A stretch of 64,000 nt of DNA from positions 1 through 64,000 of the IMG/VR virus record IMGVR_UViG_3300009086_000015, one strand, 5' to 3'. Below the pieces are notes generated by a model that had not been told where the DNA came from, ran no database searches, and saw only the letters and a program-made list of their open reading frames with translations. Of the stretch, positions 1 to 64,000 are shown piece after piece (the stretch's first letter is position 1; every line of letters begins with the position of its first letter). A program made the position numbers and the translations under genes. This DNA is from a virus.

Positions 1-180
1 CCACCACACTTCCCGCCATTCTTCCCACCGTTCTTCCCACCACACTTCCCACCGTTCTTCCCACCGTTCTTCCCACCACACTTCCCGCCATTCTTCCCAC
101 CGTTCTTCCCACCACACTTCCCGCCATTCTTCCCACCGTTCTTCCCACCACACTTCCCACCGTTCTTCCCACCATATTTC
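1..180 (+). repeat. 12-bp tandem repeat coding PPxF, 36-bp superperiod
   Basis: Fifteen head-to-tail 12-base units of the form CCACCNxxCTTC are arranged as five 36-base superrepeats encoding [12 protein letters not shown]; the last unit is PPYF. The units are C-rich and use TTC and CCA/CCG, unlike the surrounding AT-rich coding DNA. Confidence 0.9.
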
Positions 181-336
181 CCACCAGCAGGATGCAACCC
201 CCCAGTAGGATCTGATTGCGAAGTTACATACCCAACAAGTAGCTCAAATTGCGCTGGCTGCGGCGGGCCATGCTACAGATTTGGTAAAATTAATGCTTCC
301 TGCGGATGTTCAGCAGCTAGCGGATTGTATTGCTAA
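1..336 (+). CDS. PPxF-repeat tail-fibre protein, C-terminal part
   Basis: The gene enters from the left edge and is open in frame 1 until TAA at 334-336. The visible protein begins with 15 tandem tetrapeptides PPxF (x = H, F or Y; order H-F-F repeated five times, the last ending in Y). A cysteine-rich tail of about 50 residues follows, with CAGCGGPC and CGC clusters and a C-terminal Cys. The same repeat recurs in the products at 6362-7351 and 41308-44520, which look like tail fibres, so this is probably an exposed fibre or tip component. The Cys-rich end could form disulfides or bind metal. The 5' part is missing, so its full domain structure is unknown. Confidence 0.75.
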
Positions 337-376
337 TGTTTATTAAAAATGATATTATTTATAAAAAGGAGTTTAA

Positions 377-823
377 ATGATAAGACATTTTGCGGCTATT
401 GTAGATAATGAAGTGTTTCATGAAATTTCTATAAATGATGATTTAGAATATGGAGCTAGGTGGTCTGCTGGACTACTTTCTAGTCCTGAATTTATAAATA
501 CAGATCTTATTGACTCTGTTTGCGTAGGTGCAATATGGGATGGACAAAAATTTTATATGCCAGATGATTTAAATAAAGAAAACCCAATATTGCCACAAGA
601 TAAGCCACGAATTGATAAAATGGTAAAATTTACTGCTGTGTCTGACGGAGAATCTTTTGGAACGGTAACATTTTACCCAGAGGATACAAGTGATGAAATG
701 CTTGATCTAATTAGAGCAGGATTTTCATCTAATCCTATAATTATTGAGACAACTGGTCGAGATGAAATTTTGCTTGGTTATGTTTGGAACGGAACCGACC
801 TAGTTAGCCCAGAAGCAATCTAG
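377..823 (+). CDS. Small two-domain protein following a PPxF fibre gene
   Basis: Hypothetical protein of 148 residues. An AAGGAG ribosome site lies about 7 bases before ATG 377. The protein appears to be a tandem duplication of a module of about 60 residues: each half has a DNEVF/DGESF-like start, then AGLLSS or AGFSS, and ends in WDG or WNG followed by a hydrophobic run. It is a paralogue of the product of 7412-7813. Both genes sit directly after a PPxF-repeat fibre gene. That position suggests a fibre-associated or fibre-assembly partner, as tail-fibre chaperones usually follow their fibre, but no known chaperone family is recognised. Confidence 0.75.
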   Translation: MIRHFAAIVDNEVFHEISINDDLEYGARWSAGLLSSPEFINTDLIDSVCVGAIWDGQKFYMPDDLNKENPILPQDKPRIDKMVKFTAVSDGESFGTVTFYPEDTSDEMLDLIRAGFSSNPIIIETTGRDEILLGYVWNGTDLVSPEAI

Positions 824-824
824 A

Positions 825-1067
825 ATGGAAGAAAAAAAGCTTACACCCTGGCAACAGTATAAAAAAAATCTAGGAGACACTAGGCCTTGGGACATAATGA
901 ATCCAAAAGCAGAACTGGCAGAAAAAGAAGTTTCTGAAACAAGGCTTAATATATGCCTATCTTGCACATCTTTTATAACACTAACAAAACAATGTAAAAA
1001 ATGTGGTTGCCACATGCCAACAAAAACAAAGCTTTCTAATGCAGTATGCCCATTAAATAAGTGGTAG
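825..1067 (+). CDS. Small zinc-ribbon protein, DUF6171-like
   Basis: An 80-residue protein starting one base after the preceding stop. The C-terminal half has CLSC, then CKKCGC, then a single Cys in AVCPLNKW, a pattern that I recognise from DUF6171-like phage proteins and that should bind zinc. The N-terminal third is lysine-rich and begins with EEKKLTPW. The function of this family is not known to me. It is translationally coupled to 377-823 and lies just upstream of the first fibre promoter. Assignment to the family is by motif only. Confidence 0.75.
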   Translation: MEEKKLTPWQQYKKNLGDTRPWDIMNPKAELAEKEVSETRLNICLSCTSFITLTKQCKKCGCHMPTKTKLSNAVCPLNKW

Positions 1068-1091
1068 CTTTAGAAATATATACGGTATAAT
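1063..1091 (+). promoter_or_regulatory. Promoter before tail-fibre genes
   Basis: TATAAT at 1086-1091 is a consensus -10 box. The -35 position (about 1063-1068) is a poor match. An AGGAGG ribosome site (1111-1116) then leads to the GTG start at 1123. Confidence 0.5.
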
Positions 1092-1122
1092 TAGTTTAGG
1101 CAACATCGCCAGGAGGACAATA

Positions 1123-1677
1123 GTGGCAAGTACATTTCCGACAAGTAAAGATAACCTTTCAAACCCAGCAGCAACAGATGATCTATCTGGACACGCCGCT
1201 CAACATGCAAATGCCAATGATGCAATTGAAGCATTAGAAAATGTAGTAGGTGTAACAAACTCTACAGACTCATCTACTTTGACTTACAAAGTAAATGAAC
1301 TTTCAACATCACTCAATACTCTTTCAAACCAATCATCTAATATTGAAACATTGATGGGTTTAGAAGGAAACAACGATTTAACAATTGCAGGAATTCAAAA
1401 TAAAACTACAATTGATTCATATAACTCAGCAGATTATCGGACAGCAACATATGCGCTACAGATTGTAAAGCCATCTACTGGCGAATCTTATTTTTCAAAC
1501 ATAACAGCTTTAAGAGGGTCTTCTGATATATATGTATCTGAATCCAACATAGTAACAAACGCCAATTCTTCAATAGCAACGACAGCTTTTGAATCATCTG
1601 GTGGTATAATTAATCTAACAGTCACCCCAGTATCAGGAGAAGTTACTGTAAGATATTTTAGAACAGCGTTAAAATAA
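1123..1677 (+). CDS. Tail-fibre protein
   Basis: Structural protein of 184 residues. Its GTG start at 1123 is fixed by AGGAGG 6 bases upstream. The N-terminus (TFPTSKDNLSNP, then GHAAQHANANDAIEALE) matches a common N-terminal module of siphophage tail-fibre and tip proteins. The middle is a short heptad-like helix. The last 85 or so residues, beginning near ADYRTA, resemble the C-terminal domain of the next gene product, so both fibres may share a small beta-rich C-terminal head. It lies at the head of a run of four or five fibre genes and is probably displayed on the tail. Confidence 0.7.
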   Translation: MASTFPTSKDNLSNPAATDDLSGHAAQHANANDAIEALENVVGVTNSTDSSTLTYKVNELSTSLNTLSNQSSNIETLMGLEGNNDLTIAGIQNKTTIDSYNSADYRTATYALQIVKPSTGESYFSNITALRGSSDIYVSESNIVTNANSSIATTAFESSGGIINLTVTPVSGEVTVRYFRTALK

Positions 1678-1700
1678 AGCAGTAAGAGGAGTCATAAATT

Positions 1701-3359
1701 ATGGCAATAGTAAATAAGAATTTTAGAGTAAAGAATGGTCTTATCGTTGACGGCTCCGTCGCAACGGTAAATGGATTTAATGTATTAACAGAGGCATCAA
1801 CAGCCTTTATCATCAGCACAGTTGGCGGATCAGCAGATACAGCCAATACTCCTAATACTGTAGTAAAGCGTGACGGCTCAGGAAACTTTGCAGCAGGAAC
1901 AATTACAGCATCTATTGTTGGTAATGTAACTGGTAACGTAACTGGTACAGTTTCAAGCCTTTCTAATCACACATCAGATACTCTAACAGAGGGTACTTCA
2001 AATCTATATTTTACAAATGCTCGTGCATTAGCTGCAACAGCAGCAGCATATGATGCAGCAGGTGCAGCATCAAGCGCACAGGCAAATGCAGCAACAGATG
2101 CTACATCAAAAGTAGCAGCCGAAGCTACAGCACGTAACACAGCAATTGCATCAGCAATTGCAACAGAAGTTACTGATAGAAATTCAGCAATTGCAACTGC
2201 CAAGACAGCAGCTGAAACTGCAGCAGCAACAGATGCAACAACCAAGGCTAACGCAGCCGTTGCTACAGCAGCCACAGATGCTACTTCAAAGGCTAATGCA
2301 GCACAGTCTGCAGCAATCTCTGCAGCAGCAACAGACGCTACTTCAAAGGCTAATGCAGCGCAGGCAGCAGCCGAAGCTACAGCTTCAGCAGATGCAACAG
2401 CTAAGGCTAATGCAGCACGAGCAGCAGCGGAAGCAACTGCAGCATCAGCACTTACAGCAGCAATTTCAACAGAGGTTGCAAATCGTAATACAGCAATTTC
2501 AACAGCAGTTTCAGCAGTAGTCGATGGTGCTCCAGCACTTCTTGATACTTTAAATGAATTAGCAGCAGCAATTAATGATGATGCTAATTACACAACAACT
2601 ATTACAACAGCTTTAGCAACAAAGGCTAACGCATCACAGGTCACAACAGATATTGCAGCAGCAGTTTCAACTGCCGCTTCAGATGCTACTACAAAGGCTA
2701 ACGCAGCTCAGTCTGCAGCAGCAACAGATGCTACATCTAAAGCCAACGCAGCACAGTCCGCAGCGATCTCTGCAGCAGCAACAGATGCTACTACAAAGGC
2801 TAACGCAGCCCAGGCAGCAGCAATCTCTGCAGCAGCAACAGATGCTACATCTAAGGTAGCCGCAGAAGCCACAGCTCGTAACTCAGCAATTTCAACAGCA
2901 ATTTCAGGTGAGGTCACAGACCGCAACGCAGCAATTGCAACCGCTCAGTCTGCAGCGCAAGCCTCAGCGGAATCAACAGCAGCAACCGCTCTTACAAATG
3001 TAAAAAATGGTACAACACCATTCACTAAAGTTAATGTAAACGATGTAGCCGCAGTACGGGCAGCAACTTCAACCGTAGCATCTGCATCAACAGTAAATGC
3101 TCTTACATGGGCAGCAGCAGATTACAGAACAGCTAAAGCTCTTGTTAAACTAAAGAATGGTGTAAATACTCAAGTTTCTGAGATTCTACTTACACTTGAT
3201 ACAAGCAACAATGTAGCAATAACTGAATTTGGAACAATTACAACAGGAGCGGATCTTGGAACTGTAACAGCAGCATATGTTTCAGGCGATGTTTCAGTAT
3301 CAGTAACAACAACCTACGCATCAACAGATGTAATGGTTTACGCAACACTAATTAAATAA
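1701..3359 (+). CDS. Alanine-rich coiled-coil tail fibre
   Basis: 552-residue fibre protein with AGAGGAG before ATG 1701. Residues 1-30 (MAIVNKNFRVKNGLIVDG) are shared with the next gene. Residues of about 110-430 are dominated by degenerate repeats of DATSKANAAQSAA type, low in hydrophobics other than Ala, which predicts a long trimeric alpha-helical rod. A GAPALLDTLNELAAAINDDANY segment, a recurrent tail-fibre motif, interrupts the rod; the same motif occurs in the 3857-6340 product. The C-terminal region of about 85 residues starts AADYRTA and is related to the end of the 1123-1677 protein. Stop codons in several frames follow the gene. Confidence 0.8.
   Translation: MAIVNKNFRVKNGLIVDGSVATVNGFNVLTEASTAFIISTVGGSADTANTPNTVVKRDGSGNFAAGTITASIVGNVTGNVTGTVSSLSNHTSDTLTEGTSNLYFTNARALAATAAAYDAAGAASSAQANAATDATSKVAAEATARNTAIASAIATEVTDRNSAIATAKTAAETAAATDATTKANAAVATAATDATSKANAAQSAAISAAATDATSKANAAQAAAEATASADATAKANAARAAAEATAASALTAAISTEVANRNTAISTAVSAVVDGAPALLDTLNELAAAINDDANYTTTITTALATKANASQVTTDIAAAVSTAASDATTKANAAQSAAATDATSKANAAQSAAISAAATDATTKANAAQAAAISAAATDATSKVAAEATARNSAISTAISGEVTDRNAAIATAQSAAQASAESTAATALTNVKNGTTPFTKVNVNDVAAVRAATSTVASASTVNALTWAAADYRTAKALVKLKNGVNTQVSEILLTLDTSNNVAITEFGTITTGADLGTVTAAYVSGDVSVSVTTTYASTDVMVYATLIK
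2040..2990 (+). repeat. Degenerate Ala/Ser/Thr-rich coding repeats
   Basis: Imperfect repeats of roughly 45-54 bases, with recurring units such as GCAACAGATGCTAC and AAGGCTAACGCAGC, encode the helical rod of the fibre. A shorter stretch of the same repeat occurs at about 4190-4320 in a neighbouring fibre gene. These shared blocks are potential recombination points. Confidence 0.7.
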
Positions 3360-3423
3360 TTAATAAAAGGTATGGGGTCCTTTCAAAACCCCACCAAAAA
3401 CATTAGGGGATATGTGAACTTAA

Positions 3424-3795
3424 ATGGCAATAGTAAATAAAAACTTCAAGGTTAAAAATGGCCTTAACGTAGCAGGACCTGCAACATTTGATGCAGCAGT
3501 AAATGTAGACAACTTAGTCTTAAATTCAACCCCCCTTGCCTTCGACTCATCAACTGGAAGACTAAAAATCCAGATTAATGGTGCTTGGAAGGAAATCGCT
3601 CTTTTAACAGATGCGGCAGAAGATCTAGGAGCTCTAACATTTATGGATATTGGATTGGCTATGGACTATAACGGTCAGCCAATCTATACAGTATATGCGA
3701 ACGGAGTAAATACTACAGCCACAAAATTTGCGGATGGTGGAGATTACTCAACAGAAGTATATAGCATGAGCTTTGATTCTGGAACAATTGCATAA
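3424..3795 (+). CDS. Short tail-fibre related protein
   Basis: 123-residue protein whose first 20 residues (MAIVNKNFKVKNGLNVAG) nearly copy the N-terminus of the 1701-3359 fibre. It lacks the helical rod and goes instead into DSSTGRLKIQINGAWKEIA, a segment typical of phage fibre or collar proteins, and a unique C-terminal 50 residues. It looks like a truncated or alternative fibre that shares the attachment module. An AGGGGA site at about 3404-3409 is the best ribosome site, although it is rather distant from the ATG. Confidence 0.7.
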   Translation: MAIVNKNFKVKNGLNVAGPATFDAAVNVDNLVLNSTPLAFDSSTGRLKIQINGAWKEIALLTDAAEDLGALTFMDIGLAMDYNGQPIYTVYANGVNTTATKFADGGDYSTEVYSMSFDSGTIA

Positions 3796-3824
3796 TTGTT
3801 TTGGAATTATTGTAGTGCTATAAT
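3796..3824 (+). promoter_or_regulatory. Promoter before large fibre gene
   Basis: TTGTTT (3796-3801), a 17-base spacer and TATAAT (3819-3824) with an extended -10 TGC. The transcript would start about 25 bases before the fibre gene. Confidence 0.65.
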
Positions 3825-3856
3825 TAACAAATAAGTCTAAACAAGGGGTGGCAAAT

Positions 3857-6340
3857 ATGTCAACAGTAAGAATTCAAGTAAGAAGAGGTACCGCTTCACA
3901 GTGGACTTCAGTAAATCCAATTTTGGCAGCAGGAGAAATGGGTGTCGAGTCAGACACTAACCTATTTAAATTCGGTAACGGATCTTCTACATGGACTGCC
4001 CTTGCATATGCAAACAATTCAGATGTAGCGATTGGTGAAATATCCCAAGACGCAATTAACACCGCCCTTTCAATGGGAGCGGGACTCACAAAGTCATACA
4101 ACGATGGAACAAATACAATCCAGATAACAGTAGACTCAACAGTCGTAGCACTTAAGTCATATGTAGACACTGGCGACGCAGCTTCAGTATCAACTGCATC
4201 AGCAGATGCCACTACAAAGGCTAACGCAGCCCAGGCAGCAGCGATTTCAGCAGCAGCAACCGATGCCACTACAAAAGCTAATGCAGCACGAGCAGCAGCA
4301 GAAGCAACAGCTGCAGCAGCACTTTCAAGTCTTTCAAATACAGTAGATACAGACTTTGTACCAGTGTCTGACCTTGGTCAGCCAAATGGTGTTGCAACAC
4401 TTAATGCAAGCACAAAGATTCCAACATCACAAATTGATACAACTATTATTGCAGAAAGAGGATATGTAAATACTCAAGCAACAGCAGCAATAACATCAGC
4501 GCAGACTTACACAAATTCAGCAATAAATAATTTAGTTAACGGAGCACCAGCAGCACTAGACACATTGGCTGAACTTTCAGCAGCACTAAATGATAACGCA
4601 AGTTATGCAGCAACAATTACATCTGCTCTTGCATTAAAATCACCACTTGCATCTCCAACATTCACTGGAAACGTAGTCCTTCCCTCAACAACAGCAATTG
4701 GAAACGTAGATGGAACTGAAATTTCATATTTAGATGGAGTAACATCTGGTGTACAAAGCCAGCTTGATGCTAATGCTTATGAAATAGGACTAAAAGCTCC
4801 AATTGCTTCTCCAACATTCACAGGAACAGTAACATTGCCAGAAGGCACAAGCATTGGCCAAGTCTCAAACATAGAGCTAGGTTATGTTAACGGAGTTACA
4901 TCTGGAATACAGACACAACTTGATGCCAAAGCACCACTTGCTTCACCAACATTTACAGGAAATGTAACACTTCCTTCAAGTACAACAATCGGATCAGTGT
5001 CTAACTTGGAAATGGGGTACCTAGATGGAGCAACATCTAATCTTCAAATTCAAATTGATGCTAAGGCACCACTTGCAAGCCCAACATTTACAGGAAGCGT
5101 AACACTCCCAGCAACAACCTCAATTGGCTTAGTTGATTCAACTGAAATGGGATACCTTAACGGTGTCACATCAGGAATTCAAGTACAGCTTGATACAAAG
5201 GCTCCGTTGGCAAATGCAGTATTTACAGGAACATTTGAGGCACCAGTTGCAACAATAACTGGAGCAATGCTTGCAAACGGAACAGTTGCATCAGCAAATA
5301 TTGCAGACGGAACAATTTCAACAATTGATCTTGCAGACGGAGCTGTTACATCAGCTAAGATTGCAAACGGAACTATTGTAGAGGGAGACCTTGCAGACTC
5401 ATCCGTTACATCAGCTAAAATTGCAAATGGAACTATTGTAGACGGAGATATAAATGCAGCAGCAGGAATAGCTACATCAAAGATTGCTGGACTAGATACA
5501 GCACTTGGACTACGAGCTACTCTAGATGGTCCAACATTTACAGGCACAGTAGTTCTTCCATCAACAACTTCAATAGGCCTAGTTGATTCAACAGAAATTG
5601 GATATGTAAATGGAGTAACATCTGCAATACAGACACAGCTCGATGCAAAAGCACCAATTGCCTCACCAACATTTACAGGTACAGTCTCAGGAATTACAAA
5701 GACAATGGTTGGACTAGGATCTGTTGATAATACAGCGGATGCTTCAAAACCAGTATCAACAGCACAGGCTGCAGCAATTGCAACCGCTAAATCTGAAGCA
5801 ATAGCATCAGCCACGGCTTCAGTAAATGCAGTTATAGCATCAGCACCAGCTGCTCTTGATACCCTTAATGAATTAGCAACAGCGCTTGGAAATGATGCAA
5901 GCTTTGCAACAACAATGACAAATGCTCTTGCAGCAAAAGCACCACTTGCCTCACCAACATTTACTGGCACAGTAACAGTTGCAGCAGCTGGCGTTGCGTT
6001 TACAGATAAGACACAAACAAAGGCTGGCGTACCTTCACGGACACCAATTGCAAGTACAATTTCTGCAAGCACAACATTGGCAGGAAGCTTGCAAGACAGC
6101 ATGGTTCCACTAGCTGGAGCTGTAGCAATTACAATTGGCGATGCATCAAATGCACTGTATGCAATTGGAGAATCAGTTGATTTCTACCAAGCATCAGGAA
6201 CTGGCGCTAGCTTTGCAAAAACTGGATCAGTCAACCTGCTCTACACACCAGGCGCATTGCTTAGAACCACATATTCTTCAGCAACTGCACAAAAAGTATC
6301 TTCAACTGACTGGTTGATATACGGAGATTTGAAAGCTTAA
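3857..6340 (+). CDS. Large TFTG-repeat tail fibre
   Basis: Fibre protein of about 827 residues. GTG 3848 is open, but AAGGGG overlaps it and sits 8 bases before ATG 3857, so ATG 3857 is preferred. The N-terminus (RIQVRRGTASQWTS, then LAAGEMGVESDTNLFKFGNG) is the module found at the start of many phage fibres and of the major tropism determinant. A short Ala-rich helix follows, then five or six repeats of about 45-50 residues built on ASPTFTG, SIG, GYxxGVTS and IQxQLDAKAP, plus a stretch of ANGT/IADGT turns. The repeats should form a slender trimeric shaft. The C-terminal 120 residues are not repetitive and may contact the receptor. Confidence 0.85.
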   Translation: MSTVRIQVRRGTASQWTSVNPILAAGEMGVESDTNLFKFGNGSSTWTALAYANNSDVAIGEISQDAINTALSMGAGLTKSYNDGTNTIQITVDSTVVALKSYVDTGDAASVSTASADATTKANAAQAAAISAAATDATTKANAARAAAEATAAAALSSLSNTVDTDFVPVSDLGQPNGVATLNASTKIPTSQIDTTIIAERGYVNTQATAAITSAQTYTNSAINNLVNGAPAALDTLAELSAALNDNASYAATITSALALKSPLASPTFTGNVVLPSTTAIGNVDGTEISYLDGVTSGVQSQLDANAYEIGLKAPIASPTFTGTVTLPEGTSIGQVSNIELGYVNGVTSGIQTQLDAKAPLASPTFTGNVTLPSSTTIGSVSNLEMGYLDGATSNLQIQIDAKAPLASPTFTGSVTLPATTSIGLVDSTEMGYLNGVTSGIQVQLDTKAPLANAVFTGTFEAPVATITGAMLANGTVASANIADGTISTIDLADGAVTSAKIANGTIVEGDLADSSVTSAKIANGTIVDGDINAAAGIATSKIAGLDTALGLRATLDGPTFTGTVVLPSTTSIGLVDSTEIGYVNGVTSAIQTQLDAKAPIASPTFTGTVSGITKTMVGLGSVDNTADASKPVSTAQAAAIATAKSEAIASATASVNAVIASAPAALDTLNELATALGNDASFATTMTNALAAKAPLASPTFTGTVTVAAAGVAFTDKTQTKAGVPSRTPIASTISASTTLAGSLQDSMVPLAGAVAITIGDASNALYAIGESVDFYQASGTGASFAKTGSVNLLYTPGALLRTTYSSATAQKVSSTDWLIYGDLKA

Positions 6341-6361
6341 TTGGATAGGGGAATATAAATA

Positions 6362-7351
6362 ATGGCAAAAAAAGTAGGCAAGCATTCCGCAGCGGCTAAT
6401 GATTTTCTAGAGCCAAAGCCAGTAGTAATAACATCATCAACTGATGTTGGAACTGGAAGAGCTGTAAATAATGGTGCAATCGATATAGTCTGGTCATTGC
6501 CAGCTGGTTCACCAGAAGCAACACTTTATACAATAACTCCCTCACCATCCGTAGCAGGATCACCGTGGACAACAGCAGCAACTTCTTATAGAGCACAGGG
6601 ACTAGCATCAGCAACCTCATACACATTCTCAATTGTTGCATCAAATGCAGCAGGAGCCGCTGCTGCAACATCAACTTCTGCGGTCACTGCAACAACAATT
6701 CCAAGCGCACCGACTTCAGTTTCAGTTGCTTCAACAGTAACTAATACTGATAGGGTTACATGGCTTGCACCAACAACAGACGGAGGAAAAGCAGTATCAA
6801 GTTATACTATTGTTTCCTCAGACGGTCCATCTTATGCAAATTCTGTTTCTCCAAAAGACATAGGAGAAACTGGAAACACTTCTCAAAACTATACAATTTA
6901 TGCAATAAATGCCAACGGCACAAGCGCAGGCGCAATAACAAACACAGTAACTACGTTTACGCCTCCACACTTCCCACCGTTCTTTCCTCCACACTTCCCA
7001 CCATTCTTCCCACCGTTCTTCCCACCACACTTCCCACCATTCTTCCCACCACACTTCCCACCATTCTTCCCACCATTCTTCCCACCACACTTCCCACCAT
7101 TCTTCCCACCACACTTCCCACCATTCTTCCCACCGTTCTTCCCACCATACTTCCCACCGTTCTTCCCTCCACACTTCCCACCATTCTTCCCACCGTTCTT
7201 CCCACCATACTTCCCACCGTTCTTCCCTCCACACTTCCCACCATTCTTCCCACCATACTTCCCAGCACCACCATACTTCCCAGCACCACCGTACTTCCCA
7301 GCACCACCGTACTTCCCAGTATTTAGAGGATCAAGCTCTAGACTATATTAA
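6362..7351 (+). CDS. FN3 plus PPxF-repeat tail-fibre protein
   Basis: 329-residue protein in three parts. Residues 1-30 are a short lead; about 30-200 hold two fibronectin type III-like domains (PSAPTSVSVAS, then SYTI strands); 201-300 are 25 PPxF tetrapeptides in five 20-residue blocks (x order H-F-H-F-F three times, then Y-F-H-F-F and Y-F-H-F-Y). Three PPYFPA units and a basic tail ending SSSRLY follow. The fibronectin part probably anchors it in the tail and the PPxF array forms a rigid polyproline-like extension. The array is nearly identical in DNA to those at 1-180 and 44101-44196. Confidence 0.8.
   Translation: MAKKVGKHSAAANDFLEPKPVVITSSTDVGTGRAVNNGAIDIVWSLPAGSPEATLYTITPSPSVAGSPWTTAATSYRAQGLASATSYTFSIVASNAAGAAAATSTSAVTATTIPSAPTSVSVASTVTNTDRVTWLAPTTDGGKAVSSYTIVSSDGPSYANSVSPKDIGETGNTSQNYTIYAINANGTSAGAITNTVTTFTPPHFPPFFPPHFPPFFPPFFPPHFPPFFPPHFPPFFPPFFPPHFPPFFPPHFPPFFPPFFPPYFPPFFPPHFPPFFPPFFPPYFPPFFPPHFPPFFPPYFPAPPYFPAPPYFPAPPYFPVFRGSSSRLY
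6962..7261 (+). repeat. 25 x 12-bp PPxF repeat in five 60-bp blocks
   Basis: Tandem 12-base units coding PPxF are arranged as five 60-base superrepeats. Blocks 1-3 read H-F-H-F-F, block 4 Y-F-H-F-F and block 5 Y-F-H-F-Y. Units differ only at a few third positions and at the x codon, which indicates recent expansion or gene conversion. Confidence 0.92.
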
Positions 7352-7354
7352 AAA

Positions 7355-7386
7355 TTTATGAGGGGCTAGCAATAGCCCCTCATAAA
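7355..7386. terminator. Perfect 14-bp hairpin overlapping a promoter
   Basis: TTTATGAGGGGCTA, loop GCAA, and its exact complement. There is no T run after it on the + strand, but on the - strand it is followed by TTTTTAATA. It lies between the PPxF fibre gene and the next promoter, so it may be a terminator or an RNA stem; its right arm is the spacer of the promoter. Confidence 0.5.
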
Positions 7387-7395
7387 TGATATACT
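7367..7395 (+). promoter_or_regulatory. Extended -10 promoter before 7412
   Basis: TATACT (7390-7395) with an upstream TGA extended -10. The -35 position (TAGCAA, 17-base spacer) is weak and lies in the hairpin loop. An AGGAG ribosome site follows at about 7402. Confidence 0.45.
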
Positions 7396-7411
7396 AACAA
7401 TAGGAGAAACA

Positions 7412-7813
7412 ATGGATAAAAAATATATTTTAGTAGCAGGAAACGAAGTCATTGACATAATATCATTTACTGATAAGTATGAGCAGCATGATAGATGGGT
7501 TGCTGGATTTTCATCAAACGATTTAACTTTTATCAATGTTTCTGGTAATGAAAATGCTATTTTAGGTTCTACATATTCAGATGGAGCATTTACAAAATAT
7601 AATGAGCCTAGAATTCCAGTTAGCGACTTTGAAGGCAGATACGCAATTTTAAAAAATAATGAAATCTTTTATTTAAAATTTTTAGATGCAGGAAAATTAA
7701 ATGATTTCTACACCGAAAAATGGGAAAGCATAACAAATGCAATAGCAGTAGACCCAGAAGAAGAAATTACATTTTTGCATAAATGGGATGGTACAAACTT
7801 TATTGTTGAATAA
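7412..7813 (+). CDS. Paralogue of 377-823 small two-domain protein
   Basis: 133-residue protein with a clear AGGAGA site. Like its paralogue it looks like two modules of about 60 residues: the first has AGNEV, then RWVAGFSS and NVSGNE; the second has KNNEIFYLKF and ends WDGTNFIVE. The first module aligns with the first module of the 377-823 product (RWxAGxxSS, then FIN). Both genes follow a PPxF-repeat fibre gene, so this is a duplicated fibre-partner cassette. The function is unknown; a role in fibre folding or decoration is inferred from position only. Confidence 0.75.
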   Translation: MDKKYILVAGNEVIDIISFTDKYEQHDRWVAGFSSNDLTFINVSGNENAILGSTYSDGAFTKYNEPRIPVSDFEGRYAILKNNEIFYLKFLDAGKLNDFYTEKWESITNAIAVDPEEEITFLHKWDGTNFIVE

Positions 7814-7837
7814 AGTTGTCTAGTAGAAAGAATTAAA

Positions 7838-8509
7838 ATGGAAAAAGATTTTTCCTTTTCTTCAAAAGAAGAGCTAACCCCTGGAATATGGGTATATAGA
7901 GATGCCATAAAGCCAGAACTTGATATAATAAATAGATTAGAACAAACCTTAGAATCAAGTAATGGTTTATATAATTGGCAAGAAGCCACAGTAGGATATA
8001 GAGAAAAAATCCCAGACTATCGTGACTGTGTAGACTTTAAGATTAATTTCTTTGACTACCCAGGCAAAGATGAGTACATGAAAAAATTTGATGAAATATG
8101 GAAAGATGTAAGAGACGCACAAAAAGTTGCTCTTGATGACTACTGTGCATTTTATAAGATTGATATGAAATACTGGGAAGCCATGAACTTTATTAAATAT
8201 GGCCCAGGACAACACTTCTCATACCACTCTGATCACGGATGGTCATACATTGCAACAGTATCAATGGTTGCTTATATTAATGATGACTATGAAGATGGTG
8301 GATTAAGATTTGATAAAATGGATTTAGAGGTAAAACCAAAAGCTGGCGATCTATATATATTCCCATCAAACTATTTATTCTCTCACTCAGCACTACCAGT
8401 TAAATCTGGAACAAAGTATTCAATTGTTACAATGACTGACTATAATGATGCAACCCACACCCCAGAATTTTATAGACAGTTTAAATCAGAGATATCACAG
8501 CCAGACTAA
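7838..8509 (+). CDS. 2-oxoglutarate/Fe(II) dioxygenase 1
   Basis: 223-residue prolyl-4-hydroxylase-type enzyme. The metal ligands are visible: H130 and D132 in YHSDHG and a distal H183 in FSHSALPV. A basic residue ten positions on (K193) fits the 2-oxoglutarate anchor. The core strand YINDDYEDGGLRF and KPKAGDLYIFPS are diagnostic. It should couple oxidative decarboxylation of 2-oxoglutarate to hydroxylation of a protein or small substrate in the infected cell. It is the first of six such genes, spaced or overlapped as one operon. The substrate cannot be read from the sequence. Confidence 0.88.
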   Translation: MEKDFSFSSKEELTPGIWVYRDAIKPELDIINRLEQTLESSNGLYNWQEATVGYREKIPDYRDCVDFKINFFDYPGKDEYMKKFDEIWKDVRDAQKVALDDYCAFYKIDMKYWEAMNFIKYGPGQHFSYHSDHGWSYIATVSMVAYINDDYEDGGLRFDKMDLEVKPKAGDLYIFPSNYLFSHSALPVKSGTKYSIVTMTDYNDATHTPEFYRQFKSEISQPD

Positions 8510-9234
8510 TGTTCGACATTGATGTATATAAAATTAGTCCTACTCCAGGAGAATTTAAACAGCTGCCAGTTAAAAGAGATTGGATGGACGAAACTGATAA
8601 TGCTCACGCATATAAATGTTTTCCATTAAGTTTAACAAACTCTCTTGGATGGGGCATATCTTTTCCAGAAGATATAACTTTTATATGGGATGGAATTGCT
8701 ACATCAAGCGAGCCAGACCATGTAAAAATACTAAGTGGTCATAAGTATGCATATACAGCAAGAGAAAATGCAACAATAAGTTTTAAGACTGGTCTTTTAA
8801 TTAAAACTCCAGAAAATGTAACAATGCTATCAATGCCACCACCAAACTATATTTTAGATGGCGTACAGCCGCTCACAGCTTTAATAAGTACATCATTTTT
8901 TAAAGGGGAGTTCCCAGCAGCATGGAGAATTACTAGGCCAAATGTTGAAATAACTATTAAAGCTGGAACACCAGTAATGTCTGTTATTCCTATATCTCTT
9001 GGCGAATTAAATAATTCACAAGCAAACATTAGACCTCTTTATGAGCTTGGTCCTAATTTTTTCCCAGACGGAGACTACTCAAAAATTGTTAAAGATATAA
9101 ATAATTCTGGTCGGTGGACAAATTTTTATAGAGATGCAGTAGATCACCACGGTAAAAAAATTGGAGACCATGAAGTAAAAGTTTTAAGATTTAAAACTAC
9201 AGACGGTAGCCCAGAGGTATGTAGTGACAAATAA
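8509..9234 (+). CDS. DUF6065-like protein A
   Basis: 241-residue protein starting in a TAATG overlap with the first dioxygenase. It contains LSLTNSLGWGISFPEDITF and later IKAGTPVMSVIPIS, features I associate with DUF6065-like proteins of phages and environmental bacteria. It looks beta-rich, without metal-binding His-Asp motifs or membrane segments. The next gene product shares the pattern of a hydrophobic strand followed by AGTPVxxVxP, so the two are distant paralogues. Placement inside the dioxygenase run implies a shared pathway, perhaps substrate binding; no enzymatic role is known to me. Confidence 0.7.
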   Translation: MFDIDVYKISPTPGEFKQLPVKRDWMDETDNAHAYKCFPLSLTNSLGWGISFPEDITFIWDGIATSSEPDHVKILSGHKYAYTARENATISFKTGLLIKTPENVTMLSMPPPNYILDGVQPLTALISTSFFKGEFPAAWRITRPNVEITIKAGTPVMSVIPISLGELNNSQANIRPLYELGPNFFPDGDYSKIVKDINNSGRWTNFYRDAVDHHGKKIGDHEVKVLRFKTTDGSPEVCSDK

Positions 9235-9949
9235 AATAGTATTTCATTCTGCAAAGGTATACAATAAAGCTGACGGAACAAATGGACCAGTACCAGCTGC
9301 AAATTCTGTTCCAACTTGGTGGAAAGACGCAGACAAATATATAAAAGATCCAAATGGAGAAGCATATGTAAACCCAAGCGGAGAAGGAAAAGTTATGAGC
9401 TACAAGTCATGCCCAGCTATGCTTGACACATTTACTTCTGGCTATATGCTAAGAACTCCTTGCGATATAGAGTTTTATCTAAAAAGAGGAAGAGTCAAGG
9501 CAAAGCTTCCAATAGGGTTTGAAGATTTAGTTGGAGAAAGAGAACCTATGGGTGGTTTTGAGACACCGCCAGGATTTGATGAAAGACATTTCCATTGGTA
9601 TCTTAACTGGGCACCAGAACTTCCAGAAGGATATAGCAGTCTATACCTACAACCAATAAATCATTTTAATTTACCTTACATTACTGTTGCTGGTATAATA
9701 GATAGTGACAAGGTAACAAACTCAGGACTGCTTCCTTTCTTTTTAAAAAGTGGATTCACTGGCCTAGTTCCAGCAGGAACGCCAATAGTTCAAGTTTTTC
9801 CTTTCAAAAGAGAAGATTGGGAAATGGAATATAAATTCTATACTCAAGAAGAACTTTTTGAAAAACATAAGCAAAATTCAATTACATTTAGACAACCAGA
9901 GGGTGGCGTCTATAAAAGAGACTTCTGGCAAAGAAGAAAATACAAATAG
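9224..9949 (+). CDS. DUF6065-like protein B
   Basis: 241-residue protein whose GTG start overlaps the preceding gene by 11 bases. It has an aromatic N-terminal half (VPTWWKDADKY, then SYKSCPAMLDTFTSGYMLRTPCDIEF) and a C-terminal segment GLVPAGTPIVQVFPFKREDW that parallels IKAGTPVMSVIP in the neighbouring protein. It ends in a basic tail. It is probably a cytoplasmic, beta-rich member of the same loosely defined family. Its place between dioxygenases 1 and 2 suggests a joint function, but no catalytic residues can be named. Confidence 0.68.
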   Translation: MTNKIVFHSAKVYNKADGTNGPVPAANSVPTWWKDADKYIKDPNGEAYVNPSGEGKVMSYKSCPAMLDTFTSGYMLRTPCDIEFYLKRGRVKAKLPIGFEDLVGEREPMGGFETPPGFDERHFHWYLNWAPELPEGYSSLYLQPINHFNLPYITVAGIIDSDKVTNSGLLPFFLKSGFTGLVPAGTPIVQVFPFKREDWEMEYKFYTQEELFEKHKQNSITFRQPEGGVYKRDFWQRRKYK

Positions 9950-9957
9950 GAGATATC

Positions 9958-10647
9958 ATGCAAAAGCAAGTAAATACTAACAAGGAACACGATTATAAAA
10001 AGCTGAGCTCTATAACTCCATCTGGATTTTTTGGTAATTCTGCAGATAATATAGTAGAGCTAAAAAACTTTTTGACAGAAGAAGAAAAAGAAAGACTTAC
10101 AAATTTTGCTTTTAATAACAAGGTTTGGGATATAACAGAATCTCACACTAATGAAAATGGAACAGTTATCTATGATGCAAATGCATGGACAGATAGAGTA
10201 TGTACCAGAAGATCTATGGAAATTTCTGCAGACCCAACGATTGTTGATGTTGTTGAAGGATTAATTAAAAGATTAAAAGTAGAGGTTGATAAATTTTTTG
10301 AGGTAGACGTTCAGGCAACTGGACCCGCAATTGTCAGATGGCCAGTAGGATCTAGACAAGACCCACACGCAGACAAAGAGCTTCACGAAGGTCCAGATGC
10401 TGGAACCCCAAACGATTTTCCTCATTACGATATTGCATCAATATTTTATTTTAATGATGACTATGAAGGAGGAGAGCTATTCTTCCCAGTACAAGGGGTA
10501 GAGATTAAACCAAGCGCTGGCTCGGCATACTTTTTTCCAGGAGACCTTCATTACGTGCATGGGGTTAGACCAGTTTTGTCTGGAAATAGATTTACATCTC
10601 CATTTTTTTGGAATATATTAAAACACACTGGAGAAAGACAGCCATGA
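9958..10647 (+). CDS. 2-oxoglutarate/Fe(II) dioxygenase 2
   Basis: 229-residue enzyme preceded by an AGGAGATATC site. Residues of about 125-225 form the double-stranded beta-helix core: metal ligands HAD in RQDPHADKE, FYFNDDYEGGELFF, KPSAGSAYFFPG, distal His in HYVHGV, and an Arg in GNRFTSPFFW for the 2-oxoglutarate carboxylate. All expected active-site residues are present, so it should be active. The N-terminal half contains LKNFLTEEEKERL, typical of prolyl 4-hydroxylase-like phage proteins. The substrate is unknown. Confidence 0.9.
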   Translation: MQKQVNTNKEHDYKKLSSITPSGFFGNSADNIVELKNFLTEEEKERLTNFAFNNKVWDITESHTNENGTVIYDANAWTDRVCTRRSMEISADPTIVDVVEGLIKRLKVEVDKFFEVDVQATGPAIVRWPVGSRQDPHADKELHEGPDAGTPNDFPHYDIASIFYFNDDYEGGELFFPVQGVEIKPSAGSAYFFPGDLHYVHGVRPVLSGNRFTSPFFWNILKHTGERQP

Positions 10648-11480
10648 AAGATTTAAAATATGAGGAGATTTATCCAAAAATATTTGTATACAGCAATATA
10701 TTTGAAGATGTAAATGAAGTCCTTAATGTTTTAAAAGAGTCCATAGCCAGCCCTGAAGGTTCTTCAATTGGTCCCTGGGTAGACTGGTATACATTTGGGC
10801 TAGAAACAAGCCATTACGATTGGTCTATTAATTCAGACAGATCCATCAAAGAAAGATTAGTACTTGATAAAGTAAATCAAGTTTTTTTTGATGTTACAGA
10901 GCACTATGCTGCATCACACAATGTAGACATAAAGCCAGAAAGAGTTTTAACGCCAAGCGGACAAGAAGTAGATTCTTGGAGAAAGATGGGGCCATCTCTA
11001 TGTAAATATGATGCGGAAGCTGGAGTTACTCAAGACCTAGCAATGCATTATCATACAGACTATCAGGTTGAATTTAAAGACTCAAGAGGATACAACTTTG
11101 CAGTTACAGTAACAACATACTTAAATGATGACTACGATGGCGGAGAAATTGATTTTTTAGTAAATGGAAAACTTATATCATACAAGCCAAAGGCTGGCGA
11201 CGTACTTGTTTTTCCAGCGGGAGACCCAAACTTTTTAACAGAAGGACAAGAGCTATATCACCACGGAGTTAAAAAAGTACACAATGGCTCAAAATATTTT
11301 ATAAGAGCAAATTGGCAAAGGTATTACAATGGCTCTGTAGAGTGGAATGAAAATGCAGACAAATATGGACTAGAGATCTGGCTAGAAATGGAAAAAGAAA
11401 AAGCTAAGCAAGATAGAAAAGAAGGAAAGTATCAGTCCATTAACGAACAAGATATAGAGAAAGCGGTAAGAATAAAATGA
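10644..11480 (+). CDS. 2-oxoglutarate/Fe(II) dioxygenase 3
   Basis: 278 residues from ATG 10644, which overlaps the preceding TGA as ATGA and has GGAGA upstream; an in-frame ATG at 10608 lies inside the previous gene and is less likely. The core shows HTD in MHYHTDYQ, TYLNDDYDGGEIDF, KPKAGDVLVFPAG, distal His in YHHGV and a Lys/Arg pair downstream. The N-terminal 100 residues include a Trp-rich segment (GPWVDWYTFG). After the core there is a charged helical tail of about 40 residues rich in Lys and Glu, not seen in its neighbours. Confidence 0.88.
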   Translation: MKDLKYEEIYPKIFVYSNIFEDVNEVLNVLKESIASPEGSSIGPWVDWYTFGLETSHYDWSINSDRSIKERLVLDKVNQVFFDVTEHYAASHNVDIKPERVLTPSGQEVDSWRKMGPSLCKYDAEAGVTQDLAMHYHTDYQVEFKDSRGYNFAVTVTTYLNDDYDGGEIDFLVNGKLISYKPKAGDVLVFPAGDPNFLTEGQELYHHGVKKVHNGSKYFIRANWQRYYNGSVEWNENADKYGLEIWLEMEKEKAKQDRKEGKYQSINEQDIEKAVRIK

Positions 11481-12214
11481 CATTTAACCTAGAAAATCAA
11501 ACTAGACTAAGAGAAGACATTTGCGTTTTTGAAAATTTTTTAACTGAAGAAGAATGTGAATCAATATTAAAATACTGGAAACACTCAGTAGAAAAAGGAA
11601 CCCTTCCGTGGGAGGGTATTTCTTTTTATGAGTCATACGCATCAAACTTACCAGATGACGAAGATGTAGAAAAGTTTGGCTTACCACTAGATTTTTTTGT
11701 AAATCTTGAGAAAAAAATTCAAGAGTCTGTTGAGATTACAAGAGGAAAACCAGTAAAATCTGTAAGCTATCATGCACAAAAATGGATCACAGGTGCATTT
11801 GCAGGATACCATTCTGATAATAGCCCTCTAGATGACCCAGAGTATAATGCTTTTGAAAGGTCTAAGTGGGCATCATTTCTTTATTTAAATGGTGACTTTG
11901 AAGGCGGAGAACTTAAGTTCAGAGATCACGATATAAGCATTAAGCCAAAAGCTGGCCTGTTAGCATCATTTTCTGGAGGTCACCACAATATCCATGAAGT
12001 CCAGATAATTACAGATGGAGAAAGATACACAATCGGATCATTCTGGGATAACGAAGAGTCTGAATATTCTGAAGAAACAAAAGAAAAATGGAAAACAGAA
12101 ATAGCTGAAGCAAGAATAAGACAAGCCGAAGATCAAAAGTTGTGGCAAGAAAATAAATCTAAAGGAATTATGGAAGAGCCACCACCGTACCAAAAGGAAA
12201 GAATAAAAGATTAA
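11477..12214 (+). CDS. 2-oxoglutarate/Fe(II) dioxygenase 4
   Basis: 245-residue enzyme beginning in an ATGA overlap. Metal ligands HSD (AGYHSDNS), SFLYLNGDFEGGELKF, KPKAGLLASFSGG, then HHNIHEV and GERYTIGSFW supply the distal His and the Arg. The N-terminal part begins with a FENFLTEEECESIL helix like dioxygenase 2. The C-terminal 40 residues are a charged helix ending with a PPPY motif. The asparagine-glycine variant (LNGDFEGGE) distinguishes it from the LNDDYEGGE of its neighbours. Confidence 0.88.
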   Translation: MTFNLENQTRLREDICVFENFLTEEECESILKYWKHSVEKGTLPWEGISFYESYASNLPDDEDVEKFGLPLDFFVNLEKKIQESVEITRGKPVKSVSYHAQKWITGAFAGYHSDNSPLDDPEYNAFERSKWASFLYLNGDFEGGELKFRDHDISIKPKAGLLASFSGGHHNIHEVQIITDGERYTIGSFWDNEESEYSEETKEKWKTEIAEARIRQAEDQKLWQENKSKGIMEEPPPYQKERIKD

Positions 12215-12226
12215 CAAGGAGATATC

Positions 12227-12907
12227 ATGAATCTAGAAAAACTGCACGAAAACGTTTACTATTACAGGAATGCAATAGCAGACCCAGCCGCACTAATTGA
12301 GCTGATTAATAGCACAGAGGGCGAAGAGAGTATATCTAAAGTAGTTCCTTCTTGGGACCACTGGGAGGCTTGCAGTGGAGAATGTTATATCTACGGGGAA
12401 AAGAAAAACTTAAATATAGAAAACATGCTTGAAATCAATAATGATGAATCTAAAGAAAAAGCACAAAAAATAATAGACATCATTGTAAACTCAATGACAG
12501 ATGTTTGTAAAGATTTTGCTAAAGACAAAGGTGTCACAGAAAAAGTTAATTTATCTCCATATATTGGTATAAATAAATATAAGCCTGGAACATTTATGGG
12601 AGGTCACTATGATCAACAAGAAGGAGATTTAAGATTAAAGTATTCTCTTGTTGCTTATTTAAATGATGACTACGAAGGCGGAGAGATTTCTTTTACAATT
12701 AAAGAAGGAATACTTGGCGAAGAAGATAGACCACGAGAAGACATTGATCATGAAATGAATAAAGAAAAAGTAACATTCTATCTTAAGCCAGAAGCTGGAA
12801 GTATATTAATTTTTCCTTCTTCTCCACCATATAATCACACAGCCCATCTTGTTAAGAGTGGTTATAAATACATGGTACCTGGGTTTTGGATGAACGAGGA
12901 GAAATAA
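12227..12907 (+). CDS. 2-oxoglutarate/Fe(II) dioxygenase 5
   Basis: 226-residue enzyme with an AAGGAG site before ATG 12227. It has HYD (GGHYDQQEGD), AYLNDDYEGGEISF, a loop insert of about 25 residues rich in Glu and Arg, then KPEAGSILIFPSS, distal His in NHTAHLV and a Lys in GYKYMVPGFW. The insert before the last strands is unusual for the cluster and may shape the substrate site. It is most similar to dioxygenase 6, next door, which lacks the insert; the two look like a tandem duplication. Confidence 0.88.
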   Translation: MNLEKLHENVYYYRNAIADPAALIELINSTEGEESISKVVPSWDHWEACSGECYIYGEKKNLNIENMLEINNDESKEKAQKIIDIIVNSMTDVCKDFAKDKGVTEKVNLSPYIGINKYKPGTFMGGHYDQQEGDLRLKYSLVAYLNDDYEGGEISFTIKEGILGEEDRPREDIDHEMNKEKVTFYLKPEAGSILIFPSSPPYNHTAHLVKSGYKYMVPGFWMNEEK

Positions 12908-12908
12908 A

Positions 12909-13514
12909 TTGCATTACGAAGCTCAAGAACTAGCAAAAAATATTTTTTATTTTAAATTTGGAATTTATGAGCCACATAAACTCATAGAGTTTATTGAAAA
13001 CACTGACGTGGACCCAGAGATAGACGAAAGTATTATTTCTAAATGGACACCATGGACTTCAAGCACAAGCCCAGATGATATATATGGATATAAAAAAAAT
13101 ATTAATGGTAAAAATAAAATATTAAGTCCAAAAGAGCTATATATATATAATAGTATAAGGTCAAGCATGATCTTCGCTGCATCTGAATATAAAATATACA
13201 ACAACATAACAGACGATATACACATGTCTAAAGAATTTGATATTAAAAAATATAATACTGGTCAGATGATGGGCCCCCACGCAGACCAAAACGATGGGGA
13301 CTCTAATTTAAACTACTCAATAGTTGTTTATCTAAACGATGACTATGAAGGTGGAGAGATATCTTTCCCTAATCATAACGTAATGCTAAAACCAAACGCA
13401 GGCAGCCTTATAATATTCCCATCCTCAGATCCATATCTACATGAATCAAAAGAGATAACGTCTGGAATAAAGTATATGTCCCCAGGATTTTGGACTAAGC
13501 AAAAAACAGACTAG
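12909..13514 (+). CDS. 2-oxoglutarate/Fe(II) dioxygenase 6
   Basis: 201-residue enzyme from a TTG start at 12909, one base after the previous stop and 6 bases after AGGAGAA. The core has HAD (GPHADQNDGD), VYLNDDYEGGEISF, KPNAGSLIIFPSS, distal His in YLHESKEI and GIKYMSPGFW. The last 90 residues run nearly parallel with dioxygenase 5, which supports recent duplication. The first 100 residues are Lys- and Tyr-rich and less conserved. It closes the dioxygenase run. Confidence 0.87.
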   Translation: MHYEAQELAKNIFYFKFGIYEPHKLIEFIENTDVDPEIDESIISKWTPWTSSTSPDDIYGYKKNINGKNKILSPKELYIYNSIRSSMIFAASEYKIYNNITDDIHMSKEFDIKKYNTGQMMGPHADQNDGDSNLNYSIVVYLNDDYEGGEISFPNHNVMLKPNAGSLIIFPSSDPYLHESKEITSGIKYMSPGFWTKQKTD

Positions 13515-13515
13515 G

Positions 13516-13524
13516 TGATACAAT
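13516..13524 (+). promoter_or_regulatory. Extended -10 promoter, leaderless start
   Basis: TGATACAAT (-10 TACAAT at 13519-13524) lies 6 bases before ATG 13531, with no ribosome site between. Transcription would begin at or next to the start codon. No -35 box is evident. Confidence 0.55.
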
Positions 13525-13530
13525 AGTTAT

Positions 13531-15255
13531 ATGCTATATAAAAACATTGTATTAAAAGACAATCCAATTGGCTTTTGGCCTCTTGATGAATCTTCTGGTG
13601 CAACTGCCTATGATTATTCTGGATCGCAAAACCATGCTTCCTATAACTTTACCCCAGATAATAAATTTTTACCCCTTGTTCCTGGCGGGATTCTTGGAAC
13701 AAAAATAAGCGGAACAAACAAAATAACTTTTTTAAATTTAAAAAGTCCATACGGTAATTACATCCAAGGCGCACTTGCCGATAAATATAGTTCTGATGTT
13801 TCATTTACAATAGAATGCTGGGTTCAATTTAATGAAGTTACTTCTGCAACAATATTTGCAGACCAATCAAATGATATAGGATTTTATTGGGCAAACAACG
13901 CTATAGTATTTTCAATAGGAACAGATAAAAAAATATATCATCTCGTTAAAGATAAATACAAGTCTATGCATGTTGTGGGAACCTACTCAAACAACCTAAT
14001 GAGCTTGTATCTAGATGGAGATCTGATAGAAACAATCGATGTAACAGATTTTCTTTTTACAAATTCTACATTTGCTCCACAAATAGGAACAGTCTCTGGC
14101 AGCGCATCTTCATATATGATAGTAGATGCTCCAGCTATTTATAGATATCAGCTATCAAACTATTCAGTATTAACTCACTATCAAATGGCAGCATTGCCAA
14201 ATTATGTTTCTATTGCAGATCCAGAAAATGGAAGAGCTTTTTCAAATACAGACGGTACATCTTTATTAAGCTTAGTATACCAATACGGATTTAATAGAGA
14301 CATGCAGCTCTTACAAAATGACGATCTATATTACAACACATTAACAAAAACAATTTCTCTTTTTAAAACAGAAGAAGCAGTGTCTAAAACAACAGAAGTT
14401 ATAGACGTAATATCAATACCCATGATGCTAGACTTTGTTTCATCAAAAATTGAATGGTCTTCTGACAACGGGGTATCCATCTATACTAGCTCAACTGGTG
14501 AATCTAACTCATACGTACAATGCGAAAATGGATTTCCTATACCACAATATCAGTATAACTCTTTGGCTGATTCTGGAATAATATATCTAAAGGTTGTTTA
14601 TTCAACGACAGACTTATCTAAATACACTCCTTCTTTAGAAAATTTATCAATAACACTGTACTCAGAACTTAGCGTTACGGCATCTAATTCACCAGCCACG
14701 CTATCTTCATCTTCTAATATTTCAATAGGATCTAAGTCCACCCCAGCTATAAAAAGAAATAGGGCATCTGGAATTCGAACTGGTGGGTCAGGATCATTTA
14801 CTGTGTCAGACACAGAAGAAACAAAAACAGTTGAAATGGTGTACACACCTGAAAATATAAACGCTTCCTCTTTATTATCTAGAGGGTCCAGCCATATATC
14901 CTGGAATCAGGCGGGAGTCATATCAAAGTCTGGTTTTGATAGCCTATATATCAATGGGTCGCTAGTTTCATGGTCAAGTAATATATGGACGTATTTGACA
15001 AAAAATCAGCCTTCTCACATTGTTGCGGTATTTACGGCTGGCGGGACAGAGGACATTGTGTTTAATAATCAAGGAATAGCTTCTAAATATGAAGGCATTT
15101 CTTTGTATCCATCATCTGTAACAATAAGCCCATCTGTTCATTATGCAATGCATATTGGCTCATATTATGAAAACATATCAAATGAGTCAATGACCATGAC
15201 AGAAATTGGCACCCCTATATATAATTATGACTTTGTTGTGGTCAAAACCGTATAA
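13531..15255 (+). CDS. LamG-like structural protein
   Basis: 574-residue protein. The N-terminus (NPIGFWPLDESSGATAYDYSGSQNHAS) and the segment SFTIECWVQF, then MSLYLDGDLIETI, are hallmarks of a concanavalin-like LamG/jelly-roll domain (about residues 10-225). A middle beta-rich region follows, and a second jelly-roll-like segment may lie at about 430-570 (VEMVYTPENI, then SLYINGSLVSW). Such domains bind carbohydrate or act as spacers in virion surface proteins. The position between the dioxygenases and the head genes does not reveal where it sits. The start is leaderless. Confidence 0.78.
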   Translation: MLYKNIVLKDNPIGFWPLDESSGATAYDYSGSQNHASYNFTPDNKFLPLVPGGILGTKISGTNKITFLNLKSPYGNYIQGALADKYSSDVSFTIECWVQFNEVTSATIFADQSNDIGFYWANNAIVFSIGTDKKIYHLVKDKYKSMHVVGTYSNNLMSLYLDGDLIETIDVTDFLFTNSTFAPQIGTVSGSASSYMIVDAPAIYRYQLSNYSVLTHYQMAALPNYVSIADPENGRAFSNTDGTSLLSLVYQYGFNRDMQLLQNDDLYYNTLTKTISLFKTEEAVSKTTEVIDVISIPMMLDFVSSKIEWSSDNGVSIYTSSTGESNSYVQCENGFPIPQYQYNSLADSGIIYLKVVYSTTDLSKYTPSLENLSITLYSELSVTASNSPATLSSSSNISIGSKSTPAIKRNRASGIRTGGSGSFTVSDTEETKTVEMVYTPENINASSLLSRGSSHISWNQAGVISKSGFDSLYINGSLVSWSSNIWTYLTKNQPSHIVAVFTAGGTEDIVFNNQGIASKYEGISLYPSSVTISPSVHYAMHIGSYYENISNESMTMTEIGTPIYNYDFVVVKTV

Positions 15256-15280
15256 TCTTGTCAAAGCCTTGGACAAAACC

Positions 15281-15309
15281 TAGACTTTAATATCAAATAA
15301 TGGTACAAT
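15281..15309 (+). promoter_or_regulatory. Promoter before portal operon, near-leaderless
   Basis: TAGACT (15281-15286), a 17-base spacer and TACAAT (15304-15309) with TGG extended -10. ATG 15318 is 8 bases further on, so the leader would be nil or a few bases. Confidence 0.6.
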
Positions 15310-15317
15310 TAAGGTCT

Positions 15318-15656
15318 ATGAATATCTTAAACCAAAAATCACAGATTCTAGAAGAAACCACACTTGGCATATACGTGTGGGAAATGCCCGATGGCAGATG
15401 GATTGGAGACGATGATGGCAACTTCCTATCAGTCACATCCAAAAAAGGAAACAGATCTAAAATGGACGCTTTGGCTAGAGAGGTTCGCTCATACGGTATT
15501 TATGAGGGCCAACCTAAATTCCTTTCTGGCAGAAGAAAAATCGATGACGAAGAATTTGAATATCAAAACGAAAGACTAAAGTGGGGCCTAACACCAGACC
15601 CTATGGATATTGGTGTTTATAAAGACTCAATGTTAAGAAATGGTAAGGTCAAATGA
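15318..15656 (+). CDS. Hypothetical protein upstream of portal
   Basis: 112 residues from ATG 15318. An earlier ATG at 15300 would overlap the -10 box, so it cannot be in the transcript. The protein has WEMPDGRWIGDDDGNFLSV, a basic middle and a C-terminal segment WGLTPDPMDIGVYKDSM. It is soluble and without recognised domain. It overlaps the portal gene by ATGA, so it is made with it. Small proteins of this type often precede the portal in actinophages, but no role is known to me. Confidence 0.65.
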   Translation: MNILNQKSQILEETTLGIYVWEMPDGRWIGDDDGNFLSVTSKKGNRSKMDALAREVRSYGIYEGQPKFLSGRRKIDDEEFEYQNERLKWGLTPDPMDIGVYKDSMLRNGKVK

Positions 15657-17245
15657 AAAGGCTAGAATCTATAGAAGACGAAATTGATACAGTATCCACA
15701 ATTGATATATCAAATACGTCCGACTGGTTTCATTTTCAAAAGCTAGATGGGCCTCAAGATGATCCATTTAAAATTGGCTTAGAAGAAATTAAAAAGTTAA
15801 GAGGCCTTGGAACAAACTTTAAACGTAAAATTAATCGTGACTTTTCAAAAGCATTTGTTGGAACAAGCGGAGTTTCAACACAGCAGAATTTATTACAGCA
15901 GGCAATTAGCGGGTATGCATTATTTGATCTAGTAGAGCCCACTTATAACCTAGAATACCTTTCAAAAATTTATGAAGTTTCAACGTATAACTACGCAGCA
16001 ATTAATGCAAAGGTTTCAAATATTGTTGGGCTTGGATACATGTTTACAGAGACATCTAAAGCTAAAGATGCAATGGATGCAATTACAGATGATAAGCAAT
16101 TAGATAGAGCCCGTGCAAAAATTGATAGAATTAAAACACAGCTAGACAAATGGCTTGATGATTGTAATGAAGAGGAGTCTTTTACAGAGACCCTCATAAA
16201 GGCCTACACAGACCTTGAGGCGACAGGAAATGGTTATATAGAGGTAGGACGTACAGTCACTGGAGACATAGGCTATATCGGCCACATACCAGCTAAGACA
16301 ATGCGTGTGCGTAGATTCCGTGATGGGTTTATTCAGTTGCTCTACGGCAAGGCAGTTTTCTTTCGCAACTTTGGAGACCTAGAAACACCTAGCCCAATTG
16401 CTGGTCAAGAAGATCGACCAAACGAAATTATACATTTAAAGAAGTACACTCCAATGAATAACTATTACGGAGTTCCAGATATTATTGCTGCACAACAAGC
16501 GCTGGCAGGAAATGAATTTGCAGGAAGATATAACCTAGACTACTTTGAAAATAAGGCGGTCCCAAGATATATTATTACAGTAAAAGGAGCAAAGCTTTCT
16601 CCAGAGTCAGAAAGAAAGCTACTAGAGTTTTTCCAAGTTGGACTAAAGGGAAAGAACCATAGATCGCTATATATCCCACTACCAGCAGATACCCCAGATT
16701 CAAAAACCGAATTTAAGATGGAACCAATTGAAGCAGGCGAACAAGAGTCTTCATTTAATATCTATCGTAAATCTAATAGAGATGAAATCTTGCTGGCTCA
16801 CCGTGTCCCAATTAGCAAGATAGGCATCCCAGAAGGAATTAACTTAGCAGCAGCCAGAGATGCAGATAAAACATTTAAAGAGCAGGTATGTCGCCCATCA
16901 CAAGATAGGCTTGAAAAGAAGCTAAACTATTTAATTGCAGAAAAGACAGATGTCGTACAATTAAAGTTTAATGAACTTAGCCTTACTGACGAAGAGACAC
17001 AAAGCCGCATTGACGAAATTTATTTAAGAATGCAGGTAATTACCCCTAACGAAGTTCGCATTAGAAAGAACATGACAACCGTAGACGGTGGAGACGAAAT
17101 GGTAGATTTAAAGCCACAGCAAGTGGCTGATCAAAATGCCAAGTCTACTGGCAACAGATTGCGAGACCAGCAAAGGTCCGCAAATGCCCCAGATAAAAGC
17201 GGAGAGGCCAGAAACCCAAAAGGTGATGGTCCAAAAGTCAAATAA
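15653..17245 (+). CDS. Portal protein
   Basis: 530-residue portal. Position before the prohead protease and capsid genes, length and features such as YNYAAINAKVSNIVGLGYMF, TDLEATGNGYIEVGR, HIPAKTMRVRR and LAGNEFAGRYNLDYFENKAVPRYII identify the portal family of siphophages; the portal forms the dodecameric DNA channel at one vertex of the head. A long helix-rich region at about 300-420 includes HRVPISKIGIPEGINLAAARDADKTF. The C-terminal 50 residues are polar and probably disordered. It overlaps the preceding gene. Confidence 0.88.
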   Translation: MKRLESIEDEIDTVSTIDISNTSDWFHFQKLDGPQDDPFKIGLEEIKKLRGLGTNFKRKINRDFSKAFVGTSGVSTQQNLLQQAISGYALFDLVEPTYNLEYLSKIYEVSTYNYAAINAKVSNIVGLGYMFTETSKAKDAMDAITDDKQLDRARAKIDRIKTQLDKWLDDCNEEESFTETLIKAYTDLEATGNGYIEVGRTVTGDIGYIGHIPAKTMRVRRFRDGFIQLLYGKAVFFRNFGDLETPSPIAGQEDRPNEIIHLKKYTPMNNYYGVPDIIAAQQALAGNEFAGRYNLDYFENKAVPRYIITVKGAKLSPESERKLLEFFQVGLKGKNHRSLYIPLPADTPDSKTEFKMEPIEAGEQESSFNIYRKSNRDEILLAHRVPISKIGIPEGINLAAARDADKTFKEQVCRPSQDRLEKKLNYLIAEKTDVVQLKFNELSLTDEETQSRIDEIYLRMQVITPNEVRIRKNMTTVDGGDEMVDLKPQQVADQNAKSTGNRLRDQQRSANAPDKSGEARNPKGDGPKVK

Positions 17246-17262
17246 GTTTAATCGACTGCTAT

Positions 17263-17291
17263 TTGCGTTAGAGTAGATAAACCTATAAAAT
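17263..17291 (+). promoter_or_regulatory. Promoter before head protease, leaderless
   Basis: TTGCGT (17263-17268), a 17-base spacer and TAAAAT (17286-17291). ATG 17299 follows 7 bases later without a ribosome site. Confidence 0.55.
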
Positions 17292-17298
17292 TAAGCAT

Positions 17299-18609
17299 AT
17301 GAACATTGAAAAAGGCCTATGGTCAAGTAATGGCGACAACTTGCACTTGTCAGTACCATTTACTAAAGTCAACCGTGAAAACAGAACAGTCTCTGGTTTT
17401 GCAACATTAGATAATGTTGATCAGACAGGTGATGTAGTTACTGCTGAAGCAAGCATGAAAGCATTTGAAAGCTTTAGAGGAAACCTTCGTGAGATGCATC
17501 AACCAATGGCTGTTGGTAAAGTAGTATCATTCAAGCCAGAAACATACTACGACCAAACAACAAAAGAATTTTACAATGGAGTTTATGTAACTTCATATAT
17601 TTCAAAGGGTGCACAAGACACTTGGGAAAAAGTTCTTGATGGTACTCTTTCTGGTTTTTCAATCGGCGGAAAAATAACAGAGTCTGACAATGAAGTTAAT
17701 AAGGCGGACGGAACACAGGTTAGATTTATCAAGGCTTACGATCTAGTAGAGCTATCAATTGTAGATTCACCAGCAAACCAACTTTGCAATATTCTTTCAA
17801 TTGAGAAGATGAATGGCCAACTTGTATTCAAGGGTATGGCAGCAGATGTTGTTACAGAAAATATTTTTTATTGTGAAGAAAGCGATTCTGTTTTTATGTC
17901 AACAGAAAAAACTTTTGATTCACCAATCACAGGTAAGCCAGCAAAAATTATTGGCTGGGTAGAAAGTTCAGATATGAATAAGTCAAAAGAAATAGATAAG
18001 ATTCTTGCTTCATTTAAGAAGACAAGATTAGCGTTGCCTGAAACACAAACAATTGCAAAACAGGCAAACGTAGAAGGAGGTAATGAGATGTCAGACGTAC
18101 AAAATGATGTAGTTGTAGAAGCCGTAGAAGCAGAAACAATTATTGAAAAGTCTGTCGACGTTGTAGAAGAAGTAGCAGCAGTTGAGGCTATTGCAGAAAC
18201 AACCGAAGACACAACTCCTGCCGACTCCGTTGAAGAAACAGTTGAAAAAACAGCTGATCCTGACTTTGCAAAAATGTTAGGCGATCTTAAGGGATTTTTC
18301 TCGGAGACACTCGCAAAGGCTACAGACGCAAATGCGGCTCAAGTTTCAGAAATTAAAGAAACAGTTGAGTCATTCAGCAAGAGCGTAAATGGTCAAATTG
18401 CAGAGTTGGCAGAAAAGCATAATGCATTAAGCACAGCAGTGCTAGAAATCAAAGGCACCATTGATGGTGTTCAAAAGCGTGTAGATGCCGTCGAAGGCGA
18501 CACAGCTATTAAGAAGTCTTCTGATCTTGGCCGTTCAGAGGTTGTAACAAAAAAATCAACATGGAACGGTTCTTTCCTCGGTTCCGTAAATGAAATCTTT
18601 TCAAACTAA
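17299..18609 (+). CDS. Prohead protease fused to scaffold
   Basis: 436-residue protein. Residues 1-170 match the HK97-type serine prohead protease: FTKVNRENRTVSGFATLDNVD at the start, a candidate catalytic His67 in REMHQP, GTLSGFSIGG holding Ser118 and Ser121, and DLVELSIVDSPAN with Glu151. It should cleave the capsid scaffold during head maturation. Residues of about 250-400 are acidic and then heptad-like (FFSETLAKATD, then VQKRVDAVE), which looks like a fused scaffolding domain, a known arrangement in siphophages. No separate scaffold gene is seen before the capsid gene. Confidence 0.85.
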   Translation: MNIEKGLWSSNGDNLHLSVPFTKVNRENRTVSGFATLDNVDQTGDVVTAEASMKAFESFRGNLREMHQPMAVGKVVSFKPETYYDQTTKEFYNGVYVTSYISKGAQDTWEKVLDGTLSGFSIGGKITESDNEVNKADGTQVRFIKAYDLVELSIVDSPANQLCNILSIEKMNGQLVFKGMAADVVTENIFYCEESDSVFMSTEKTFDSPITGKPAKIIGWVESSDMNKSKEIDKILASFKKTRLALPETQTIAKQANVEGGNEMSDVQNDVVVEAVEAETIIEKSVDVVEEVAAVEAIAETTEDTTPADSVEETVEKTADPDFAKMLGDLKGFFSETLAKATDANAAQVSEIKETVESFSKSVNGQIAELAEKHNALSTAVLEIKGTIDGVQKRVDAVEGDTAIKKSSDLGRSEVVTKKSTWNGSFLGSVNEIFSN

Positions 18610-18627
18610 AGGGTAGGTGAAATAAAA

Positions 18628-19677
18628 ATGAGTAATGAACTATTAGAAAAAGCAGTAGCAGCAGGTACAAATGTAACTGGTAGCTATGCATCCGCAACTG
18701 GTGGAACTGGAGTACACACAGCGTCTGAAAATGGCAATGGTGGACTTCTAAACCCAGAACAATCAGCGCGATTTCTAGACTATATGTTCGACGCTACCGT
18801 AATTGGTAAGGTTGCACGTACTGTCCGAATGAAAGCAGATACAACAGAGATTGACCGTATGTCTATCGGTGAGAAGCTTGTAAAGCTTGCAACTGAAGCA
18901 GACAACACAGGAGTTAACTCACCTGTAACATTCTCAAAAATTTCTTTGACAACAAAGAAGCTTCGCATGGACTGGGAACTTTCAACAGAGTCTCTTGAAG
19001 ACAATATTGAAGGCGCAGACGTCGAAGATCATATTGCCAGAATGATGGCAACACAAGCAGGTAACGATATTGAAGATTTGATCCTAAACGGAGATACTTC
19101 ACTAACTGGAGATGCTCTTTACAAGTCATTTGATGGCGCAGTAAAGAAGGCAAAGACTTCAGGTCGCGTAGTAGATGCAGCTGGAGCAGCCGTTTCACGT
19201 GCTGTATTCAACTCTGCACTTAAGGCACTTCCACGTAAGTACAAGCAGCGTCGTACAGACCTTCGCTTCCTTGCAGGATCAAACTTGATCCAGGATTACC
19301 TATACTCAACATCTAATTCAACAAACTTTGCAAACCCACAGGATATTGCTTCAGGCATCATCCGTGGTGATGTTCCAGTTGTTGGAGGTCCAGCAGGATA
19401 TGTAGCTCCATACGCATTTGGTATTCCAATCGTTGAAGTTCCACTTCTTAATGAGACACAGGCTGGTACATACGCTAGCCCATCAGGTTCACACGGAGAT
19501 ATCCACTTGACATTCCCAAATAACGTTGTTATTGGTATCAAGCGTGATGTTACTGTTTACCGCTTCTTCTGGCCACGTAAGGACTCAGTCGAGTACACAA
19601 TGTATACTCGTGTTGGCGTCCAGATCGAGCAAGCAGATGCTTGGGTAGTCGTAAAGAACGTTAAGGTTGCTTCTTAA
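18628..19677 (+). CDS. Major capsid protein, HK97 fold
   Basis: 349 residues. It has an N-terminal segment rich in Gly and Thr (about 1-45), then RFLDYMFDATVIGKVARTVRM and SLTTKKLRMDWELSTE, and a C-terminal RFFWPRKDSVEYTMYTRVGVQIEQADAWVVV. These are typical of HK97-fold major capsid proteins; it follows the protease gene with a GTAGGTGAAAT-like site. Its arginine codons are almost all CGN (10 CGT, 4 CGC, 2 CGA, 1 AGA by my count), unlike most genes here, which prefer AGA. That is a bias expected of the most highly expressed gene. A strong terminator follows. Confidence 0.9.
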   Translation: MSNELLEKAVAAGTNVTGSYASATGGTGVHTASENGNGGLLNPEQSARFLDYMFDATVIGKVARTVRMKADTTEIDRMSIGEKLVKLATEADNTGVNSPVTFSKISLTTKKLRMDWELSTESLEDNIEGADVEDHIARMMATQAGNDIEDLILNGDTSLTGDALYKSFDGAVKKAKTSGRVVDAAGAAVSRAVFNSALKALPRKYKQRRTDLRFLAGSNLIQDYLYSTSNSTNFANPQDIASGIIRGDVPVVGGPAGYVAPYAFGIPIVEVPLLNETQAGTYASPSGSHGDIHLTFPNNVVIGIKRDVTVYRFFWPRKDSVEYTMYTRVGVQIEQADAWVVVKNVKVAS

Positions 19678-19703
19678 TTAATTAAGAATTAAACTACCGA
19701 AAG

Positions 19704-19729
19704 GCCCCCAATTAATTTTGGGGGCTTTT
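19704..19729 (+). terminator. Intrinsic terminator after major capsid
   Basis: GCCCCCAA / TTGGGGGC stem with a 6-base loop (19704-19725) followed by TTTT. It should end or attenuate capsid transcripts. The start of its T run is the -35 box of the next promoter. Confidence 0.85.
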
Positions 19730-19754
19730 CATTTTAATTTAACAATGCTATAAT
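19726..19754 (+). promoter_or_regulatory. Promoter for connector and tail genes
   Basis: TTTTCA (19726-19731), a 17-base spacer, and TATAAT (19749-19754) with extended TGC. An AGGAGA site follows and ATG is at 19785. Confidence 0.6.
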
Positions 19755-19784
19755 TAAAGGACCTAGAAAAAGGAGAATATAAGT

Positions 19785-20177
19785 ATGTCGTTTGACACAT
19801 TAAAGGTAGCCGAATTAAAAGTAATTGCAGAAGATTTTGCGGTTGACACAGAAGGCTTAAAGAACAAAAAAGACATTATTGCAGCCCTATCCGAAGAAGG
19901 AGTTTCTTGGTCAGTCTATCAAAAGACAAAGCAGGAAATTGAAGATAATCTAGAAGAGATTGAAATAATTCCTAGACTAGATCCAAAAAAGGTAGACGCA
20001 GACTCTATTTTGGTAAGAATGACAAGAGAGAATTACCGATACGATATTCATGGTCATACATTTACAAAAGAACATCCGTTCGTTGCAATGCCAGAAGAAG
20101 ACGCTCAAAAAATTTTTGATACAGAGGAGGGTTTTCGTTTAGCGACACCAAAGGAAGTCCAAGACTTTTATCACTAA
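19785..20177 (+). CDS. SAP-like small head protein
   Basis: 130 residues. The N-terminal 35 residues (LKVAELKVIAEDFAVDTEG, then NKKDIIAAL) have the two-helix pattern of SAP or Rho-N-like folds that is frequent in small head proteins of siphophages. The middle is acidic and the C-terminus (YDIHGHTFTKEHPFVAMPEEDAQ) resembles a beta-strand-rich segment seen in head-tail connector regions. It lies between capsid and connector genes, so a head-completion or capsid-associated role is likely. Confidence 0.68.
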   Translation: MSFDTLKVAELKVIAEDFAVDTEGLKNKKDIIAALSEEGVSWSVYQKTKQEIEDNLEEIEIIPRLDPKKVDADSILVRMTRENYRYDIHGHTFTKEHPFVAMPEEDAQKIFDTEEGFRLATPKEVQDFYH

Positions 20178-20193
20178 ACGTTAACATAAGTTA

Positions 20194-21159
20194 ATGGCAG
20201 AAATATATAAATCTCAAACATCACCAGTAAAGACTAAGATATATTGGGGTGGAGAAATAACAGACGCAGATGGCGCAGTCACTGCAGCTGTAAGCGAGGT
20301 GCATGGCAATAATAGCTTTACATTGCTTGCAACCTATACTGCCACAAAACTAGAATCAGACATAGGTACGTATCAAATAACGATACCTTATACCATGACG
20401 TCAGTCCCTAAAAAGCTTACAATAAGATGGACATATACTATAGGTGGAGTCCAGGGAGCCAATACTCAAATTGTAGATATTGTAACCCCTTATGTAAATA
20501 TAGCAGACGTGATAGATGATTTAAATTTTGGAACAGATCAGTCTGACCCTAACTACAAAAATTATAATGAACTACAACTTGCTGAAAAGTATGCTAGAAA
20601 ATTAATTGAAGCATACACAAACCAGGTTTTTTATCCTTATATTGGAACCCAAGTTGCACAGGGGTATGGGTCAGACATACTTCCACTTCCAATTAGAATA
20701 GAACAAATTACAAGATTATATGAAGAAGATGTAAAGGTATTTGAAACAGGCCAAACATCAAATAATTGGTTTTATACACCAATAGTTTCTGAATCAAATT
20801 ATGGAATTAGAGTTAATATACAAGACCTACAAGATAATTTAATATACTCAGCAAATGGAATGATACCACCTTCAGTAAATAGCAGATCATATTCAGGAAC
20901 ATTTAAGAAAGACTTTAGGTATGTTGTTGACGGTGTCTTTGGTTGGCAGTATGTTCCAGATAATGTAAGAGAAGCATGCAAGATTTTGATGCAACAATAT
21001 TTTGAAAAAGATCGTGCATGGAAAGACAAGTATGTAAAAAACATTAGCACATTTGACTGGAAGTTTGAATTCATGGAGGATGCACATAGAGGCACAGGAA
21101 ACCTATATGCAGATCAACTACTTGCACCATATATAACAAACGGTATGGTTGTATTTTAA
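20194..21159 (+). CDS. Head-tail adaptor (connector) with Ig-like N-terminus
   Basis: 321-residue protein. Residues 1-110 are a beta-sandwich-like segment (KIYWGGEITDADGAVTA); from about 115 onward there is a helical adaptor portion (LAEKYARKLIEAYTNQVFYPY, then VREACKILMQQYFEKDRAWKDKY) typical of connector proteins that sit below the portal. The gene order capsid, small protein, adaptor, stopper, terminator and major tail protein is the standard siphophage order. No strong ribosome site is seen; coupling to the upstream stop, 16 bases earlier, is possible. Confidence 0.72.
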   Translation: MAEIYKSQTSPVKTKIYWGGEITDADGAVTAAVSEVHGNNSFTLLATYTATKLESDIGTYQITIPYTMTSVPKKLTIRWTYTIGGVQGANTQIVDIVTPYVNIADVIDDLNFGTDQSDPNYKNYNELQLAEKYARKLIEAYTNQVFYPYIGTQVAQGYGSDILPLPIRIEQITRLYEEDVKVFETGQTSNNWFYTPIVSESNYGIRVNIQDLQDNLIYSANGMIPPSVNSRSYSGTFKKDFRYVVDGVFGWQYVPDNVREACKILMQQYFEKDRAWKDKYVKNISTFDWKFEFMEDAHRGTGNLYADQLLAPYITNGMVVF

Positions 21160-21585
21160 ATGAGCCTGGCAACTTCCCTAATGCCACTTCAGCTTGACAT
21201 ATATCTTCAATCAGATACACAAGATGAAAACACTGGCGCTATCAAAAAAGACTGGGCCTATTCTAAAACAATGCAGTGCTCTGCAAAAGGAATAATATCT
21301 AACTCTGGAACAGGCCGTGGCGGTGATAGACAAACCCTTAACACAAAATATTCTAACGAACAGATGCTTGAAATAAGAAGCGTTGATCAGATTACTTATA
21401 GAGATAAGATAACAAACATTAGAGACATTAAGGGTAACATAGTTTGGAAAGAATTAGACTTTCCTTCAGAGACCCCAACAGTATTTGAAGTAGTTAGCTC
21501 AACACCGATAACAGATCCATTTGGCAATATACTTGCATATAACTCTATTGTTAAAAGATCGGAGAACCAGCAAATTGGAATCTAA
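21160..21585 (+). CDS. Head closure (stopper) protein
   Basis: 141 residues beginning directly at the end of the adaptor gene. The predicted beta-rich fold with QLDIYLQSDTQDENTG and DKITNIRDIKGNIVW is typical of small head-closure proteins that plug the connector after DNA packaging. The assignment rests on length, order and fold impression. It overlaps the next gene by 11 bases. Confidence 0.62.
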   Translation: MSLATSLMPLQLDIYLQSDTQDENTGAIKKDWAYSKTMQCSAKGIISNSGTGRGGDRQTLNTKYSNEQMLEIRSVDQITYRDKITNIRDIKGNIVWKELDFPSETPTVFEVVSSTPITDPFGNILAYNSIVKRSENQQIGI

Positions 21586-22363
21586 TGTCGCACTTCTTCG
21601 AGCCGCAAGCGGACTAGAAAGATTAATGGCTGGAGCCCCAGTAGGCCCAGTAAAAGATAGCAATGTAGCACAGATATCTGCATTCCTATATCATCAAGCT
21701 AATGTCCTTGCCAAATTAGATTCAGACGCAGCATTTAAAAAACTATTTAAGAAAACAATATTTGATAGCATTAATAAAGAGTTTGGTCAGTATATAGATG
21801 CAAAGGCAAGAGTAAAACCAAACTCATTGCACCATGTATACGAGTGGAATAAAACTGGGCAGCCTACAAGTAGACTATTCCTATTAAAACAAATAGACTC
21901 ATCTGGACTATCATTTAAAATAGACTCAAACTTTATTCTTTCAAGATCAGCTGTTCCATCAAGAAACAAAAAGCAAAAGAAGAAATACATATTTGCAAAT
22001 AAGGCTGATGTAATGGAAGCTGGGCTACCAGTTATAATAAGACCAAAGTCTGCAGAAAGACTTGTATTTGAATTAGACGGAATAACAGTCTTTATGCCAA
22101 AGGGCTCGTCCGTAACAGTAAAAAGCCCAGGCGGAAAAGCATCAAGCAATCAATTTAAATTGGCCTACTCACAATTCTTTTCAGGCAACCTAGTGAATAT
22201 AGCAATCAAAAATTCTGGATTTCAAAACCTATTTAATGCGGGAATGACAAAAGCACTAGCAGTCCCAGGATCAATAAAGAAAATCCAATATTCATTTAGC
22301 CCTAACGCAATAAGAGCAGAGGCAGATATGTCATTGGCAAAAGCATTTGGAGGGGCACTATGA
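21575..22363 (+). CDS. Tail-completion-like protein
   Basis: About 262 residues from a TTG at 21575, which has GGAGA 10 bases upstream; an in-frame ATG at 21521 would overlap the previous gene by 65 bases and is less likely. It has an N-terminal helical part (LLRAASGLERLMAGAP), a basic middle (RNKKQKKKYIFANKAD) and a beta-rich part with a KSPGGKAS loop. It lies where neck or tail-completion proteins (HK97 gp10-like) are found, before the tail terminator. No certain family. Confidence 0.65.
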   Translation: MESNVALLRAASGLERLMAGAPVGPVKDSNVAQISAFLYHQANVLAKLDSDAAFKKLFKKTIFDSINKEFGQYIDAKARVKPNSLHHVYEWNKTGQPTSRLFLLKQIDSSGLSFKIDSNFILSRSAVPSRNKKQKKKYIFANKADVMEAGLPVIIRPKSAERLVFELDGITVFMPKGSSVTVKSPGGKASSNQFKLAYSQFFSGNLVNIAIKNSGFQNLFNAGMTKALAVPGSIKKIQYSFSPNAIRAEADMSLAKAFGGAL

Positions 22364-22866
22364 TAGATTATAATATAGACGCAATGTATGAGATAAGAAA
22401 GCACCTATGGCAAGAGCTTATATTGAATAAGATATTCAATGACTCAGATTACTATAGTGATAATATAGGCAAAGAGATTATCCCAATTATCCCAGTCCAG
22501 CAACAGCCCGAATTAAATCAATTTTTAAGCGGCAAGAAGCATATAGTGTATGACAAGATAGGCCTATCCTATGAAGACAATTGGATGATATGCTGTGAGA
22601 AGATGCTGTTTACCATATATGCCACCGATTTTTCAGAGATCAATCAGATTAGAAATTTAATGCTAGACGTATTTAGAAGAATGGACGACTCAGCCAAAGA
22701 CCTAAATGCCTCAAAATCAACCCCAAAGATTAAGTTCTTTAATACCATGGTTGTTGAAATATCACCCACTGAGCCATCCCAAGAACTGCAGGGATTTTTG
22801 TCTGCAGATGTAATCCTTGAGGTTAAATATGCAAGAATAACAGACGGGGCTGGAAGATTTAACTAG
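22360..22866 (+). CDS. Tail terminator protein
   Basis: 168 residues in an ATGA overlap with the preceding gene. It has an alternating alpha/beta pattern with MICCEKMLFTIYATDFSEINQIRNLMLDVFRRMDD, similar to tail terminator (gpU-like) proteins that cap the tail tube and join it to the head. It directly precedes the major tail protein gene, as expected. The sequence is not close enough for a confident family match. Confidence 0.62.
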   Translation: MIDYNIDAMYEIRKHLWQELILNKIFNDSDYYSDNIGKEIIPIIPVQQQPELNQFLSGKKHIVYDKIGLSYEDNWMICCEKMLFTIYATDFSEINQIRNLMLDVFRRMDDSAKDLNASKSTPKIKFFNTMVVEISPTEPSQELQGFLSADVILEVKYARITDGAGRFN

Positions 22867-22993
22867 GTTGCTTTTGGGTGCATTATACTCTAAAATTAGT
22901 CTTAGAGGAAAAGAGCCTAGCCAGCTTGATTTAAAGTTTTAAAGTTTTAAAGTAAGTCAATATATATATATTTATTTAACAGGAGGTTTTAAA
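22867..22993 (+). promoter_or_regulatory. Leader region of major tail protein gene
   Basis: A 127-base non-coding stretch. It holds a TATACT box at about 22887, a triple TTTAAAG repeat at about 22931-22950, an AT run and finally AGGAGG before ATG 22994. A promoter with a weak -35 is likely; no hairpin is obvious. Confidence 0.4.
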
Positions 22994-23692
22994 ATGGCAT
23001 CAGCCAAAAATATTTTAGTAGGAGCTTCTCCGCTATTCTTGTCAGCTTCTGATTCAACAACAGCTGGATATGTAGCAGACATGGAGCCAGGAGCAGCAGG
23101 TGGCGTAGCATTCGTAACAAAGAACTTAGCAGCAACACCAGCAGTTCCAGCAACAGTTTCATACACAGATACTCTAAATGCAAACGCAGCAGCAGCATCA
23201 CCAAAGTGGAGAAACGTAGGATTTACAAACAATGGTCTACAAATTACTTACAACCCATCATACGGTTCAGTAACAGTAGATCAGCTTCTTGACTCAGCAA
23301 AACTTTTTAAAGAGTCAATGGAAGTTATGATTGCAACAGAGCTTGCAGAAGGTACTCTTGAAAACGTTCTTGCAGTATTTGGTCAAGCAGGCGCACCAAC
23401 AGTAACAGGAACTGGAGACTCAAAGAAGTCTACAATTGGTATGGAAGCGGGAGCTCTTGGTATTGCACCAACAGAGCGTCAGCTAGTAGCAGTTGGTCAG
23501 GCACCTACAGAAAGCGCAACAGCAGCAGAGCGTGTATATTATGCACGTAGAGTTCTTTCTGTACAACAGTCACAGTTCTCTCTATCACGTAACGCAGCAA
23601 CAACATTCCCAGTTACTTTCCGTCTACTTCCAGTAGCAGAAAAAACTGGCTCTGAATACGGTATCATTGTAGACCGTGTCCTAGTAGCATAA
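22994..23692 (+). CDS. Major tail protein
   Basis: 232 residues with a strong AGGAGG site. It has an N-terminal Ala/Thr/Gly-rich strand region, FTNNGLQITYNPSYGSVTVDQLLDSAKLF in the middle and a C-terminal SQFSLSRNAATTFPVTFRLLPV segment, consistent with the tail tube fold. It sits between the tail terminator and the assembly chaperones. Arginine codons favour CGT (6 of 8 by my count), as in the capsid gene, which supports high expression. An intrinsic terminator follows immediately. Confidence 0.82.
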   Translation: MASAKNILVGASPLFLSASDSTTAGYVADMEPGAAGGVAFVTKNLAATPAVPATVSYTDTLNANAAAASPKWRNVGFTNNGLQITYNPSYGSVTVDQLLDSAKLFKESMEVMIATELAEGTLENVLAVFGQAGAPTVTGTGDSKKSTIGMEAGALGIAPTERQLVAVGQAPTESATAAERVYYARRVLSVQQSQFSLSRNAATTFPVTFRLLPVAEKTGSEYGIIVDRVLVA

Positions 23693-23713
23693 TTAATTTA
23701 ATTAATTAATAGG

Positions 23714-23740
23714 ACCCCCCAAGAAATTGGGGGGTTTCCT
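23714..23740 (+). terminator. Intrinsic terminator after major tail protein
   Basis: ACCCCCCAA, loop GAAA, TTGGGGGGT stem followed by TT and CCT; an AGG just before the stem can extend the pairing with the CCT. A TAATTAATTTAATTAATTAA spacer with stops in all frames precedes it. Confidence 0.85.
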
Positions 23741-23741
23741 A

Positions 23742-23770
23742 TTGCCCTTATATTTTCTATATGATACAAT
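23742..23770 (+). promoter_or_regulatory. Promoter for tail chaperones and tape measure
   Basis: TTGCCC (23742-23747), a 17-base spacer and TACAAT (23765-23770). It lies directly after the terminator. The AGGAGG site at 23788-23793 precedes TTG 23800. Confidence 0.65.
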
Positions 23771-23799
23771 AATTATAAGTAGATCCTAGGAGGATTAAA

Positions 23800-24132
23800 T
23801 TGGCAACAACAGTATATGATGTAGAAGAAATTACATTACAAAATGGAGACAAAGTTACGCTTAAGCCTTTAACAATTAAAGACCTAAGAGCGTTTATGGA
23901 AGCCATAAATAAGACAGCAGAAGCAACAACAGAAAATGATACGTTAACAGTATTAATTGATGCGTGTGCAGTTGCACTATCTAAACAACTACCAGAATTG
24001 GTAAAGGATAGAGACTTACTAGAAGACGCACTAGACGTTCCTACAATCAATCGCATTCTTGAAGTTTGCGGTGGGATTAAGATGGACGACCCAAACCTTC
24101 TAGCGGCAGCGGTTCTGGCTGGTCAGAACTAG
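23800..24132 (+). CDS. Tail assembly chaperone, short form (gpG-like)
   Basis: 110-residue protein from TTG 23800, with AGGAGG 6 bases upstream. It has an N-terminal strand region (VEEITLQNGDKVTLKPLTIKDLRAFMEA) and helices, typical of siphophage tail chaperones that bind the tape measure. A CCCAAAC slippery heptamer at 24090-24096, in the correct phase (C CCA AAC), lies 12 codons before the stop, so a fraction of ribosomes would shift -1 and make the long form. Confidence 0.82.
   Translation: MATTVYDVEEITLQNGDKVTLKPLTIKDLRAFMEAINKTAEATTENDTLTVLIDACAVALSKQLPELVKDRDLLEDALDVPTINRILEVCGGIKMDDPNLLAAAVLAGQN
24090..24096 (+). promoter_or_regulatory. Programmed -1 frameshift site CCCAAAC
   Basis: A canonical XXXYYYZ heptamer read as C CCA AAC in the upstream frame. 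The -1 frame is open from 24081 to the stop at 24458. The fusion would have 219 residues (99 from the first frame, 120 from the second). Confidence 0.75.
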
Positions 24133-24458
24133 ATCTAGCCGCTTTATTGGGTGAAGTTTTTCTTTTAGGAAACTGGAAGAATTACGAAGAACTAGAAAAC
24201 AGTCTTTCAATGCCAGAACTGATTCAAACTTTTAAATCAATGCAAAAGTCAGAGTCAGAAAAAAGAAAATTCTTAGCTTCAATTCAAGGAGTTGATTTGG
24301 GCCAAGAAGAAAATGAAAATAGTACCACCTTTGAAGATGTTCGAAGAAGAGCACTTGGAGTAAATGCGTCAGCAGATGACGTTATTGGACTACAAGGTTC
24401 GTTTGCAGCAGAAGCTGGATTCGGAGTCGGAGCAGGACTGGGGTACTCCAAGGAGTAA
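24096..24458 (+). CDS. Tail assembly chaperone, frameshifted extension (T)
   Basis: Extension of the chaperone produced by -1 frameshifting. After the shift the frame reads a Ser/Gly linker (PSSGSGSGWSELDLAALLGEVF) and then a helical region (NYEELENSLSMPELIQTFKSMQKS) and an acidic part. There is no ribosome site for independent initiation before the internal TTG at 24147. A long form with this shape is normal for G/GT chaperone pairs directly upstream of the tape measure. The C-terminal Gly/Ala-rich tail is unusual. Confidence 0.75.
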   Translation, partial: PSSGSGSGWSELDLAALLGEVFLLGNWKNYEELENSLSMPELIQTFKSMQKSESEKRKFLASIQGVDLGQEENENSTTFEDVRRRALGVNASADDVIGLQGSFAAEAGFGVGAGLGYSKE

Positions 24459-24464
24459 AAGTAG

Positions 24465-27400
24465 TTGGTCGATCAAAATATTAATACCAACATAACTGCG
24501 ACGGCGAATTTTAGTAGCCTTACAGCGCAGTTACAGGCCGTTACAGCCCAACTCATAAAACTTCAAACGACTACTGTTGGGTTAAACCAAAAGCTTCAGG
24601 GTCAAATAGGACAGATGAACAGGTCCTTCGTAGATACTATGCGATCAACGGGCCAGTTCTCTTCCCACTTTGTTACACTATCATCTGATGTAGATAAGTT
24701 TGGTAAAAACTTAGACGCAGGCAGAATGAAACTTGGCCAATATTTCAATACATGGCAAAGTCATGCAAAGGGCACAACCAATATAGTAAAAGAATTAGCA
24801 AAGCAGCAAGTAATGCTGCAAAATGCTGTAGTACAACCACTTGGTAAAAATGCTCAGGGCTTGATGCAATACAACGTAATGGTTGCACGAGGCTTAGATG
24901 AAAACAAAAACAAGCTTCAGCTCTTAAGACAAGAGCAAGCAATAATGAACAAGGTCATGCAAGATGGATCTAATCAATTAATTAACTGGGGTAAGAATAC
25001 ACAGTGGGCTGGTAGACAGCTTACCGTTGGACTTACTGTACCAATTGCTGCTTTTGGCGCAGCAGCATCAAAAGCGTTCAGAGACGCAGACGCCGAGCTT
25101 ATTAGACTACAAAAGGTTTATGGCGGATTAACTGCATCTACTACTGCTGAGCTTGAAAAGGTCAGAAGAGATGTAACTGGTATAGCCAAAGAGATGGCAT
25201 CGGCATATGGAGTTTCATTTAAAGACACAATCGCACTAGCTGCAGATCTTGCTGCCACTGGTAAACAAGGCGCAGACTTAATGAAAGCAACACAAGAAAC
25301 AACAAGACTTGCGGTGCTTGGTGAAGTAGATAGACAAGATGCAATGAAAGCAACTCTTGCTATTCAAAATGCATTTAAGCAAAACACACAAGAGCTTACA
25401 GAATCAATTAACTTCCTCAACGCAGTTGAAAACCAGACATCAACAAGTCTTGCAGATCTAACTGAAGCAATTCCAAAAGCTGGTCCAGTCATTAAATCAT
25501 TGGGTGGAGACGTACAAGATTTAGCTCTCTACCTAACAGCAATGAAAGAAGGCGGAGTAAATGCCTCAGAAGGAGCTAACGCAATTAAATCTGCAATGGC
25601 ATCTCTCATTAACCCTACAAAAGTTGCAAGAGAAATGTTTGCTGGATTTGGAATTGATATAGCTGGAATTGTTACATCTAATGCTGGAGACCTAACAGGA
25701 ACAATTGTTGCACTACAGAAATCTTTAGATAGCCTTGATCCACTAAGCAAATCAAAAGCAATTGAGCAGCTATTTGGAAAGTTCCAGTTTGCTAGAATGT
25801 CTGCTCTGTTTGAAAACCTTGGAAAAGAAGGAAGCCAGACGCTGCAGGTTTTAGATTTGATGAAAGCCAGCACACAAGAATTAGCAGCTATCTCTGACCG
25901 AGAATTAAAAATGATGACAGAGTCTGCATCTGGTAAGTACCGCAGAGCTCTAGAATCAGTAAAGGCAGACCTTGCTGTTATTGGAGAATCTTTCTTAAAG
26001 ATAAATACTTTTATATTAAATGTTATTGATGGAATTGTTAAGTTTGTTGGAAAACTTCCTGGACCAATTAAATCTATATTAACATTTGTGGGCGGACTGA
26101 CTGCAGTTGCTGGACCACTTATCATGCTTACTGGTGTGCTTGCAAACTTCTTTGGATACATAGTAAAGGGAATGTTTAGCCTAAAGCAATTCTTTAAAGG
26201 CGGAGAGCAGTTCAAGCTTCTAACCCCAGAGCTAGTTGCAGCAGATGCTGCAGCAAAAGCAGTAGGAGAATCATTCTATAGCGATGCAAAGGCAGCAAAG
26301 GTATTTGAAGATGCAGTACTAGCACTGTCTAGATCATTTGATATTTTGCAAACAAAAGCAGCAATGGCAACACAGGCAACTCACTCAAGTGTAAACGTTA
26401 GCACAATCGCAGGTAATGCTGTCACTTCAGGCGCAGGGTTTGATAGAGTTGTTGATAAAGACAGCCCTTATTTGGGCAAGCCTTACTCTAGAGATATGTC
26501 TCACACAATTCCATCTGGACAAGAACAGCTTGGAACAATATTTGGAGTAGTTCCTGGAACTGGTCCAGTAAATAGAAAGATTAGTAATAACCCACAGATG
26601 TACATGGACGGAGATCTTCCAAGAGTTCCTGGAGTAACTTCTGTAAACAGCGTTTCAACAGGCATAGTGGCAAGCGAAGCCGCAAAGTGGCACTCAATGA
26701 CAGCGGCAATTGCAATGCAGTCAAAAGAAGAACTTGCACTACTTAAGCAAGAAGTTGCTGCAACTGGAACTGTAACAGCAGAACTATCCGCATCGTATTC
26801 AGCAATGCTACCACCAATGGTAGAGCTAACATCTATGGCAGCTGCAGAAGGTGGAGCAATTGTAGCAGAACTTAAGGCTGGCAAAATAACTGTAGATCAG
26901 GCAAGAGCAAAGATTATTGCACTCAATCAACAGGTAGAAGCAATGATGGCAGAGACATCCCAGATGGTTGCAGCAAGCATGGGAAGAACAATTAATCTTA
27001 CAACAGTCCCACTGACGTCACAGCCAACAGTAGATCCAATAACTGGAAAATCTAACATGAAAGAAATGTTCCACAAAGGAACAACAAAGAATCTTGTAGA
27101 TAAGATTGCAAGATCTCTTGGAGTTAGAACTTCTGGCGGAGGCTACAGTACAGAAACAACAAAGCCTATTATTAGAAGAAATGAAGGTGGAATGGTATAC
27201 GATCCTTCAAAGCATGGATCAGTTGTACCAGGACCAGCAAATGTAGATTACGATATGATCCCAGCAAAACTTCCAGAAGGAAGCTATATACTTAATCAAG
27301 AAGCATCACGTAAAAATCCTAGCCTAGTAAACATGGCAAAGAACAAATACGCAGGCGGAGGAAAAGTTGTAGATGCAATATTAACACCAAGAGAAACATA

Positions 27401-30400
27401 CTTTGACCCAGAGTTCACAGCTGCAAATAAGCCAATGCTTGATAGAGCAAATAGTGGATCAAGAATTGAATTTAATTCTGGTGGATTCCTTGGCGGAATG
27501 GTAAGAAGCGGAATTAGAAATTATGGAAAGATGCAAGACATGTTCCCAGCTCAAGCAAGTGGCTCATATGAACTTAATAAAACATCAGAGTATTTAGACT
27601 TCTTAACAAGCAATTCGTATCAAGATGACATTGTTCCTAACCTAATTCAAAATGATGCTGCTGCTATATTAAATAATTCTAAAGACATGAATATGACACC
27701 AACCCAAGCAGTCGATATTGCAGAAAAAGCAGTAAAGGCATCTATTGAAAGTCATAAAGAATATGTAAGAACTGGTAAAGGCTTAACATACACAGAGTCT
27801 CAAAGAAAGTTTATGCATGACAATTTTCCTGAGCTTGTTATAACAAGACCAAACGGAATGAATGATGTTGATTGGAATAAAGAAAAAAAGAAGAAAGCTG
27901 GCGGAAACGCAACTATAAGAAAAAGCATCCTGTCTGTATTAAAAAAGAGATACCCAGGCTCTACAATATATCATGACCGTGACCGTGCACATATAGAAAG
28001 AGGCACAGGAAATATTGCAGCAAGAGGATACTTTGGAGAAGCAGCACATGATCCATTCAATAGATTTGGAAACAGACTGCATCTAAGAGGAATTATAGAT
28101 GACACAGTGCCATTAACCAGAGATGAGGCTTTGGCAAGAGCGCATAAGCTTTCTGTAGCTTTAGGATTTAAAGACGTTGATGATTACAGAGCACACGTAC
28201 CAGTAATTGAAAAATGGCTAAAAACTGGAAAGTGGAATGGAAGAGGCCCGATACCAGAAAATCTTGTACGTGCACTTGGTGGAGATATGAAGGTATTTAG
28301 AAGTTCAGGAACGCCTTCTAAATCAAAAACACAAAGACAACCAAGAACAATTATGATCAGAGGCAGAAAACTCCAGCTTGCTAATGATGGTGGAATGATT
28401 GGCGGAATGGTAAGTCAAGGAAAGTATGCTTATGGAGATCCTGCTGCAGCTGCAAGATTAAAAGCATTTGCAGATGCACAGCAAGTAAGAAGAACAGCAC
28501 AGCATCAAAAAAATCTTGAAAGATTCCCTTGGATTAAACCACAGATTGATGCATATCGAGCATCTAAAAAAGGACACTTCCTTGGAATGCCAAGGGGAAT
28601 TAAAGCAGTAGAAGAGCAAAGAAAAGCAAGACTTGCAATGGAAGAAATTAATTCCTCAGTGATGACAAGCAGATTTGCTGACATGGACCCGACTGATTTT
28701 GGAATGCTTGTTTCCCCAACTACTGGAAGAAGCTTCCCAGTTTCTGGAATTGGCGGATTATATAAAAAGCCAGATGGTTCTATGGTATTTGTTAAACCAG
28801 TAATGGATGAGACAGCTGCTTTGGCGGAACAAAGAGCAACAATAATTGCAAGAGAAGCACATGGATTAAATGCACCAAGACAAGATATTAAAACAATGAT
28901 AGATCCAACAGATCCTACTGGTAAGAGAAAATTAATTGTTTTAGAGTCACCATTTGATGAAGCATTTGCAAAATCAAGTGGAACATTTACACAATCAGAA
29001 TACTTCAAACAGCTCGTAGCAGCGAATCTAAGAGGAGATAAAGATCTTAGTGCAAGTAACCTATATGGCTCAACTTTAGCCGATGTAGGGACTGCTGGTG
29101 TATTTAAAATGGCATCTGGCAAGAGGTCATACGCAAGTGATATGCCATCAATGTCTGATCAAGCTCGTATTAACCTATTAGGCGTTAAGGGTGGGGCTAA
29201 AAAATTCTTTGCTGAATCTACATTAAATATTCCAAAGGGGATGAAAGCAAAAGACTATCATGAAGCAATGATTGCTGAGATAGATAGTGTTCTTCCTAAA
29301 TTAGAAAAAACAATAGCTCAGTTTGATTTGAGTATAGATGAAAGACAATACTATAGAGCAATGATAGATAGACTAAAGGCTGGAAGAAATGTTAACTGGG
29401 AAGAATTCCATGGCATCCATTCTGCAGTAAAGACATCTGCTACAAAAGCATTATCCCCAGCTGCACTTCTCAAATTAAAAACAGAATCAGAATTAAGAAT
29501 GAGACAAAGAGGACATGCTGCTAGCTTGTCAGATAATGCATTTAAGAACGATGCCAATGGATTTAATATGGGCGGAATGGTTCAAGCAAGAGCAATGGGC
29601 GGACCAGTAAATTCTGGACAGCCATATCTTGTTGGAGAAAAAGGACCAGAACTATTTGTTCCAAAAAATAATGGTGGAATAGTTTCAAACTATGCTCTTG
29701 GCGGTATGGTTAGGTCTAATAAAAATGGCTATGGAAAGTATTCTGCATTCCGTTCAAAAGTTAGAGGCACTGGAACAATAAGAACACCAAAGCTAGATGC
29801 AGAGGGAAATATTATTGCTCCAGATCCAAGTTCTGGCATGGCCTCATCAATGGCTGGAATGGCCATGATGATGGGTGGTCAACAAATCGGAGGTACCGTA
29901 GGATCTGGTATGACCTTTGCTGGAATGGCAATGCAAATGGCACCACTGCTTCCAATGTTAACTAAAGCAAGAACCTATATTGCTGGTATGGGTGGCGCTC
30001 TAAAAGCTCTTGGGTCATTTGGTCCAAAAATACTTATTGCCTTAAGGGCAGGAATTGCAGCATTGATGGGACCACTTGGTCTTGTATCACTTGCACTTGG
30101 CGGACTCTTTATGTTGTGGAAACGATATAGAGAAGAGCAGGCACAAAATAGAAAAGAAGAAATTCTTTCTAACGGTATAACTAAAAAGGGCGCACAAGAA
30201 GCAGGAATTAGATATAACAATATGTCTAATTCAATTGCAGATGTTAACGCACAGCTTGAGCTAACTCGCGCAAAAGGAAAAGCTGCATTTGAGAATTTAA
30301 ATAGCGCTGGAGTTCAAGGCCTATCATTAACTATTGCTGAACTTAAGAAAGCAATTAAAGAAGCTAAAGCAAGTCAAAAAGAACTTGTTGAAGGATTTAG

Positions 30401-32549
30401 CAATGCTGGAAGTGGCAGTGCATCAACTCAAGAAAAACAAAAGATTGTTAATGAAATGGCTACCAACCTAAAGGCACAATTTGTTGCCGCAGGAATGTCA
30501 GCGCAACAAGCAACAAATAAAATATTTGCAATAATTAAAGCATCAAAAAATGCAGACATGGCTTTTAATGCAATATCTTCAAAAGGCTTTGGCGAAATTA
30601 TTGATAAAACCACTGCTGCTACATCTATGGTAGAAAAGCTTAACAAGAAAATGGCAGAGACAAAGCTTGTTCAAGCTTCTGGCGGTGGCTATAAAGCAGA
30701 GTCTTCATTTAAGGGAGAAGCATTAGGAAACGCTTTGTCAAACACCACGGCAGCAATAGATGCAAACATGAAAGCATTAGTCGGAACAAAAGATGCAATG
30801 GGTAATGTTATAGATGAAGCGACGGCCTACAAGATGACAATAGATGACATAAATTCTAAGACAGGGTCAACTAATACTCTCACTAAAGAGCAGATAGAAA
30901 GTCTCAAAGAGACACACCCTGCTCTACAAGAAATTTTAAATACAACAGATACTACTGCAAGCGCATTTGCTAAATGGCGAATTGTTTTGTCAGGAGTCAG
31001 AGCTGATCTAAAACACATAACAGCAGAAGAAGCAATTGCTATAGCACAATTTGAAGAGGGTCTAAACTCTGCAATAGAAGCGCAAGAAAAAACTGGGGCT
31101 GGTGTATTAGGTAAATCTCAAACAATAATTAATAAGTTGCAGTTGCAAATAGGTAAGGGGCTGGCGGCACAACAAAAAGCTCACAACCAGGCAATGGGTA
31201 ACATAGAAGATGAAATCAAGGCTATAGATAAAAAGATAAAAAAGATTCAAGAAGAAGCCGATGCAAAGATTAAAGCAATTGAAGATGAACAAAAGGCTAA
31301 TGACTTTAATGCAAATATGCAGCAGCTACAAATTGAAAATCAAGACGCTTTGGCTAAAGGCGACATGGCTGGTGCTGCACTTACACAAATTAAGATTAGG
31401 CAGCTTGCTGACCAAAGACAAAAAGAATTAGCAATAAATGCAATAAGAGAAAAAGAAGCAAAGGAAATCGATGCTTTAAATAAAAAGAAAGAAGGTCTTG
31501 CTGCAAAGCAAGAAGCTTCAGCAAAGAGACTTGCAGCGCTTCAAGAAGCAGCAGCAAAGACTCAAATTAGACTCGATAAGATTAAAACTTACCAGCTAGA
31601 GTATGAAAATTTACTTAAAGAAAAAGCAAATATTAATTTAATGGCAGAAGGCAAAGACAAAGAAGAAGCTATTAAAGCATTTAGAGGAAACCTTGGCGCA
31701 CTAGGACAAAATCTTTCTAAAGATGCAACAGGCAAAGACTCAGCCCTAGCTTCTATGGTAAAAGATATATTTCAAGGAACAATGATTGGCTCTAAGGGAG
31801 AATCCCTTGCTGGTAAAATTTCTACTACTTACAATGGTCGCCCAGTTACCTCATATGTTCCAGGAATTGCTGATGCAAAAGTTGGAGCTGCGGCAAATGA
31901 TATATCTTTAAAGGCAGCAGAATCAATCAAGGGCGGAGCTACACTTTATGATGTTATGCTTGCAGTGAGAGGCCAGGGCAAAGACGGAGGCTGGTCAAAA
32001 GAAAATGCTATTCCAGTGCCCACAAATTACGATAAATATAAAACTAGAGATGGAGGAATCCTTACCGATCCAGCCAAGGTGCAAATTGCAACAGAGCTAG
32101 GTTTACAAAAAGATCAATATTTCAAGTATCTTGGAAAAACCTATAGAGTTTACGATCCAACTCAAGGAAGCAGGATAATTAGGCAGGCAAAAGGCGGACC
32201 AGTGTTTGGTGCTGGAAGTGCGACATCAGATTCTATTCCAGCTATGCTTTCAAATGGTGAGTATGTAATTAATGCTAAGTCTGCATCCGCATACGGATAC
32301 CAGAATCTTGATACAATAAATAGAATGGCTCAAGGCGGATTAGCAGTAAGATATGATATTCCATCTGGATCTAAAATTAAAGCCAATATGGCAACTGGCG
32401 GAGTAGCAAATTCTTCACAAACAGTATATAATGTTAACATAGAGCTTAATGGAACAAATGTAACTGTTGACGATGTAATGAATAAATTTGACCAAAGAAT
32501 GCGAAACGTTAACGCAACAATGGGTCGAGTAGTAACGAATAGGAAGTGA
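24465..32549 (+). CDS. Tape measure protein with embedded domains
   Basis: 2694 residues from TTG 24465, with AAGGAG 9 bases before. Residues of about 200-400 match the TP901-type tape measure core (FRDADAELIRLQKVYGG, then ASEGANAIKSAMASL). Hydrophobic segments lie at about 533-570 and 1826-1885; they may enter the host membrane at injection. A Lys/Glu coiled coil lies at about 2240-2395. GEYVINAKSA-like repeats occur near 925 and 2580. Residues of about 1405-1650 look like a protein-kinase-like fold (see findings). If all residues were extended helix the tail would be about 400 nm, but the embedded globular domains make that an upper bound. Confidence 0.9.
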   Translation: MVDQNINTNITATANFSSLTAQLQAVTAQLIKLQTTTVGLNQKLQGQIGQMNRSFVDTMRSTGQFSSHFVTLSSDVDKFGKNLDAGRMKLGQYFNTWQSHAKGTTNIVKELAKQQVMLQNAVVQPLGKNAQGLMQYNVMVARGLDENKNKLQLLRQEQAIMNKVMQDGSNQLINWGKNTQWAGRQLTVGLTVPIAAFGAAASKAFRDADAELIRLQKVYGGLTASTTAELEKVRRDVTGIAKEMASAYGVSFKDTIALAADLAATGKQGADLMKATQETTRLAVLGEVDRQDAMKATLAIQNAFKQNTQELTESINFLNAVENQTSTSLADLTEAIPKAGPVIKSLGGDVQDLALYLTAMKEGGVNASEGANAIKSAMASLINPTKVAREMFAGFGIDIAGIVTSNAGDLTGTIVALQKSLDSLDPLSKSKAIEQLFGKFQFARMSALFENLGKEGSQTLQVLDLMKASTQELAAISDRELKMMTESASGKYRRALESVKADLAVIGESFLKINTFILNVIDGIVKFVGKLPGPIKSILTFVGGLTAVAGPLIMLTGVLANFFGYIVKGMFSLKQFFKGGEQFKLLTPELVAADAAAKAVGESFYSDAKAAKVFEDAVLALSRSFDILQTKAAMATQATHSSVNVSTIAGNAVTSGAGFDRVVDKDSPYLGKPYSRDMSHTIPSGQEQLGTIFGVVPGTGPVNRKISNNPQMYMDGDLPRVPGVTSVNSVSTGIVASEAAKWHSMTAAIAMQSKEELALLKQEVAATGTVTAELSASYSAMLPPMVELTSMAAAEGGAIVAELKAGKITVDQARAKIIALNQQVEAMMAETSQMVAASMGRTINLTTVPLTSQPTVDPITGKSNMKEMFHKGTTKNLVDKIARSLGVRTSGGGYSTETTKPIIRRNEGGMVYDPSKHGSVVPGPANVDYDMIPAKLPEGSYILNQEASRKNPSLVNMAKNKYAGGGKVVDAILTPRETYFDPEFTAANKPMLDRANSGSRIEFNSGGFLGGMVRSGIRNYGKMQDMFPAQASGSYELNKTSEYLDFLTSNSYQDDIVPNLIQNDAAAILNNSKDMNMTPTQAVDIAEKAVKASIESHKEYVRTGKGLTYTESQRKFMHDNFPELVITRPNGMNDVDWNKEKKKKAGGNATIRKSILSVLKKRYPGSTIYHDRDRAHIERGTGNIAARGYFGEAAHDPFNRFGNRLHLRGIIDDTVPLTRDEALARAHKLSVALGFKDVDDYRAHVPVIEKWLKTGKWNGRGPIPENLVRALGGDMKVFRSSGTPSKSKTQRQPRTIMIRGRKLQLANDGGMIGGMVSQGKYAYGDPAAAARLKAFADAQQVRRTAQHQKNLERFPWIKPQIDAYRASKKGHFLGMPRGIKAVEEQRKARLAMEEINSSVMTSRFADMDPTDFGMLVSPTTGRSFPVSGIGGLYKKPDGSMVFVKPVMDETAALAEQRATIIAREAHGLNAPRQDIKTMIDPTDPTGKRKLIVLESPFDEAFAKSSGTFTQSEYFKQLVAANLRGDKDLSASNLYGSTLADVGTAGVFKMASGKRSYASDMPSMSDQARINLLGVKGGAKKFFAESTLNIPKGMKAKDYHEAMIAEIDSVLPKLEKTIAQFDLSIDERQYYRAMIDRLKAGRNVNWEEFHGIHSAVKTSATKALSPAALLKLKTESELRMRQRGHAASLSDNAFKNDANGFNMGGMVQARAMGGPVNSGQPYLVGEKGPELFVPKNNGGIVSNYALGGMVRSNKNGYGKYSAFRSKVRGTGTIRTPKLDAEGNIIAPDPSSGMASSMAGMAMMMGGQQIGGTVGSGMTFAGMAMQMAPLLPMLTKARTYIAGMGGALKALGSFGPKILIALRAGIAALMGPLGLVSLALGGLFMLWKRYREEQAQNRKEEILSNGITKKGAQEAGIRYNNMSNSIADVNAQLELTRAKGKAAFENLNSAGVQGLSLTIAELKKAIKEAKASQKELVEGFSNAGSGSASTQEKQKIVNEMATNLKAQFVAAGMSAQQATNKIFAIIKASKNADMAFNAISSKGFGEIIDKTTAATSMVEKLNKKMAETKLVQASGGGYKAESSFKGEALGNALSNTTAAIDANMKALVGTKDAMGNVIDEATAYKMTIDDINSKTGSTNTLTKEQIESLKETHPALQEILNTTDTTASAFAKWRIVLSGVRADLKHITAEEAIAIAQFEEGLNSAIEAQEKTGAGVLGKSQTIINKLQLQIGKGLAAQQKAHNQAMGNIEDEIKAIDKKIKKIQEEADAKIKAIEDEQKANDFNANMQQLQIENQDALAKGDMAGAALTQIKIRQLADQRQKELAINAIREKEAKEIDALNKKKEGLAAKQEASAKRLAALQEAAAKTQIRLDKIKTYQLEYENLLKEKANINLMAEGKDKEEAIKAFRGNLGALGQNLSKDATGKDSALASMVKDIFQGTMIGSKGESLAGKISTTYNGRPVTSYVPGIADAKVGAAANDISLKAAESIKGGATLYDVMLAVRGQGKDGGWSKENAIPVPTNYDKYKTRDGGILTDPAKVQIATELGLQKDQYFKYLGKTYRVYDPTQGSRIIRQAKGGPVFGAGSATSDSIPAMLSNGEYVINAKSASAYGYQNLDTINRMAQGGLAVRYDIPSGSKIKANMATGGVANSSQTVYNVNIELNGTNVTVDDVMNKFDQRMRNVNATMGRVVTNRK

Positions 32550-32555
32550 TTATAT

Positions 32556-32987
32556 ATGCTAATGCCTAGAGGCTCAATTCTCCAGATAGAATCAAATGGC
32601 GCCTACCATAAAGTCACCGAACATAACAGATCTGCTTTTGATATTAGCCCACAAAGAATAGAAACCCAAACAAGAATGGTTAATGGATCATTAAGAAAAT
32701 TTTGGATTGCAGATAAAAGAGCATTCAGCCTTTCTTGGGACATGCTTCCACACTCAACAGATTTAACAGTAGATGGAAAATGGGGAGCAGAAGATATACA
32801 GAATTTTTATTACAGCCCTGAAGGCAGAGGCGCATTTAATATAAAGATTAATCTGGCAACGGATGGAACCAATCAAGAAAGCACTGGAGAAGTTGTAAAA
32901 GTAATGTTTCAGAGTGCGTCCTTTAGCGTTTTAAAAAGAGGCCTGGAACCATTCTGGAGCGTATCTATAACACTGGATGAAGTCTAA
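32556..32987 (+). CDS. Distal tail protein-like
   Basis: 143 residues with an AGGAAG site 10 bases before ATG 32556. It is beta-rich (NGSLRKFWIADKRAFSLSWDMLP, then GEVVKVMFQSASFSVLKRGLEPFWSVSITLDEV), ending with the strands typical of distal tail protein N-terminal ring domains. It lies between the tape measure and the tail hub gene. It overlaps the next gene by TAATG. Confidence 0.7.
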   Translation: MLMPRGSILQIESNGAYHKVTEHNRSAFDISPQRIETQTRMVNGSLRKFWIADKRAFSLSWDMLPHSTDLTVDGKWGAEDIQNFYYSPEGRGAFNIKINLATDGTNQESTGEVVKVMFQSASFSVLKRGLEPFWSVSITLDEV

Positions 32988-34981
32988 TGGCCACTTCAGA
33001 TACAACACTATTAAACCATCTATACTCTGCTAGAGCACTAAAGCCAAGCGTAAAATGCTACATTGAATATAACATGAACTCAATGATTAAAGATATAACA
33101 GTAACATCAAGCGGAGAATATACTTCAAACGGAACAAAGCCATATAAGAAACTGTTCCCAGCCGAGTCAGTTATACAACCATTTAGACCAGTATATTCTG
33201 GAGCTAAGTATTATATTTACACAGCATCTGGACAGATAAACCCAACAACTAAACTTCCAATTGGAACTGGTGAACCAGGTCTTCACCAAAGAGCAAAAGA
33301 TGCAGGTAAATCTAATTCATTGCCAAGGCTATATTTTGCAGGCGGAGACAATACATATAAGTATTGGATATCTGCTATTAACACTAATGCCTCAATGACA
33401 ATAACTTATCCAAAATTTGTATTAACAAATAAGGTTGTTGTTAAGTTTGAGAAGTATCATGAGATTCCATCTGCATGTACAATAACATTAAAGTATTCTG
33501 ATTTAACTTCATCTGGCCCAATCTCGGCAGCCCCAAATTCAAATGGAGAATCTATAATTTATTATGGATCATCTTGGACAACAAATGCTTCTTCCTTAGT
33601 TCCAGCAAATAGCAAAAAAGTTATAGAGGTAGCCGTAGCTGCCACAAACAGAATGCAAGATAGAGTTACTGCAATAATAGAAATATCTCCAAGGCTTGTC
33701 CGTGATATATCTGATGATGTAACTAATTTTTCTATAACAAAAGAGTCTTCTAACTCTGGCGCAGATGGAGTTTTACCAGTTGGATCTGTAACAGCAAATA
33801 GCCTATCTATTGATCTTGCTAAATACAATAACTCTTCAATAGAGTATTTGGCATACGATGATTCTATTGCTTCGCCAGGCCACCTCATACCAGAAAAAAA
33901 CTATTTAATTAAAAATGCACAGATAGATATTTCAATTGCTTTAGATGTTGATGGAGTAATAAAAACAGTACCTCAAGGAACATATTTTATAAATGAATAT
34001 AGCAGAAGTCAATTTGGTGAAGTTTCTATACAAGCTTTGGATGGAGCAAAATATTTGCAAGAGACGCTTATGCCAAATTTATATCTAGAGTCTTACCCAA
34101 CAACAAGCGTAATAAAAGCAATACTCGATAACGTTGGAATGACAAACTATAACTTTAATACAACCACAACTGAAACGTCAGTTGACAATTCTATTGGAAG
34201 CATAAAATACTTTTCAACAGATGACTCGATGACAGTTTGGGATACAATACAGCAAATATGCATGGATACTCAAATGAATGCATTCTTTGATGACAATAAC
34301 ATTTTACAATTCTATACAAGAAATTATATATACGATGCTACTAGATCTTCTAGCTTTTCTTTTTATGCAGAAGACACAGTTGTTAGCGGAGTAACACGAA
34401 TACCAAATATATTAACATTTCAAAAAAGAGAGATCCCGTCAACCAACCAAGTTATTGTTAGATGGCAAGTCCCACAGATAACAAACCAGGCAAACAGCGC
34501 AGCTCCAATATGGCAGTCACCAGTAACATTTTTAGGTGGAGGAGGCTTGCTTGTAGACCTGCCTTACCCACAATCCAAAACACCAATGAGAGACGGAAAA
34601 GAATATTACGTAGTTAACGTTGTAGCAAATGTATCAAGCGCCTACGGGAATTCAGTTCCAGCACTTTATCAATTTTCTGGATATCTAATGATTGAATCTG
34701 AAATTATTGAATATGATGCAATAGGGTATGAATATAGAATTGATAGCTCTGGTCCTAAATTTTTCTGGGCTACCTCACAAGTAGATGTTGATAAATATAG
34801 AGCAATGGTTCCATCATTCTACGGAACATCTGAATTTTTTAAGCCAGTGGACGTATACAGAATTAAAACAAACGCAGACGGAACACTGGCTGGCCGAGGA
34901 GCACTTGGCACCACAGCAGTTACTCATTATGTAAGAACCTCAACTGGCTGGGTAGACTCTGGATCGGTGGTTATAAAATAA
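32987..34981 (+). CDS. Tail tip hub/minor tail protein
   Basis: 664 residues in a TAATG overlap. The N-terminal 250 residues are a beta-sandwich-rich region. From about 240 there is a hub-like part (DISDDVTNFSITKESS, then SIQALDGAKYLQETLMPNLYLES and DSMTVWDTIQQICMDTQMNAFFDDNNIL) resembling the gp27-like hub fold of tail-tip proteins of actinophages. It probably forms the ring at the end of the tail tube. No peptidoglycan-hydrolase motif is seen. The C-terminal 150 residues are beta-rich. Confidence 0.75.
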   Translation: MATSDTTLLNHLYSARALKPSVKCYIEYNMNSMIKDITVTSSGEYTSNGTKPYKKLFPAESVIQPFRPVYSGAKYYIYTASGQINPTTKLPIGTGEPGLHQRAKDAGKSNSLPRLYFAGGDNTYKYWISAINTNASMTITYPKFVLTNKVVVKFEKYHEIPSACTITLKYSDLTSSGPISAAPNSNGESIIYYGSSWTTNASSLVPANSKKVIEVAVAATNRMQDRVTAIIEISPRLVRDISDDVTNFSITKESSNSGADGVLPVGSVTANSLSIDLAKYNNSSIEYLAYDDSIASPGHLIPEKNYLIKNAQIDISIALDVDGVIKTVPQGTYFINEYSRSQFGEVSIQALDGAKYLQETLMPNLYLESYPTTSVIKAILDNVGMTNYNFNTTTTETSVDNSIGSIKYFSTDDSMTVWDTIQQICMDTQMNAFFDDNNILQFYTRNYIYDATRSSSFSFYAEDTVVSGVTRIPNILTFQKREIPSTNQVIVRWQVPQITNQANSAAPIWQSPVTFLGGGGLLVDLPYPQSKTPMRDGKEYYVVNVVANVSSAYGNSVPALYQFSGYLMIESEIIEYDAIGYEYRIDSSGPKFFWATSQVDVDKYRAMVPSFYGTSEFFKPVDVYRIKTNADGTLAGRGALGTTAVTHYVRTSTGWVDSGSVVIK

Positions 34982-36315
34982 TGGCACTAGTAAAAAATGT
35001 AGGAGCAGAAAAAACATTTAAAAAGATAACCCAGACCCAAGACTCAACAACCTACACGGTCTCGCAAAAAGCATTTAGCTCAATAACCCCAGCATTGGTA
35101 TCTTCAAATGCATATACTGGAGCGTCTTATTATGCGTTCGGAACAACATTCTTTATGGACGATGCACAGGAAAATCCACTTCAGTGTGGAGGCCTTGCTT
35201 TTGCACTAGGGACAGGTGGGAAAACTGGTTACTTTATTGAACTAGACACAACACCAAATGCTATATATGGAAATTCAAAAAACATAAATATATTTAAATC
35301 ATACCAAGTAACAGAAGACGGAGTTACCTATGGAAGAAAAACAAAATTAACAAATGAATATGTGAATAATGTAAGTACATTAAATGCAGTTTATGGTGGA
35401 AGAGCATTTAATATAGATGTAAAAATTAAAGCATTTTCAAATAAGGTTGAAATTAAAATATGGATTAATGGATACAATATAACAGCAGTAGATACATACG
35501 GGCCAATAGCAAACAATAAAACGTTTGCTAATAATTTAATACCTATAACTAATAATGTTGGAATTTTTGCTAAAAAGGGAACGTGCTATTTTGATTATGT
35601 TTACGGAATGAGTATAACAGAGTCAGAGTGGAAGTCTGACTCATATGGAACAAACAGATACACGGGCCAGTTTTCAAAAGACCTAATCAGCATGGCTTTT
35701 GGAGATTTGAACTTTCAGGGTCTAGAAAATAAATCTATACCATCAGCGTCAATAGACGAATTTGGAACAACCGTAAGAGAGCTACATCACGTTGAGCTAA
35801 AATTTGATTCTAGGCCATCAATGCCAGTTAGATTCTCTACTGGAAATAATGAATACGCTTCAATTGTTGCTCAAAGATTAACTAACTATGAAGGAGAAGC
35901 TTTTGTTTTAAACAACGCCTCTACTCCAATTCCACTCCAAGACAACACAAGCGCAAGCTTTTATATAATAGGCAATACTATTGATAGCTCAGGGCAGCTT
36001 GAAAATGTAATAGAAACCACAACTAAAGATTATGTAAAAAAGGAGCCATTCATATTTGAATCAAAGTGGATTCAGTCAAATGAAGATGCTGATGCTCTGG
36101 GAAACTGGATTAAAGAAAGTGCTATAAACAAGGGCTCAGTGGTAGACATGGAAATTTTTGGAAACCCAGTAGTATCTCCTGGAGATGTAATTTCAATATT
36201 CTATCCATATCAGGGGTACTCTAATACCAATACGTCTAAATTTATTGTCAATTCAGTAACCCACGGGTACTCAGAAAACGGATTGACAACTAGCATTAGT
36301 TGTAGGTCTCTGTAG
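34981..36315 (+). CDS. Minor tail protein with jelly-roll domain
   Basis: 444 residues in a TAATG overlap with the hub gene. Residues of about 50-220 resemble a LamG-like jelly roll (GGLAFALGTGGKTGYFIELDT, then NKVEIKIWINGYNI). The C-terminal part (GNPVVSPGDVISIFYP, then FIVNSVTHGYSENGLTTSISC) resembles the last strands of tail hub domains. It is one of a set of tail-tip proteins made as one operon. The role could be glycan binding. Confidence 0.72.
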   Translation: MALVKNVGAEKTFKKITQTQDSTTYTVSQKAFSSITPALVSSNAYTGASYYAFGTTFFMDDAQENPLQCGGLAFALGTGGKTGYFIELDTTPNAIYGNSKNINIFKSYQVTEDGVTYGRKTKLTNEYVNNVSTLNAVYGGRAFNIDVKIKAFSNKVEIKIWINGYNITAVDTYGPIANNKTFANNLIPITNNVGIFAKKGTCYFDYVYGMSITESEWKSDSYGTNRYTGQFSKDLISMAFGDLNFQGLENKSIPSASIDEFGTTVRELHHVELKFDSRPSMPVRFSTGNNEYASIVAQRLTNYEGEAFVLNNASTPIPLQDNTSASFYIIGNTIDSSGQLENVIETTTKDYVKKEPFIFESKWIQSNEDADALGNWIKESAINKGSVVDMEIFGNPVVSPGDVISIFYPYQGYSNTNTSKFIVNSVTHGYSENGLTTSISCRSL

Positions 36316-36324
36316 ACATGGAAA

Positions 36325-36333
36325 TGATATAAT
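36325..36333 (+). promoter_or_regulatory. Extended -10 promoter, leaderless
   Basis: TGATATAAT (-10 TATAAT 36328-36333) is 6 bases before ATG 36340, with no ribosome site and no clear -35. The RNA would start at the start codon. Confidence 0.6.
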
Positions 36334-36339
36334 AAAAAT

Positions 36340-36669
36340 ATGGCAAAGATAAAAGAACAAGAAGTCGGAATAGCCCCTAAGATAGTAGTACAGCAGGGCT
36401 CACCAGACGCATTGCTTTTAGACCCAAGGTTTATTAAATCTGAAAGTATAGTAACCCCAGAGTATACAAAACTTGTAGGCGTCCCAGATGGTCCAGGAGA
36501 TCCAGGAGATCCAGACAAGACAAGACCAGACCTGGACGATATTATAGGATTTACATACGAGAAAAAATTAACTCCAAACCAAGCGGTCATATACACATTA
36601 AAAATTAAATTTAGAAATTCAAGCGGCGGGAAGATAAAAGGATTTGATGCCAAAGTGCCTCAACTATAG
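36340..36669 (+). CDS. Small tail-region protein with Pro/Gly/Asp linker
   Basis: 109-residue protein translated from a leaderless start. Residues 1-50 are mixed; GVPDGPGDPGDPDKTRPD (about 47-64) is a Pro-Gly-Asp linker, and the C-terminal 45 residues look like a small beta domain (YTLKIKFRNSSGGKIKGFDAKV). It is placed inside the tail-tip operon and followed within 8 bases by the next gene. No known family. Confidence 0.65.
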   Translation: MAKIKEQEVGIAPKIVVQQGSPDALLLDPRFIKSESIVTPEYTKLVGVPDGPGDPGDPDKTRPDLDDIIGFTYEKKLTPNQAVIYTLKIKFRNSSGGKIKGFDAKVPQL

Positions 36670-36677
36670 GAGATGAA

Positions 36678-37610
36678 ATGATAAAAGGAACTTATATTTT
36701 TTATGAGGATGGCAAAGAAATCTGCCGTTCAGAAAATGTCATAACTCGATTTGGCAAAAGATTTCTTACAAATTTTATTGCTGGGAACACAAGCTTTAGG
36801 AATAAAGACATTGCCCTTGGAATAGGATCAAATGCTGCAACTGAGCTTGATACCAAGCTGCAGTTTGAATTCTATAAAGCCCCAGTATCGTTTGGAAGCA
36901 TAGACATTCAATGGAATGAATCTTTATCTGCATACACATATACTGTTATATATAGTGCAAAGATTCCATCAAGTGTTACTGGATTAATTAAAGAGGTTGG
37001 CCTGTACCCTCTAGGAGAATCTAGCGAGACATTCTATTCAGATCAAGTTTTAAATTCATTTGATGACCAAACCGAATGGACAAATGCTGGAGTATCGGCA
37101 AATATTTCCCCATTGTATTCTAGAATTGGGCCAACAACTGTATACTGGTCAACAACTGGGAACACATCAAAAGAATACAAATACTCTATGAATGTAAAAG
37201 ACATGTCGGGGTACAGTGTAAATGATACAATAGCTTTATCAATATACCAAGCAGACAACTATTTAAATAAAATTAGAGTTAAATTCTACAGCTCAGATAC
37301 AGAATATTACTATATTGATTTAACTCCAAACTCAACTGCTGGATATGATATACCATTCTCATTACTTACTAACTTGTTTACAAATAAAGTAGGTCTCCCA
37401 GAGATATCACGTATTAATCAAATTGGAATAGAAACATTCCCAGAGTCTGGACAGAATACTACTGTTTACTTTGATGGACTTAGAATTAATGATGAAGATA
37501 CTTATGATGTAAATTATGGAATAATTAGCAGATCTGTTTTGGCATCAGCCTTAAATAAAATTGCTGGACGATCCGTAGATATAGAATATAGGTTGCAGTT
37601 GTCGTGGTAG
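36678..37610 (+). CDS. Minor tail protein
   Basis: 310 residues, with a GGAGATGAA site before the ATG. The N-terminal 110 residues (GTYIFYEDGKEICRSENVITRFGKRFLTNFIAG) are a module seen in tail-tip proteins; NAATELDTKLQFEF follows. The region of about 120-290 resembles a carbohydrate-binding jelly roll (FDDQTEWTNAGVSANIS, then YFDGLRIND). It is probably part of the tail tip and may bind surface glycans. It overlaps the next gene by 7 bases. Confidence 0.68.
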   Translation: MIKGTYIFYEDGKEICRSENVITRFGKRFLTNFIAGNTSFRNKDIALGIGSNAATELDTKLQFEFYKAPVSFGSIDIQWNESLSAYTYTVIYSAKIPSSVTGLIKEVGLYPLGESSETFYSDQVLNSFDDQTEWTNAGVSANISPLYSRIGPTTVYWSTTGNTSKEYKYSMNVKDMSGYSVNDTIALSIYQADNYLNKIRVKFYSSDTEYYYIDLTPNSTAGYDIPFSLLTNLFTNKVGLPEISRINQIGIETFPESGQNTTVYFDGLRINDEDTYDVNYGIISRSVLASALNKIAGRSVDIEYRLQLSW

Positions 37611-40600
37611 AAAAGCTTCCGTTAGACCTGGACAAAAAGGCTGACATAAATCAAAAAGTTGAGGAGTCTGTATATGACTCTGAATACTGGACTGTCAGCA
37701 TACCAAATCTATCACCAGACACGGAGTTTCCACTACAATTTGCATGGGTGTACGAAGACGGAACGATATCAGATTATTCAGCATATAAAACATTTACAAC
37801 CCCAGGAGAAGATACTTTAAAGAGACCTAAGTTCCTCCCTACAGACCTAACTGTTTTTCAAGGAAAGCTAAAGGTAAATTGGCAGGGAGTAGATGTAGAT
37901 GGAGACGAATACGGAAAAGAATTTGGATATGTAGATGTATTGTATAAACTATCAACAGATACAGAATGGAAATCTGCTGGAGTATTTATTAAATCAAGTT
38001 TCCTACTTATTCCAGGAACCCCAAAGCTAACATATAATGTCAAGCTAGTCGCATATACTAAAACAGGAGTGCCTTCATTAGATAGCGACATTCAAACAAA
38101 AGCTTTAATCCAGACTGGACCAAATACGCCTACTAACGTACAAAGATTTTGGTCAGGCACAAAGTTTGTAGTTACATTTACTCAAAACCCAGCAGCAGTT
38201 GGAAATGAGTATATTAAGAGTAATAAAATTACTTTAACCTCATCAACAAATATAAGCTTTACTTTTGAATTCCCAGTAGTCCCTGGCGATACACAAAGAT
38301 ATGAGCTTGGAGAAGATCTAAGCAATACTTATTTTGGACCACAGCTAAACCCAGGATTTTCTGGTTCTGTTTGGTCAACCGATACATATAACGGAGAAAG
38401 CTTAAAGGTACCATTTGCATTTCTTGCATACGAATCAATTCTTACCGCACCAGTAATAACAGTATCACAACTGGTTGGCGGATACAAGGTTTCGTACACA
38501 GATCAACTTGACGAAGCATCAAAAAAAGCATTTAATAATATAAGCATAGAAGAATCTTTAACTGGTTCCTCATCTGGATTTAACAGAGTTTCTTTTGGCC
38601 CATCTAATCCAGTTACAGTATCTACTGGAAGTAGCACAGCACAAAGATGGGTAAGAGCGTTAGTTTATGACAATATAGGCGGCTATCCAAAGAATCCAGA
38701 TGGCACACCATTATATTCTAATGTAGCAACAGTATCGCCAAAGAATTCTGACCCGTCAGACGGCACACCGCCAGCGGTACCTTCAGTAAGCGCTGGAACC
38801 CCAACCGCTACCACTGTACCTATAACAATAACAGTAGTTGATGCTGACACTAAAAATGTATACGTTAGATATAAGAAGTCAACCGAATCTCTTTATGGAT
38901 ACGACCTAACACCAGTTTCAGTTGGATCAAATTCATGGACAATAAAAGGTCTACAGCCAAACACTACATATAATATTGGCGTTAGCGGAGGAGATTCTTT
39001 TTCTAACTACAGTGCATACAGCGCAGACATCAGCGCAGTCACAGCATCCTCCGCACCAGGCGCACCATCAAATGTTACGCTATCAAACTTAAGCAGTGGA
39101 GTAGGAGTAGTAGCGTCCTGGACAGCACCAGCAACAACCGCACTTTCAATTTCAAAATATAAAGTAGAGCTAAGAAAAGACCCAGCCACAACAAATACAC
39201 TGATTCAAACCCAGTATTCATTTAGCACAAACATATCTTTTTCTGGATTAAGTCCTTCTTCAATATATCAAGTTACTGTATTTACGGAAGACGTATCTGG
39301 AACATTCTCAGCATCAGCCTCCAGCGCAGCCTTTACAACAAATACATCTGGCGGACTAAGTGATGGTATTGCCCCGACATCTTCACCCACACCAGTTGTA
39401 ACGCCATTGTATGGAGCCTTAGAGGTTAGATGGACTCCTATTGTTAATGCAGATATTGTTACATATGAAGTGCATGCTTCAACAACAAATAACTTTACAC
39501 CATCCATAGCAACTAAAGTACTTGAAGTAGCTGGCACATTTGCTATTATAAAAACAATTTCTGGAACACCTCTTGTATACGATACAATATACTACGTTAA
39601 AATAATTGCTAAAGATGTTGACGGTTCAGCAGCAGCTGGGACTCAAGCATTTGAAAAGCCATCAAAAGTTGATAATGGAGATATTGCAGCTGGCGCAGTA
39701 CGTGCAAATGTAATTTTGGCTGGATCTATAACAGCAACTCAAATGGATGCAGATAATTTATTTGTTGGCAAAACATTTAAAATTGGAACTGGCGGAGTAA
39801 TATTTAGCGGAACAGGTGCATTACATGGAAATGTCGATACAGGATTTTATTTAGATTCTACTGGACAATTTTCTTTAAAGGATAAGCTAATATTTTCTTC
39901 GGCAGGGAACCTAACAGTAAATGGAATAATTAACGCAGACAGTGGAACATTAAAAGGCGCTTTAGCAATTGATGCAACTAATATGAAATTTGGTAAAGGG
40001 GTAAAGGACAGCTTTAACGGAATTTATATCGATGACAATAACTATTGGTATTCAAATGGAAACTTTAGAGCAGGTGGAGCTGGCACTGGTATAACATCTA
40101 CTGGTGGCTCACTAAGCATAGTATCCCCAGTAACCATTACTGGAACGTCTTCAGTTACTGGAAACCTTGGAGTAACTGGAACCATATATTCAGGTGGTGC
40201 AGTAAGCTCTGGCCAAAGAACAGTATTAAATTCAGCAGGAATTTATGCTTATCCAGATGGTGCTGGTGCCGCAGCAACAACATCTATATTTGCAAACGCA
40301 GCTGCAGGTGGAGTAACGTTTGCTACCGAAAGAGGTAGACTTGGATCTTCTTCAAACTATTGGTTGGTTGGAGCAAATACAATATCTAGCGTTGCTGGTT
40401 CTGGAAGCGTAACACTAGAGTCTTCGGCAACCAATGCAAGAATTGTAACCTCGCCATCAGCAGCAACTTCTACAAGCGGAGTATCTGGAAGTGGATCATA
40501 TGGAATATGGGCTGGCGCATTAGCAACATCTGGCTCAAGCACTGATGCACAAATTGCAGCGGCACCATTTAGCGTTACACACGCAGGAGCATTAATTGCA

Positions 40601-41287
40601 AACAGCGCAACAATAAGAGGAAAAGTTACTGCAACAAGCGGAGGATTTGGAACAGTAGATGCAAATGGAGATGTTACAAGTGGTTGGCGAATTTCTGCAA
40701 ACACCATACAGGCATATGGCTCTGGTGCAACTGCTGGAACAATAAATGGCGGAAACATAACTGGTGCAACAATTACTGGAAGTAGTTTTAATATTACAAA
40801 AGAGATAGGCTTTAGCGGCGTCCTTACAGTTTCAGATATCACAAATGCAGCTGAAGATAGCGATAATGGAAATGCTGGAACTAGCTCAACAATAAACTCA
40901 GGTAATCAAACAATAACAATGTCATTTACAGACGGGTTGATAAATTCAACTGGGTCTTTGATTGTAAAAGCTGCAAATACACTTGAGCTGTATGGAGGCT
41001 CAGCGGTAGCAGCATCATTTTCAGCAAGTGGACACTCTATAATAACTTCAGGAACAACTGGTTTGTACATAGGAAATACATCTAATGTCGAAGGCGCAAC
41101 TTCTGCAAGCCATCCTTCATTTGTAACAATTGACGGAAGAATGAGAATGAGAAAAGGAGCACCTCTTTACTATCCAAATGGTTCAACTGGTGCTTATATA
41201 AGAAATATTTATGTTAAAAGTGCTGCTAGCACATATACCCCACCTAGCAGTGTTGGTCATATTGGTGACATCATGGTAACATATTGA
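37604..41287 (+). CDS. Large FN3-repeat tail tip/receptor-binding protein
   Basis: 1227 residues from GTG 37604. Residues of about 40-600 hold several fibronectin type III-like domains (PSNVTLSNLSSGVGVVASWTA, then SPSSIYQVTVFTED). From about 690 (NGDIAAGAVRANVILAGSIT) it has the pattern of central tail-tip proteins (lambda J-like C-terminus), followed by a Ser/Gly/Thr-rich beta-helical shaft (about 770-1160) and a C-terminal tip with RMRMRKGAPLYY. The protein probably forms the central fibre that contacts the host receptor. Start codon context lacks a strong ribosome site; translation may depend on coupling. Confidence 0.8.
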   Translation: MVEKLPLDLDKKADINQKVEESVYDSEYWTVSIPNLSPDTEFPLQFAWVYEDGTISDYSAYKTFTTPGEDTLKRPKFLPTDLTVFQGKLKVNWQGVDVDGDEYGKEFGYVDVLYKLSTDTEWKSAGVFIKSSFLLIPGTPKLTYNVKLVAYTKTGVPSLDSDIQTKALIQTGPNTPTNVQRFWSGTKFVVTFTQNPAAVGNEYIKSNKITLTSSTNISFTFEFPVVPGDTQRYELGEDLSNTYFGPQLNPGFSGSVWSTDTYNGESLKVPFAFLAYESILTAPVITVSQLVGGYKVSYTDQLDEASKKAFNNISIEESLTGSSSGFNRVSFGPSNPVTVSTGSSTAQRWVRALVYDNIGGYPKNPDGTPLYSNVATVSPKNSDPSDGTPPAVPSVSAGTPTATTVPITITVVDADTKNVYVRYKKSTESLYGYDLTPVSVGSNSWTIKGLQPNTTYNIGVSGGDSFSNYSAYSADISAVTASSAPGAPSNVTLSNLSSGVGVVASWTAPATTALSISKYKVELRKDPATTNTLIQTQYSFSTNISFSGLSPSSIYQVTVFTEDVSGTFSASASSAAFTTNTSGGLSDGIAPTSSPTPVVTPLYGALEVRWTPIVNADIVTYEVHASTTNNFTPSIATKVLEVAGTFAIIKTISGTPLVYDTIYYVKIIAKDVDGSAAAGTQAFEKPSKVDNGDIAAGAVRANVILAGSITATQMDADNLFVGKTFKIGTGGVIFSGTGALHGNVDTGFYLDSTGQFSLKDKLIFSSAGNLTVNGIINADSGTLKGALAIDATNMKFGKGVKDSFNGIYIDDNNYWYSNGNFRAGGAGTGITSTGGSLSIVSPVTITGTSSVTGNLGVTGTIYSGGAVSSGQRTVLNSAGIYAYPDGAGAAATTSIFANAAAGGVTFATERGRLGSSSNYWLVGANTISSVAGSGSVTLESSATNARIVTSPSAATSTSGVSGSGSYGIWAGALATSGSSTDAQIAAAPFSVTHAGALIANSATIRGKVTATSGGFGTVDANGDVTSGWRISANTIQAYGSGATAGTINGGNITGATITGSSFNITKEIGFSGVLTVSDITNAAEDSDNGNAGTSSTINSGNQTITMSFTDGLINSTGSLIVKAANTLELYGGSAVAASFSASGHSIITSGTTGLYIGNTSNVEGATSASHPSFVTIDGRMRMRKGAPLYYPNGSTGAYIRNIYVKSAASTYTPPSSVGHIGDIMVTY

Positions 41288-41307
41288 TGGGTAGAACGGT
41301 AATTTGA

Positions 41308-44300
41308 ATGGGTTTATTTGCTAAGACTGGTTCCACTACATGGTCAACCACTAAAAAAGTATTTGCTAAAACTAGTACTGGTGGTTGGTCTGTAATAAAT
41401 TCTGTCTGGGCAAAAGTAGAATCTGGTTGGCAAAAAGTGTGGCCAAAAATTGCACCTTCAACAAACCCAGACGACCCAATAAACATTAGATTAAATTCTT
41501 ATAATGGAACAGAAGCCACTGGCTATATGTACATAGATACAATTTTGTATGGCCACGATGGCCTTTTTCTTAATGGACCAGCCACAGCCTCAGATAGAAA
41601 ATTTGTTGCTTCAACGTCAGTTAATTTATCAGATATAGTTTCGGGGGATGTAGAAACAACAGCCCCATTAGATGTATTTAATCTGTCTAATAATACAGAC
41701 ACAACAAGAAATAGAATAGATGGCAATTATTTATTCTATCAATTAAAAGCTACTAATAATCAAGACCCAAGTTTATCCACAGTTTTAAATGGTCCAGTGC
41801 CTCCAATTAAAATTATTAAAAAAACCCCATCTATTACATCAACTATATTTACAGAATCTGGTGATGGCATATATCAAATGGAATTTTATGCCTCCTCTAA
41901 ATGGTACAACTCACCAGACCTAGCAAATTCATATGTAAGATGGTGGAGGCATACTGATAAAGTAAACTACAGAAATGGCACAATACTTCAAACAGATTAT
42001 TTTACATCTACTAATATAAACAACTTTCAAAAATTTGGAACTGGCTGGACAGATGGATCAAGCACATCACCAGACCTAAATGCAATTTCAATTTTGGCAA
42101 CAACTGTTCCCGCAGTCGGAACATATATAATTGCAGAAGTTGTTTTAAAAAATTCTTTTACAACACATTTTAGTACCGAAGTAACAGCAGTAAAATTTAG
42201 CGGAGTCTTGCCATTTATTCGTAACGTAAGGTTTGAAGATGATAATGGAAGAGATCCAACCGATTATTTAAATAGACTTATTACAGATGGGTATTGGTAT
42301 TTAAAATTTGATGCCGACAATGTAACAGCCTCAACAACATATAGAGTTGATTATAGGCTATATGATGTGCAACTTGGAGTATATTATAATTTTTTAACTG
42401 GTTCATCTTTTACAAATGGAAACTCTTGGCCAACACAATATAATGTTACGGGCACACTTAGCGGCACCACAGCATATTTAAATGATGGAAGAAGATTTAT
42501 TAATACATCAAATTTCCCTGCGGCATCCCATACATATGGCGGAGGTATAGTAAGATATAGACTAGGTATTAGAATAACAGCACAAACACCTGGACAACAA
42601 AGAACATATTTTAGCGGTGTAATAAATAATAATGGTGGGCCTTATGTGTTGGCAGATACTGGAGGAGAATTTGATTTAAATACAGAATCAGTTATTGCGT
42701 TATCCGCATCAAAAACATCCCCAGCAGTTGCTGAGTCGATAACTTTTAGTGGAACTACCACTTCATTTCCAACAGGATACACATCATATCCAAGACAATA
42801 TAAGATAGATTTTGGAGATGGGACAACTACTGGAACTGTTGAAAATGGTGGTTGGGTAAACTTTCCTGGCACGTCCAATCCTGGATTTTCTGTAACCAAA
42901 TCTTATGCTACCGCAGGCACTTATGCTGCAACACTTTTTTGGACACCACAAGGAGATAAGTCTAGATCTACATCCACACAAATAACAATAACAGTAACTA
43001 GCCCTCCAGTAAATACTTCTGCTCCTACTCTTACTGGAACAAATCTATCGCCAGGAGAAGTTTTAAATTTTGATGTTGGATCTTGGACAAACTCACCAAC
43101 AAGCTATACAGTTAAAATATATAGAGGAACTGCAAGTGTAGCAACCAGCGAAACATTGGTATCTACACAAACAATTACAGCACCAACAACAACTGGAACC
43201 TATACAATAACTCAGGAAGATTATACGAATACAGGTATAAGTCCAGTACGGAGATACCTTAGAGTGTTTGTTACTGCAACTAATGGCACACCCTCCGCAC
43301 AAGTTGCTGGTGGAGAGGTTGGTCCAGTCACACCAACAATTTATACAATTACTTGGGATAAAAATGATGGAACAGGAACTATATCAACATCTACATTTAG
43401 TGCAGGCGGATCAGTAACAGCACCAAATCCAACAAGAGCAAATTATGTCCTTGACAGATTTACAGAAACCACATCAGGAACTTATTTTTATTCAGTTTTG
43501 GGAGGAGCTTCATGGAGCCCTCCTTCAGTAAGCAGAACCATGTATGCAAGATGGACATATTCTCCACCATCATACACCTTTGCTTTTGGAAATAAGATAA
43601 GCGTTTCTACAAATGGATATATTTCTTTAGGTTCCAGCACTGTAATTACAGAAAATTCAGCAGATGCTGTTACCTCTACAGCTGGTAAAGTTCTAGCAGT
43701 TCTACCATTAGATATGGTTCAAACATCCCTATACTATTGGTCAGATACATCAAAATATATTGTTAGATGGAGCGGATATCAATATGGAAATGCTGCAAAT
43801 ATAATGACATATGAAGCAACATTTTATGCTGGTCAACAATATGCTGACATAATGATTATAGATAGATTTACATTTCAATCCACAGCCGCCGCTTATATGA
43901 TTGACGGAGTTGCAATAACAAGCTATCCTGCCACACCAATTCAAAGTAGTAAATATCGTGTTTATTTTAATGGGACCGTACCAGCTGTAGTAGCATATAC
44001 CGCTACAGCTACATCTGTAATGAAGAGAGACACAACAAAAGATACGGTTGATGTTGGAACAACTACATTGACAACTGCTACAAACCAGACTTCGTTTATA
44101 GCACCACACTTCCCACCGTTCTTCCCACCACACTTCCCACCGTTCTTCCCACCGTTCTTCCCACCACACTTCCCACCGTTCTTCCCACCTTACTTCCCAG
44201 CCGCAGCCTTGCCAGGAGTACCTACTGGAGTAACGGCTACAAACGATGGAACAAACACTACAATAAGTTGGAATGCAGTATCAGGTGCAACAAGCTATGA

Positions 44301-44520
44301 CATATGGTATCAAAGCGCATCCACATATAGCGGAACAAGTCGTGACTTTGGTCCAATAACAGGAACTTCTTATGTTACTCCTACATCATCTTTGTTCTAC
44401 TATTTTGTTAGAGCAGTAAATGCTACGGGTAACGGATCCTACTCAGCTGGAGTACTGGCAACTGCTGGTTCAACACCACCATTCTTCCCACCGTATTTTC
44501 CAGGTATTAGAGGATATTAA
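41308..44520 (+). CDS. Mosaic tail fibre: PKD, InlB-B-like, FN3 and PPxF
   Basis: 1070 residues. The first 50 residues carry short Trp repeats (FAKTSTGGWSV, then VWAKVESGWQKVW). Beta-rich modules follow; about 475-570 is a PKD domain (DFGDGTTTGT, then GTYAATLFW); about 680-750 resembles the InlB B-repeat (TWDKNDGTGTI, then RTMYARW). Eight PPxF units (first one APHF) at about residues 932-963 precede an FN3-like domain (VPTGVTATNDGTNTTISW), and two further PPxF units lie near the C-terminus, which ends FPGIRGY. Such a mosaic is typical of adhesive surface proteins. It is probably the tail-tip adhesin. Confidence 0.8.
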   Translation: MGLFAKTGSTTWSTTKKVFAKTSTGGWSVINSVWAKVESGWQKVWPKIAPSTNPDDPINIRLNSYNGTEATGYMYIDTILYGHDGLFLNGPATASDRKFVASTSVNLSDIVSGDVETTAPLDVFNLSNNTDTTRNRIDGNYLFYQLKATNNQDPSLSTVLNGPVPPIKIIKKTPSITSTIFTESGDGIYQMEFYASSKWYNSPDLANSYVRWWRHTDKVNYRNGTILQTDYFTSTNINNFQKFGTGWTDGSSTSPDLNAISILATTVPAVGTYIIAEVVLKNSFTTHFSTEVTAVKFSGVLPFIRNVRFEDDNGRDPTDYLNRLITDGYWYLKFDADNVTASTTYRVDYRLYDVQLGVYYNFLTGSSFTNGNSWPTQYNVTGTLSGTTAYLNDGRRFINTSNFPAASHTYGGGIVRYRLGIRITAQTPGQQRTYFSGVINNNGGPYVLADTGGEFDLNTESVIALSASKTSPAVAESITFSGTTTSFPTGYTSYPRQYKIDFGDGTTTGTVENGGWVNFPGTSNPGFSVTKSYATAGTYAATLFWTPQGDKSRSTSTQITITVTSPPVNTSAPTLTGTNLSPGEVLNFDVGSWTNSPTSYTVKIYRGTASVATSETLVSTQTITAPTTTGTYTITQEDYTNTGISPVRRYLRVFVTATNGTPSAQVAGGEVGPVTPTIYTITWDKNDGTGTISTSTFSAGGSVTAPNPTRANYVLDRFTETTSGTYFYSVLGGASWSPPSVSRTMYARWTYSPPSYTFAFGNKISVSTNGYISLGSSTVITENSADAVTSTAGKVLAVLPLDMVQTSLYYWSDTSKYIVRWSGYQYGNAANIMTYEATFYAGQQYADIMIIDRFTFQSTAAAYMIDGVAITSYPATPIQSSKYRVYFNGTVPAVVAYTATATSVMKRDTTKDTVDVGTTTLTTATNQTSFIAPHFPPFFPPHFPPFFPPFFPPHFPPFFPPYFPAAALPGVPTGVTATNDGTNTTISWNAVSGATSYDIWYQSASTYSGTSRDFGPITGTSYVTPTSSLFYYFVRAVNATGNGSYSAGVLATAGSTPPFFPPYFPGIRGY
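44101..44196 (+). repeat. PPxF-coding 12-bp repeat, third array
   Basis: Eight units, x order H-F-H-F-F-H-F-Y, the first with Ala for the first Pro. Two more units (PPFF, PPYF) lie at 44476-44499. The DNA matches the arrays at 1-180 and 6962-7261 almost unit for unit although it is about 37 kb away. Confidence 0.9.
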
Positions 44521-44528
44521 TTAATGGC

Positions 44529-44556
44529 TTGACGAATAACATGTAAATGCTATAAT
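44529..44556 (+). promoter_or_regulatory. Promoter with consensus-like boxes
   Basis: TTGACG (44529-44534), a 16-base spacer and TATAAT (44551-44556), with extended TGC. AGGAGG and ATG 44575 follow. It is among the best promoter matches in the window. Confidence 0.75.
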
Positions 44557-44574
44557 AATGAAAGGAGGAATACA

Positions 44575-44793
44575 ATGACCGTAGAACTAACAGTAGATGA
44601 AAAGCTTAGCATAATTGATCAACACATCAAGCAAATGCAATATTCAATATATGGGGCAGAGCTTGACCTAGTTGAAGCCAATGCAATTGTTGATATTGAT
44701 CAAACAGTAATTACATCAATTACAAATAGAATTTCAACAGCGACAGCTAAAAAAGATGCATTGGTACTCACAAGAGCATCACTAACTAACTAA
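44575..44793 (+). CDS. Small helical protein
   Basis: 72 residues with AAAGGAGG upstream. It is predicted to be mostly helical (DEKLSIIDQHIKQMQYSIYG, then ISTATAKKDALVL), similar to short coiled-coil proteins near tail fibre genes. It begins a small operon of three short genes behind a strong promoter. The function is unknown. Confidence 0.68.
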   Translation: MTVELTVDEKLSIIDQHIKQMQYSIYGAELDLVEANAIVDIDQTVITSITNRISTATAKKDALVLTRASLTN

Positions 44794-44805
44794 AGAAAGA
44801 TTAAT

Positions 44806-44991
44806 ATGTCAGATAGAAATGAATTGATTATAACAGCGCTCCAACAAAAAATTGGAGAGTTAGTCTCAAACTATGAGACACAAATTGCAATTCTTCGTGC
44901 TGAGCTTACAATTCAAAGTGCAGGATTGCAAGATAAGTCAGAAGCAGTTGAAGAATATGAAAAAGAAATTGCAGGAATTGGAGAAAAATAA
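44806..44991 (+). CDS. Small coiled-coil protein
   Basis: 61 residues; heptad-like throughout (ITALQQKIGELVSNYETQIAIL, then QDKSEAVEEYEKEIAG). GAAAGA precedes the ATG. The short length and coiled coil suggest an accessory structural or holin-associated role, but there are no hydrophobic segments, so it is not itself a holin. It overlaps the next gene by TAATG. Confidence 0.65.
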   Translation: MSDRNELIITALQQKIGELVSNYETQIAILRAELTIQSAGLQDKSEAVEEYEKEIAGIGEK

Positions 44992-45446
44992 TGGCAACAT
45001 CACTAGCAGGTAATTTTTTAGTTGAAGGAGAACCCTTTGATGTTACAAAAATTAATAAAATGCTTGTTGCTGTTCAAGAGCTTCAGGAAAAAACCTCCTC
45101 TTTAGAAAATACATTGAAGCTGCCAGATGGAAGCATAAAACAGTATATACCAGTTGTATGGGGATATAGAACAAAGCCTTTGACACTAAAAGGAACTGGT
45201 ATCTCTGGACCATTTCAAATAGATTGGGCTAATTCTCCACTAATAGCATCAGAGCAAACTTCTGATAAGCTTTCTATAGTTGCAACACTTGCCGAAGGTG
45301 GCGGAGAAGACGGAGACTACAGAATATCTTTTACTGATTCTGGAGTACCACAAATGTATGTTAAGTATGTTCCTGCAAAAGGAACCGCATCAGTAAAGAA
45401 ATCATTTAACATTATTGCATTTTATCCAAGAGAAAAACTCTCTTGA
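44991..45446 (+). CDS. Hypothetical structural protein with helix and beta domain
   Basis: 151 residues. The N-terminal 45 residues form a helix (KINKMLVAVQELQEKTSSLENTL) and the rest is beta-rich (WGYRTKPLTLKGTGISGPFQIDW). This stalk-plus-head layout fits a trimeric structural protein. It is the last gene before the promoter-terminator element and the change to replication genes. Confidence 0.65.
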   Translation: MATSLAGNFLVEGEPFDVTKINKMLVAVQELQEKTSSLENTLKLPDGSIKQYIPVVWGYRTKPLTLKGTGISGPFQIDWANSPLIASEQTSDKLSIVATLAEGGGEDGDYRISFTDSGVPQMYVKYVPAKGTASVKKSFNIIAFYPREKLS

Positions 45447-45470
45447 CATAAAGCATCAATATGCTATTAT
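45443..45470 (+). promoter_or_regulatory. Strong promoter at late/early junction
   Basis: TTGACA (45443-45448), a 16-base spacer and TATTAT (45465-45470), with TGC extended -10; -35 is a perfect consensus. A transcript would start near 45477, just before the hairpin at 45484. Confidence 0.75.
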
Positions 45471-45483
45471 TAAGTATAACCTA

Positions 45484-45507
45484 AAGTCACGTACTCGTGA
45501 CTTTTTT
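45484..45507 (+). terminator. Intrinsic terminator / attenuator
   Basis: AAGTCACG, loop TACT, CGTGACTT, then a T run (45484-45507). It lies about 7 bases past the predicted start of the promoter just upstream and 18 bases before the next gene. It ends late transcripts and could also attenuate the promoter. Confidence 0.8.
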
Positions 45508-45524
45508 ACATATTAAGGTAGAAA

Positions 45525-46325
45525 ATGAGCAACGATTTAAAATGGATGATTTCATCCGACCAGCAATTCCCGTATCAAGATGACAAGATGATTGCCCTTT
45601 GGTTTAAGGTAATGAAGTGGTTTAAGCCTGACGTTGTTGACTACCTTGGTGATACAGATGATCAAGCATGCTATAGCAAGTACACAGAAGGACGCTCAGC
45701 AGAGTTCTTGAACCTCCATAAGACCGACAGTCGAGATCTTATTGTTCCAATGATGCGCCATGAAGCAAAAGGTGCAAGAGATTTTTATACTAAGACAAGA
45801 GAGATGTTGCCAGAAGCGCAACTATTTTCAGCACTAGGAAACCACGATGTTAGAATTTTTAACTATGTAGATGCAAAGCTTCCTGATTATATTAATGAGG
45901 TCACTCCAGAAGCCCTTTGGGGATTAGATTCTTTAGGCTATGAATATATTCACTATAACGAACTACCTAAGCGCCGATTCGGAGATATACATGTACACCA
46001 CGGACTATCAATTGCAGCAACTGGTTCCGTTCGCAAGGACATGGAAGACCTACAGGTATCTTTAATTAGAGGTCACTCACACAGAATTGCATCACACCTA
46101 GTTACTTATGAGTTAAGAAACGGCGGAGAAGGTGAAACACTCCGAGGCTACGAACTAGGACATATGTGTGATGAAAAGGGCCCAGGAATGAAGTACATGC
46201 AGCACCACGACTGGCAAAAAGGATTTGCTATCGCTCACATTGTCAACGATTATCCACATATACAGATGATCCACGTGGCGCCTGATTACTCATGCGTTGT
46301 TGACGGGAAGCTGTTTACCTTATAA
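45525..46325 (+). CDS. Calcineurin-like metallophosphoesterase
   Basis: 266 residues. Motifs of the metallophosphoesterase superfamily are visible: SSDQQFP (D-x-Q in place of D-x-H), YLGDTDDQ, ALGNHDVR, and HHGLS/RGHSH near the C-terminal third. The enzyme would hydrolyse phosphomono- or phosphodiesters with two metal ions. Such genes are common in phage early regions; possible substrates are cyclic nucleotides, RNA or DNA ends. It opens the replication region, following the promoter-terminator element. The ribosome site is weak (AAGGTAGAAA). Confidence 0.85.
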   Translation: MSNDLKWMISSDQQFPYQDDKMIALWFKVMKWFKPDVVDYLGDTDDQACYSKYTEGRSAEFLNLHKTDSRDLIVPMMRHEAKGARDFYTKTREMLPEAQLFSALGNHDVRIFNYVDAKLPDYINEVTPEALWGLDSLGYEYIHYNELPKRRFGDIHVHHGLSIAATGSVRKDMEDLQVSLIRGHSHRIASHLVTYELRNGGEGETLRGYELGHMCDEKGPGMKYMQHHDWQKGFAIAHIVNDYPHIQMIHVAPDYSCVVDGKLFTL

Positions 46326-46510
46326 TGTGGTGCGGAAAATGTAATGGAAGAGTTTTTGTAGATAGAGTATTCTCTCAAAAACTACATATGGAATTATTCT
46401 GTATCATGTGCGGCAAACGCTGGATGTGCAATAAGGAAACGAGTGCTTTCGGAAAATGGCTGGAATCAAAAGAAACGGCAAACCAAAAAGCTTACGGTAT
46501 TTCTTCTTAA
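46325..46510 (+). CDS. Small zinc-ribbon protein
   Basis: 61 residues in a TAATG overlap. MWCGKCNGRV and FCIMCGKRWMCNK provide two CxxC knuckles with basic and aromatic residues around them, a likely zinc ribbon that binds nucleic acid. Such small ribbons often accompany phage replication genes. The function is not known. Confidence 0.7.
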   Translation: MWCGKCNGRVFVDRVFSQKLHMELFCIMCGKRWMCNKETSAFGKWLESKETANQKAYGISS

Positions 46511-46941
46511 ACGATAAGATACATAAGGTACTAAAGTCATCTAGATCAAAAGATGAAATGGTTGCTTGGTGCTACCCAGACAAGAAAAGAGTTATGTATT
46601 CTTATTCTCAGGTTAAAAAGAATATGGAAACCGCATACACTGTTGTAGAAGTTGCTTCTATGCTTAATAAGCATAGGGTAACTATACAAGAGTATATTTT
46701 GAATGAAAAGGTTGCTACCCCTCAAAAGATATATCCAATAGGACAACCAGATAGCGAAAATTGGTCTCAGTATATGTTTAATCAAAAGAACATACTAGAT
46801 ATACACCAGCATATCTTAGACTCAGGACACTCAAAAGAAATTCCTTCCAAAGCTGAATTGCAGGCCCTTCTCAAAAACAACTTAATATTGTATACTAAAA
46901 CAGAAGAAGGAAAGTTTGTACCAGTTTGGAGGGCGGAATAA
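46456..46941 (+). CDS. HTH DNA-binding protein
   Basis: 161 residues, its start overlapping the previous gene by 55 bases. Residues of about 61-95 (TVVEVASMLNKHRVTIQEYILNEKVATPQK) look like a MerR/excisionase-type helix-turn-helix. The rest is basic, and GHSKEIPSKAELQALL near the end is helical. It may regulate early transcription or bind an origin. The exact start is uncertain. Confidence 0.65.
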   Translation: MAGIKRNGKPKSLRYFFLNDKIHKVLKSSRSKDEMVAWCYPDKKRVMYSYSQVKKNMETAYTVVEVASMLNKHRVTIQEYILNEKVATPQKIYPIGQPDSENWSQYMFNQKNILDIHQHILDSGHSKEIPSKAELQALLKNNLILYTKTEEGKFVPVWRAE

Positions 46942-47045
46942 TGAGCAGAACAGTTTCATGCCCAGTCTGTAAAAAGGAATGGGATCTTCGTTGGGGTATA
47001 TTCGCACACGATAGTTTGTCTAGGCATATGAAGGAGCACAAATGA
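46941..47045 (+). CDS. 34-residue C2H2-type zinc-finger protein
   Basis: A short gene from ATG 46941 (TAATG overlap with the preceding gene, GGCGG upstream) to TGA 47045, which overlaps the next ATG. The product has CPVC near its start and HDSLSRHMKEH near the end, giving C-x2-C and two or three candidate His ligands in a finger of about 27 residues. Overlaps on both sides support it as a real gene, although it is very short. It may bind nucleic acid. Confidence 0.62.
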   Translation: MSRTVSCPVCKKEWDLRWGIFAHDSLSRHMKEHK

Positions 47046-47245
47046 CAACAAAGGTAAAAGTAGATTTATCGTTTACTAGAAATCTTGGTAATTACGAGAG
47101 CATCAAAATTGGCGTAGGCATTGAAGACGATGTAAGACAAGGCGAAACGGTAGATGCTGCTACAGAAAGAGTGTATGCTTTTGTTGAAAGCAAGTTAATT
47201 GAAAAAACACAAGAGGTAGAGGAAGAGCTAAAGCGTGGCAAATAG
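47042..47245 (+). CDS. Small protein upstream of helicase
   Basis: 67 residues in an ATGA overlap with the preceding short gene. It begins with a strand region (VKVDLSFTRNLGNYESIKIGVGIEDD) followed by a helix, a layout seen in small phage proteins near replication genes. No known family. Confidence 0.6.
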   Translation: MTTKVKVDLSFTRNLGNYESIKIGVGIEDDVRQGETVDAATERVYAFVESKLIEKTQEVEEELKRGK

Positions 47246-47558
47246 TAAAGAGCCATATATTCTTCTATCCCTATTTCAGAATCTATACAAAGAGAAGTAT
47301 GGGAAAGCACCTTCAATTAACAAGTTCCGTGAAAAATGGGCTATGCAAGATGTCATTGATAGTGTAGGATTTGATCGTGCAAAAGAATTACTTGAATACT
47401 ATTTTCATCTAACAAAGCACGGACACACAATCCAGTTCTTTTTGTATAACTTTGATAAGATGGACACCGTAAGAACAGAGATTGAAAAAGATAAAGCGAA
47501 GCGTCGTTTGTTACTAGAAGAAACGAAGAAGATGGTAGAGCAAGGCGGAGTAGAGTGA
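47235..47558 (+). CDS. Helicase-adjacent helical protein
   Basis: 107 residues from GTG 47235, overlapping the preceding gene by 11 bases and the helicase gene by GTGA. It is entirely helical with a charged C-terminus (EIEKDKAKRRLLLEETKKMV). Placement right before a DnaB-like helicase raises the possibility of a helicase loader or cofactor, but this is positional inference. Confidence 0.65.
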   Translation: MANSKEPYILLSLFQNLYKEKYGKAPSINKFREKWAMQDVIDSVGFDRAKELLEYYFHLTKHGHTIQFFLYNFDKMDTVRTEIEKDKAKRRLLLEETKKMVEQGGVE

Positions 47559-48817
47559 ACACAGAGGCAGAGTTAATCTCAGCAGTATGTAAGAATAAAG
47601 ACATTAGCACACTACTTGCTGATAACGTAGATGACCTATTTACTTCTCATAAAGACATTTGGGAAGGTCTAAAGTCTTACTATTATAAATTTAAAGCCGT
47701 ACCAGAAGCGGGTATCTTACAGGAAAAGTTTAAAGACTTTGAGCCATTAGATGTTAAAGGCCAAACAGGATATTATTTAGATACACTAAAGAATGAATTT
47801 ATTTCAAATAAACTAAAGACAATTATACTTCGTGCTGGTTCATCTCTTAAAGAAGATGCAGCATCAAGGGTGCTTGAAAATATGCAATCACAATTAGCTG
47901 GGCTGAGCCGATTTACAAATAACGTAAGAGACTTAGACATCACAGACTCAGAAGCAGCAATTAGGCATATGGAGTTATTAAGAGTACGATCTGCCGAGAT
48001 GGGTGGCTCCCCAGGCATCAAGACTGGTTTTGAGGCCATAGATTTAGCATACCCAACAGGTATGGCTCCAGGACACCTAATCGTCGCTATCGGCTGGCCA
48101 GGCCGTGGAAAGACATGGTTCACATCTTATCTGGCATGCAAAGCTTGGGAACAGGGCTTTAAGCCAATGATTGTCTCACTGGAAATGTCACCAGAGAATA
48201 TGCGTGATCGTATTTATACAATGCTTGGCTCTGGTTTATTTAAAGCATCTGACTTTTCTAAGGGAGATATTAACATTGATGACTTCCGTTCATGGTCTAC
48301 AAAGAAGTTTGCAGATAAGAATAGCTTTATTCTTATTTCAAACGAGGGCAACACAGAAGTAACACCAGCAACTATTCAGGGTAAGATTGACCAACATAAG
48401 CCAGACTTAGTTATCCTTGATTATCACCAGCTATTTAATGATAACAAGCGAAGTAACTCTGAAGTAGAAAGAAACAGAAATGTCTCTCGTGAGTTTAAGA
48501 TGCTAGCCGTGTCTAACAATATACCTATTATTGATATTACCGCAGCAACTGCAGATGATGTATCAGATCAAGATAATCCGCCAATGATGTCTCAGGTAGC
48601 ATGGTCAAAGGCAATTGAGTATGATGCTGATATGGCTATGGCCGTACATAGATACCCAGGAACTAACATGATTGAGATTGTTTCACGTAAGAATCGACAT
48701 GGACATGAATTTGGTTTATACTTAGATTGGGATATCAACAGAGGTATCGTCAAAGAGATTTATGAGAATCCATTCCAAAATAATGAATCACAAACCGATA
48801 AAAAGATTTCAAGTTAG
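47555..48817 (+). CDS. DnaB-like replicative helicase
   Basis: 420 residues from GTG 47555 (GTGA overlap). A helical N-terminal region (about 1-125) is followed by a RecA-fold helicase domain with Walker A GWPGRGKT at 180-187, Walker B LVILDYHQLF, and the region ITAATADDVSD. It belongs to the DnaB/gp4 hexameric helicase family and should unwind the fork 5' to 3'. The next genes encode a primase and a polymerase, so this is the replisome core. Confidence 0.88.
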   Translation: MNTEAELISAVCKNKDISTLLADNVDDLFTSHKDIWEGLKSYYYKFKAVPEAGILQEKFKDFEPLDVKGQTGYYLDTLKNEFISNKLKTIILRAGSSLKEDAASRVLENMQSQLAGLSRFTNNVRDLDITDSEAAIRHMELLRVRSAEMGGSPGIKTGFEAIDLAYPTGMAPGHLIVAIGWPGRGKTWFTSYLACKAWEQGFKPMIVSLEMSPENMRDRIYTMLGSGLFKASDFSKGDINIDDFRSWSTKKFADKNSFILISNEGNTEVTPATIQGKIDQHKPDLVILDYHQLFNDNKRSNSEVERNRNVSREFKMLAVSNNIPIIDITAATADDVSDQDNPPMMSQVAWSKAIEYDADMAMAVHRYPGTNMIEIVSRKNRHGHEFGLYLDWDINRGIVKEIYENPFQNNESQTDKKISS

Positions 48818-49073
48818 GGTTGAATTCCTAGACGACTCTGACATGGTTAGAATTAAGCATCAGTACGAAAGCATGCTTACTCACCAAATGAGAGACAAGG
48901 GGTATCTTAGGGTACTTGACATAGACACCAACTTTTCGGTAGAATTTGATGGATCAACATGGATGTTCTTAATGACACTCTATGGGACTTATGTAGGAAA
49001 GAAGACGGCATGGCGGCACGAAGCAATTACGCAAGGAAAGCTGATACCACGCAATACTCTAAGCAACACATAA
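48783..49073 (+). CDS. Small protein between helicase and primase
   Basis: About 96 residues from ATG 48783; an in-frame ATG at 48762 is also possible. It overlaps the helicase end by 35 bases and the primase start by about 64 bases. It has VEFLDDSDMVRIKHQYESMLTHQM and a strand-rich end (VLDIDTNFSVEFDGSTWMFLMTLYGTYVG) and looks like a real small fold. Overlap on both sides makes it less certain than its neighbours. Confidence 0.55.
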   Translation: MNHKPIKRFQVRVEFLDDSDMVRIKHQYESMLTHQMRDKGYLRVLDIDTNFSVEFDGSTWMFLMTLYGTYVGKKTAWRHEAITQGKLIPRNTLSNT

Positions 49074-50017
49074 AGGCAATTGTAAAAAGCCTTGGCTTAC
49101 AGGTGGCTGGTGAAACAGAGGTAGAGGTTTCTTTCTATTGCCCATTTCATTCAAACAGACATAGCGCAAGTTGTAGTATTAGCAAAACAACTGGTGCATG
49201 GCTATGCTTTAATCCATCATGTGGAGAAACTGGATCTTTGATAGAACTAGTTAAAAGAGTTTTACATAAGAATGACTTTGAAGCAATGAGATATGTTTAT
49301 TCAAAAGAGACGGAAGCGCTTGAGAATTTTGACGATGTATTAAATGAAATGTTAGAAGACAAGCCAGAGTTCGTAGAGTTTCCAGAAGAGACATTAAAGA
49401 ATCTGTATAACGATTTAATTAAAAGCGAGCAAGCAAAAGAATATTTTAAAAACAGGGGCATTGACCTTCAGTCTATTTCACATTTCTCTTTAGGGTATTC
49501 TCCAAAGCAAGACATGGTTACAGTACCAGTCCATAGCCCAGACGGAATGCCAGTCGGAATTGTTGGCAGGTCTATATCAGAAAAGAAGTTCAAGAATAGT
49601 ACTAATTTACCAAGAAGCAAAACTATGTTTAACATACACCGTGCTAAAAAAATAGGCGACCATGTTATTATTGTAGAGTCTAGCTTTGATGCAATCCGTG
49701 TCCATCAGGCTGGATTCCCCAATGTAATTGCAACTCTTGGAGGACATATATCTACAGAAAATATAGGTCTGATAAATAGATATTTTAATAAGGTGACACT
49801 TATGACAGATGCAGACCATGCTGGTCGTGAGCTTGCAAACAGCCTAGCATCAAGACTAAAGAATAAAGACCTCTTGTGGGCCTCTTATGAATATGGTAAG
49901 ATATATCCACATGATGCAAAAGATGCTGGCGACATGACCGAAGAGGAAATTAAAGCCTGTATTAAAAACGCAGTTTCCAATATTGAATATCAATCTTGGA
50001 CCCATGAAAAACAATAA
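49010..50017 (+). CDS. DnaG-type primase
   Basis: 335 residues from ATG 49010; an upstream in-frame ATG at 48959 would add 17 residues that read as shadow sequence. It has a CHC2-type zinc region (CPFHSNRHSASC and LCFNPSCGE), then a TOPRIM-like region (HVIIVESSFDAIRVHQAG, then LMTDADHAGRELA), the catalytic acidic motifs of bacterial-type primases. It should synthesise RNA primers with the neighbouring helicase. Confidence 0.86.
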   Translation: MAARSNYARKADTTQYSKQHIKAIVKSLGLQVAGETEVEVSFYCPFHSNRHSASCSISKTTGAWLCFNPSCGETGSLIELVKRVLHKNDFEAMRYVYSKETEALENFDDVLNEMLEDKPEFVEFPEETLKNLYNDLIKSEQAKEYFKNRGIDLQSISHFSLGYSPKQDMVTVPVHSPDGMPVGIVGRSISEKKFKNSTNLPRSKTMFNIHRAKKIGDHVIIVESSFDAIRVHQAGFPNVIATLGGHISTENIGLINRYFNKVTLMTDADHAGRELANSLASRLKNKDLLWASYEYGKIYPHDAKDAGDMTEEEIKACIKNAVSNIEYQSWTHEKQ

Positions 50018-50056
50018 ACAGATGGATATATACCATCAAATACAAAGGAGAAAAAT

Positions 50057-50731
50057 ATGGGAATAGTAAAAGGTCTCAAGGGACTAAATAAGGTTATGGA
50101 TGCACCTCAGCATTCAAGTGGTGACGGAGTTAAAGCACGTTGGGCAAAGCTTGAAGATGCAGAAAGCGTTAAGGTTCGTTTTCTTCAAGAGCTTGATCCA
50201 GATTCACCTACATATAATGAAAAAGCTGGACTGGGATTTATTGCAGTTGAGCACACAAATCCAAAAGATTATCGACGCAAAGCACTTTGCACAATGGAAG
50301 ATCAGGGCAAGTGCTACGGATGCGAACAACATCGCAAAGATTATAAGGCTGGCTGGAAAGGCCGTTCACGACTATACATCAATGTTCTTATTGATGACGG
50401 CAAGGAAGATCCTTATGTTGCAATTCTTTCACAAGGTTCAAGTGGAAAAACTATTACACCAACACTAATTGAATATGCTGGTGAAATGGGTTCTATCACA
50501 AACCTTATGTGGCGTATCAAGCGCTCAGGTACAAAGACAGACACAAGCTATACAATTATTCCTCTAGCAAAAGATGAGACGCCTTTTGACTCATCATCAC
50601 TTGAATTGTATGACTTAGAAACTACTGCAGTTCGTGACCTTCCTTACACAGACCAAGATTCATTCTTTGCTGGTGAGGCTGGACCACACGCAGAAGAGTC
50701 AAGCTCAGACGACTCAAGCGTTATCTGGTAA
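50057..50731 (+). CDS. Single-stranded DNA-binding protein-like
   Basis: 224 residues with an AAGGAGAA site. It has a central Cys cluster (LCTMEDQGKCYGCEQH) that may hold zinc as in T4 gp32-type proteins, a basic, aromatic central part, and an acidic, Ser-rich C-terminal tail ending in VIW, as seen in SSBs that recruit partners. It sits between primase and polymerase. Its Arg codons are CGN, unlike its neighbours, fitting high expression. It is followed by a terminator. Confidence 0.72.
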   Translation: MGIVKGLKGLNKVMDAPQHSSGDGVKARWAKLEDAESVKVRFLQELDPDSPTYNEKAGLGFIAVEHTNPKDYRRKALCTMEDQGKCYGCEQHRKDYKAGWKGRSRLYINVLIDDGKEDPYVAILSQGSSGKTITPTLIEYAGEMGSITNLMWRIKRSGTKTDTSYTIIPLAKDETPFDSSSLELYDLETTAVRDLPYTDQDSFFAGEAGPHAEESSSDDSSVIW

Positions 50732-50746
50732 AAGAAAGTAAATGTT

Positions 50747-50770
50747 GGGGCAGTCTATTGACTGCCCCTT
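50747..50770 (+). terminator. Terminator-like hairpin after SSB gene
   Basis: GGGGCAGTC, loop TATT, GACTGCCCC (50747-50768), followed by a mixed TTCATTATTT tail. The stem is perfect but the T run is poor. Its 3' arm contains the -35 box of the next promoter. Confidence 0.65.
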
Positions 50771-50786
50771 CATTATTTAGTAGAAT
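50758..50786 (+). promoter_or_regulatory. Promoter, leaderless start
   Basis: TTGACT (50758-50763), a 17-base spacer and TAGAAT (50781-50786), 6 bases before ATG 50793, with no ribosome site. The start of transcription would fall at the ATG. Confidence 0.65.
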
Positions 50787-50792
50787 GACAAC

Positions 50793-50999
50793 ATGATTAC
50801 CTACGAGATACCAGATCCATTTGAGACATTTGTTTCAAATAAGTATAAAAATTATGTAGGTGCAGTATACGATTTCTTTGCTAGAGAATGGCATATGAAA
50901 TGTGGATGCTGTAAAGAAGATTTATATGCACCAACAAAAAAGATATTAACTAAAATTAGGTTATATCATACTAGAAATGAATGCACAGGCGGATACTAA
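50793..50999 (+). CDS. Small zinc-binding protein
   Basis: 68 residues from a leaderless ATG. It has an aromatic N-terminal helix (SNKYKNYVGAVYDFFAREWHM) and then CGCCKEDL and HTRNEC, which together could bind one zinc. It overlaps the polymerase gene by TAATG, so polymerase is translated from the same RNA. It may help recruit or regulate the polymerase. Confidence 0.68.
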   Translation: MITYEIPDPFETFVSNKYKNYVGAVYDFFAREWHMKCGCCKEDLYAPTKKILTKIRLYHTRNECTGGY

Positions 51000-53900
51000 T
51001 GAGCTTTACACACCTACATGTTCACTCCTACTATTCATTAATGGATGGACTAAATTCACCTAAAGAATTATGCCAAGCAGCGTTAGATGCTGGGCAAACT
51101 GCGATTGCAATTACAGACCATGGCACTCTCTCTTCACACAGAGATATGCAGATTGCCGCAAAAGAAACTGGCATTAAGCCAATTCTTGGTGTTGAGGCGT
51201 ACATTTCTCCAACCGATAGGTTTGACAGATCTTCTAAAACAGACAAGTCTATTCAGGCCTACAACCATATTATTCTGCTAGCGAAAAATAAAAAGGGGCT
51301 GGAGAATATAAATATTCTACAAGAGCTTGCTTGGAACGAAGGCTTTTATCATAAGCCACGTATTGACAGAGAGGTTTTAAATGATTATAGCGAAGGTATT
51401 ATCGTTCTCAGCGGATGTCTTAATGGACTCATTAGTAAGGCTATCGCTAAAGGTAACATGGAGGAAGCAGAACTTCTTCTCAAAGGCTTTAAACAAACTT
51501 TCGGACAAGATTTTTACGTGGAAGTGCAATCACATAACCCTATGGAGATCAACTCCGCCCTTCTAGAATTAGCAGATAAACTTAAAATTAAAGCGGTGGC
51601 AACAGGAGATGCCCACTTTGCTAAAGAAGAAGATAGAATATTAGAAGAAGCATTATTAATCCTATCAACATCTCCAAAGGTTGATAAAGATACAGATTTT
51701 GAAATGTCTAGAAACATGAAAGATATGTTAGATAGATTTAATTATCTTTACCCAGACCGCAGAATATCATTTCAGGATATGAATCTATTTATACAATCAC
51801 GTTCAGAGATTGAAGCTGACTTTAATAAAGCTGGGATTAATCGAACAGACATCTATGAAAACACTATGGAGATTGCAGACAAGATAGGCGACTATGACTT
51901 TTATCAGGGTCTAGACCTCCTGCCAGTCCCAAAGACTGATGCTGATGAAAGACTAAGGGAGTTGGCTGAAAAGGGCTTAGAGAGGCTTCAGAAGGCTTCA
52001 GACCCTATTTATATGGAGAGGCTTGACGAAGAGCTTGGTATTATTGCTAAGAAAAATTTTGCATCATATTTCCTTGTTGTTGGAGATATGATTAATTGGG
52101 CTAAAGAGAACAATATTATGGTTGGTCCAGGCCGTGGTTCTGCTGCTGGATCTTTAGTTTGTTATACATTAGGCATTACAGATGTTGATCCAATTAAATA
52201 TGATTTATTGTTTTTTAGATTTATTAATGAGGAGCGAAATGACTTCCCAGACATTGATACAGACTTTGAAGACAGAAGAAGAAAAGAAGTTAAAGATTAT
52301 TTAAAGAAAAAGTTTAAGCATGTTGCTTCCATTTCTACATACACTTATTTTAAAGACAAGGGAGTGGTTCGAGATGCTGCTCGTGTCTTTATGGTTCCAC
52401 TTCAAGAAGTTAACCGTGCATTAAAGTCTGTAGATACATTTGAAGATTTTATCGATTCTCCAAATACAAAAGAGTTTAGACTTAGGTACCCAGAAGTTGT
52501 TTGGCTTGCTGACAGACTACGTGGCAGAATTAGATCAGTTGGAGTGCATGCTGCTGGAGTTGTTGTGGCCAAAGATGATTTGCGTAAGTTTGCCCCAGTA
52601 GAATCTCGTGAAGACTCCCAGGATAAGGTGTCAGGTAGAATTCCAGTCGTCGCATACGATATGGATACGGTTGCAGATATAGGTCTTATTAAGCTAGATG
52701 CGCTAGGTCTTAAGACTTTATCTGTGATTTCCGACACACTTCAATCAATCAAAGAAAGGCATGGGAAGACAATTAATCTTTCCGAAATGCCACTTGATGA
52801 TAAAGATGTTTATAAAATGCTTAATGACGGATACACAAAAGGCGTCTTCCAGGCAGAAGCAACCCCATACACAAATCTTTTAATCAAGATGGGGGTAGAC
52901 AAGTTTGAAGATTTAGCTGCTTCAAATGCTCTCGTTAGACCAGGAGCAATGAATACAGTTGGCGCTGCGTACATTAATCGTAAAAATGGCAACGAGGCAG
53001 TTGATTATATGCACACAATCATGAAACCTTTTACCGAGAACACATATGGTGTTATTATATATCAAGAACAAGTTATGCAGGCATGTGTACACCTAGGTGG
53101 CATGACATGGGCAGAAGCTGACAAGGTACGTAAGATTATTGGAAAGAAGAAAGATGCAAAAGAATTCGACCAGTTCAAGGATAAGTTTGTTACTGGGGCT
53201 TCAGAACACATTACTAAGAAAAAAGCAGAAGCCCTATGGCATGACTTTGAAGCTCATGCAGGTTATTCTTTTAATCGTTCCCATGCTGTTGCTTACTCTA
53301 TGCTTTCTTATTATACTGCTTGGCTCAAAACTTATTATCCTTTGGAATTTATGTTCTCGGTTCTTAAAAACGAAAATGATAAAGATGCAAGAACAGAATA
53401 TTTAATTGAGGCAAAGAGACTAGGGCTAAAAGTACTGCTTCCTCATATTAATGAATCAGATGTTTATTTTTCTTTACAGGAAAATTCTGTAAGATTTGGT
53501 TTGGCTGAAGTAAAGTTTATTTCAGACAGTATTGCAAATAAGATAATAGAAAGAAGACCTTATAATGATTACAGCGACTTCATTGATAAGGCATCGAAAA
53601 AAGGTTCTGGCATTAATAGCCGTGCTATTGCTGCTCTTAACTCCATCGGCGGTGCTGCGTTTAATGATAACAAAAGGCAAGGAAATGAAAAAGACAACTA
53701 CTACGAATACCTAGGCATTCCAACATTTAATCTTGAAGGCATTCCTCCAAGGATTAAGGCTCAAGCAAAACCAATTGAAGATTTTGACGATCTTGGTTCG
53801 TTTGTTATGTTTGGTATGGTTAAGTCTATTAAACGTGGAAATGGCTGGGCAAGAGTAGAGCTTGTAGATGAGACTGGATCTGTTGGTCTTTTTCATACAG

Positions 53901-54268
53901 AGCAAACACAAATTGAAACAGGGCAGATGTATTTTATTTTGGTGGGAGATAACAGAATATCAAGATACATCAAGGTTTCAGACATAAACCCAGAGTCAAA
54001 TGATTTATTTGTAGACTACCTATATAGAAAGAAATATGACCTTGAAGAAGACGAGTATATTGTGGTAAACTTTACACCTTATACAACTAAGGCTGGCAAA
54101 CAAATGAGCCACATAGTCCTTTCAGATAAAGATAAAAACCTAACTAGGGCCATCGCATTCCCAGCAATGTATAAAATGACATTAGCAAAAATGCGTGAAG
54201 GAATGAAGTGCAAGGTTACGTTAGCTAAACTAGATGACGGAACATTAAATATAAAGGAGATAGCATGA
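50999..54268 (+). CDS. dnaE: DNA polymerase III alpha subunit (DnaE-like)
   Basis: 1089 residues from ATG 50999 (TAATG overlap; GGCGG upstream); an earlier ATG at 50981 would add residues from the previous gene. The N-terminal PHP domain is clear (HLHVHSYYSLMDG, then GDAHFA). The catalytic core has GPGRGSAAGSLV and the acidic PDIDTDFED near residue 417, followed by VGVHAAGVVVA. Family C polymerase replicates the phage genome. The C-terminus has an OB-like domain. It shows that the phage makes its own replisome. Confidence 0.9.
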   Translation: MSFTHLHVHSYYSLMDGLNSPKELCQAALDAGQTAIAITDHGTLSSHRDMQIAAKETGIKPILGVEAYISPTDRFDRSSKTDKSIQAYNHIILLAKNKKGLENINILQELAWNEGFYHKPRIDREVLNDYSEGIIVLSGCLNGLISKAIAKGNMEEAELLLKGFKQTFGQDFYVEVQSHNPMEINSALLELADKLKIKAVATGDAHFAKEEDRILEEALLILSTSPKVDKDTDFEMSRNMKDMLDRFNYLYPDRRISFQDMNLFIQSRSEIEADFNKAGINRTDIYENTMEIADKIGDYDFYQGLDLLPVPKTDADERLRELAEKGLERLQKASDPIYMERLDEELGIIAKKNFASYFLVVGDMINWAKENNIMVGPGRGSAAGSLVCYTLGITDVDPIKYDLLFFRFINEERNDFPDIDTDFEDRRRKEVKDYLKKKFKHVASISTYTYFKDKGVVRDAARVFMVPLQEVNRALKSVDTFEDFIDSPNTKEFRLRYPEVVWLADRLRGRIRSVGVHAAGVVVAKDDLRKFAPVESREDSQDKVSGRIPVVAYDMDTVADIGLIKLDALGLKTLSVISDTLQSIKERHGKTINLSEMPLDDKDVYKMLNDGYTKGVFQAEATPYTNLLIKMGVDKFEDLAASNALVRPGAMNTVGAAYINRKNGNEAVDYMHTIMKPFTENTYGVIIYQEQVMQACVHLGGMTWAEADKVRKIIGKKKDAKEFDQFKDKFVTGASEHITKKKAEALWHDFEAHAGYSFNRSHAVAYSMLSYYTAWLKTYYPLEFMFSVLKNENDKDARTEYLIEAKRLGLKVLLPHINESDVYFSLQENSVRFGLAEVKFISDSIANKIIERRPYNDYSDFIDKASKKGSGINSRAIAALNSIGGAAFNDNKRQGNEKDNYYEYLGIPTFNLEGIPPRIKAQAKPIEDFDDLGSFVMFGMVKSIKRGNGWARVELVDETGSVGLFHTEQTQIETGQMYFILVGDNRISRYIKVSDINPESNDLFVDYLYRKKYDLEEDEYIVVNFTPYTTKAGKQMSHIVLSDKDKNLTRAIAFPAMYKMTLAKMREGMKCKVTLAKLDDGTLNIKEIA

Positions 54269-54519
54269 CAGAAGAAAACATCCAAGTTTCAACTGCAGAA
54301 GAGGTTTTTGGAGCATTAAGTGTACCAAAGATTTTAATTGCAGCCTTGCAAACATTAGGAACAATTGTAGTGCCAACGGATGCATTTTTAAGTGCAGCCA
54401 CCGAAGACCAAGAACTAAAGGTTGATTACAATTCAGATGATCAGACATTTACATTTACACTAAAGGAACAAGATGGATCAGGGAATAACAACAACGAGCT
54501 CATTACAGACTTCGAGTAA
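54265..54519 (+). CDS. Small acidic protein
   Basis: 84 residues in an ATGA overlap. It has a helix-rich start (STAEEVFGALSVPKILIAALQTLGTIVV), a beta-like middle and a very acidic tail. It overlaps the following gene by about 47 bases. Its role is unknown; coexpression with polymerase is implied by the overlap. Confidence 0.62.
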   Translation: MTEENIQVSTAEEVFGALSVPKILIAALQTLGTIVVPTDAFLSAATEDQELKVDYNSDDQTFTFTLKEQDGSGNNNNELITDFE

Positions 54520-54862
54520 TAGTCAAGAGCTTGTTACGGATTATGGGCTAGATGTGCTTGCTGCACTTCTACATGAAACAGCAATTGAAAAAGGTTTCTG
54601 GAGTAGTCCAAAAAACTTTGATGTATTTGGAAACAAGATCGCCCTCATTCATTCAGAAGTAACAGAAGTTTTAGAAGCAATAAGAAAAAATAAAGGCTCT
54701 GAGCAAATTGTAGAAGAAATGGTTGATATTTTAATTAGAACTCTTGATCTATATGCTTCAATGAGAAATGCTGGTTTTGTAGAACATAGCCTTGATGAAA
54801 TTCTATTTAACAAAATGGAAAAAAATAAGGTTCGCCCAAAGCTTCACGGCAATTTATTTTAA
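54473..54862 (+). CDS. MazG-like nucleotide pyrophosphohydrolase
   Basis: 129 residues. Helices with IHSEVTEVLEAIRK and VEEMVDILIRTLDL carry the E-x3-E and E-x3-D acidic pattern of the all-alpha NTP pyrophosphatase (MazG) fold. It would hydrolyse non-canonical or alarmone nucleotides; in phages this is often linked to nucleotide pool control. The start lies 47 bases inside the previous gene, and the first 25 residues are Ser/Thr/Gln-rich. Confidence 0.75.
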   Translation: MDQGITTTSSLQTSSNSQELVTDYGLDVLAALLHETAIEKGFWSSPKNFDVFGNKIALIHSEVTEVLEAIRKNKGSEQIVEEMVDILIRTLDLYASMRNAGFVEHSLDEILFNKMEKNKVRPKLHGNLF

Positions 54863-54871
54863 TGATATAAT
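54843..54871 (+). promoter_or_regulatory. Promoter for recA operon
   Basis: TTCACG (54843-54848), a 17-base spacer, TATAAT (54866-54871) with TGA extended -10. It overlaps the end of the MazG gene; GAGAGAG and ATG 54893 follow. Confidence 0.6.
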
Positions 54872-54892
54872 TGTATAAAAGAGAGAGAATAA

Positions 54893-55897
54893 ATGACTAT
54901 AGCGATTGATGAAATCCTAGCAGGATTAGATCCGAAAACAAGAGCAAGAGTAAAAGCAGCACAAGATGTAAAAGTAGAAAAGCAAAAGACACCTAGCATT
55001 GGATTAAACATGGCATTAAAGGGTGGGCTTGGATACGGAAGACAGGTTCTTGTCTGGGGAAATAAATCTGCAGGAAAGTCTTCATTCTGTTTACAGATGA
55101 TTGCTCTTGCACAAAAAGAAGGAAAAACTTGTGCTTGGATTGATGCAGAGGCATCCTACGATCAATCTTGGGCAGAGATGCTTGGAGTAGATTCTTCTTC
55201 CCTTATCTATTCCCCAGCAAAAACTGTAAACGATATGGTTGATGTTGCTACAAAGCTAATGGATGCTGGAGTAGACATAATTGTTGTCGATTCAATATCA
55301 GCATTGCTGCCAGCCATTTATTTTGAAAAAGATGGAAATGAAATGAAAGATTTGCAAGACACTAAGCAAATCGGCGCTGAAGCAAAGGATATGACCCACG
55401 CAGTCAAAATGTTAAACTATGCAAACAAAAACACACTACTGGTACTCATCTCACAGCAAAGAAATCAATTTGGATCTATGCATGCCTCCCACATACCGAC
55501 AGGAGGAATGGCAGTCAAGTTCTTTTCTTCCACCGTCATTAAGCTTTGGTCTTCTGAAGCTGAAGCTAATGCTATCAAAGCAGGCATTAAAGTTGGTGAC
55601 AAAATTATTGAACAAAGAGTTGGCAGACCTGTCAATTGGATTATTGATTACAACAAGCTCGGCCCCCCTAACCTATCTGGACAATACGACTTCTACTACC
55701 AAGGAGAATCACTTGGAGTAGATTTAGTTGGCGAAACATTAGACGTGGCGGAAATGGTTGGAGCGGTAGAAAAAGGTGGAGCCTGGTACACAGTTGATGG
55801 ACAACGTTTACAAGGACGTGCAAAAGCAGTCTCATACCTAAGAGAGAACCCAAAAGTAGTAGAAAAACTAATTGAGGAAATCAATGCCAAAAATTAA
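54893..55897 (+). CDS. recA: RecA/UvsX-like recombinase
   Basis: 334 residues. Walker A GNKSAGKSS at 56-64, WIDAEASYD, Walker B IIVVDSISALLP, and SQQRNQFG in the L1/L2 region identify the RecA family. It would promote strand exchange for recombination-dependent replication and repair. The N-terminal helix is short and the C-terminal part is about the length of bacterial RecA. It precedes a group of nuclease and resolvase genes, so this operon handles recombination. Confidence 0.88.
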   Translation: MTIAIDEILAGLDPKTRARVKAAQDVKVEKQKTPSIGLNMALKGGLGYGRQVLVWGNKSAGKSSFCLQMIALAQKEGKTCAWIDAEASYDQSWAEMLGVDSSSLIYSPAKTVNDMVDVATKLMDAGVDIIVVDSISALLPAIYFEKDGNEMKDLQDTKQIGAEAKDMTHAVKMLNYANKNTLLVLISQQRNQFGSMHASHIPTGGMAVKFFSSTVIKLWSSEAEANAIKAGIKVGDKIIEQRVGRPVNWIIDYNKLGPPNLSGQYDFYYQGESLGVDLVGETLDVAEMVGAVEKGGAWYTVDGQRLQGRAKAVSYLRENPKVVEKLIEEINAKN

Positions 55898-56075
55898 TGA
55901 ATTCTTTAATAAGGAAGAGCCTAAGCAAATCAATTCTACATTTGAAGAGCTTACTGGTATTAGGCCATGCTCAAGTTGTGAGTTAGATGTAGATGGTGGG
56001 TGGTGGGATCCCGAAAATTTAATTATGAAGTGGACCTGTTCTAATGGGCATGAAACAAAACATAGGGTTGGATAA
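55884..56075 (+). CDS. Small zinc-binding protein
   Basis: 63 residues from ATG 55884 with GAGGAA 4 bases upstream; a TTG at 55872 is less likely. It has RPCSSCELD and WTCSNGHETKH, i.e. C-x2-C and C-x3-H ligands. It overlaps recA by 14 bases and the next gene by TAATG. A role with RecA is suggested by position only. Confidence 0.68.
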   Translation: MPKINEFFNKEEPKQINSTFEELTGIRPCSSCELDVDGGWWDPENLIMKWTCSNGHETKHRVG

Positions 56076-56380
56076 TGTCAGAGAGAGCAGAAGTAAAAAG
56101 AGATGGAGCTAAAGCCCAGAAGAATTCAGGAAGAGGCGACTATCAAAAGGGTGACGCACAATGGAAAAAGTTTCTTGTGGATTACAAAGAAGCAGGAAAA
56201 TCTTTTACATTAAACAAAGATAACTGGGCTAAGATCTGTACGGATACTTTTAAAGTAAACAGAGACATGCACCCAGCGCTAAAAATTATTATAGGAGCAG
56301 AGTCTAAAGTTAGACTAGGTATTATAGAGTGGTCAATTCTTGAAGAGTTGATCCAGTTTTATGAGGAGAATCATGATTAG
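56075..56380 (+). CDS. Possible resolvase/nuclease-like protein
   Basis: 101 residues in a TAATG overlap. It has KNSGRGDYQKGDAQWKKFLVDYKEAGKSF, which resembles the S-G-R-x-KGD ... V-D-x-K layout of PD-(D/E)XK or archaeal Holliday-junction-type nucleases; the candidate ligands are the Asp of KGD and the Asp-x-Lys. The rest is helical. Function as a recombination nuclease is a guess. Confidence 0.6.
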   Translation: MSERAEVKRDGAKAQKNSGRGDYQKGDAQWKKFLVDYKEAGKSFTLNKDNWAKICTDTFKVNRDMHPALKIIIGAESKVRLGIIEWSILEELIQFYEENHD

Positions 56381-56534
56381 AGAAGTATTCCTAACAACAC
56401 TTACTGGCATGGGTGTAGGTGCAGTATTTAGCATATTTAAACTACCAGTACCAGCCCCACCAGTATTTGCTGGCCTAATGGGTATTTTTGGTTTGTGGAT
56501 GGGCTACGGATTAGTTCAAAGGATGTTGTCATGA
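56373..56534 (+). CDS. XapX-domain small membrane protein
   Basis: 53 residues from ATG 56373 (GGAGAATC upstream) to TGA 56534. It starts 8 bases inside the end of the previous gene. The protein is LTGMGVGAVFSIFKLPVPAPP followed by FAGLMGIFGLWMGYGL, matching the XapX (DUF1427) family, with two predicted membrane helices around a PVPAPP turn. It probably sits in the host membrane. The function of this family is unknown. Confidence 0.72.
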   Translation: MIREVFLTTLTGMGVGAVFSIFKLPVPAPPVFAGLMGIFGLWMGYGLVQRMLS

Positions 56535-56635
56535 CAATGTTTTTTATGGGATTGCTAGTTGGTCTTGTGGTTGGTTACGGACTAGGATTATTTATAGACA
56601 AGTGGGACAAGAGGATTAAAAATGGCAGAGGATAG
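56531..56635 (+). CDS. 34-residue single-pass membrane protein
   Basis: A short gene from ATG 56531 (ATGA overlap) to TAG 56635, overlapping the next gene by 14 bases. It consists of one hydrophobic helix (MGLLVGLVVGYGLGLFI) and a short basic tail (DKWDKRIKNGRG), so it is probably a membrane protein with the tail inside. Overlaps on both sides and adjacency to XapX suggest that the two work together, perhaps in lysis or membrane association. Confidence 0.6.
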   Translation: MTMFFMGLLVGLVVGYGLGLFIDKWDKRIKNGRG

Positions 56636-56960
56636 AAACACACTTCAGTTAATTAGTGATATAACAGAGTTTAATGATCTTCATGAGTACATGCAGGATG
56701 AGCATTTAGACAAGGCTTTATCAATTGTTGTAAAGCTTTTGATGAACCCAGATGTTCCATCTGCTAAAGCCCCCATGCTTATTATGGAGCTTCAAGCAAT
56801 GTCTACTAAGTTTGCCGTAATGTCTTCTGTGTATTCAACTATTGCTAAAGATAAAGCGGGAACTGTAAATAATAATAAAAAGAACGTTTACTATTCAGTA
56901 AAGGAGTCCATAGACAAACTTGTAGATGCACTTAAGTATGTCGTTAGGTACAACTCATAA
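56622..56960 (+). CDS. Helical hypothetical protein
   Basis: 112 residues, almost entirely helical (EYMQDEHLDKALSIVVKLLM, then ESIDKLVDALKYVV). It overlaps the next gene by TAATG. No motif for catalysis or DNA binding is seen. It precedes the PD-(D/E)XK nuclease and is probably coexpressed with it. Confidence 0.68.
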   Translation: MAEDRNTLQLISDITEFNDLHEYMQDEHLDKALSIVVKLLMNPDVPSAKAPMLIMELQAMSTKFAVMSSVYSTIAKDKAGTVNNNKKNVYYSVKESIDKLVDALKYVVRYNS

Positions 56961-57751
56961 TGGGAAGAGATATTGTAAAGAACCTTAAGTTTAAGAAACA
57001 TACTGGAAAGTTCTTTGACCCAGAAAAGTTTGCAGATCTTCTAGACGAGGCTTACAGAAATACAAAACGTGCTGATGGGTCTATGACCAAAAAATCATTT
57101 AGCCCAAGCTCCCTTGGATATGGCCACGGCAAGTGTCCTAGATATTGGTACATGGCATTTTCTGGAGCAGTCTTTATTGATGATAACGATGCGGTTGCTG
57201 TTGCTAATATGGCACAAGGAACTCAGGCGCATGAGCGACTACAGAAGCTTATTTCTACTATGCCAGAGTGGAGAGCGGAAGAAGAAGAGATTATTAATGA
57301 GTATCCACCGATCAGAGGATTCATAGATCTTATTATGGAGTACGATGGCGAGACAGTAATTGGTGAAATAAAGACGGCAAAACAAGAGGTTTGGGATACA
57401 CGTCAGTCAGAGATGAAATCTTCAGCAAACCACATGCTTCAGCTACTTACATACATGAAGTTAAAGAATGCCAAAGAGGGTTTCTTTTTGTATGAAAACA
57501 AGAACACGCAAGAGATACTTATTATTCCAATCTCAATGAATGATAAGAATAAGAAAATTATTGAGGATGCATTCCTATGGATGCAAGAAGTATATGATAA
57601 TTTTAAAAATGGAGATCTTCCAATGCGTCCAGCAGGTGCAACTAAATCAAAGATGCCATGCACATACTGCCCAGTCAAGAAAGAATGCTATGATAAAACT
57701 GGCCCAATTGGAACTGTTCAAATAGAGTTATATGAGGCACCAGTTCTGTGA
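56960..57751 (+). CDS. Cas4/RecB-like PD-(D/E)XK nuclease
   Basis: 263 residues. The motif IRGFIDLIM followed by VIGEIKTAK gives the D and ExK of PD-(D/E)XK enzymes, HMLQLLTYM is the QxxxY-like helix, and four Cys (GKCPRYWY and CTYCPVKKEC) match an iron-sulfur cluster as in Cas4 or AddB. It would be a DNA exonuclease or helicase-coupled nuclease making ends for RecA. It follows a RecA operon, which fits such a role. Confidence 0.85.
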   Translation: MGRDIVKNLKFKKHTGKFFDPEKFADLLDEAYRNTKRADGSMTKKSFSPSSLGYGHGKCPRYWYMAFSGAVFIDDNDAVAVANMAQGTQAHERLQKLISTMPEWRAEEEEIINEYPPIRGFIDLIMEYDGETVIGEIKTAKQEVWDTRQSEMKSSANHMLQLLTYMKLKNAKEGFFLYENKNTQEILIIPISMNDKNKKIIEDAFLWMQEVYDNFKNGDLPMRPAGATKSKMPCTYCPVKKECYDKTGPIGTVQIELYEAPVL

Positions 57752-58026
57752 TCTGTTCAAATAAAGAGTGTTTAAAAGAATTTGATGCCAAGACTCATAA
57801 TCAAAAATACTGTACCGATGAATGTTGCAGAATTGCAACAAACAAAAGAATAATGGAAAAGTACTATGAAAAAAAGGCTATTAAAAATGGTGCTACCAGA
57901 TTATGTAAATCTTGTAAATCTATGCTAAGTAGATACAATGATTCTAATGTTTGTTCTAAATGTGTCAATGGCAAAAAAGATAAGACAAAAAATAGAATTA
58001 AAGAGATAATTGATGAAATTAGCTAG
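57748..58026 (+). CDS. Small protein with two zinc knuckles
   Basis: 92 residues from GTG 57748 (GTGA overlap). It has CSNKECLKEFDAKTHNQKYCTDEC and later RLCKSCKSMLSRYNDSNVCSKC: two four-Cys clusters that should each bind zinc. The linker and the tail are basic. It precedes the RuvC-like gene and may bind DNA. Confidence 0.7.
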   Translation: MICSNKECLKEFDAKTHNQKYCTDECCRIATNKRIMEKYYEKKAIKNGATRLCKSCKSMLSRYNDSNVCSKCVNGKKDKTKNRIKEIIDEIS

Positions 58027-58579
58027 CTTAGTTAAAACTAAAGCATATCGTGTTTTAGGTATCGACGCTTCAACAAATTCAATTGCATTCTGTTTAATGG
58101 AAAATAATATACCATTAAAGTGGGGTAAAATTGATCTTGAGGGGATGAATATCTACGAAAAGATATACGATGCTAAGAAGAAGATGTCGACAATGCTTGA
58201 TGAATTAAAGTCGGACTATATTGTTGTAGAAGGTGCCATACTTGTCAGATCACCCGATGCTGTGATAAAATTATCATATGTCTACGGGGTTGTTATTGCT
58301 GAGCTTATGTCTACTGGCGCTTCAGTCATTACTATATCCCCTAGTGCTTGGCAAGCTTATATTGGAAACAAAAATCCTACCAAAGAAGAAAAAGCAGCGA
58401 TTAGATTTAAAAATCCAGGATACGCAGACTCTTGGTATAAAAACCAATTAAGGAATATGCGTAAACAAAGAACGGTAGACTACTTTAATAAAAAGTATAA
58501 TCTAAGCATAACAGATTTTGATGTTGCAGATGCATTTGGCATTGCACACTATTCAAACGAGGAGCTAACAAAAAGATGA
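58013..58579 (+). CDS. RuvC-like Holliday junction resolvase
   Basis: 188 residues from ATG 58013. Catalytic acidic residues are evident: D in VLGIDASTNSIAF, E in YIVVEGAI, and a C-terminal FDVADAFGIAHY with two Asp. These are the RuvC/RNase H-fold resolvase motifs. It should cut four-way junctions in replicating DNA before packaging. It overlaps the FkbM-like gene by ATGA. Confidence 0.8.
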   Translation: MKLASLVKTKAYRVLGIDASTNSIAFCLMENNIPLKWGKIDLEGMNIYEKIYDAKKKMSTMLDELKSDYIVVEGAILVRSPDAVIKLSYVYGVVIAELMSTGASVITISPSAWQAYIGNKNPTKEEKAAIRFKNPGYADSWYKNQLRNMRKQRTVDYFNKKYNLSITDFDVADAFGIAHYSNEELTKR

Positions 58580-59169
58580 GCCCAGACTGGAACGAAAAAA
58601 GCAATCAAGAAGAATTTGTAATAGAACTTTTAGGTGGCAAAAAGAATGGACATTATGTTGAGCAAGGTGCATTTCATTCTAAGAATGGAAGCAATACGTA
58701 CAGACTAGAAAATGAATTTGATTGGAAAGGCGTTTCCTTTGAGATTGTACCAGAGTTTCATGAGGAAGTTGTAGCAAATAGAAAAAACCCTTGTGTACTT
58801 GGTGATGCAACTAAATTTGATTATATTAAATATTTTGAAGAAAACAATTTTCCAGAGCAAATCGATTACTTGCAGGTAGATATTGATGGAGGATACACTG
58901 AAAAAGGATATCCTATTGGAAACCCATACCTTTCATTACATGGTCTAATTGCACTACCATTAAATAAATATAGATTTACTGTTATTACTTTTGAGCATGA
59001 TGCAAATCTTGTTTTGAATAATGTAGCAATGCGTGATACACAAAGACAAATTTTAGATTCTCTTGGCTACGCCCTAGTTGTAAGAGATTATCATGAAGAC
59101 TGGTGGGTTGATAGAAATGTAGTTAGCTACACAGACTACAAGCATCATTTTAGTTGGAATGCAATGTGA
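58576..59169 (+). CDS. FkbM-like methyltransferase
   Basis: 197 residues in an ATGA overlap. It has HYVEQGAFHSKNGSNTYRLE at the start, SFEIVPEFHEEVVANRK and a core segment IDYLQVDIDGGY, which resemble FkbM-type SAM-dependent methyltransferases (Methyltransf_21), though the glycine-rich SAM loop is atypical (EQGAFHSKNG). The target is unknown; phages use such enzymes on sugars or nucleotides. It sits between recombination and terminase genes. Confidence 0.65.
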   Translation: MSPDWNEKSNQEEFVIELLGGKKNGHYVEQGAFHSKNGSNTYRLENEFDWKGVSFEIVPEFHEEVVANRKNPCVLGDATKFDYIKYFEENNFPEQIDYLQVDIDGGYTEKGYPIGNPYLSLHGLIALPLNKYRFTVITFEHDANLVLNNVAMRDTQRQILDSLGYALVVRDYHEDWWVDRNVVSYTDYKHHFSWNAM

Positions 59170-59312
59170 AGCTATATCAGAGCAGAGATTGGCTACACCG
59201 AAGGTACGTAGTACAAAAGAAAACGGTTACAGAAATAGGTAAAGAGTGCGGAGTCTCTGCTATGACTATACAGAGATATTTACAGGTATTTGGATTGTTG
59301 AGAAAAAAATGA
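59166..59312 (+). CDS. 48-residue HTH protein
   Basis: A short gene from GTG 59166 (GTGA overlap with the preceding stop) to TGA 59312, with an ATGA overlap to the next gene. The product has WLHRRYVVQKKTVTEIGKEC followed by GVSAMTIQRYLQVFGL, a classic helix-turn-helix of the sigma-70 region 4/homeodomain type. It may be a transcription regulator or packaging-site binding factor. Confidence 0.65.
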   Translation: MKLYQSRDWLHRRYVVQKKTVTEIGKECGVSAMTIQRYLQVFGLLRKK

Positions 59313-59653
59313 CAGGTTATCCTAATAAAAGTGGCGGCTACCAAGCATGGACAGCTGATCTACAGTTAATAGCAACAGATGCTCCATCTGGCAATAGAAT
59401 CATGAGCGAATGTTTAGAAATTGCAGAGATGCTTATTAAAAAGAATATATCATATGGAGACTCAGCGCTTAGCCCAATGAGGCTATTTGCACAGTCAGAC
59501 TCAGTTGAGCAGCTAAAGGTTAGAATTGATGATAAGCTAAATAGAATCAAAAATTCTCAGGGGTTTGCTGGAGATAATGATATTGATGACCTTATAGGTT
59601 ACTTAATCCTATTAAGGATAGCCATGTCTAAGGTTGCAATTTCAGTCAACTAG
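59309..59653 (+). CDS. DUF1599-like (nucleotide modification associated) protein
   Basis: 114 residues from ATG 59309 (ATGA overlap); an upstream in-frame ATG at 59246 gives a shadow N-terminus. It has MLIKKNISYGDSALSP, VEQLKVRIDDKLNRIKN and DIDDLIGYLILLRIAM, the pattern of the DUF1599/NMAD1 family. This family is linked with base modification genes in other phages, but here no hypermodification pathway is evident. Confidence 0.7.
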   Translation: MTGYPNKSGGYQAWTADLQLIATDAPSGNRIMSECLEIAEMLIKKNISYGDSALSPMRLFAQSDSVEQLKVRIDDKLNRIKNSQGFAGDNDIDDLIGYLILLRIAMSKVAISVN

Positions 59654-59662
59654 AAGTATAAT
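59634..59662 (+). promoter_or_regulatory. Promoter for terminase genes, leaderless
   Basis: TTGCAA (59634-59639), a 17-base spacer and TATAAT (59657-59662). ATG 59670 lies 7 bases after the -10 box, with no ribosome site. Confidence 0.7.
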
Positions 59663-59669
59663 AAACTAT

Positions 59670-60209
59670 ATGACTAATGAAATAGAACCAGCAGTTCATT
59701 TTGACCGCATGAATAAAGTGGTTGAAGAGTTGCTCAAAGGTAATTCCGCCACACAAATAGCAACTATTACGGGGTTTTCACGTAAAGATGTTCTAGAGTT
59801 TATTGATGAGTGGAAGGGTGTTGTGCACAATGATAGCAACATCCGTGATCGTGCCAGAGAAGCAATCTCTGGTGCTGATCAACACTACGCAATGCTTATT
59901 AAAGAAGCATGGAAGACTGTGGAAGACGCGGATACTCAAGGACAATTAAATGTAAAGGCGGGAGCATTAAAGCTCATAGCAGACATAGAGACCAAAAGAA
60001 TAGCAATGCTTCAATCTGTTGGTGTTTTAGAAAATACACAGATAGCATCTCAAATTGCAGAGACAGAGCGTAAGCAAGAAGTTTTAGTTGGAATTTTAAA
60101 AGAAGTAACAGCAACTTGTCCTAAGTGCAAGATGGAAGTTGCAAAAAGGCTATCTCAAATTACTGGTATAGTCGAATCAGTAATAATTGAGGAAGCTGAT
60201 GTCGTTTGA
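59670..60209 (+). CDS. Terminase small subunit-like
   Basis: 179 residues from a leaderless ATG 59670; an upstream in-frame ATG at 59634 would begin in the -35 box and is unlikely. It has an HTH-like region (NSATQIATITGFSRKDVLEFIDEW), a central helical part and a CPKCKMEVAKRL C-terminal knuckle. It directly precedes the large subunit and overlaps it by 11 bases, so the role in DNA recognition and packaging start is likely. Confidence 0.72.
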   Translation: MTNEIEPAVHFDRMNKVVEELLKGNSATQIATITGFSRKDVLEFIDEWKGVVHNDSNIRDRAREAISGADQHYAMLIKEAWKTVEDADTQGQLNVKAGALKLIADIETKRIAMLQSVGVLENTQIASQIAETERKQEVLVGILKEVTATCPKCKMEVAKRLSQITGIVESVIIEEADVV

Positions 60210-62001
60210 TTTCTCAGATTTAATTGACATACTAGATGGCGAAGAGTTTGAAGAAAAGCCAGTAGACCTACGCACATTTGTAAATCATCCAAACTTTTTA
60301 GGATTGCCTCCACTTTCTGAATACCAGTATACATTAATTGAAAAAAGCTCACAAATATATAAAGAGTCTACACTTAAAAAATTATTTGGAGACGAAGAAG
60401 GATCAATTAGATTTAAGCAAACTGCTAATGAAGTTGTAGCACAATTAGGAAAAGGTTCTGGAAAAGACTACTGCTCTACAATTGCAGTTGCATATATAGT
60501 ATATTTACTATTATGCCTAAAAGATCCAGCGACTTATTATGGCAAACCTCCTGGAGACTCAATTGATATTATTAATATTGCGATTAACTCACAGCAGGCA
60601 AGCAATGTATTTTTTAAAGGCTTTAGAAGCCGCATAGACAAGTCCCCATGGTTTGTTGGAAAGTACTATGCAAAAGCATCTGAAATACAGTTTGACAAGG
60701 CAATAACAGTTCACTCTGGCCACTCTGAGAGAGAGGCATGGGAAGGATATAACGTTATTGTTGTAATCCTTGACGAAATCTCTGGCTTTGCAATTGAAAA
60801 TACAACTGGCCACGACCAAGCAAAAACAGGCAGTGCGGTATATGATATGTACAGGGCATCAGTAGATTCTCGTTTCCCAGACTTTGGCAAAGTAATATTG
60901 CTATCCTTTCCTAGATTTAAAAATGATTATATTCAGCAAAGATATGATGCAGTGATAGGTGAAAAAGAAACGGTAATTAGAGAACACAAATTTAAGATGT
61001 ACGAGGAAATACCCGATGGAACAGAGGGGAATGAATTTGAAATACAATGGGAGGAAGACCATATCATATCTTATAAGATACCTAAAGTATATGCTATTAA
61101 ACGTCCGACTTGGGAGATCAACCCAGTTAGAAAAATTGACGACTTTAAAACAGCATTCTATACAAACCCCACTGATGCTCTATCCAGATTCGCCTGTATG
61201 CCACCTGATGCGGTTGATGCATTTTTCAAATCAAGAGAAAAAGTAGAAAAGGCATTTAATGTAGGCTCAATTGCAGTTGATACTTTTGGTAGACTTGAGG
61301 AATGGTTTTTGCCAGACCCAGATAAAAAATACTATATACATGTTGACCTTGCTCAAAAACATGACCATTGCGCTGTTACAATGGCACATGTTAACAAGTG
61401 GGTAAATGTAAAAGTCACAGACACCTATTCTCAGCCAGCCCCGATTGTTGAGGTTGATGCAGTTAGATACTGGACCCCTACACCAGATAAGTCGGTTGAT
61501 TTTACTGAAGTTAAGGACTACATATTGTCTCTAAAAACAAGAGGATTTAACATAGCAATATGTACTTTTGATAGATGGAACTCTCACGATATGATGCAAC
61601 AGCTAAAGCAGTATGGCATAAACACAGAAATTCTTTCTGTTGCTAAAAAGCATTACGACGACATGGCTATGGTTGTTGCTGAAGAAAGATTAATCGGGCC
61701 GCACATATCATTGCTTATAGATGAGCTATGCCAGCTTAGAATTATGAGAGATAAAGTTGACCACCCTAGAAAAGGTTCCAAGGATCTTGCAGATGCTACA
61801 TGCGGTGCCATATTTAATGCTATTAGCCGTACTAGATTTGATAACAATCAAGAAATAAATGTTCATACTTATGAATCAATGAGTTATGATAATGATTTTA
61901 AAAGAGATGAAGACGCAGAAACAAACTCATACAATATGATAAGGCCACCAAGGATGCCTGAAAATTTAAGAGACGCTATGGATAGGATGCAAATAATATG
62001 A
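60199..62001 (+). CDS. terL: Terminase large subunit
   Basis: 600 residues from ATG 60199 (GAGGAAG upstream); an in-frame TTG at 60187 is possible. Walker A is GKGSGKD at 84-90 and Walker B VVILDEISGF near 188-197, followed by the nuclease domain with YIHVDLAQKHDH, CTFDRWNSHDMM and a final acidic KDLADATCGAIF. The protein pumps DNA into the prohead and cuts it. The gene lies about 43 kb from the portal gene in this window, which suggests a circularly permuted map. Confidence 0.9.
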   Translation: MSFDFSDLIDILDGEEFEEKPVDLRTFVNHPNFLGLPPLSEYQYTLIEKSSQIYKESTLKKLFGDEEGSIRFKQTANEVVAQLGKGSGKDYCSTIAVAYIVYLLLCLKDPATYYGKPPGDSIDIINIAINSQQASNVFFKGFRSRIDKSPWFVGKYYAKASEIQFDKAITVHSGHSEREAWEGYNVIVVILDEISGFAIENTTGHDQAKTGSAVYDMYRASVDSRFPDFGKVILLSFPRFKNDYIQQRYDAVIGEKETVIREHKFKMYEEIPDGTEGNEFEIQWEEDHIISYKIPKVYAIKRPTWEINPVRKIDDFKTAFYTNPTDALSRFACMPPDAVDAFFKSREKVEKAFNVGSIAVDTFGRLEEWFLPDPDKKYYIHVDLAQKHDHCAVTMAHVNKWVNVKVTDTYSQPAPIVEVDAVRYWTPTPDKSVDFTEVKDYILSLKTRGFNIAICTFDRWNSHDMMQQLKQYGINTEILSVAKKHYDDMAMVVAEERLIGPHISLLIDELCQLRIMRDKVDHPRKGSKDLADATCGAIFNAISRTRFDNNQEINVHTYESMSYDNDFKRDEDAETNSYNMIRPPRMPENLRDAMDRMQII

Positions 62002-62255
62002 ACGAATATCAAGAGATGGCCAAACAATGTAAATGCTGCACAAAACATGTGCCTATGCCAACTACAATGAAAATGTATGATGGAATAATTGTATGTCCAA
62101 CTACTTTACAAAATATAATAGAGTATAAAAAGATTTGGGAATCTTATGGACAAAGACCGATGGGTGGAATAAGAAAACATTTTTCTGAGTATGTGCAGCA
62201 GATTGTAGAGAATTCTATTGACAAAAATCAAGACGGTAGTATACAATACAACTAG
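61998..62255 (+). CDS. Small zinc-binding protein
   Basis: 85 residues in an ATGA overlap with terL. It has AKQCKCCTKHVP and a single Cys in IIVCPTTLQNI, giving three or four metal ligands. It ends in a helix and a polar tail. Its stop codon is directly followed by the first tRNA base. The function is unknown. Confidence 0.68.
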   Translation: MNEYQEMAKQCKCCTKHVPMPTTMKMYDGIIVCPTTLQNIIEYKKIWESYGQRPMGGIRKHFSEYVQQIVENSIDKNQDGSIQYN

Positions 62256-62329
62256 GTGCCAGTAGCTTAGTTGGTTAAAGCCCCGAACTCATAATTCGGT
62301 AATCGTAGGTTCAAGTCCTACCTGGCACA
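62256..62329 (+). tRNA. tRNA-Met or tRNA-Ile2 (anticodon CAT)
   Basis: 74 bases. The acceptor arm GTGCCAG pairs with CTGGCAC, the anticodon loop CTCATAA holds CAT and the T arm is GTAGG/TTCAAGT/CCTAC. The 1-72 pair is G-C, so it is not an initiator tRNA. It is either an elongator Met tRNA or Ile2 with a modified C34; which one cannot be told without a check for the lysidine identity elements. CCA is not encoded. Confidence 0.88.
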
Positions 62330-62330
62330 C

Positions 62331-62402
62331 ACCTTTGTAGCTCAGCGGAAGAGCAACAGACTTCTAATCTGTAGGTCGCTGGTTCGATCCCAGCCAGGGG
62401 TA
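62331..62402 (+). tRNA. tRNA-Arg (anticodon TCT)
   Basis: 72 bases, one base after the preceding tRNA. The acceptor arm ACCTTTG pairs with CAGGGGT with several G-T pairs, the anticodon arm is ACAGA/CTTCTAA/TCTGT and the T arm is GCTGG/TTCGATC/CCAGC. It reads AGA and AGG, the arginine codons that most genes here prefer. CCA is not encoded. Confidence 0.9.
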
Positions 62403-62403
62403 C

Positions 62404-62476
62404 GTTCCTATAGCTCAGCTGGTAGAGCAGCAGACTTTTAATCTGCGGGTCGATGGTTCGAGACCATCTGGGGACA
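62404..62476 (+). tRNA. tRNA-Lys (anticodon TTT)
   Basis: 73 bases. The acceptor arm GTTCCTA pairs with TGGGGAC (G-T pairs included), the anticodon arm is GCAGA/CTTTTAA/TCTGC and the T arm is GATGG/TTCGAGA/CCATC. It reads AAA and AAG, which are abundant in this AT-rich genome. CCA is not encoded. Confidence 0.9.
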
Positions 62477-62479
62477 CTA

Positions 62480-62507
62480 TTCTTTTAGATAACCAAAATG
62501 GTATAAT
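62480..62507 (+). promoter_or_regulatory. Promoter before endolysin
   Basis: TTCTTT (62480-62485), a 16-base spacer and TATAAT (62502-62507) with TGG extended -10. It lies in the gap between the tRNAs and the endolysin; a GGAG site is at about 62541. Confidence 0.6.
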
Positions 62508-62549
62508 ATATATATCAAGTATTTTAAAATAAATAACATAGGAGAAAAA

Positions 62550-63167
62550 ATGGCAGCAGCACAAGGATCAGCAGCAAGATTAGTAGAAGTGGCATTAGCA
62601 GAAGTTGGAACTATTGAAGGTCCAAAAGACAACGAAACAAAATATGGTAAGTTTACAAAATCAAACTTTCAGCCATGGTGTGGAAGTTTTGTTATGTGGT
62701 GTGCAGATCAAGCAGGGGTAAAAGTTCCTAACACGGTATATACACCTGCAGGTGCACAGGCTTTTATTAAAGCAGGAACATGGCAGATGGCAGAAGTAGC
62801 AACACCAGAAGTTGGAGATATAGCCTATTTTGATTTCCCATCAGACGGCGTCGATAGAATTTCTCACGTAGGAATTGTTGTTGCAGTTAATACAGACGGC
62901 ACAGTAGATGTTGTAGAAGGAAACACTTCTTCAGATAAAAAAGGTGATCAAAGAAATGGCGGAGAATGCTGCCTCAAGAATCGTGCTTACAAAAAGAAAA
63001 ATGGATCAAAGCTTCGCAGAAGCCAAATTGTAGGAATTGTAGGTTTTGGAAGACCATCATTTGGTAAGCCAGTTGCAAAAAAAGTAGCAACACCAGTAAA
63101 GAAGTCAGCAGCAAAACCAGCAGCTAAAACTTCTAAGGGTGGCGGAAAACCAGCAGCAGCTAAGTAA
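62550..63167 (+). CDS. CHAP-domain endolysin
   Basis: 205 residues. The CHAP amidase/peptidase fold is shown by NFQPWCGSFVMW (catalytic Cys), RISHVGIVVAV (His) and VDVVEGNTS (Glu or Asn), with GDIAYF upstream. It should cut peptidoglycan to release virions. The final 40 residues are Lys/Ala/Pro-rich (KKVATPVKKSAAKP) and probably bind the anionic cell wall. There is no signal peptide, so export would need a holin; candidates are the small membrane genes at 56373-56635. Confidence 0.86.
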   Translation: MAAAQGSAARLVEVALAEVGTIEGPKDNETKYGKFTKSNFQPWCGSFVMWCADQAGVKVPNTVYTPAGAQAFIKAGTWQMAEVATPEVGDIAYFDFPSDGVDRISHVGIVVAVNTDGTVDVVEGNTSSDKKGDQRNGGECCLKNRAYKKKNGSKLRRSQIVGIVGFGRPSFGKPVAKKVATPVKKSAAKPAAKTSKGGGKPAAAK

Positions 63168-63171
63168 TAAC

Positions 63172-63852
63172 TTGCAAAAAGAATACGTTATTGTAACTGG
63201 CGCAAGCCGTGGATCTGGAGAGGGCATATCAAAAGTCCTTTCCAGGTCTTATAACGTAATAGCAGTATCTAGAGATTTAAAAAGAATGAATGAAGTTTTT
63301 GATGGGTATAAAAATATTTTTCCGTATAAGATGGATATCACAGATTCAAAATCAATTGAAGGTCTAAGCCTTTTTTTGGCAGACAAAAGTGTTCGTGCAC
63401 TTGTAAATAATGCTGGCGGTGGGGGCGGTAATACAAATATAGAAAATGACTCCGCAGAAGCATGGCAATATGCATATAATTTAAATGTTATAGCTCCAAT
63501 GAGTATGTCTAAAGCAATAATCCCTCATATGAAAAAAAATGGTATTGGTGATATCATAGTAATTACATCTATCGCTGGCCTATACCCATATAAAGGAGGC
63601 GGGAACTATGTGGTTGCAAAACGTGCTGAAGGAGCATTTGCAGAGACATTAAGAATGGAAGTATCGGGTCAAGGGATAAAGGTCACACAGATCATACCAG
63701 GAGCAATTGATACTAAGCCAGAGTTTCCACAAGAAATAGCAACAAAGCCAGAAGATATAGGTGAAGCGGTAAGATGGATCATTTCATTGCCAAACCATGT
63801 CAATGTAGATCAGATGACAATAATGCATACAAAAAGTGAAAGATATCAATAG
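63172..63852 (+). CDS. Short-chain dehydrogenase/reductase
   Basis: About 226 residues. The Rossmann motif YVIVTGASRGSGEGIS follows a TTG start at 63172, and NNAGG, then SIAGLYPYKGGGNYVVAKR with Ser, Tyr and Lys at the expected spacing, identify an SDR oxidoreductase. A GTG at 63139 is an alternative start but overlaps the lysin end. The NAD(P) enzyme may act on a sugar or lipid; SDRs are rare in phages of this size. The stop is followed by a thermonuclease gene. Confidence 0.8.
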   Translation: MQKEYVIVTGASRGSGEGISKVLSRSYNVIAVSRDLKRMNEVFDGYKNIFPYKMDITDSKSIEGLSLFLADKSVRALVNNAGGGGGNTNIENDSAEAWQYAYNLNVIAPMSMSKAIIPHMKKNGIGDIIVITSIAGLYPYKGGGNYVVAKRAEGAFAETLRMEVSGQGIKVTQIIPGAIDTKPEFPQEIATKPEDIGEAVRWIISLPNHVNVDQMTIMHTKSERYQ

Positions 63853-63860
63853 GGGGAATA

Positions 63861-64000
63861 ATGTACGAATATTATGTTAAAAAGGTAGAAAATGTAGTTG
63901 ATGGTGACACTATAGACGTACTAATTGATTTAGGATTTGATATCCTTTTTGCATCACGTGTCAGACTTGCTGGAATTGATACGCCAGAATCAAGAACAAA
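63861..64000 (+). CDS. Thermonuclease-like (SNase) protein, N-terminal part
   Basis: Gene starting at ATG 63861, with AGGGGGA 4 bases upstream, and leaving the window at its right edge. The first 46 residues read EYYVKKVENVVDGDTIDVLI, then RVRLAGIDTPESRT, the start of the staphylococcal nuclease-like family with its VDGDT and LAGIDTPE motifs. It may degrade host nucleic acid. The catalytic C-terminal half is not in the window. Confidence 0.8.
   Translation, partial: MYEYYVKKVENVVDGDTIDVLIDLGFDILFASRVRLAGIDTPESRT

Follow-up and report, generated by a model that had tools for sequence, protein, structure and literature searches.

Six 2-oxoglutarate (2OG)/Fe(II) oxygenase genes of an uncultured tailed phage, together with their neighbours, probably form a post-translational modification operon that hydroxylates the phage's own tail-associated proteins bearing proline-aromatic tracts; the gene linkage and the type of the enzymes both point to this substrate. 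The source record, 69,566 bases in length, is probably a fragment, and its positions 1-64,000 constitute the stretch of DNA analysed here (the window). Multi-copy 2OG oxygenase genes are already known in phages and the new point is their context with a tract protein. An earlier link between phage 2OG arrays and Pro-aromatic tail tracts was not found in the searchable literature (subscription papers and preprints being outside its scope), and a literature search for phages that combine Pro-Phe repeats with 2OG enzymes, or for hydroxyproline in tails, yielded nothing relevant.

The Oxygenase Genes and Their Module

All six oxygenase genes lie on the plus strand, i.e., A (gene 1, 7838-8509), B (gene 2, 9958-10647), C (gene 3, 10644-11480), D (gene 4, 11477-12214), E (gene 5, 12227-12907), and F (gene 6, 12909-13514, with a TTG start). 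An earlier note on this DNA had reported these six open reading frames and the retention in each of the metal triad, the core strand and a basic residue, and this was confirmed: a Pfam profile search places all six above the gathering score of PF13640 (E 7e-13 to 7e-8), and an alignment of seven copies, the seventh being a PF13640 gene that a scan of the record revealed past the window end (record positions 64268-65077), shows the HxD...H triad, the N[DG]D[YF][ED][GD]G strand and a distal C-terminal Lys/Arg in all six, with no ligand lost. In alignments of the separate families (21-62 relatives each) the iron and 2OG ligands are invariant and one Lys is nearly so. Judged by sequence, each of the six window genes encodes an intact 2OG/Fe(II) oxygenase, and they represent distinct families; where PHROG labels array proteins "ferrochelatase" or "DNA endonuclease V", the label was taken as a misnaming of a 2OG domain. 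Several of the array genes overlap by a few bases, which suggests co-translation. The description of the six as tandem is right as to their number but not in the strict sense, since two unrelated genes (8509-9949) part genes 1 and 2.

These two genes, X (8509-9234; DUF6065, PF19541) and Y (9224-9949; DUF6065-like, phrog_7084), are likewise on the plus strand, as are those for the small proteins U (7412-7813; a weak match to phrog_14370) and U' (377-823; phrog_14370), the latter following the first tract gene of the window, and for a laminin-G/ConA-like protein, G (13531-15255), a conserved element that closes the module ahead of the portal gene. Close relatives have the gene order tract-U-A-(A)-X-Y-B-C-D-(E)-F-LamG-portal, and other module types read tract-A-Y-A-X-B-C-D-D-E or tract-B-B-B-A-X. 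The accessory families E and F vary with the type of tract: in a small sample, family F occurs in all nine dereplicated modules with a PPxFF tract vs. 10 of 23 others (p 0.004) and family E in none of the nine vs. 12 of 23 (p 0.012), both p values being uncorrected for phylogeny and multiple tests. A perfect 15-bp hairpin (7354-7387) without a T-run on the plus strand lies downstream of the tract gene and ahead of the enzyme genes, and a similar hairpin in one relative (L100) is formed by a different sequence. It is a possible attenuator or mRNA end and, speculatively, would fit high expression of the substrate and low expression of the enzymes; in promoter and terminator scans the site counts were not above those of shuffled sequences. 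Further along the record (66423-68561) a large protein is encoded with an apparent signal peptide, a proline-rich linker and, judged by eye, possibly a PA14-like domain. DNA comparison revealed no close isolate. The protease (window 15653-19677) is ~45% identical to those of Streptomyces phages (Stanwilliamsviridae), which hints at an actinobacterial host; the stretch read of one member of that family, Moab, contains no 2OG annotation.

Age and Copy Number of the Paralogues

The proposal that genes 5 and 6 arose by a recent duplication is refuted: they share only 36% identity over 223 amino acids, gene 5 is closer to the seventh gene (43%), and each has separate orthologues in other phages. 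The 36% identity and the old orthologous families rule out a recent tandem duplication. A moderately supported tree built from 263 representatives places A, B, C, D, and F in separate clades shared with many other phages and groups E with the seventh gene. The paralogues are, therefore, old and were inherited as a set. The number six, put forward as exceptional, is in itself a weak argument. Among IMG/VR relatives found via the capsid protein or gene 5, 40 of 43 carry PF13640 and 33 carry at least five copies, with a maximum of 11, and for cyanophages 2OG copy numbers of 1-5, 9, and up to 24 (S-SCSM1) have been reported (PMC9602691, PMC9146016, PMC3037559).

The Pro-Aromatic Tract Proteins

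Three tract proteins are encoded in the window, all on the plus strand. The most likely main substrate (6362-7351) is encoded two genes upstream of oxygenase A and comprises an N-terminal fibronectin-III part (residues 1-200; fn3 match with E 1e-7) followed by a (PPHFPPFF)n tract (residues 200-322), i.e., a run of ~120 residues of the type (PP[HFY]F)n. The first possible additional substrate (1-336) is the C-terminal part of a PASTA-tract-Cys-rich protein, with ~63 residues of (PP[HFY]F)n and then a Cys-rich tail; a complete sibling copy (L468:7261-7839) has, judged by eye, a PASTA-like segment at its start, and the tract protein of another relative (L341) has a Pfam match to PASTA. The third tract protein (41308-44520), also a possible substrate, is encoded downstream of minor tail genes and carries (PPHFPPFF)n near residues 930-965 and PPFFPPYF at its C-terminus.

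The Phe codons of the tract have a TTC:TTT ratio of 41:2 vs. 67:250 in other genes, and its proline codons are variable. At 6965-7300 TTC is thus strongly favoured in an otherwise TTT-preferring genome, and T6 runs would be avoided. In the tract proteins of some relatives (L371:9028-10350, L369:3593-5071, L379:2078-3199) the tract is followed by a Hint/intein-like region, with Intein_splicing/Hint_2 matches below the Pfam cut-off in the first and a judgement by eye in the other two; such an end suggests self-cleavage or conjugation. A cellular origin of the tract was considered and rejected: 84,980 species genomes gave 36 matches. Among these 36, 2OG genes stand beside the tract in L341, L349, and L361, and a tract contig (L359) comes from the same MAG; these four look like phage contigs in MAGs, and the remaining matches are mostly to unrelated repeats.

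Linkage of Tract and Array across IMG/VR

Modules with at least three 2OG genes and at least 2.5 kb of upstream sequence were collected among the best IMG/VR matches to gene F, a survey that accordingly samples this module type, and were picked without reference to the tract. All 40 have a same-strand tract within 2.5 kb upstream, vs. a background frequency of 11 in 2234 windows (0.5%). Single or paired 2OG genes in the same survey are mostly without a tract. The first genes of the 40 modules form 31, 21, 13, and 4 clusters at 95, 80, 60, and 50% identity, respectively, so the modules are not independent events. For the reverse test IMG/VR was scanned with a DNA pattern of the tract (at least 120 stretches). 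Among the matches listed, 44 of 48 tract-bearing records contain PF13640 and 35 of 48 at least five copies, vs. 11 of 46 and 6 of 46, respectively, of control records picked by a tail-fibre motif of another kind (Fisher p 9e-12 and 3e-9); some of the array-bearing controls also proved to hold tract variants. The link holds across several types of both array and tract. Where 2OG genes are few, capsid relatives have a degenerate tract (G019, G022, and G023) or none (G028), and in a capsid relative without a 2OG gene (G032) no tract was seen within the region read. Cyanophage arrays such as that in the stretch read of S-CAM8 are likewise without a tract, and the linkage rule, consequently, applies to a part of the phage 2OG genes.

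Since the gene set always stands behind a tract gene in the relatives, tail proteins of the phage itself are the probable target of hydroxylation. The linkage might also be one of inheritance, with the tract being a plain structural linker, the oxygenases acting elsewhere and an old gene order shared by all; by itself, conserved synteny could be enough to keep the tract gene beside them. All modules do share homologous core families (A, X, B, and D) and much of the order, and are, therefore, not independent. This explanation is nevertheless rather unlikely. The composition of the tract stays constant while its FnIII/PASTA neighbours, the repeat unit and the content of the array vary. The capsid and protease differ among records with tract and array, and long ones exist without a detectable homologue of either protein of this phage; at the sequence level, and with records that may be fragments, this argues for a pairing spread across phage backbones. 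Moreover, two further tract proteins are encoded elsewhere in this phage, and tracts are rare away from the modules.

Enzyme Type

Profile searches of the PDB with A, B, D, and E/F retrieved prolyl 4-hydroxylases (P4Hs), prolyl 3-hydroxylase 1, PKHD and lysyl hydroxylases. The nearest entries are prolyl 3-hydroxylase 1 and bacterial P4H for B, prolyl 3-hydroxylase 1 for D, and a PKHD hydroxylase and P4H for F; the match of C to P4H is weak (E 0.016). The AlphaFold model of A (pLDDT 93.7) has a prolyl-hydroxylase fold and nearly all of its structural matches are protein prolyl hydroxylases, the best being an algal P4H with (Ser-Pro)5 (Z 20.0, rmsd 2.1 over 173 residues); PBCV-1 vCPH (PDB 5c5t) gave Z 17.1. 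By profile, A-F thus appear nearest to prolyl hydroxylases, C weakly so, and the comparison of predicted fold concerns A alone.

Foldseek places a Pseudomonas P4H, crystallised with EF-Tu, at the head of the matches of A, which fits an auxiliary metabolism in which the enzymes would consume 2-oxoglutarate or hydroxylate host EF-Tu or ribosomal proteins and so reprogram the infected cell, as already suggested for cyanophages (PMC3037559, PMC9602691). For the present array this seems improbable, as it leaves unexplained both the need for six distinct conserved enzymes and the position of arrays of at least three genes immediately after a tract gene in all 40 cases among the best matches to gene F.

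X and Y, of 241 amino acids each, are homologous by profile comparison (E 3e-12). X matches DUF6065 (E 6e-35), Pfam gives nothing for Y, and neither matches a dUTPase sequence profile. The model of Y (pLDDT 94.7) has a dUTPase-like match (Foldseek E 1e-3; VIA Z 9.7 over 121 residues), and X is tied to that predicted fold solely through its profile match to Y. X has no match in INPHARED and a literature search on DUF6065 found no paper. Distant relatives of Y occur in tailed viruses of haloarchaea (KC292021.1, 26718-27608), that of Halorubrum phage 7 adjoining thymidylate synthase. This neighbour and the predicted fold of Y would suit AlkB/TET-like oxygenases that, with X and Y, modify or repair bases or nucleotides, and DNA repair is among the roles proposed for cyanophage 2OG genes in work cited by PMC9146016 and PMC3037559, but such a role is highly improbable here because the proteins matched by profile and structure are prolyl and lysyl hydroxylases of proteins and not AlkB/TET, the array lies among tail and head genes and not replication genes, and Pfam and PHROG name no base-modification enzyme among the scanned subset of window open reading frames.

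Proposed Modification of Tail Proteins and Its Precedents

For hydroxylation of the phage's own tail proteins we envisage that the six prolyl-hydroxylase-like enzymes and their partners X and Y would act in trans on the proline-aromatic repeats before assembly. Genes 1-4 had been thought to serve different substrates. They do belong to distinct families, but the conserved order and the linkage to a repeat-bearing tail protein are better read as pointing to one kind of substrate shared by several enzymes that may modify different residues; each enzyme would probably take a different repeat position or residue, prolines first. Hydroxylation would stiffen or solubilise the very hydrophobic tract next to the FnIII/PASTA domains, or make it adhesive, and the modified tract would aid the tail in reaching or binding the host surface. 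The intactness of the enzymes, their closest relatives, the order of the module and its tie to the tract are observed, whereas the substrate and the target residues are inferred from the linkage and the type of enzyme; what hydroxylation does for the phage and what X and Y contribute are suppositions. A putative nucleotide-enzyme-like fold of X and Y is left unexplained by the hydroxylation mechanism.

The nearest precedent for the mode of action is vCPH of PBCV-1, a viral enzyme with the same fold as that predicted for A. Eriksson et al. are said to have found in 1999 that the PBCV-1 prolyl 4-hydroxylase hydroxylates proline-rich peptides modelled on virus-encoded repeats. This phage, too, encodes proline-rich repeat proteins of its own, namely the three tract proteins, although the PBCV-1 repeats are PAPK-like and the tract of this phage is PP-aromatic. 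PBCV-1 is, moreover, an algal virus with one enzyme, whereas the tailed phage has six or seven divergent enzymes and two partners. The best PDB relatives by profile or fold, i.e., the P4Hs of Bacillus anthracis (3itq) and Pseudomonas putida (4iw3) and prolyl 3-hydroxylase 1, are, unlike the phage array, single enzymes of cellular organisms with collagen-like peptides or EF-Tu as substrates. The nearest genomic parallel is offered by T4-like cyanophages (S-CAM8, S-SCSM1, and S-SZBM1), which have several divergent PHROG 61-type genes per genome. S-CAM8 has about six adjacent 2OG-like genes beside tail-fibre genes; its stretch is without X and Y genes and no Pro-aromatic tract was seen in it. A Gly-rich probable adhesin is encoded upstream of its 2OG cluster (L368:2258-3439), and arrays of other kinds may be paired with repeats of other kinds. 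The best INPHARED matches to the array proteins have <40% identity over part of the protein.

Mussel foot proteins contain Pro/aromatic repeats that are modified after translation, with hydroxyproline and DOPA. Their likeness to the phage tract is an analogy alone and implies no sequence relation. It is conceivable, if doubtful, that the multi-enzyme line yields densely hydroxylated tail tracts (with hydroxyproline and perhaps hydroxy-Phe/Tyr/His) forming an adhesive or wall-penetrating tip, convergent with mussel adhesives and widespread in uncultured phages.

What the linkage to the tract offers is a definite substrate, a definite product to seek in virions and many genomes in which to test the idea. 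If the phage indeed hydroxylates its own tail proteins, phage 2OG oxygenases, the role of which has been unclear for more than a decade, would gain a testable substrate, and much of what is annotated as "auxiliary metabolism" would be virion protein modification.
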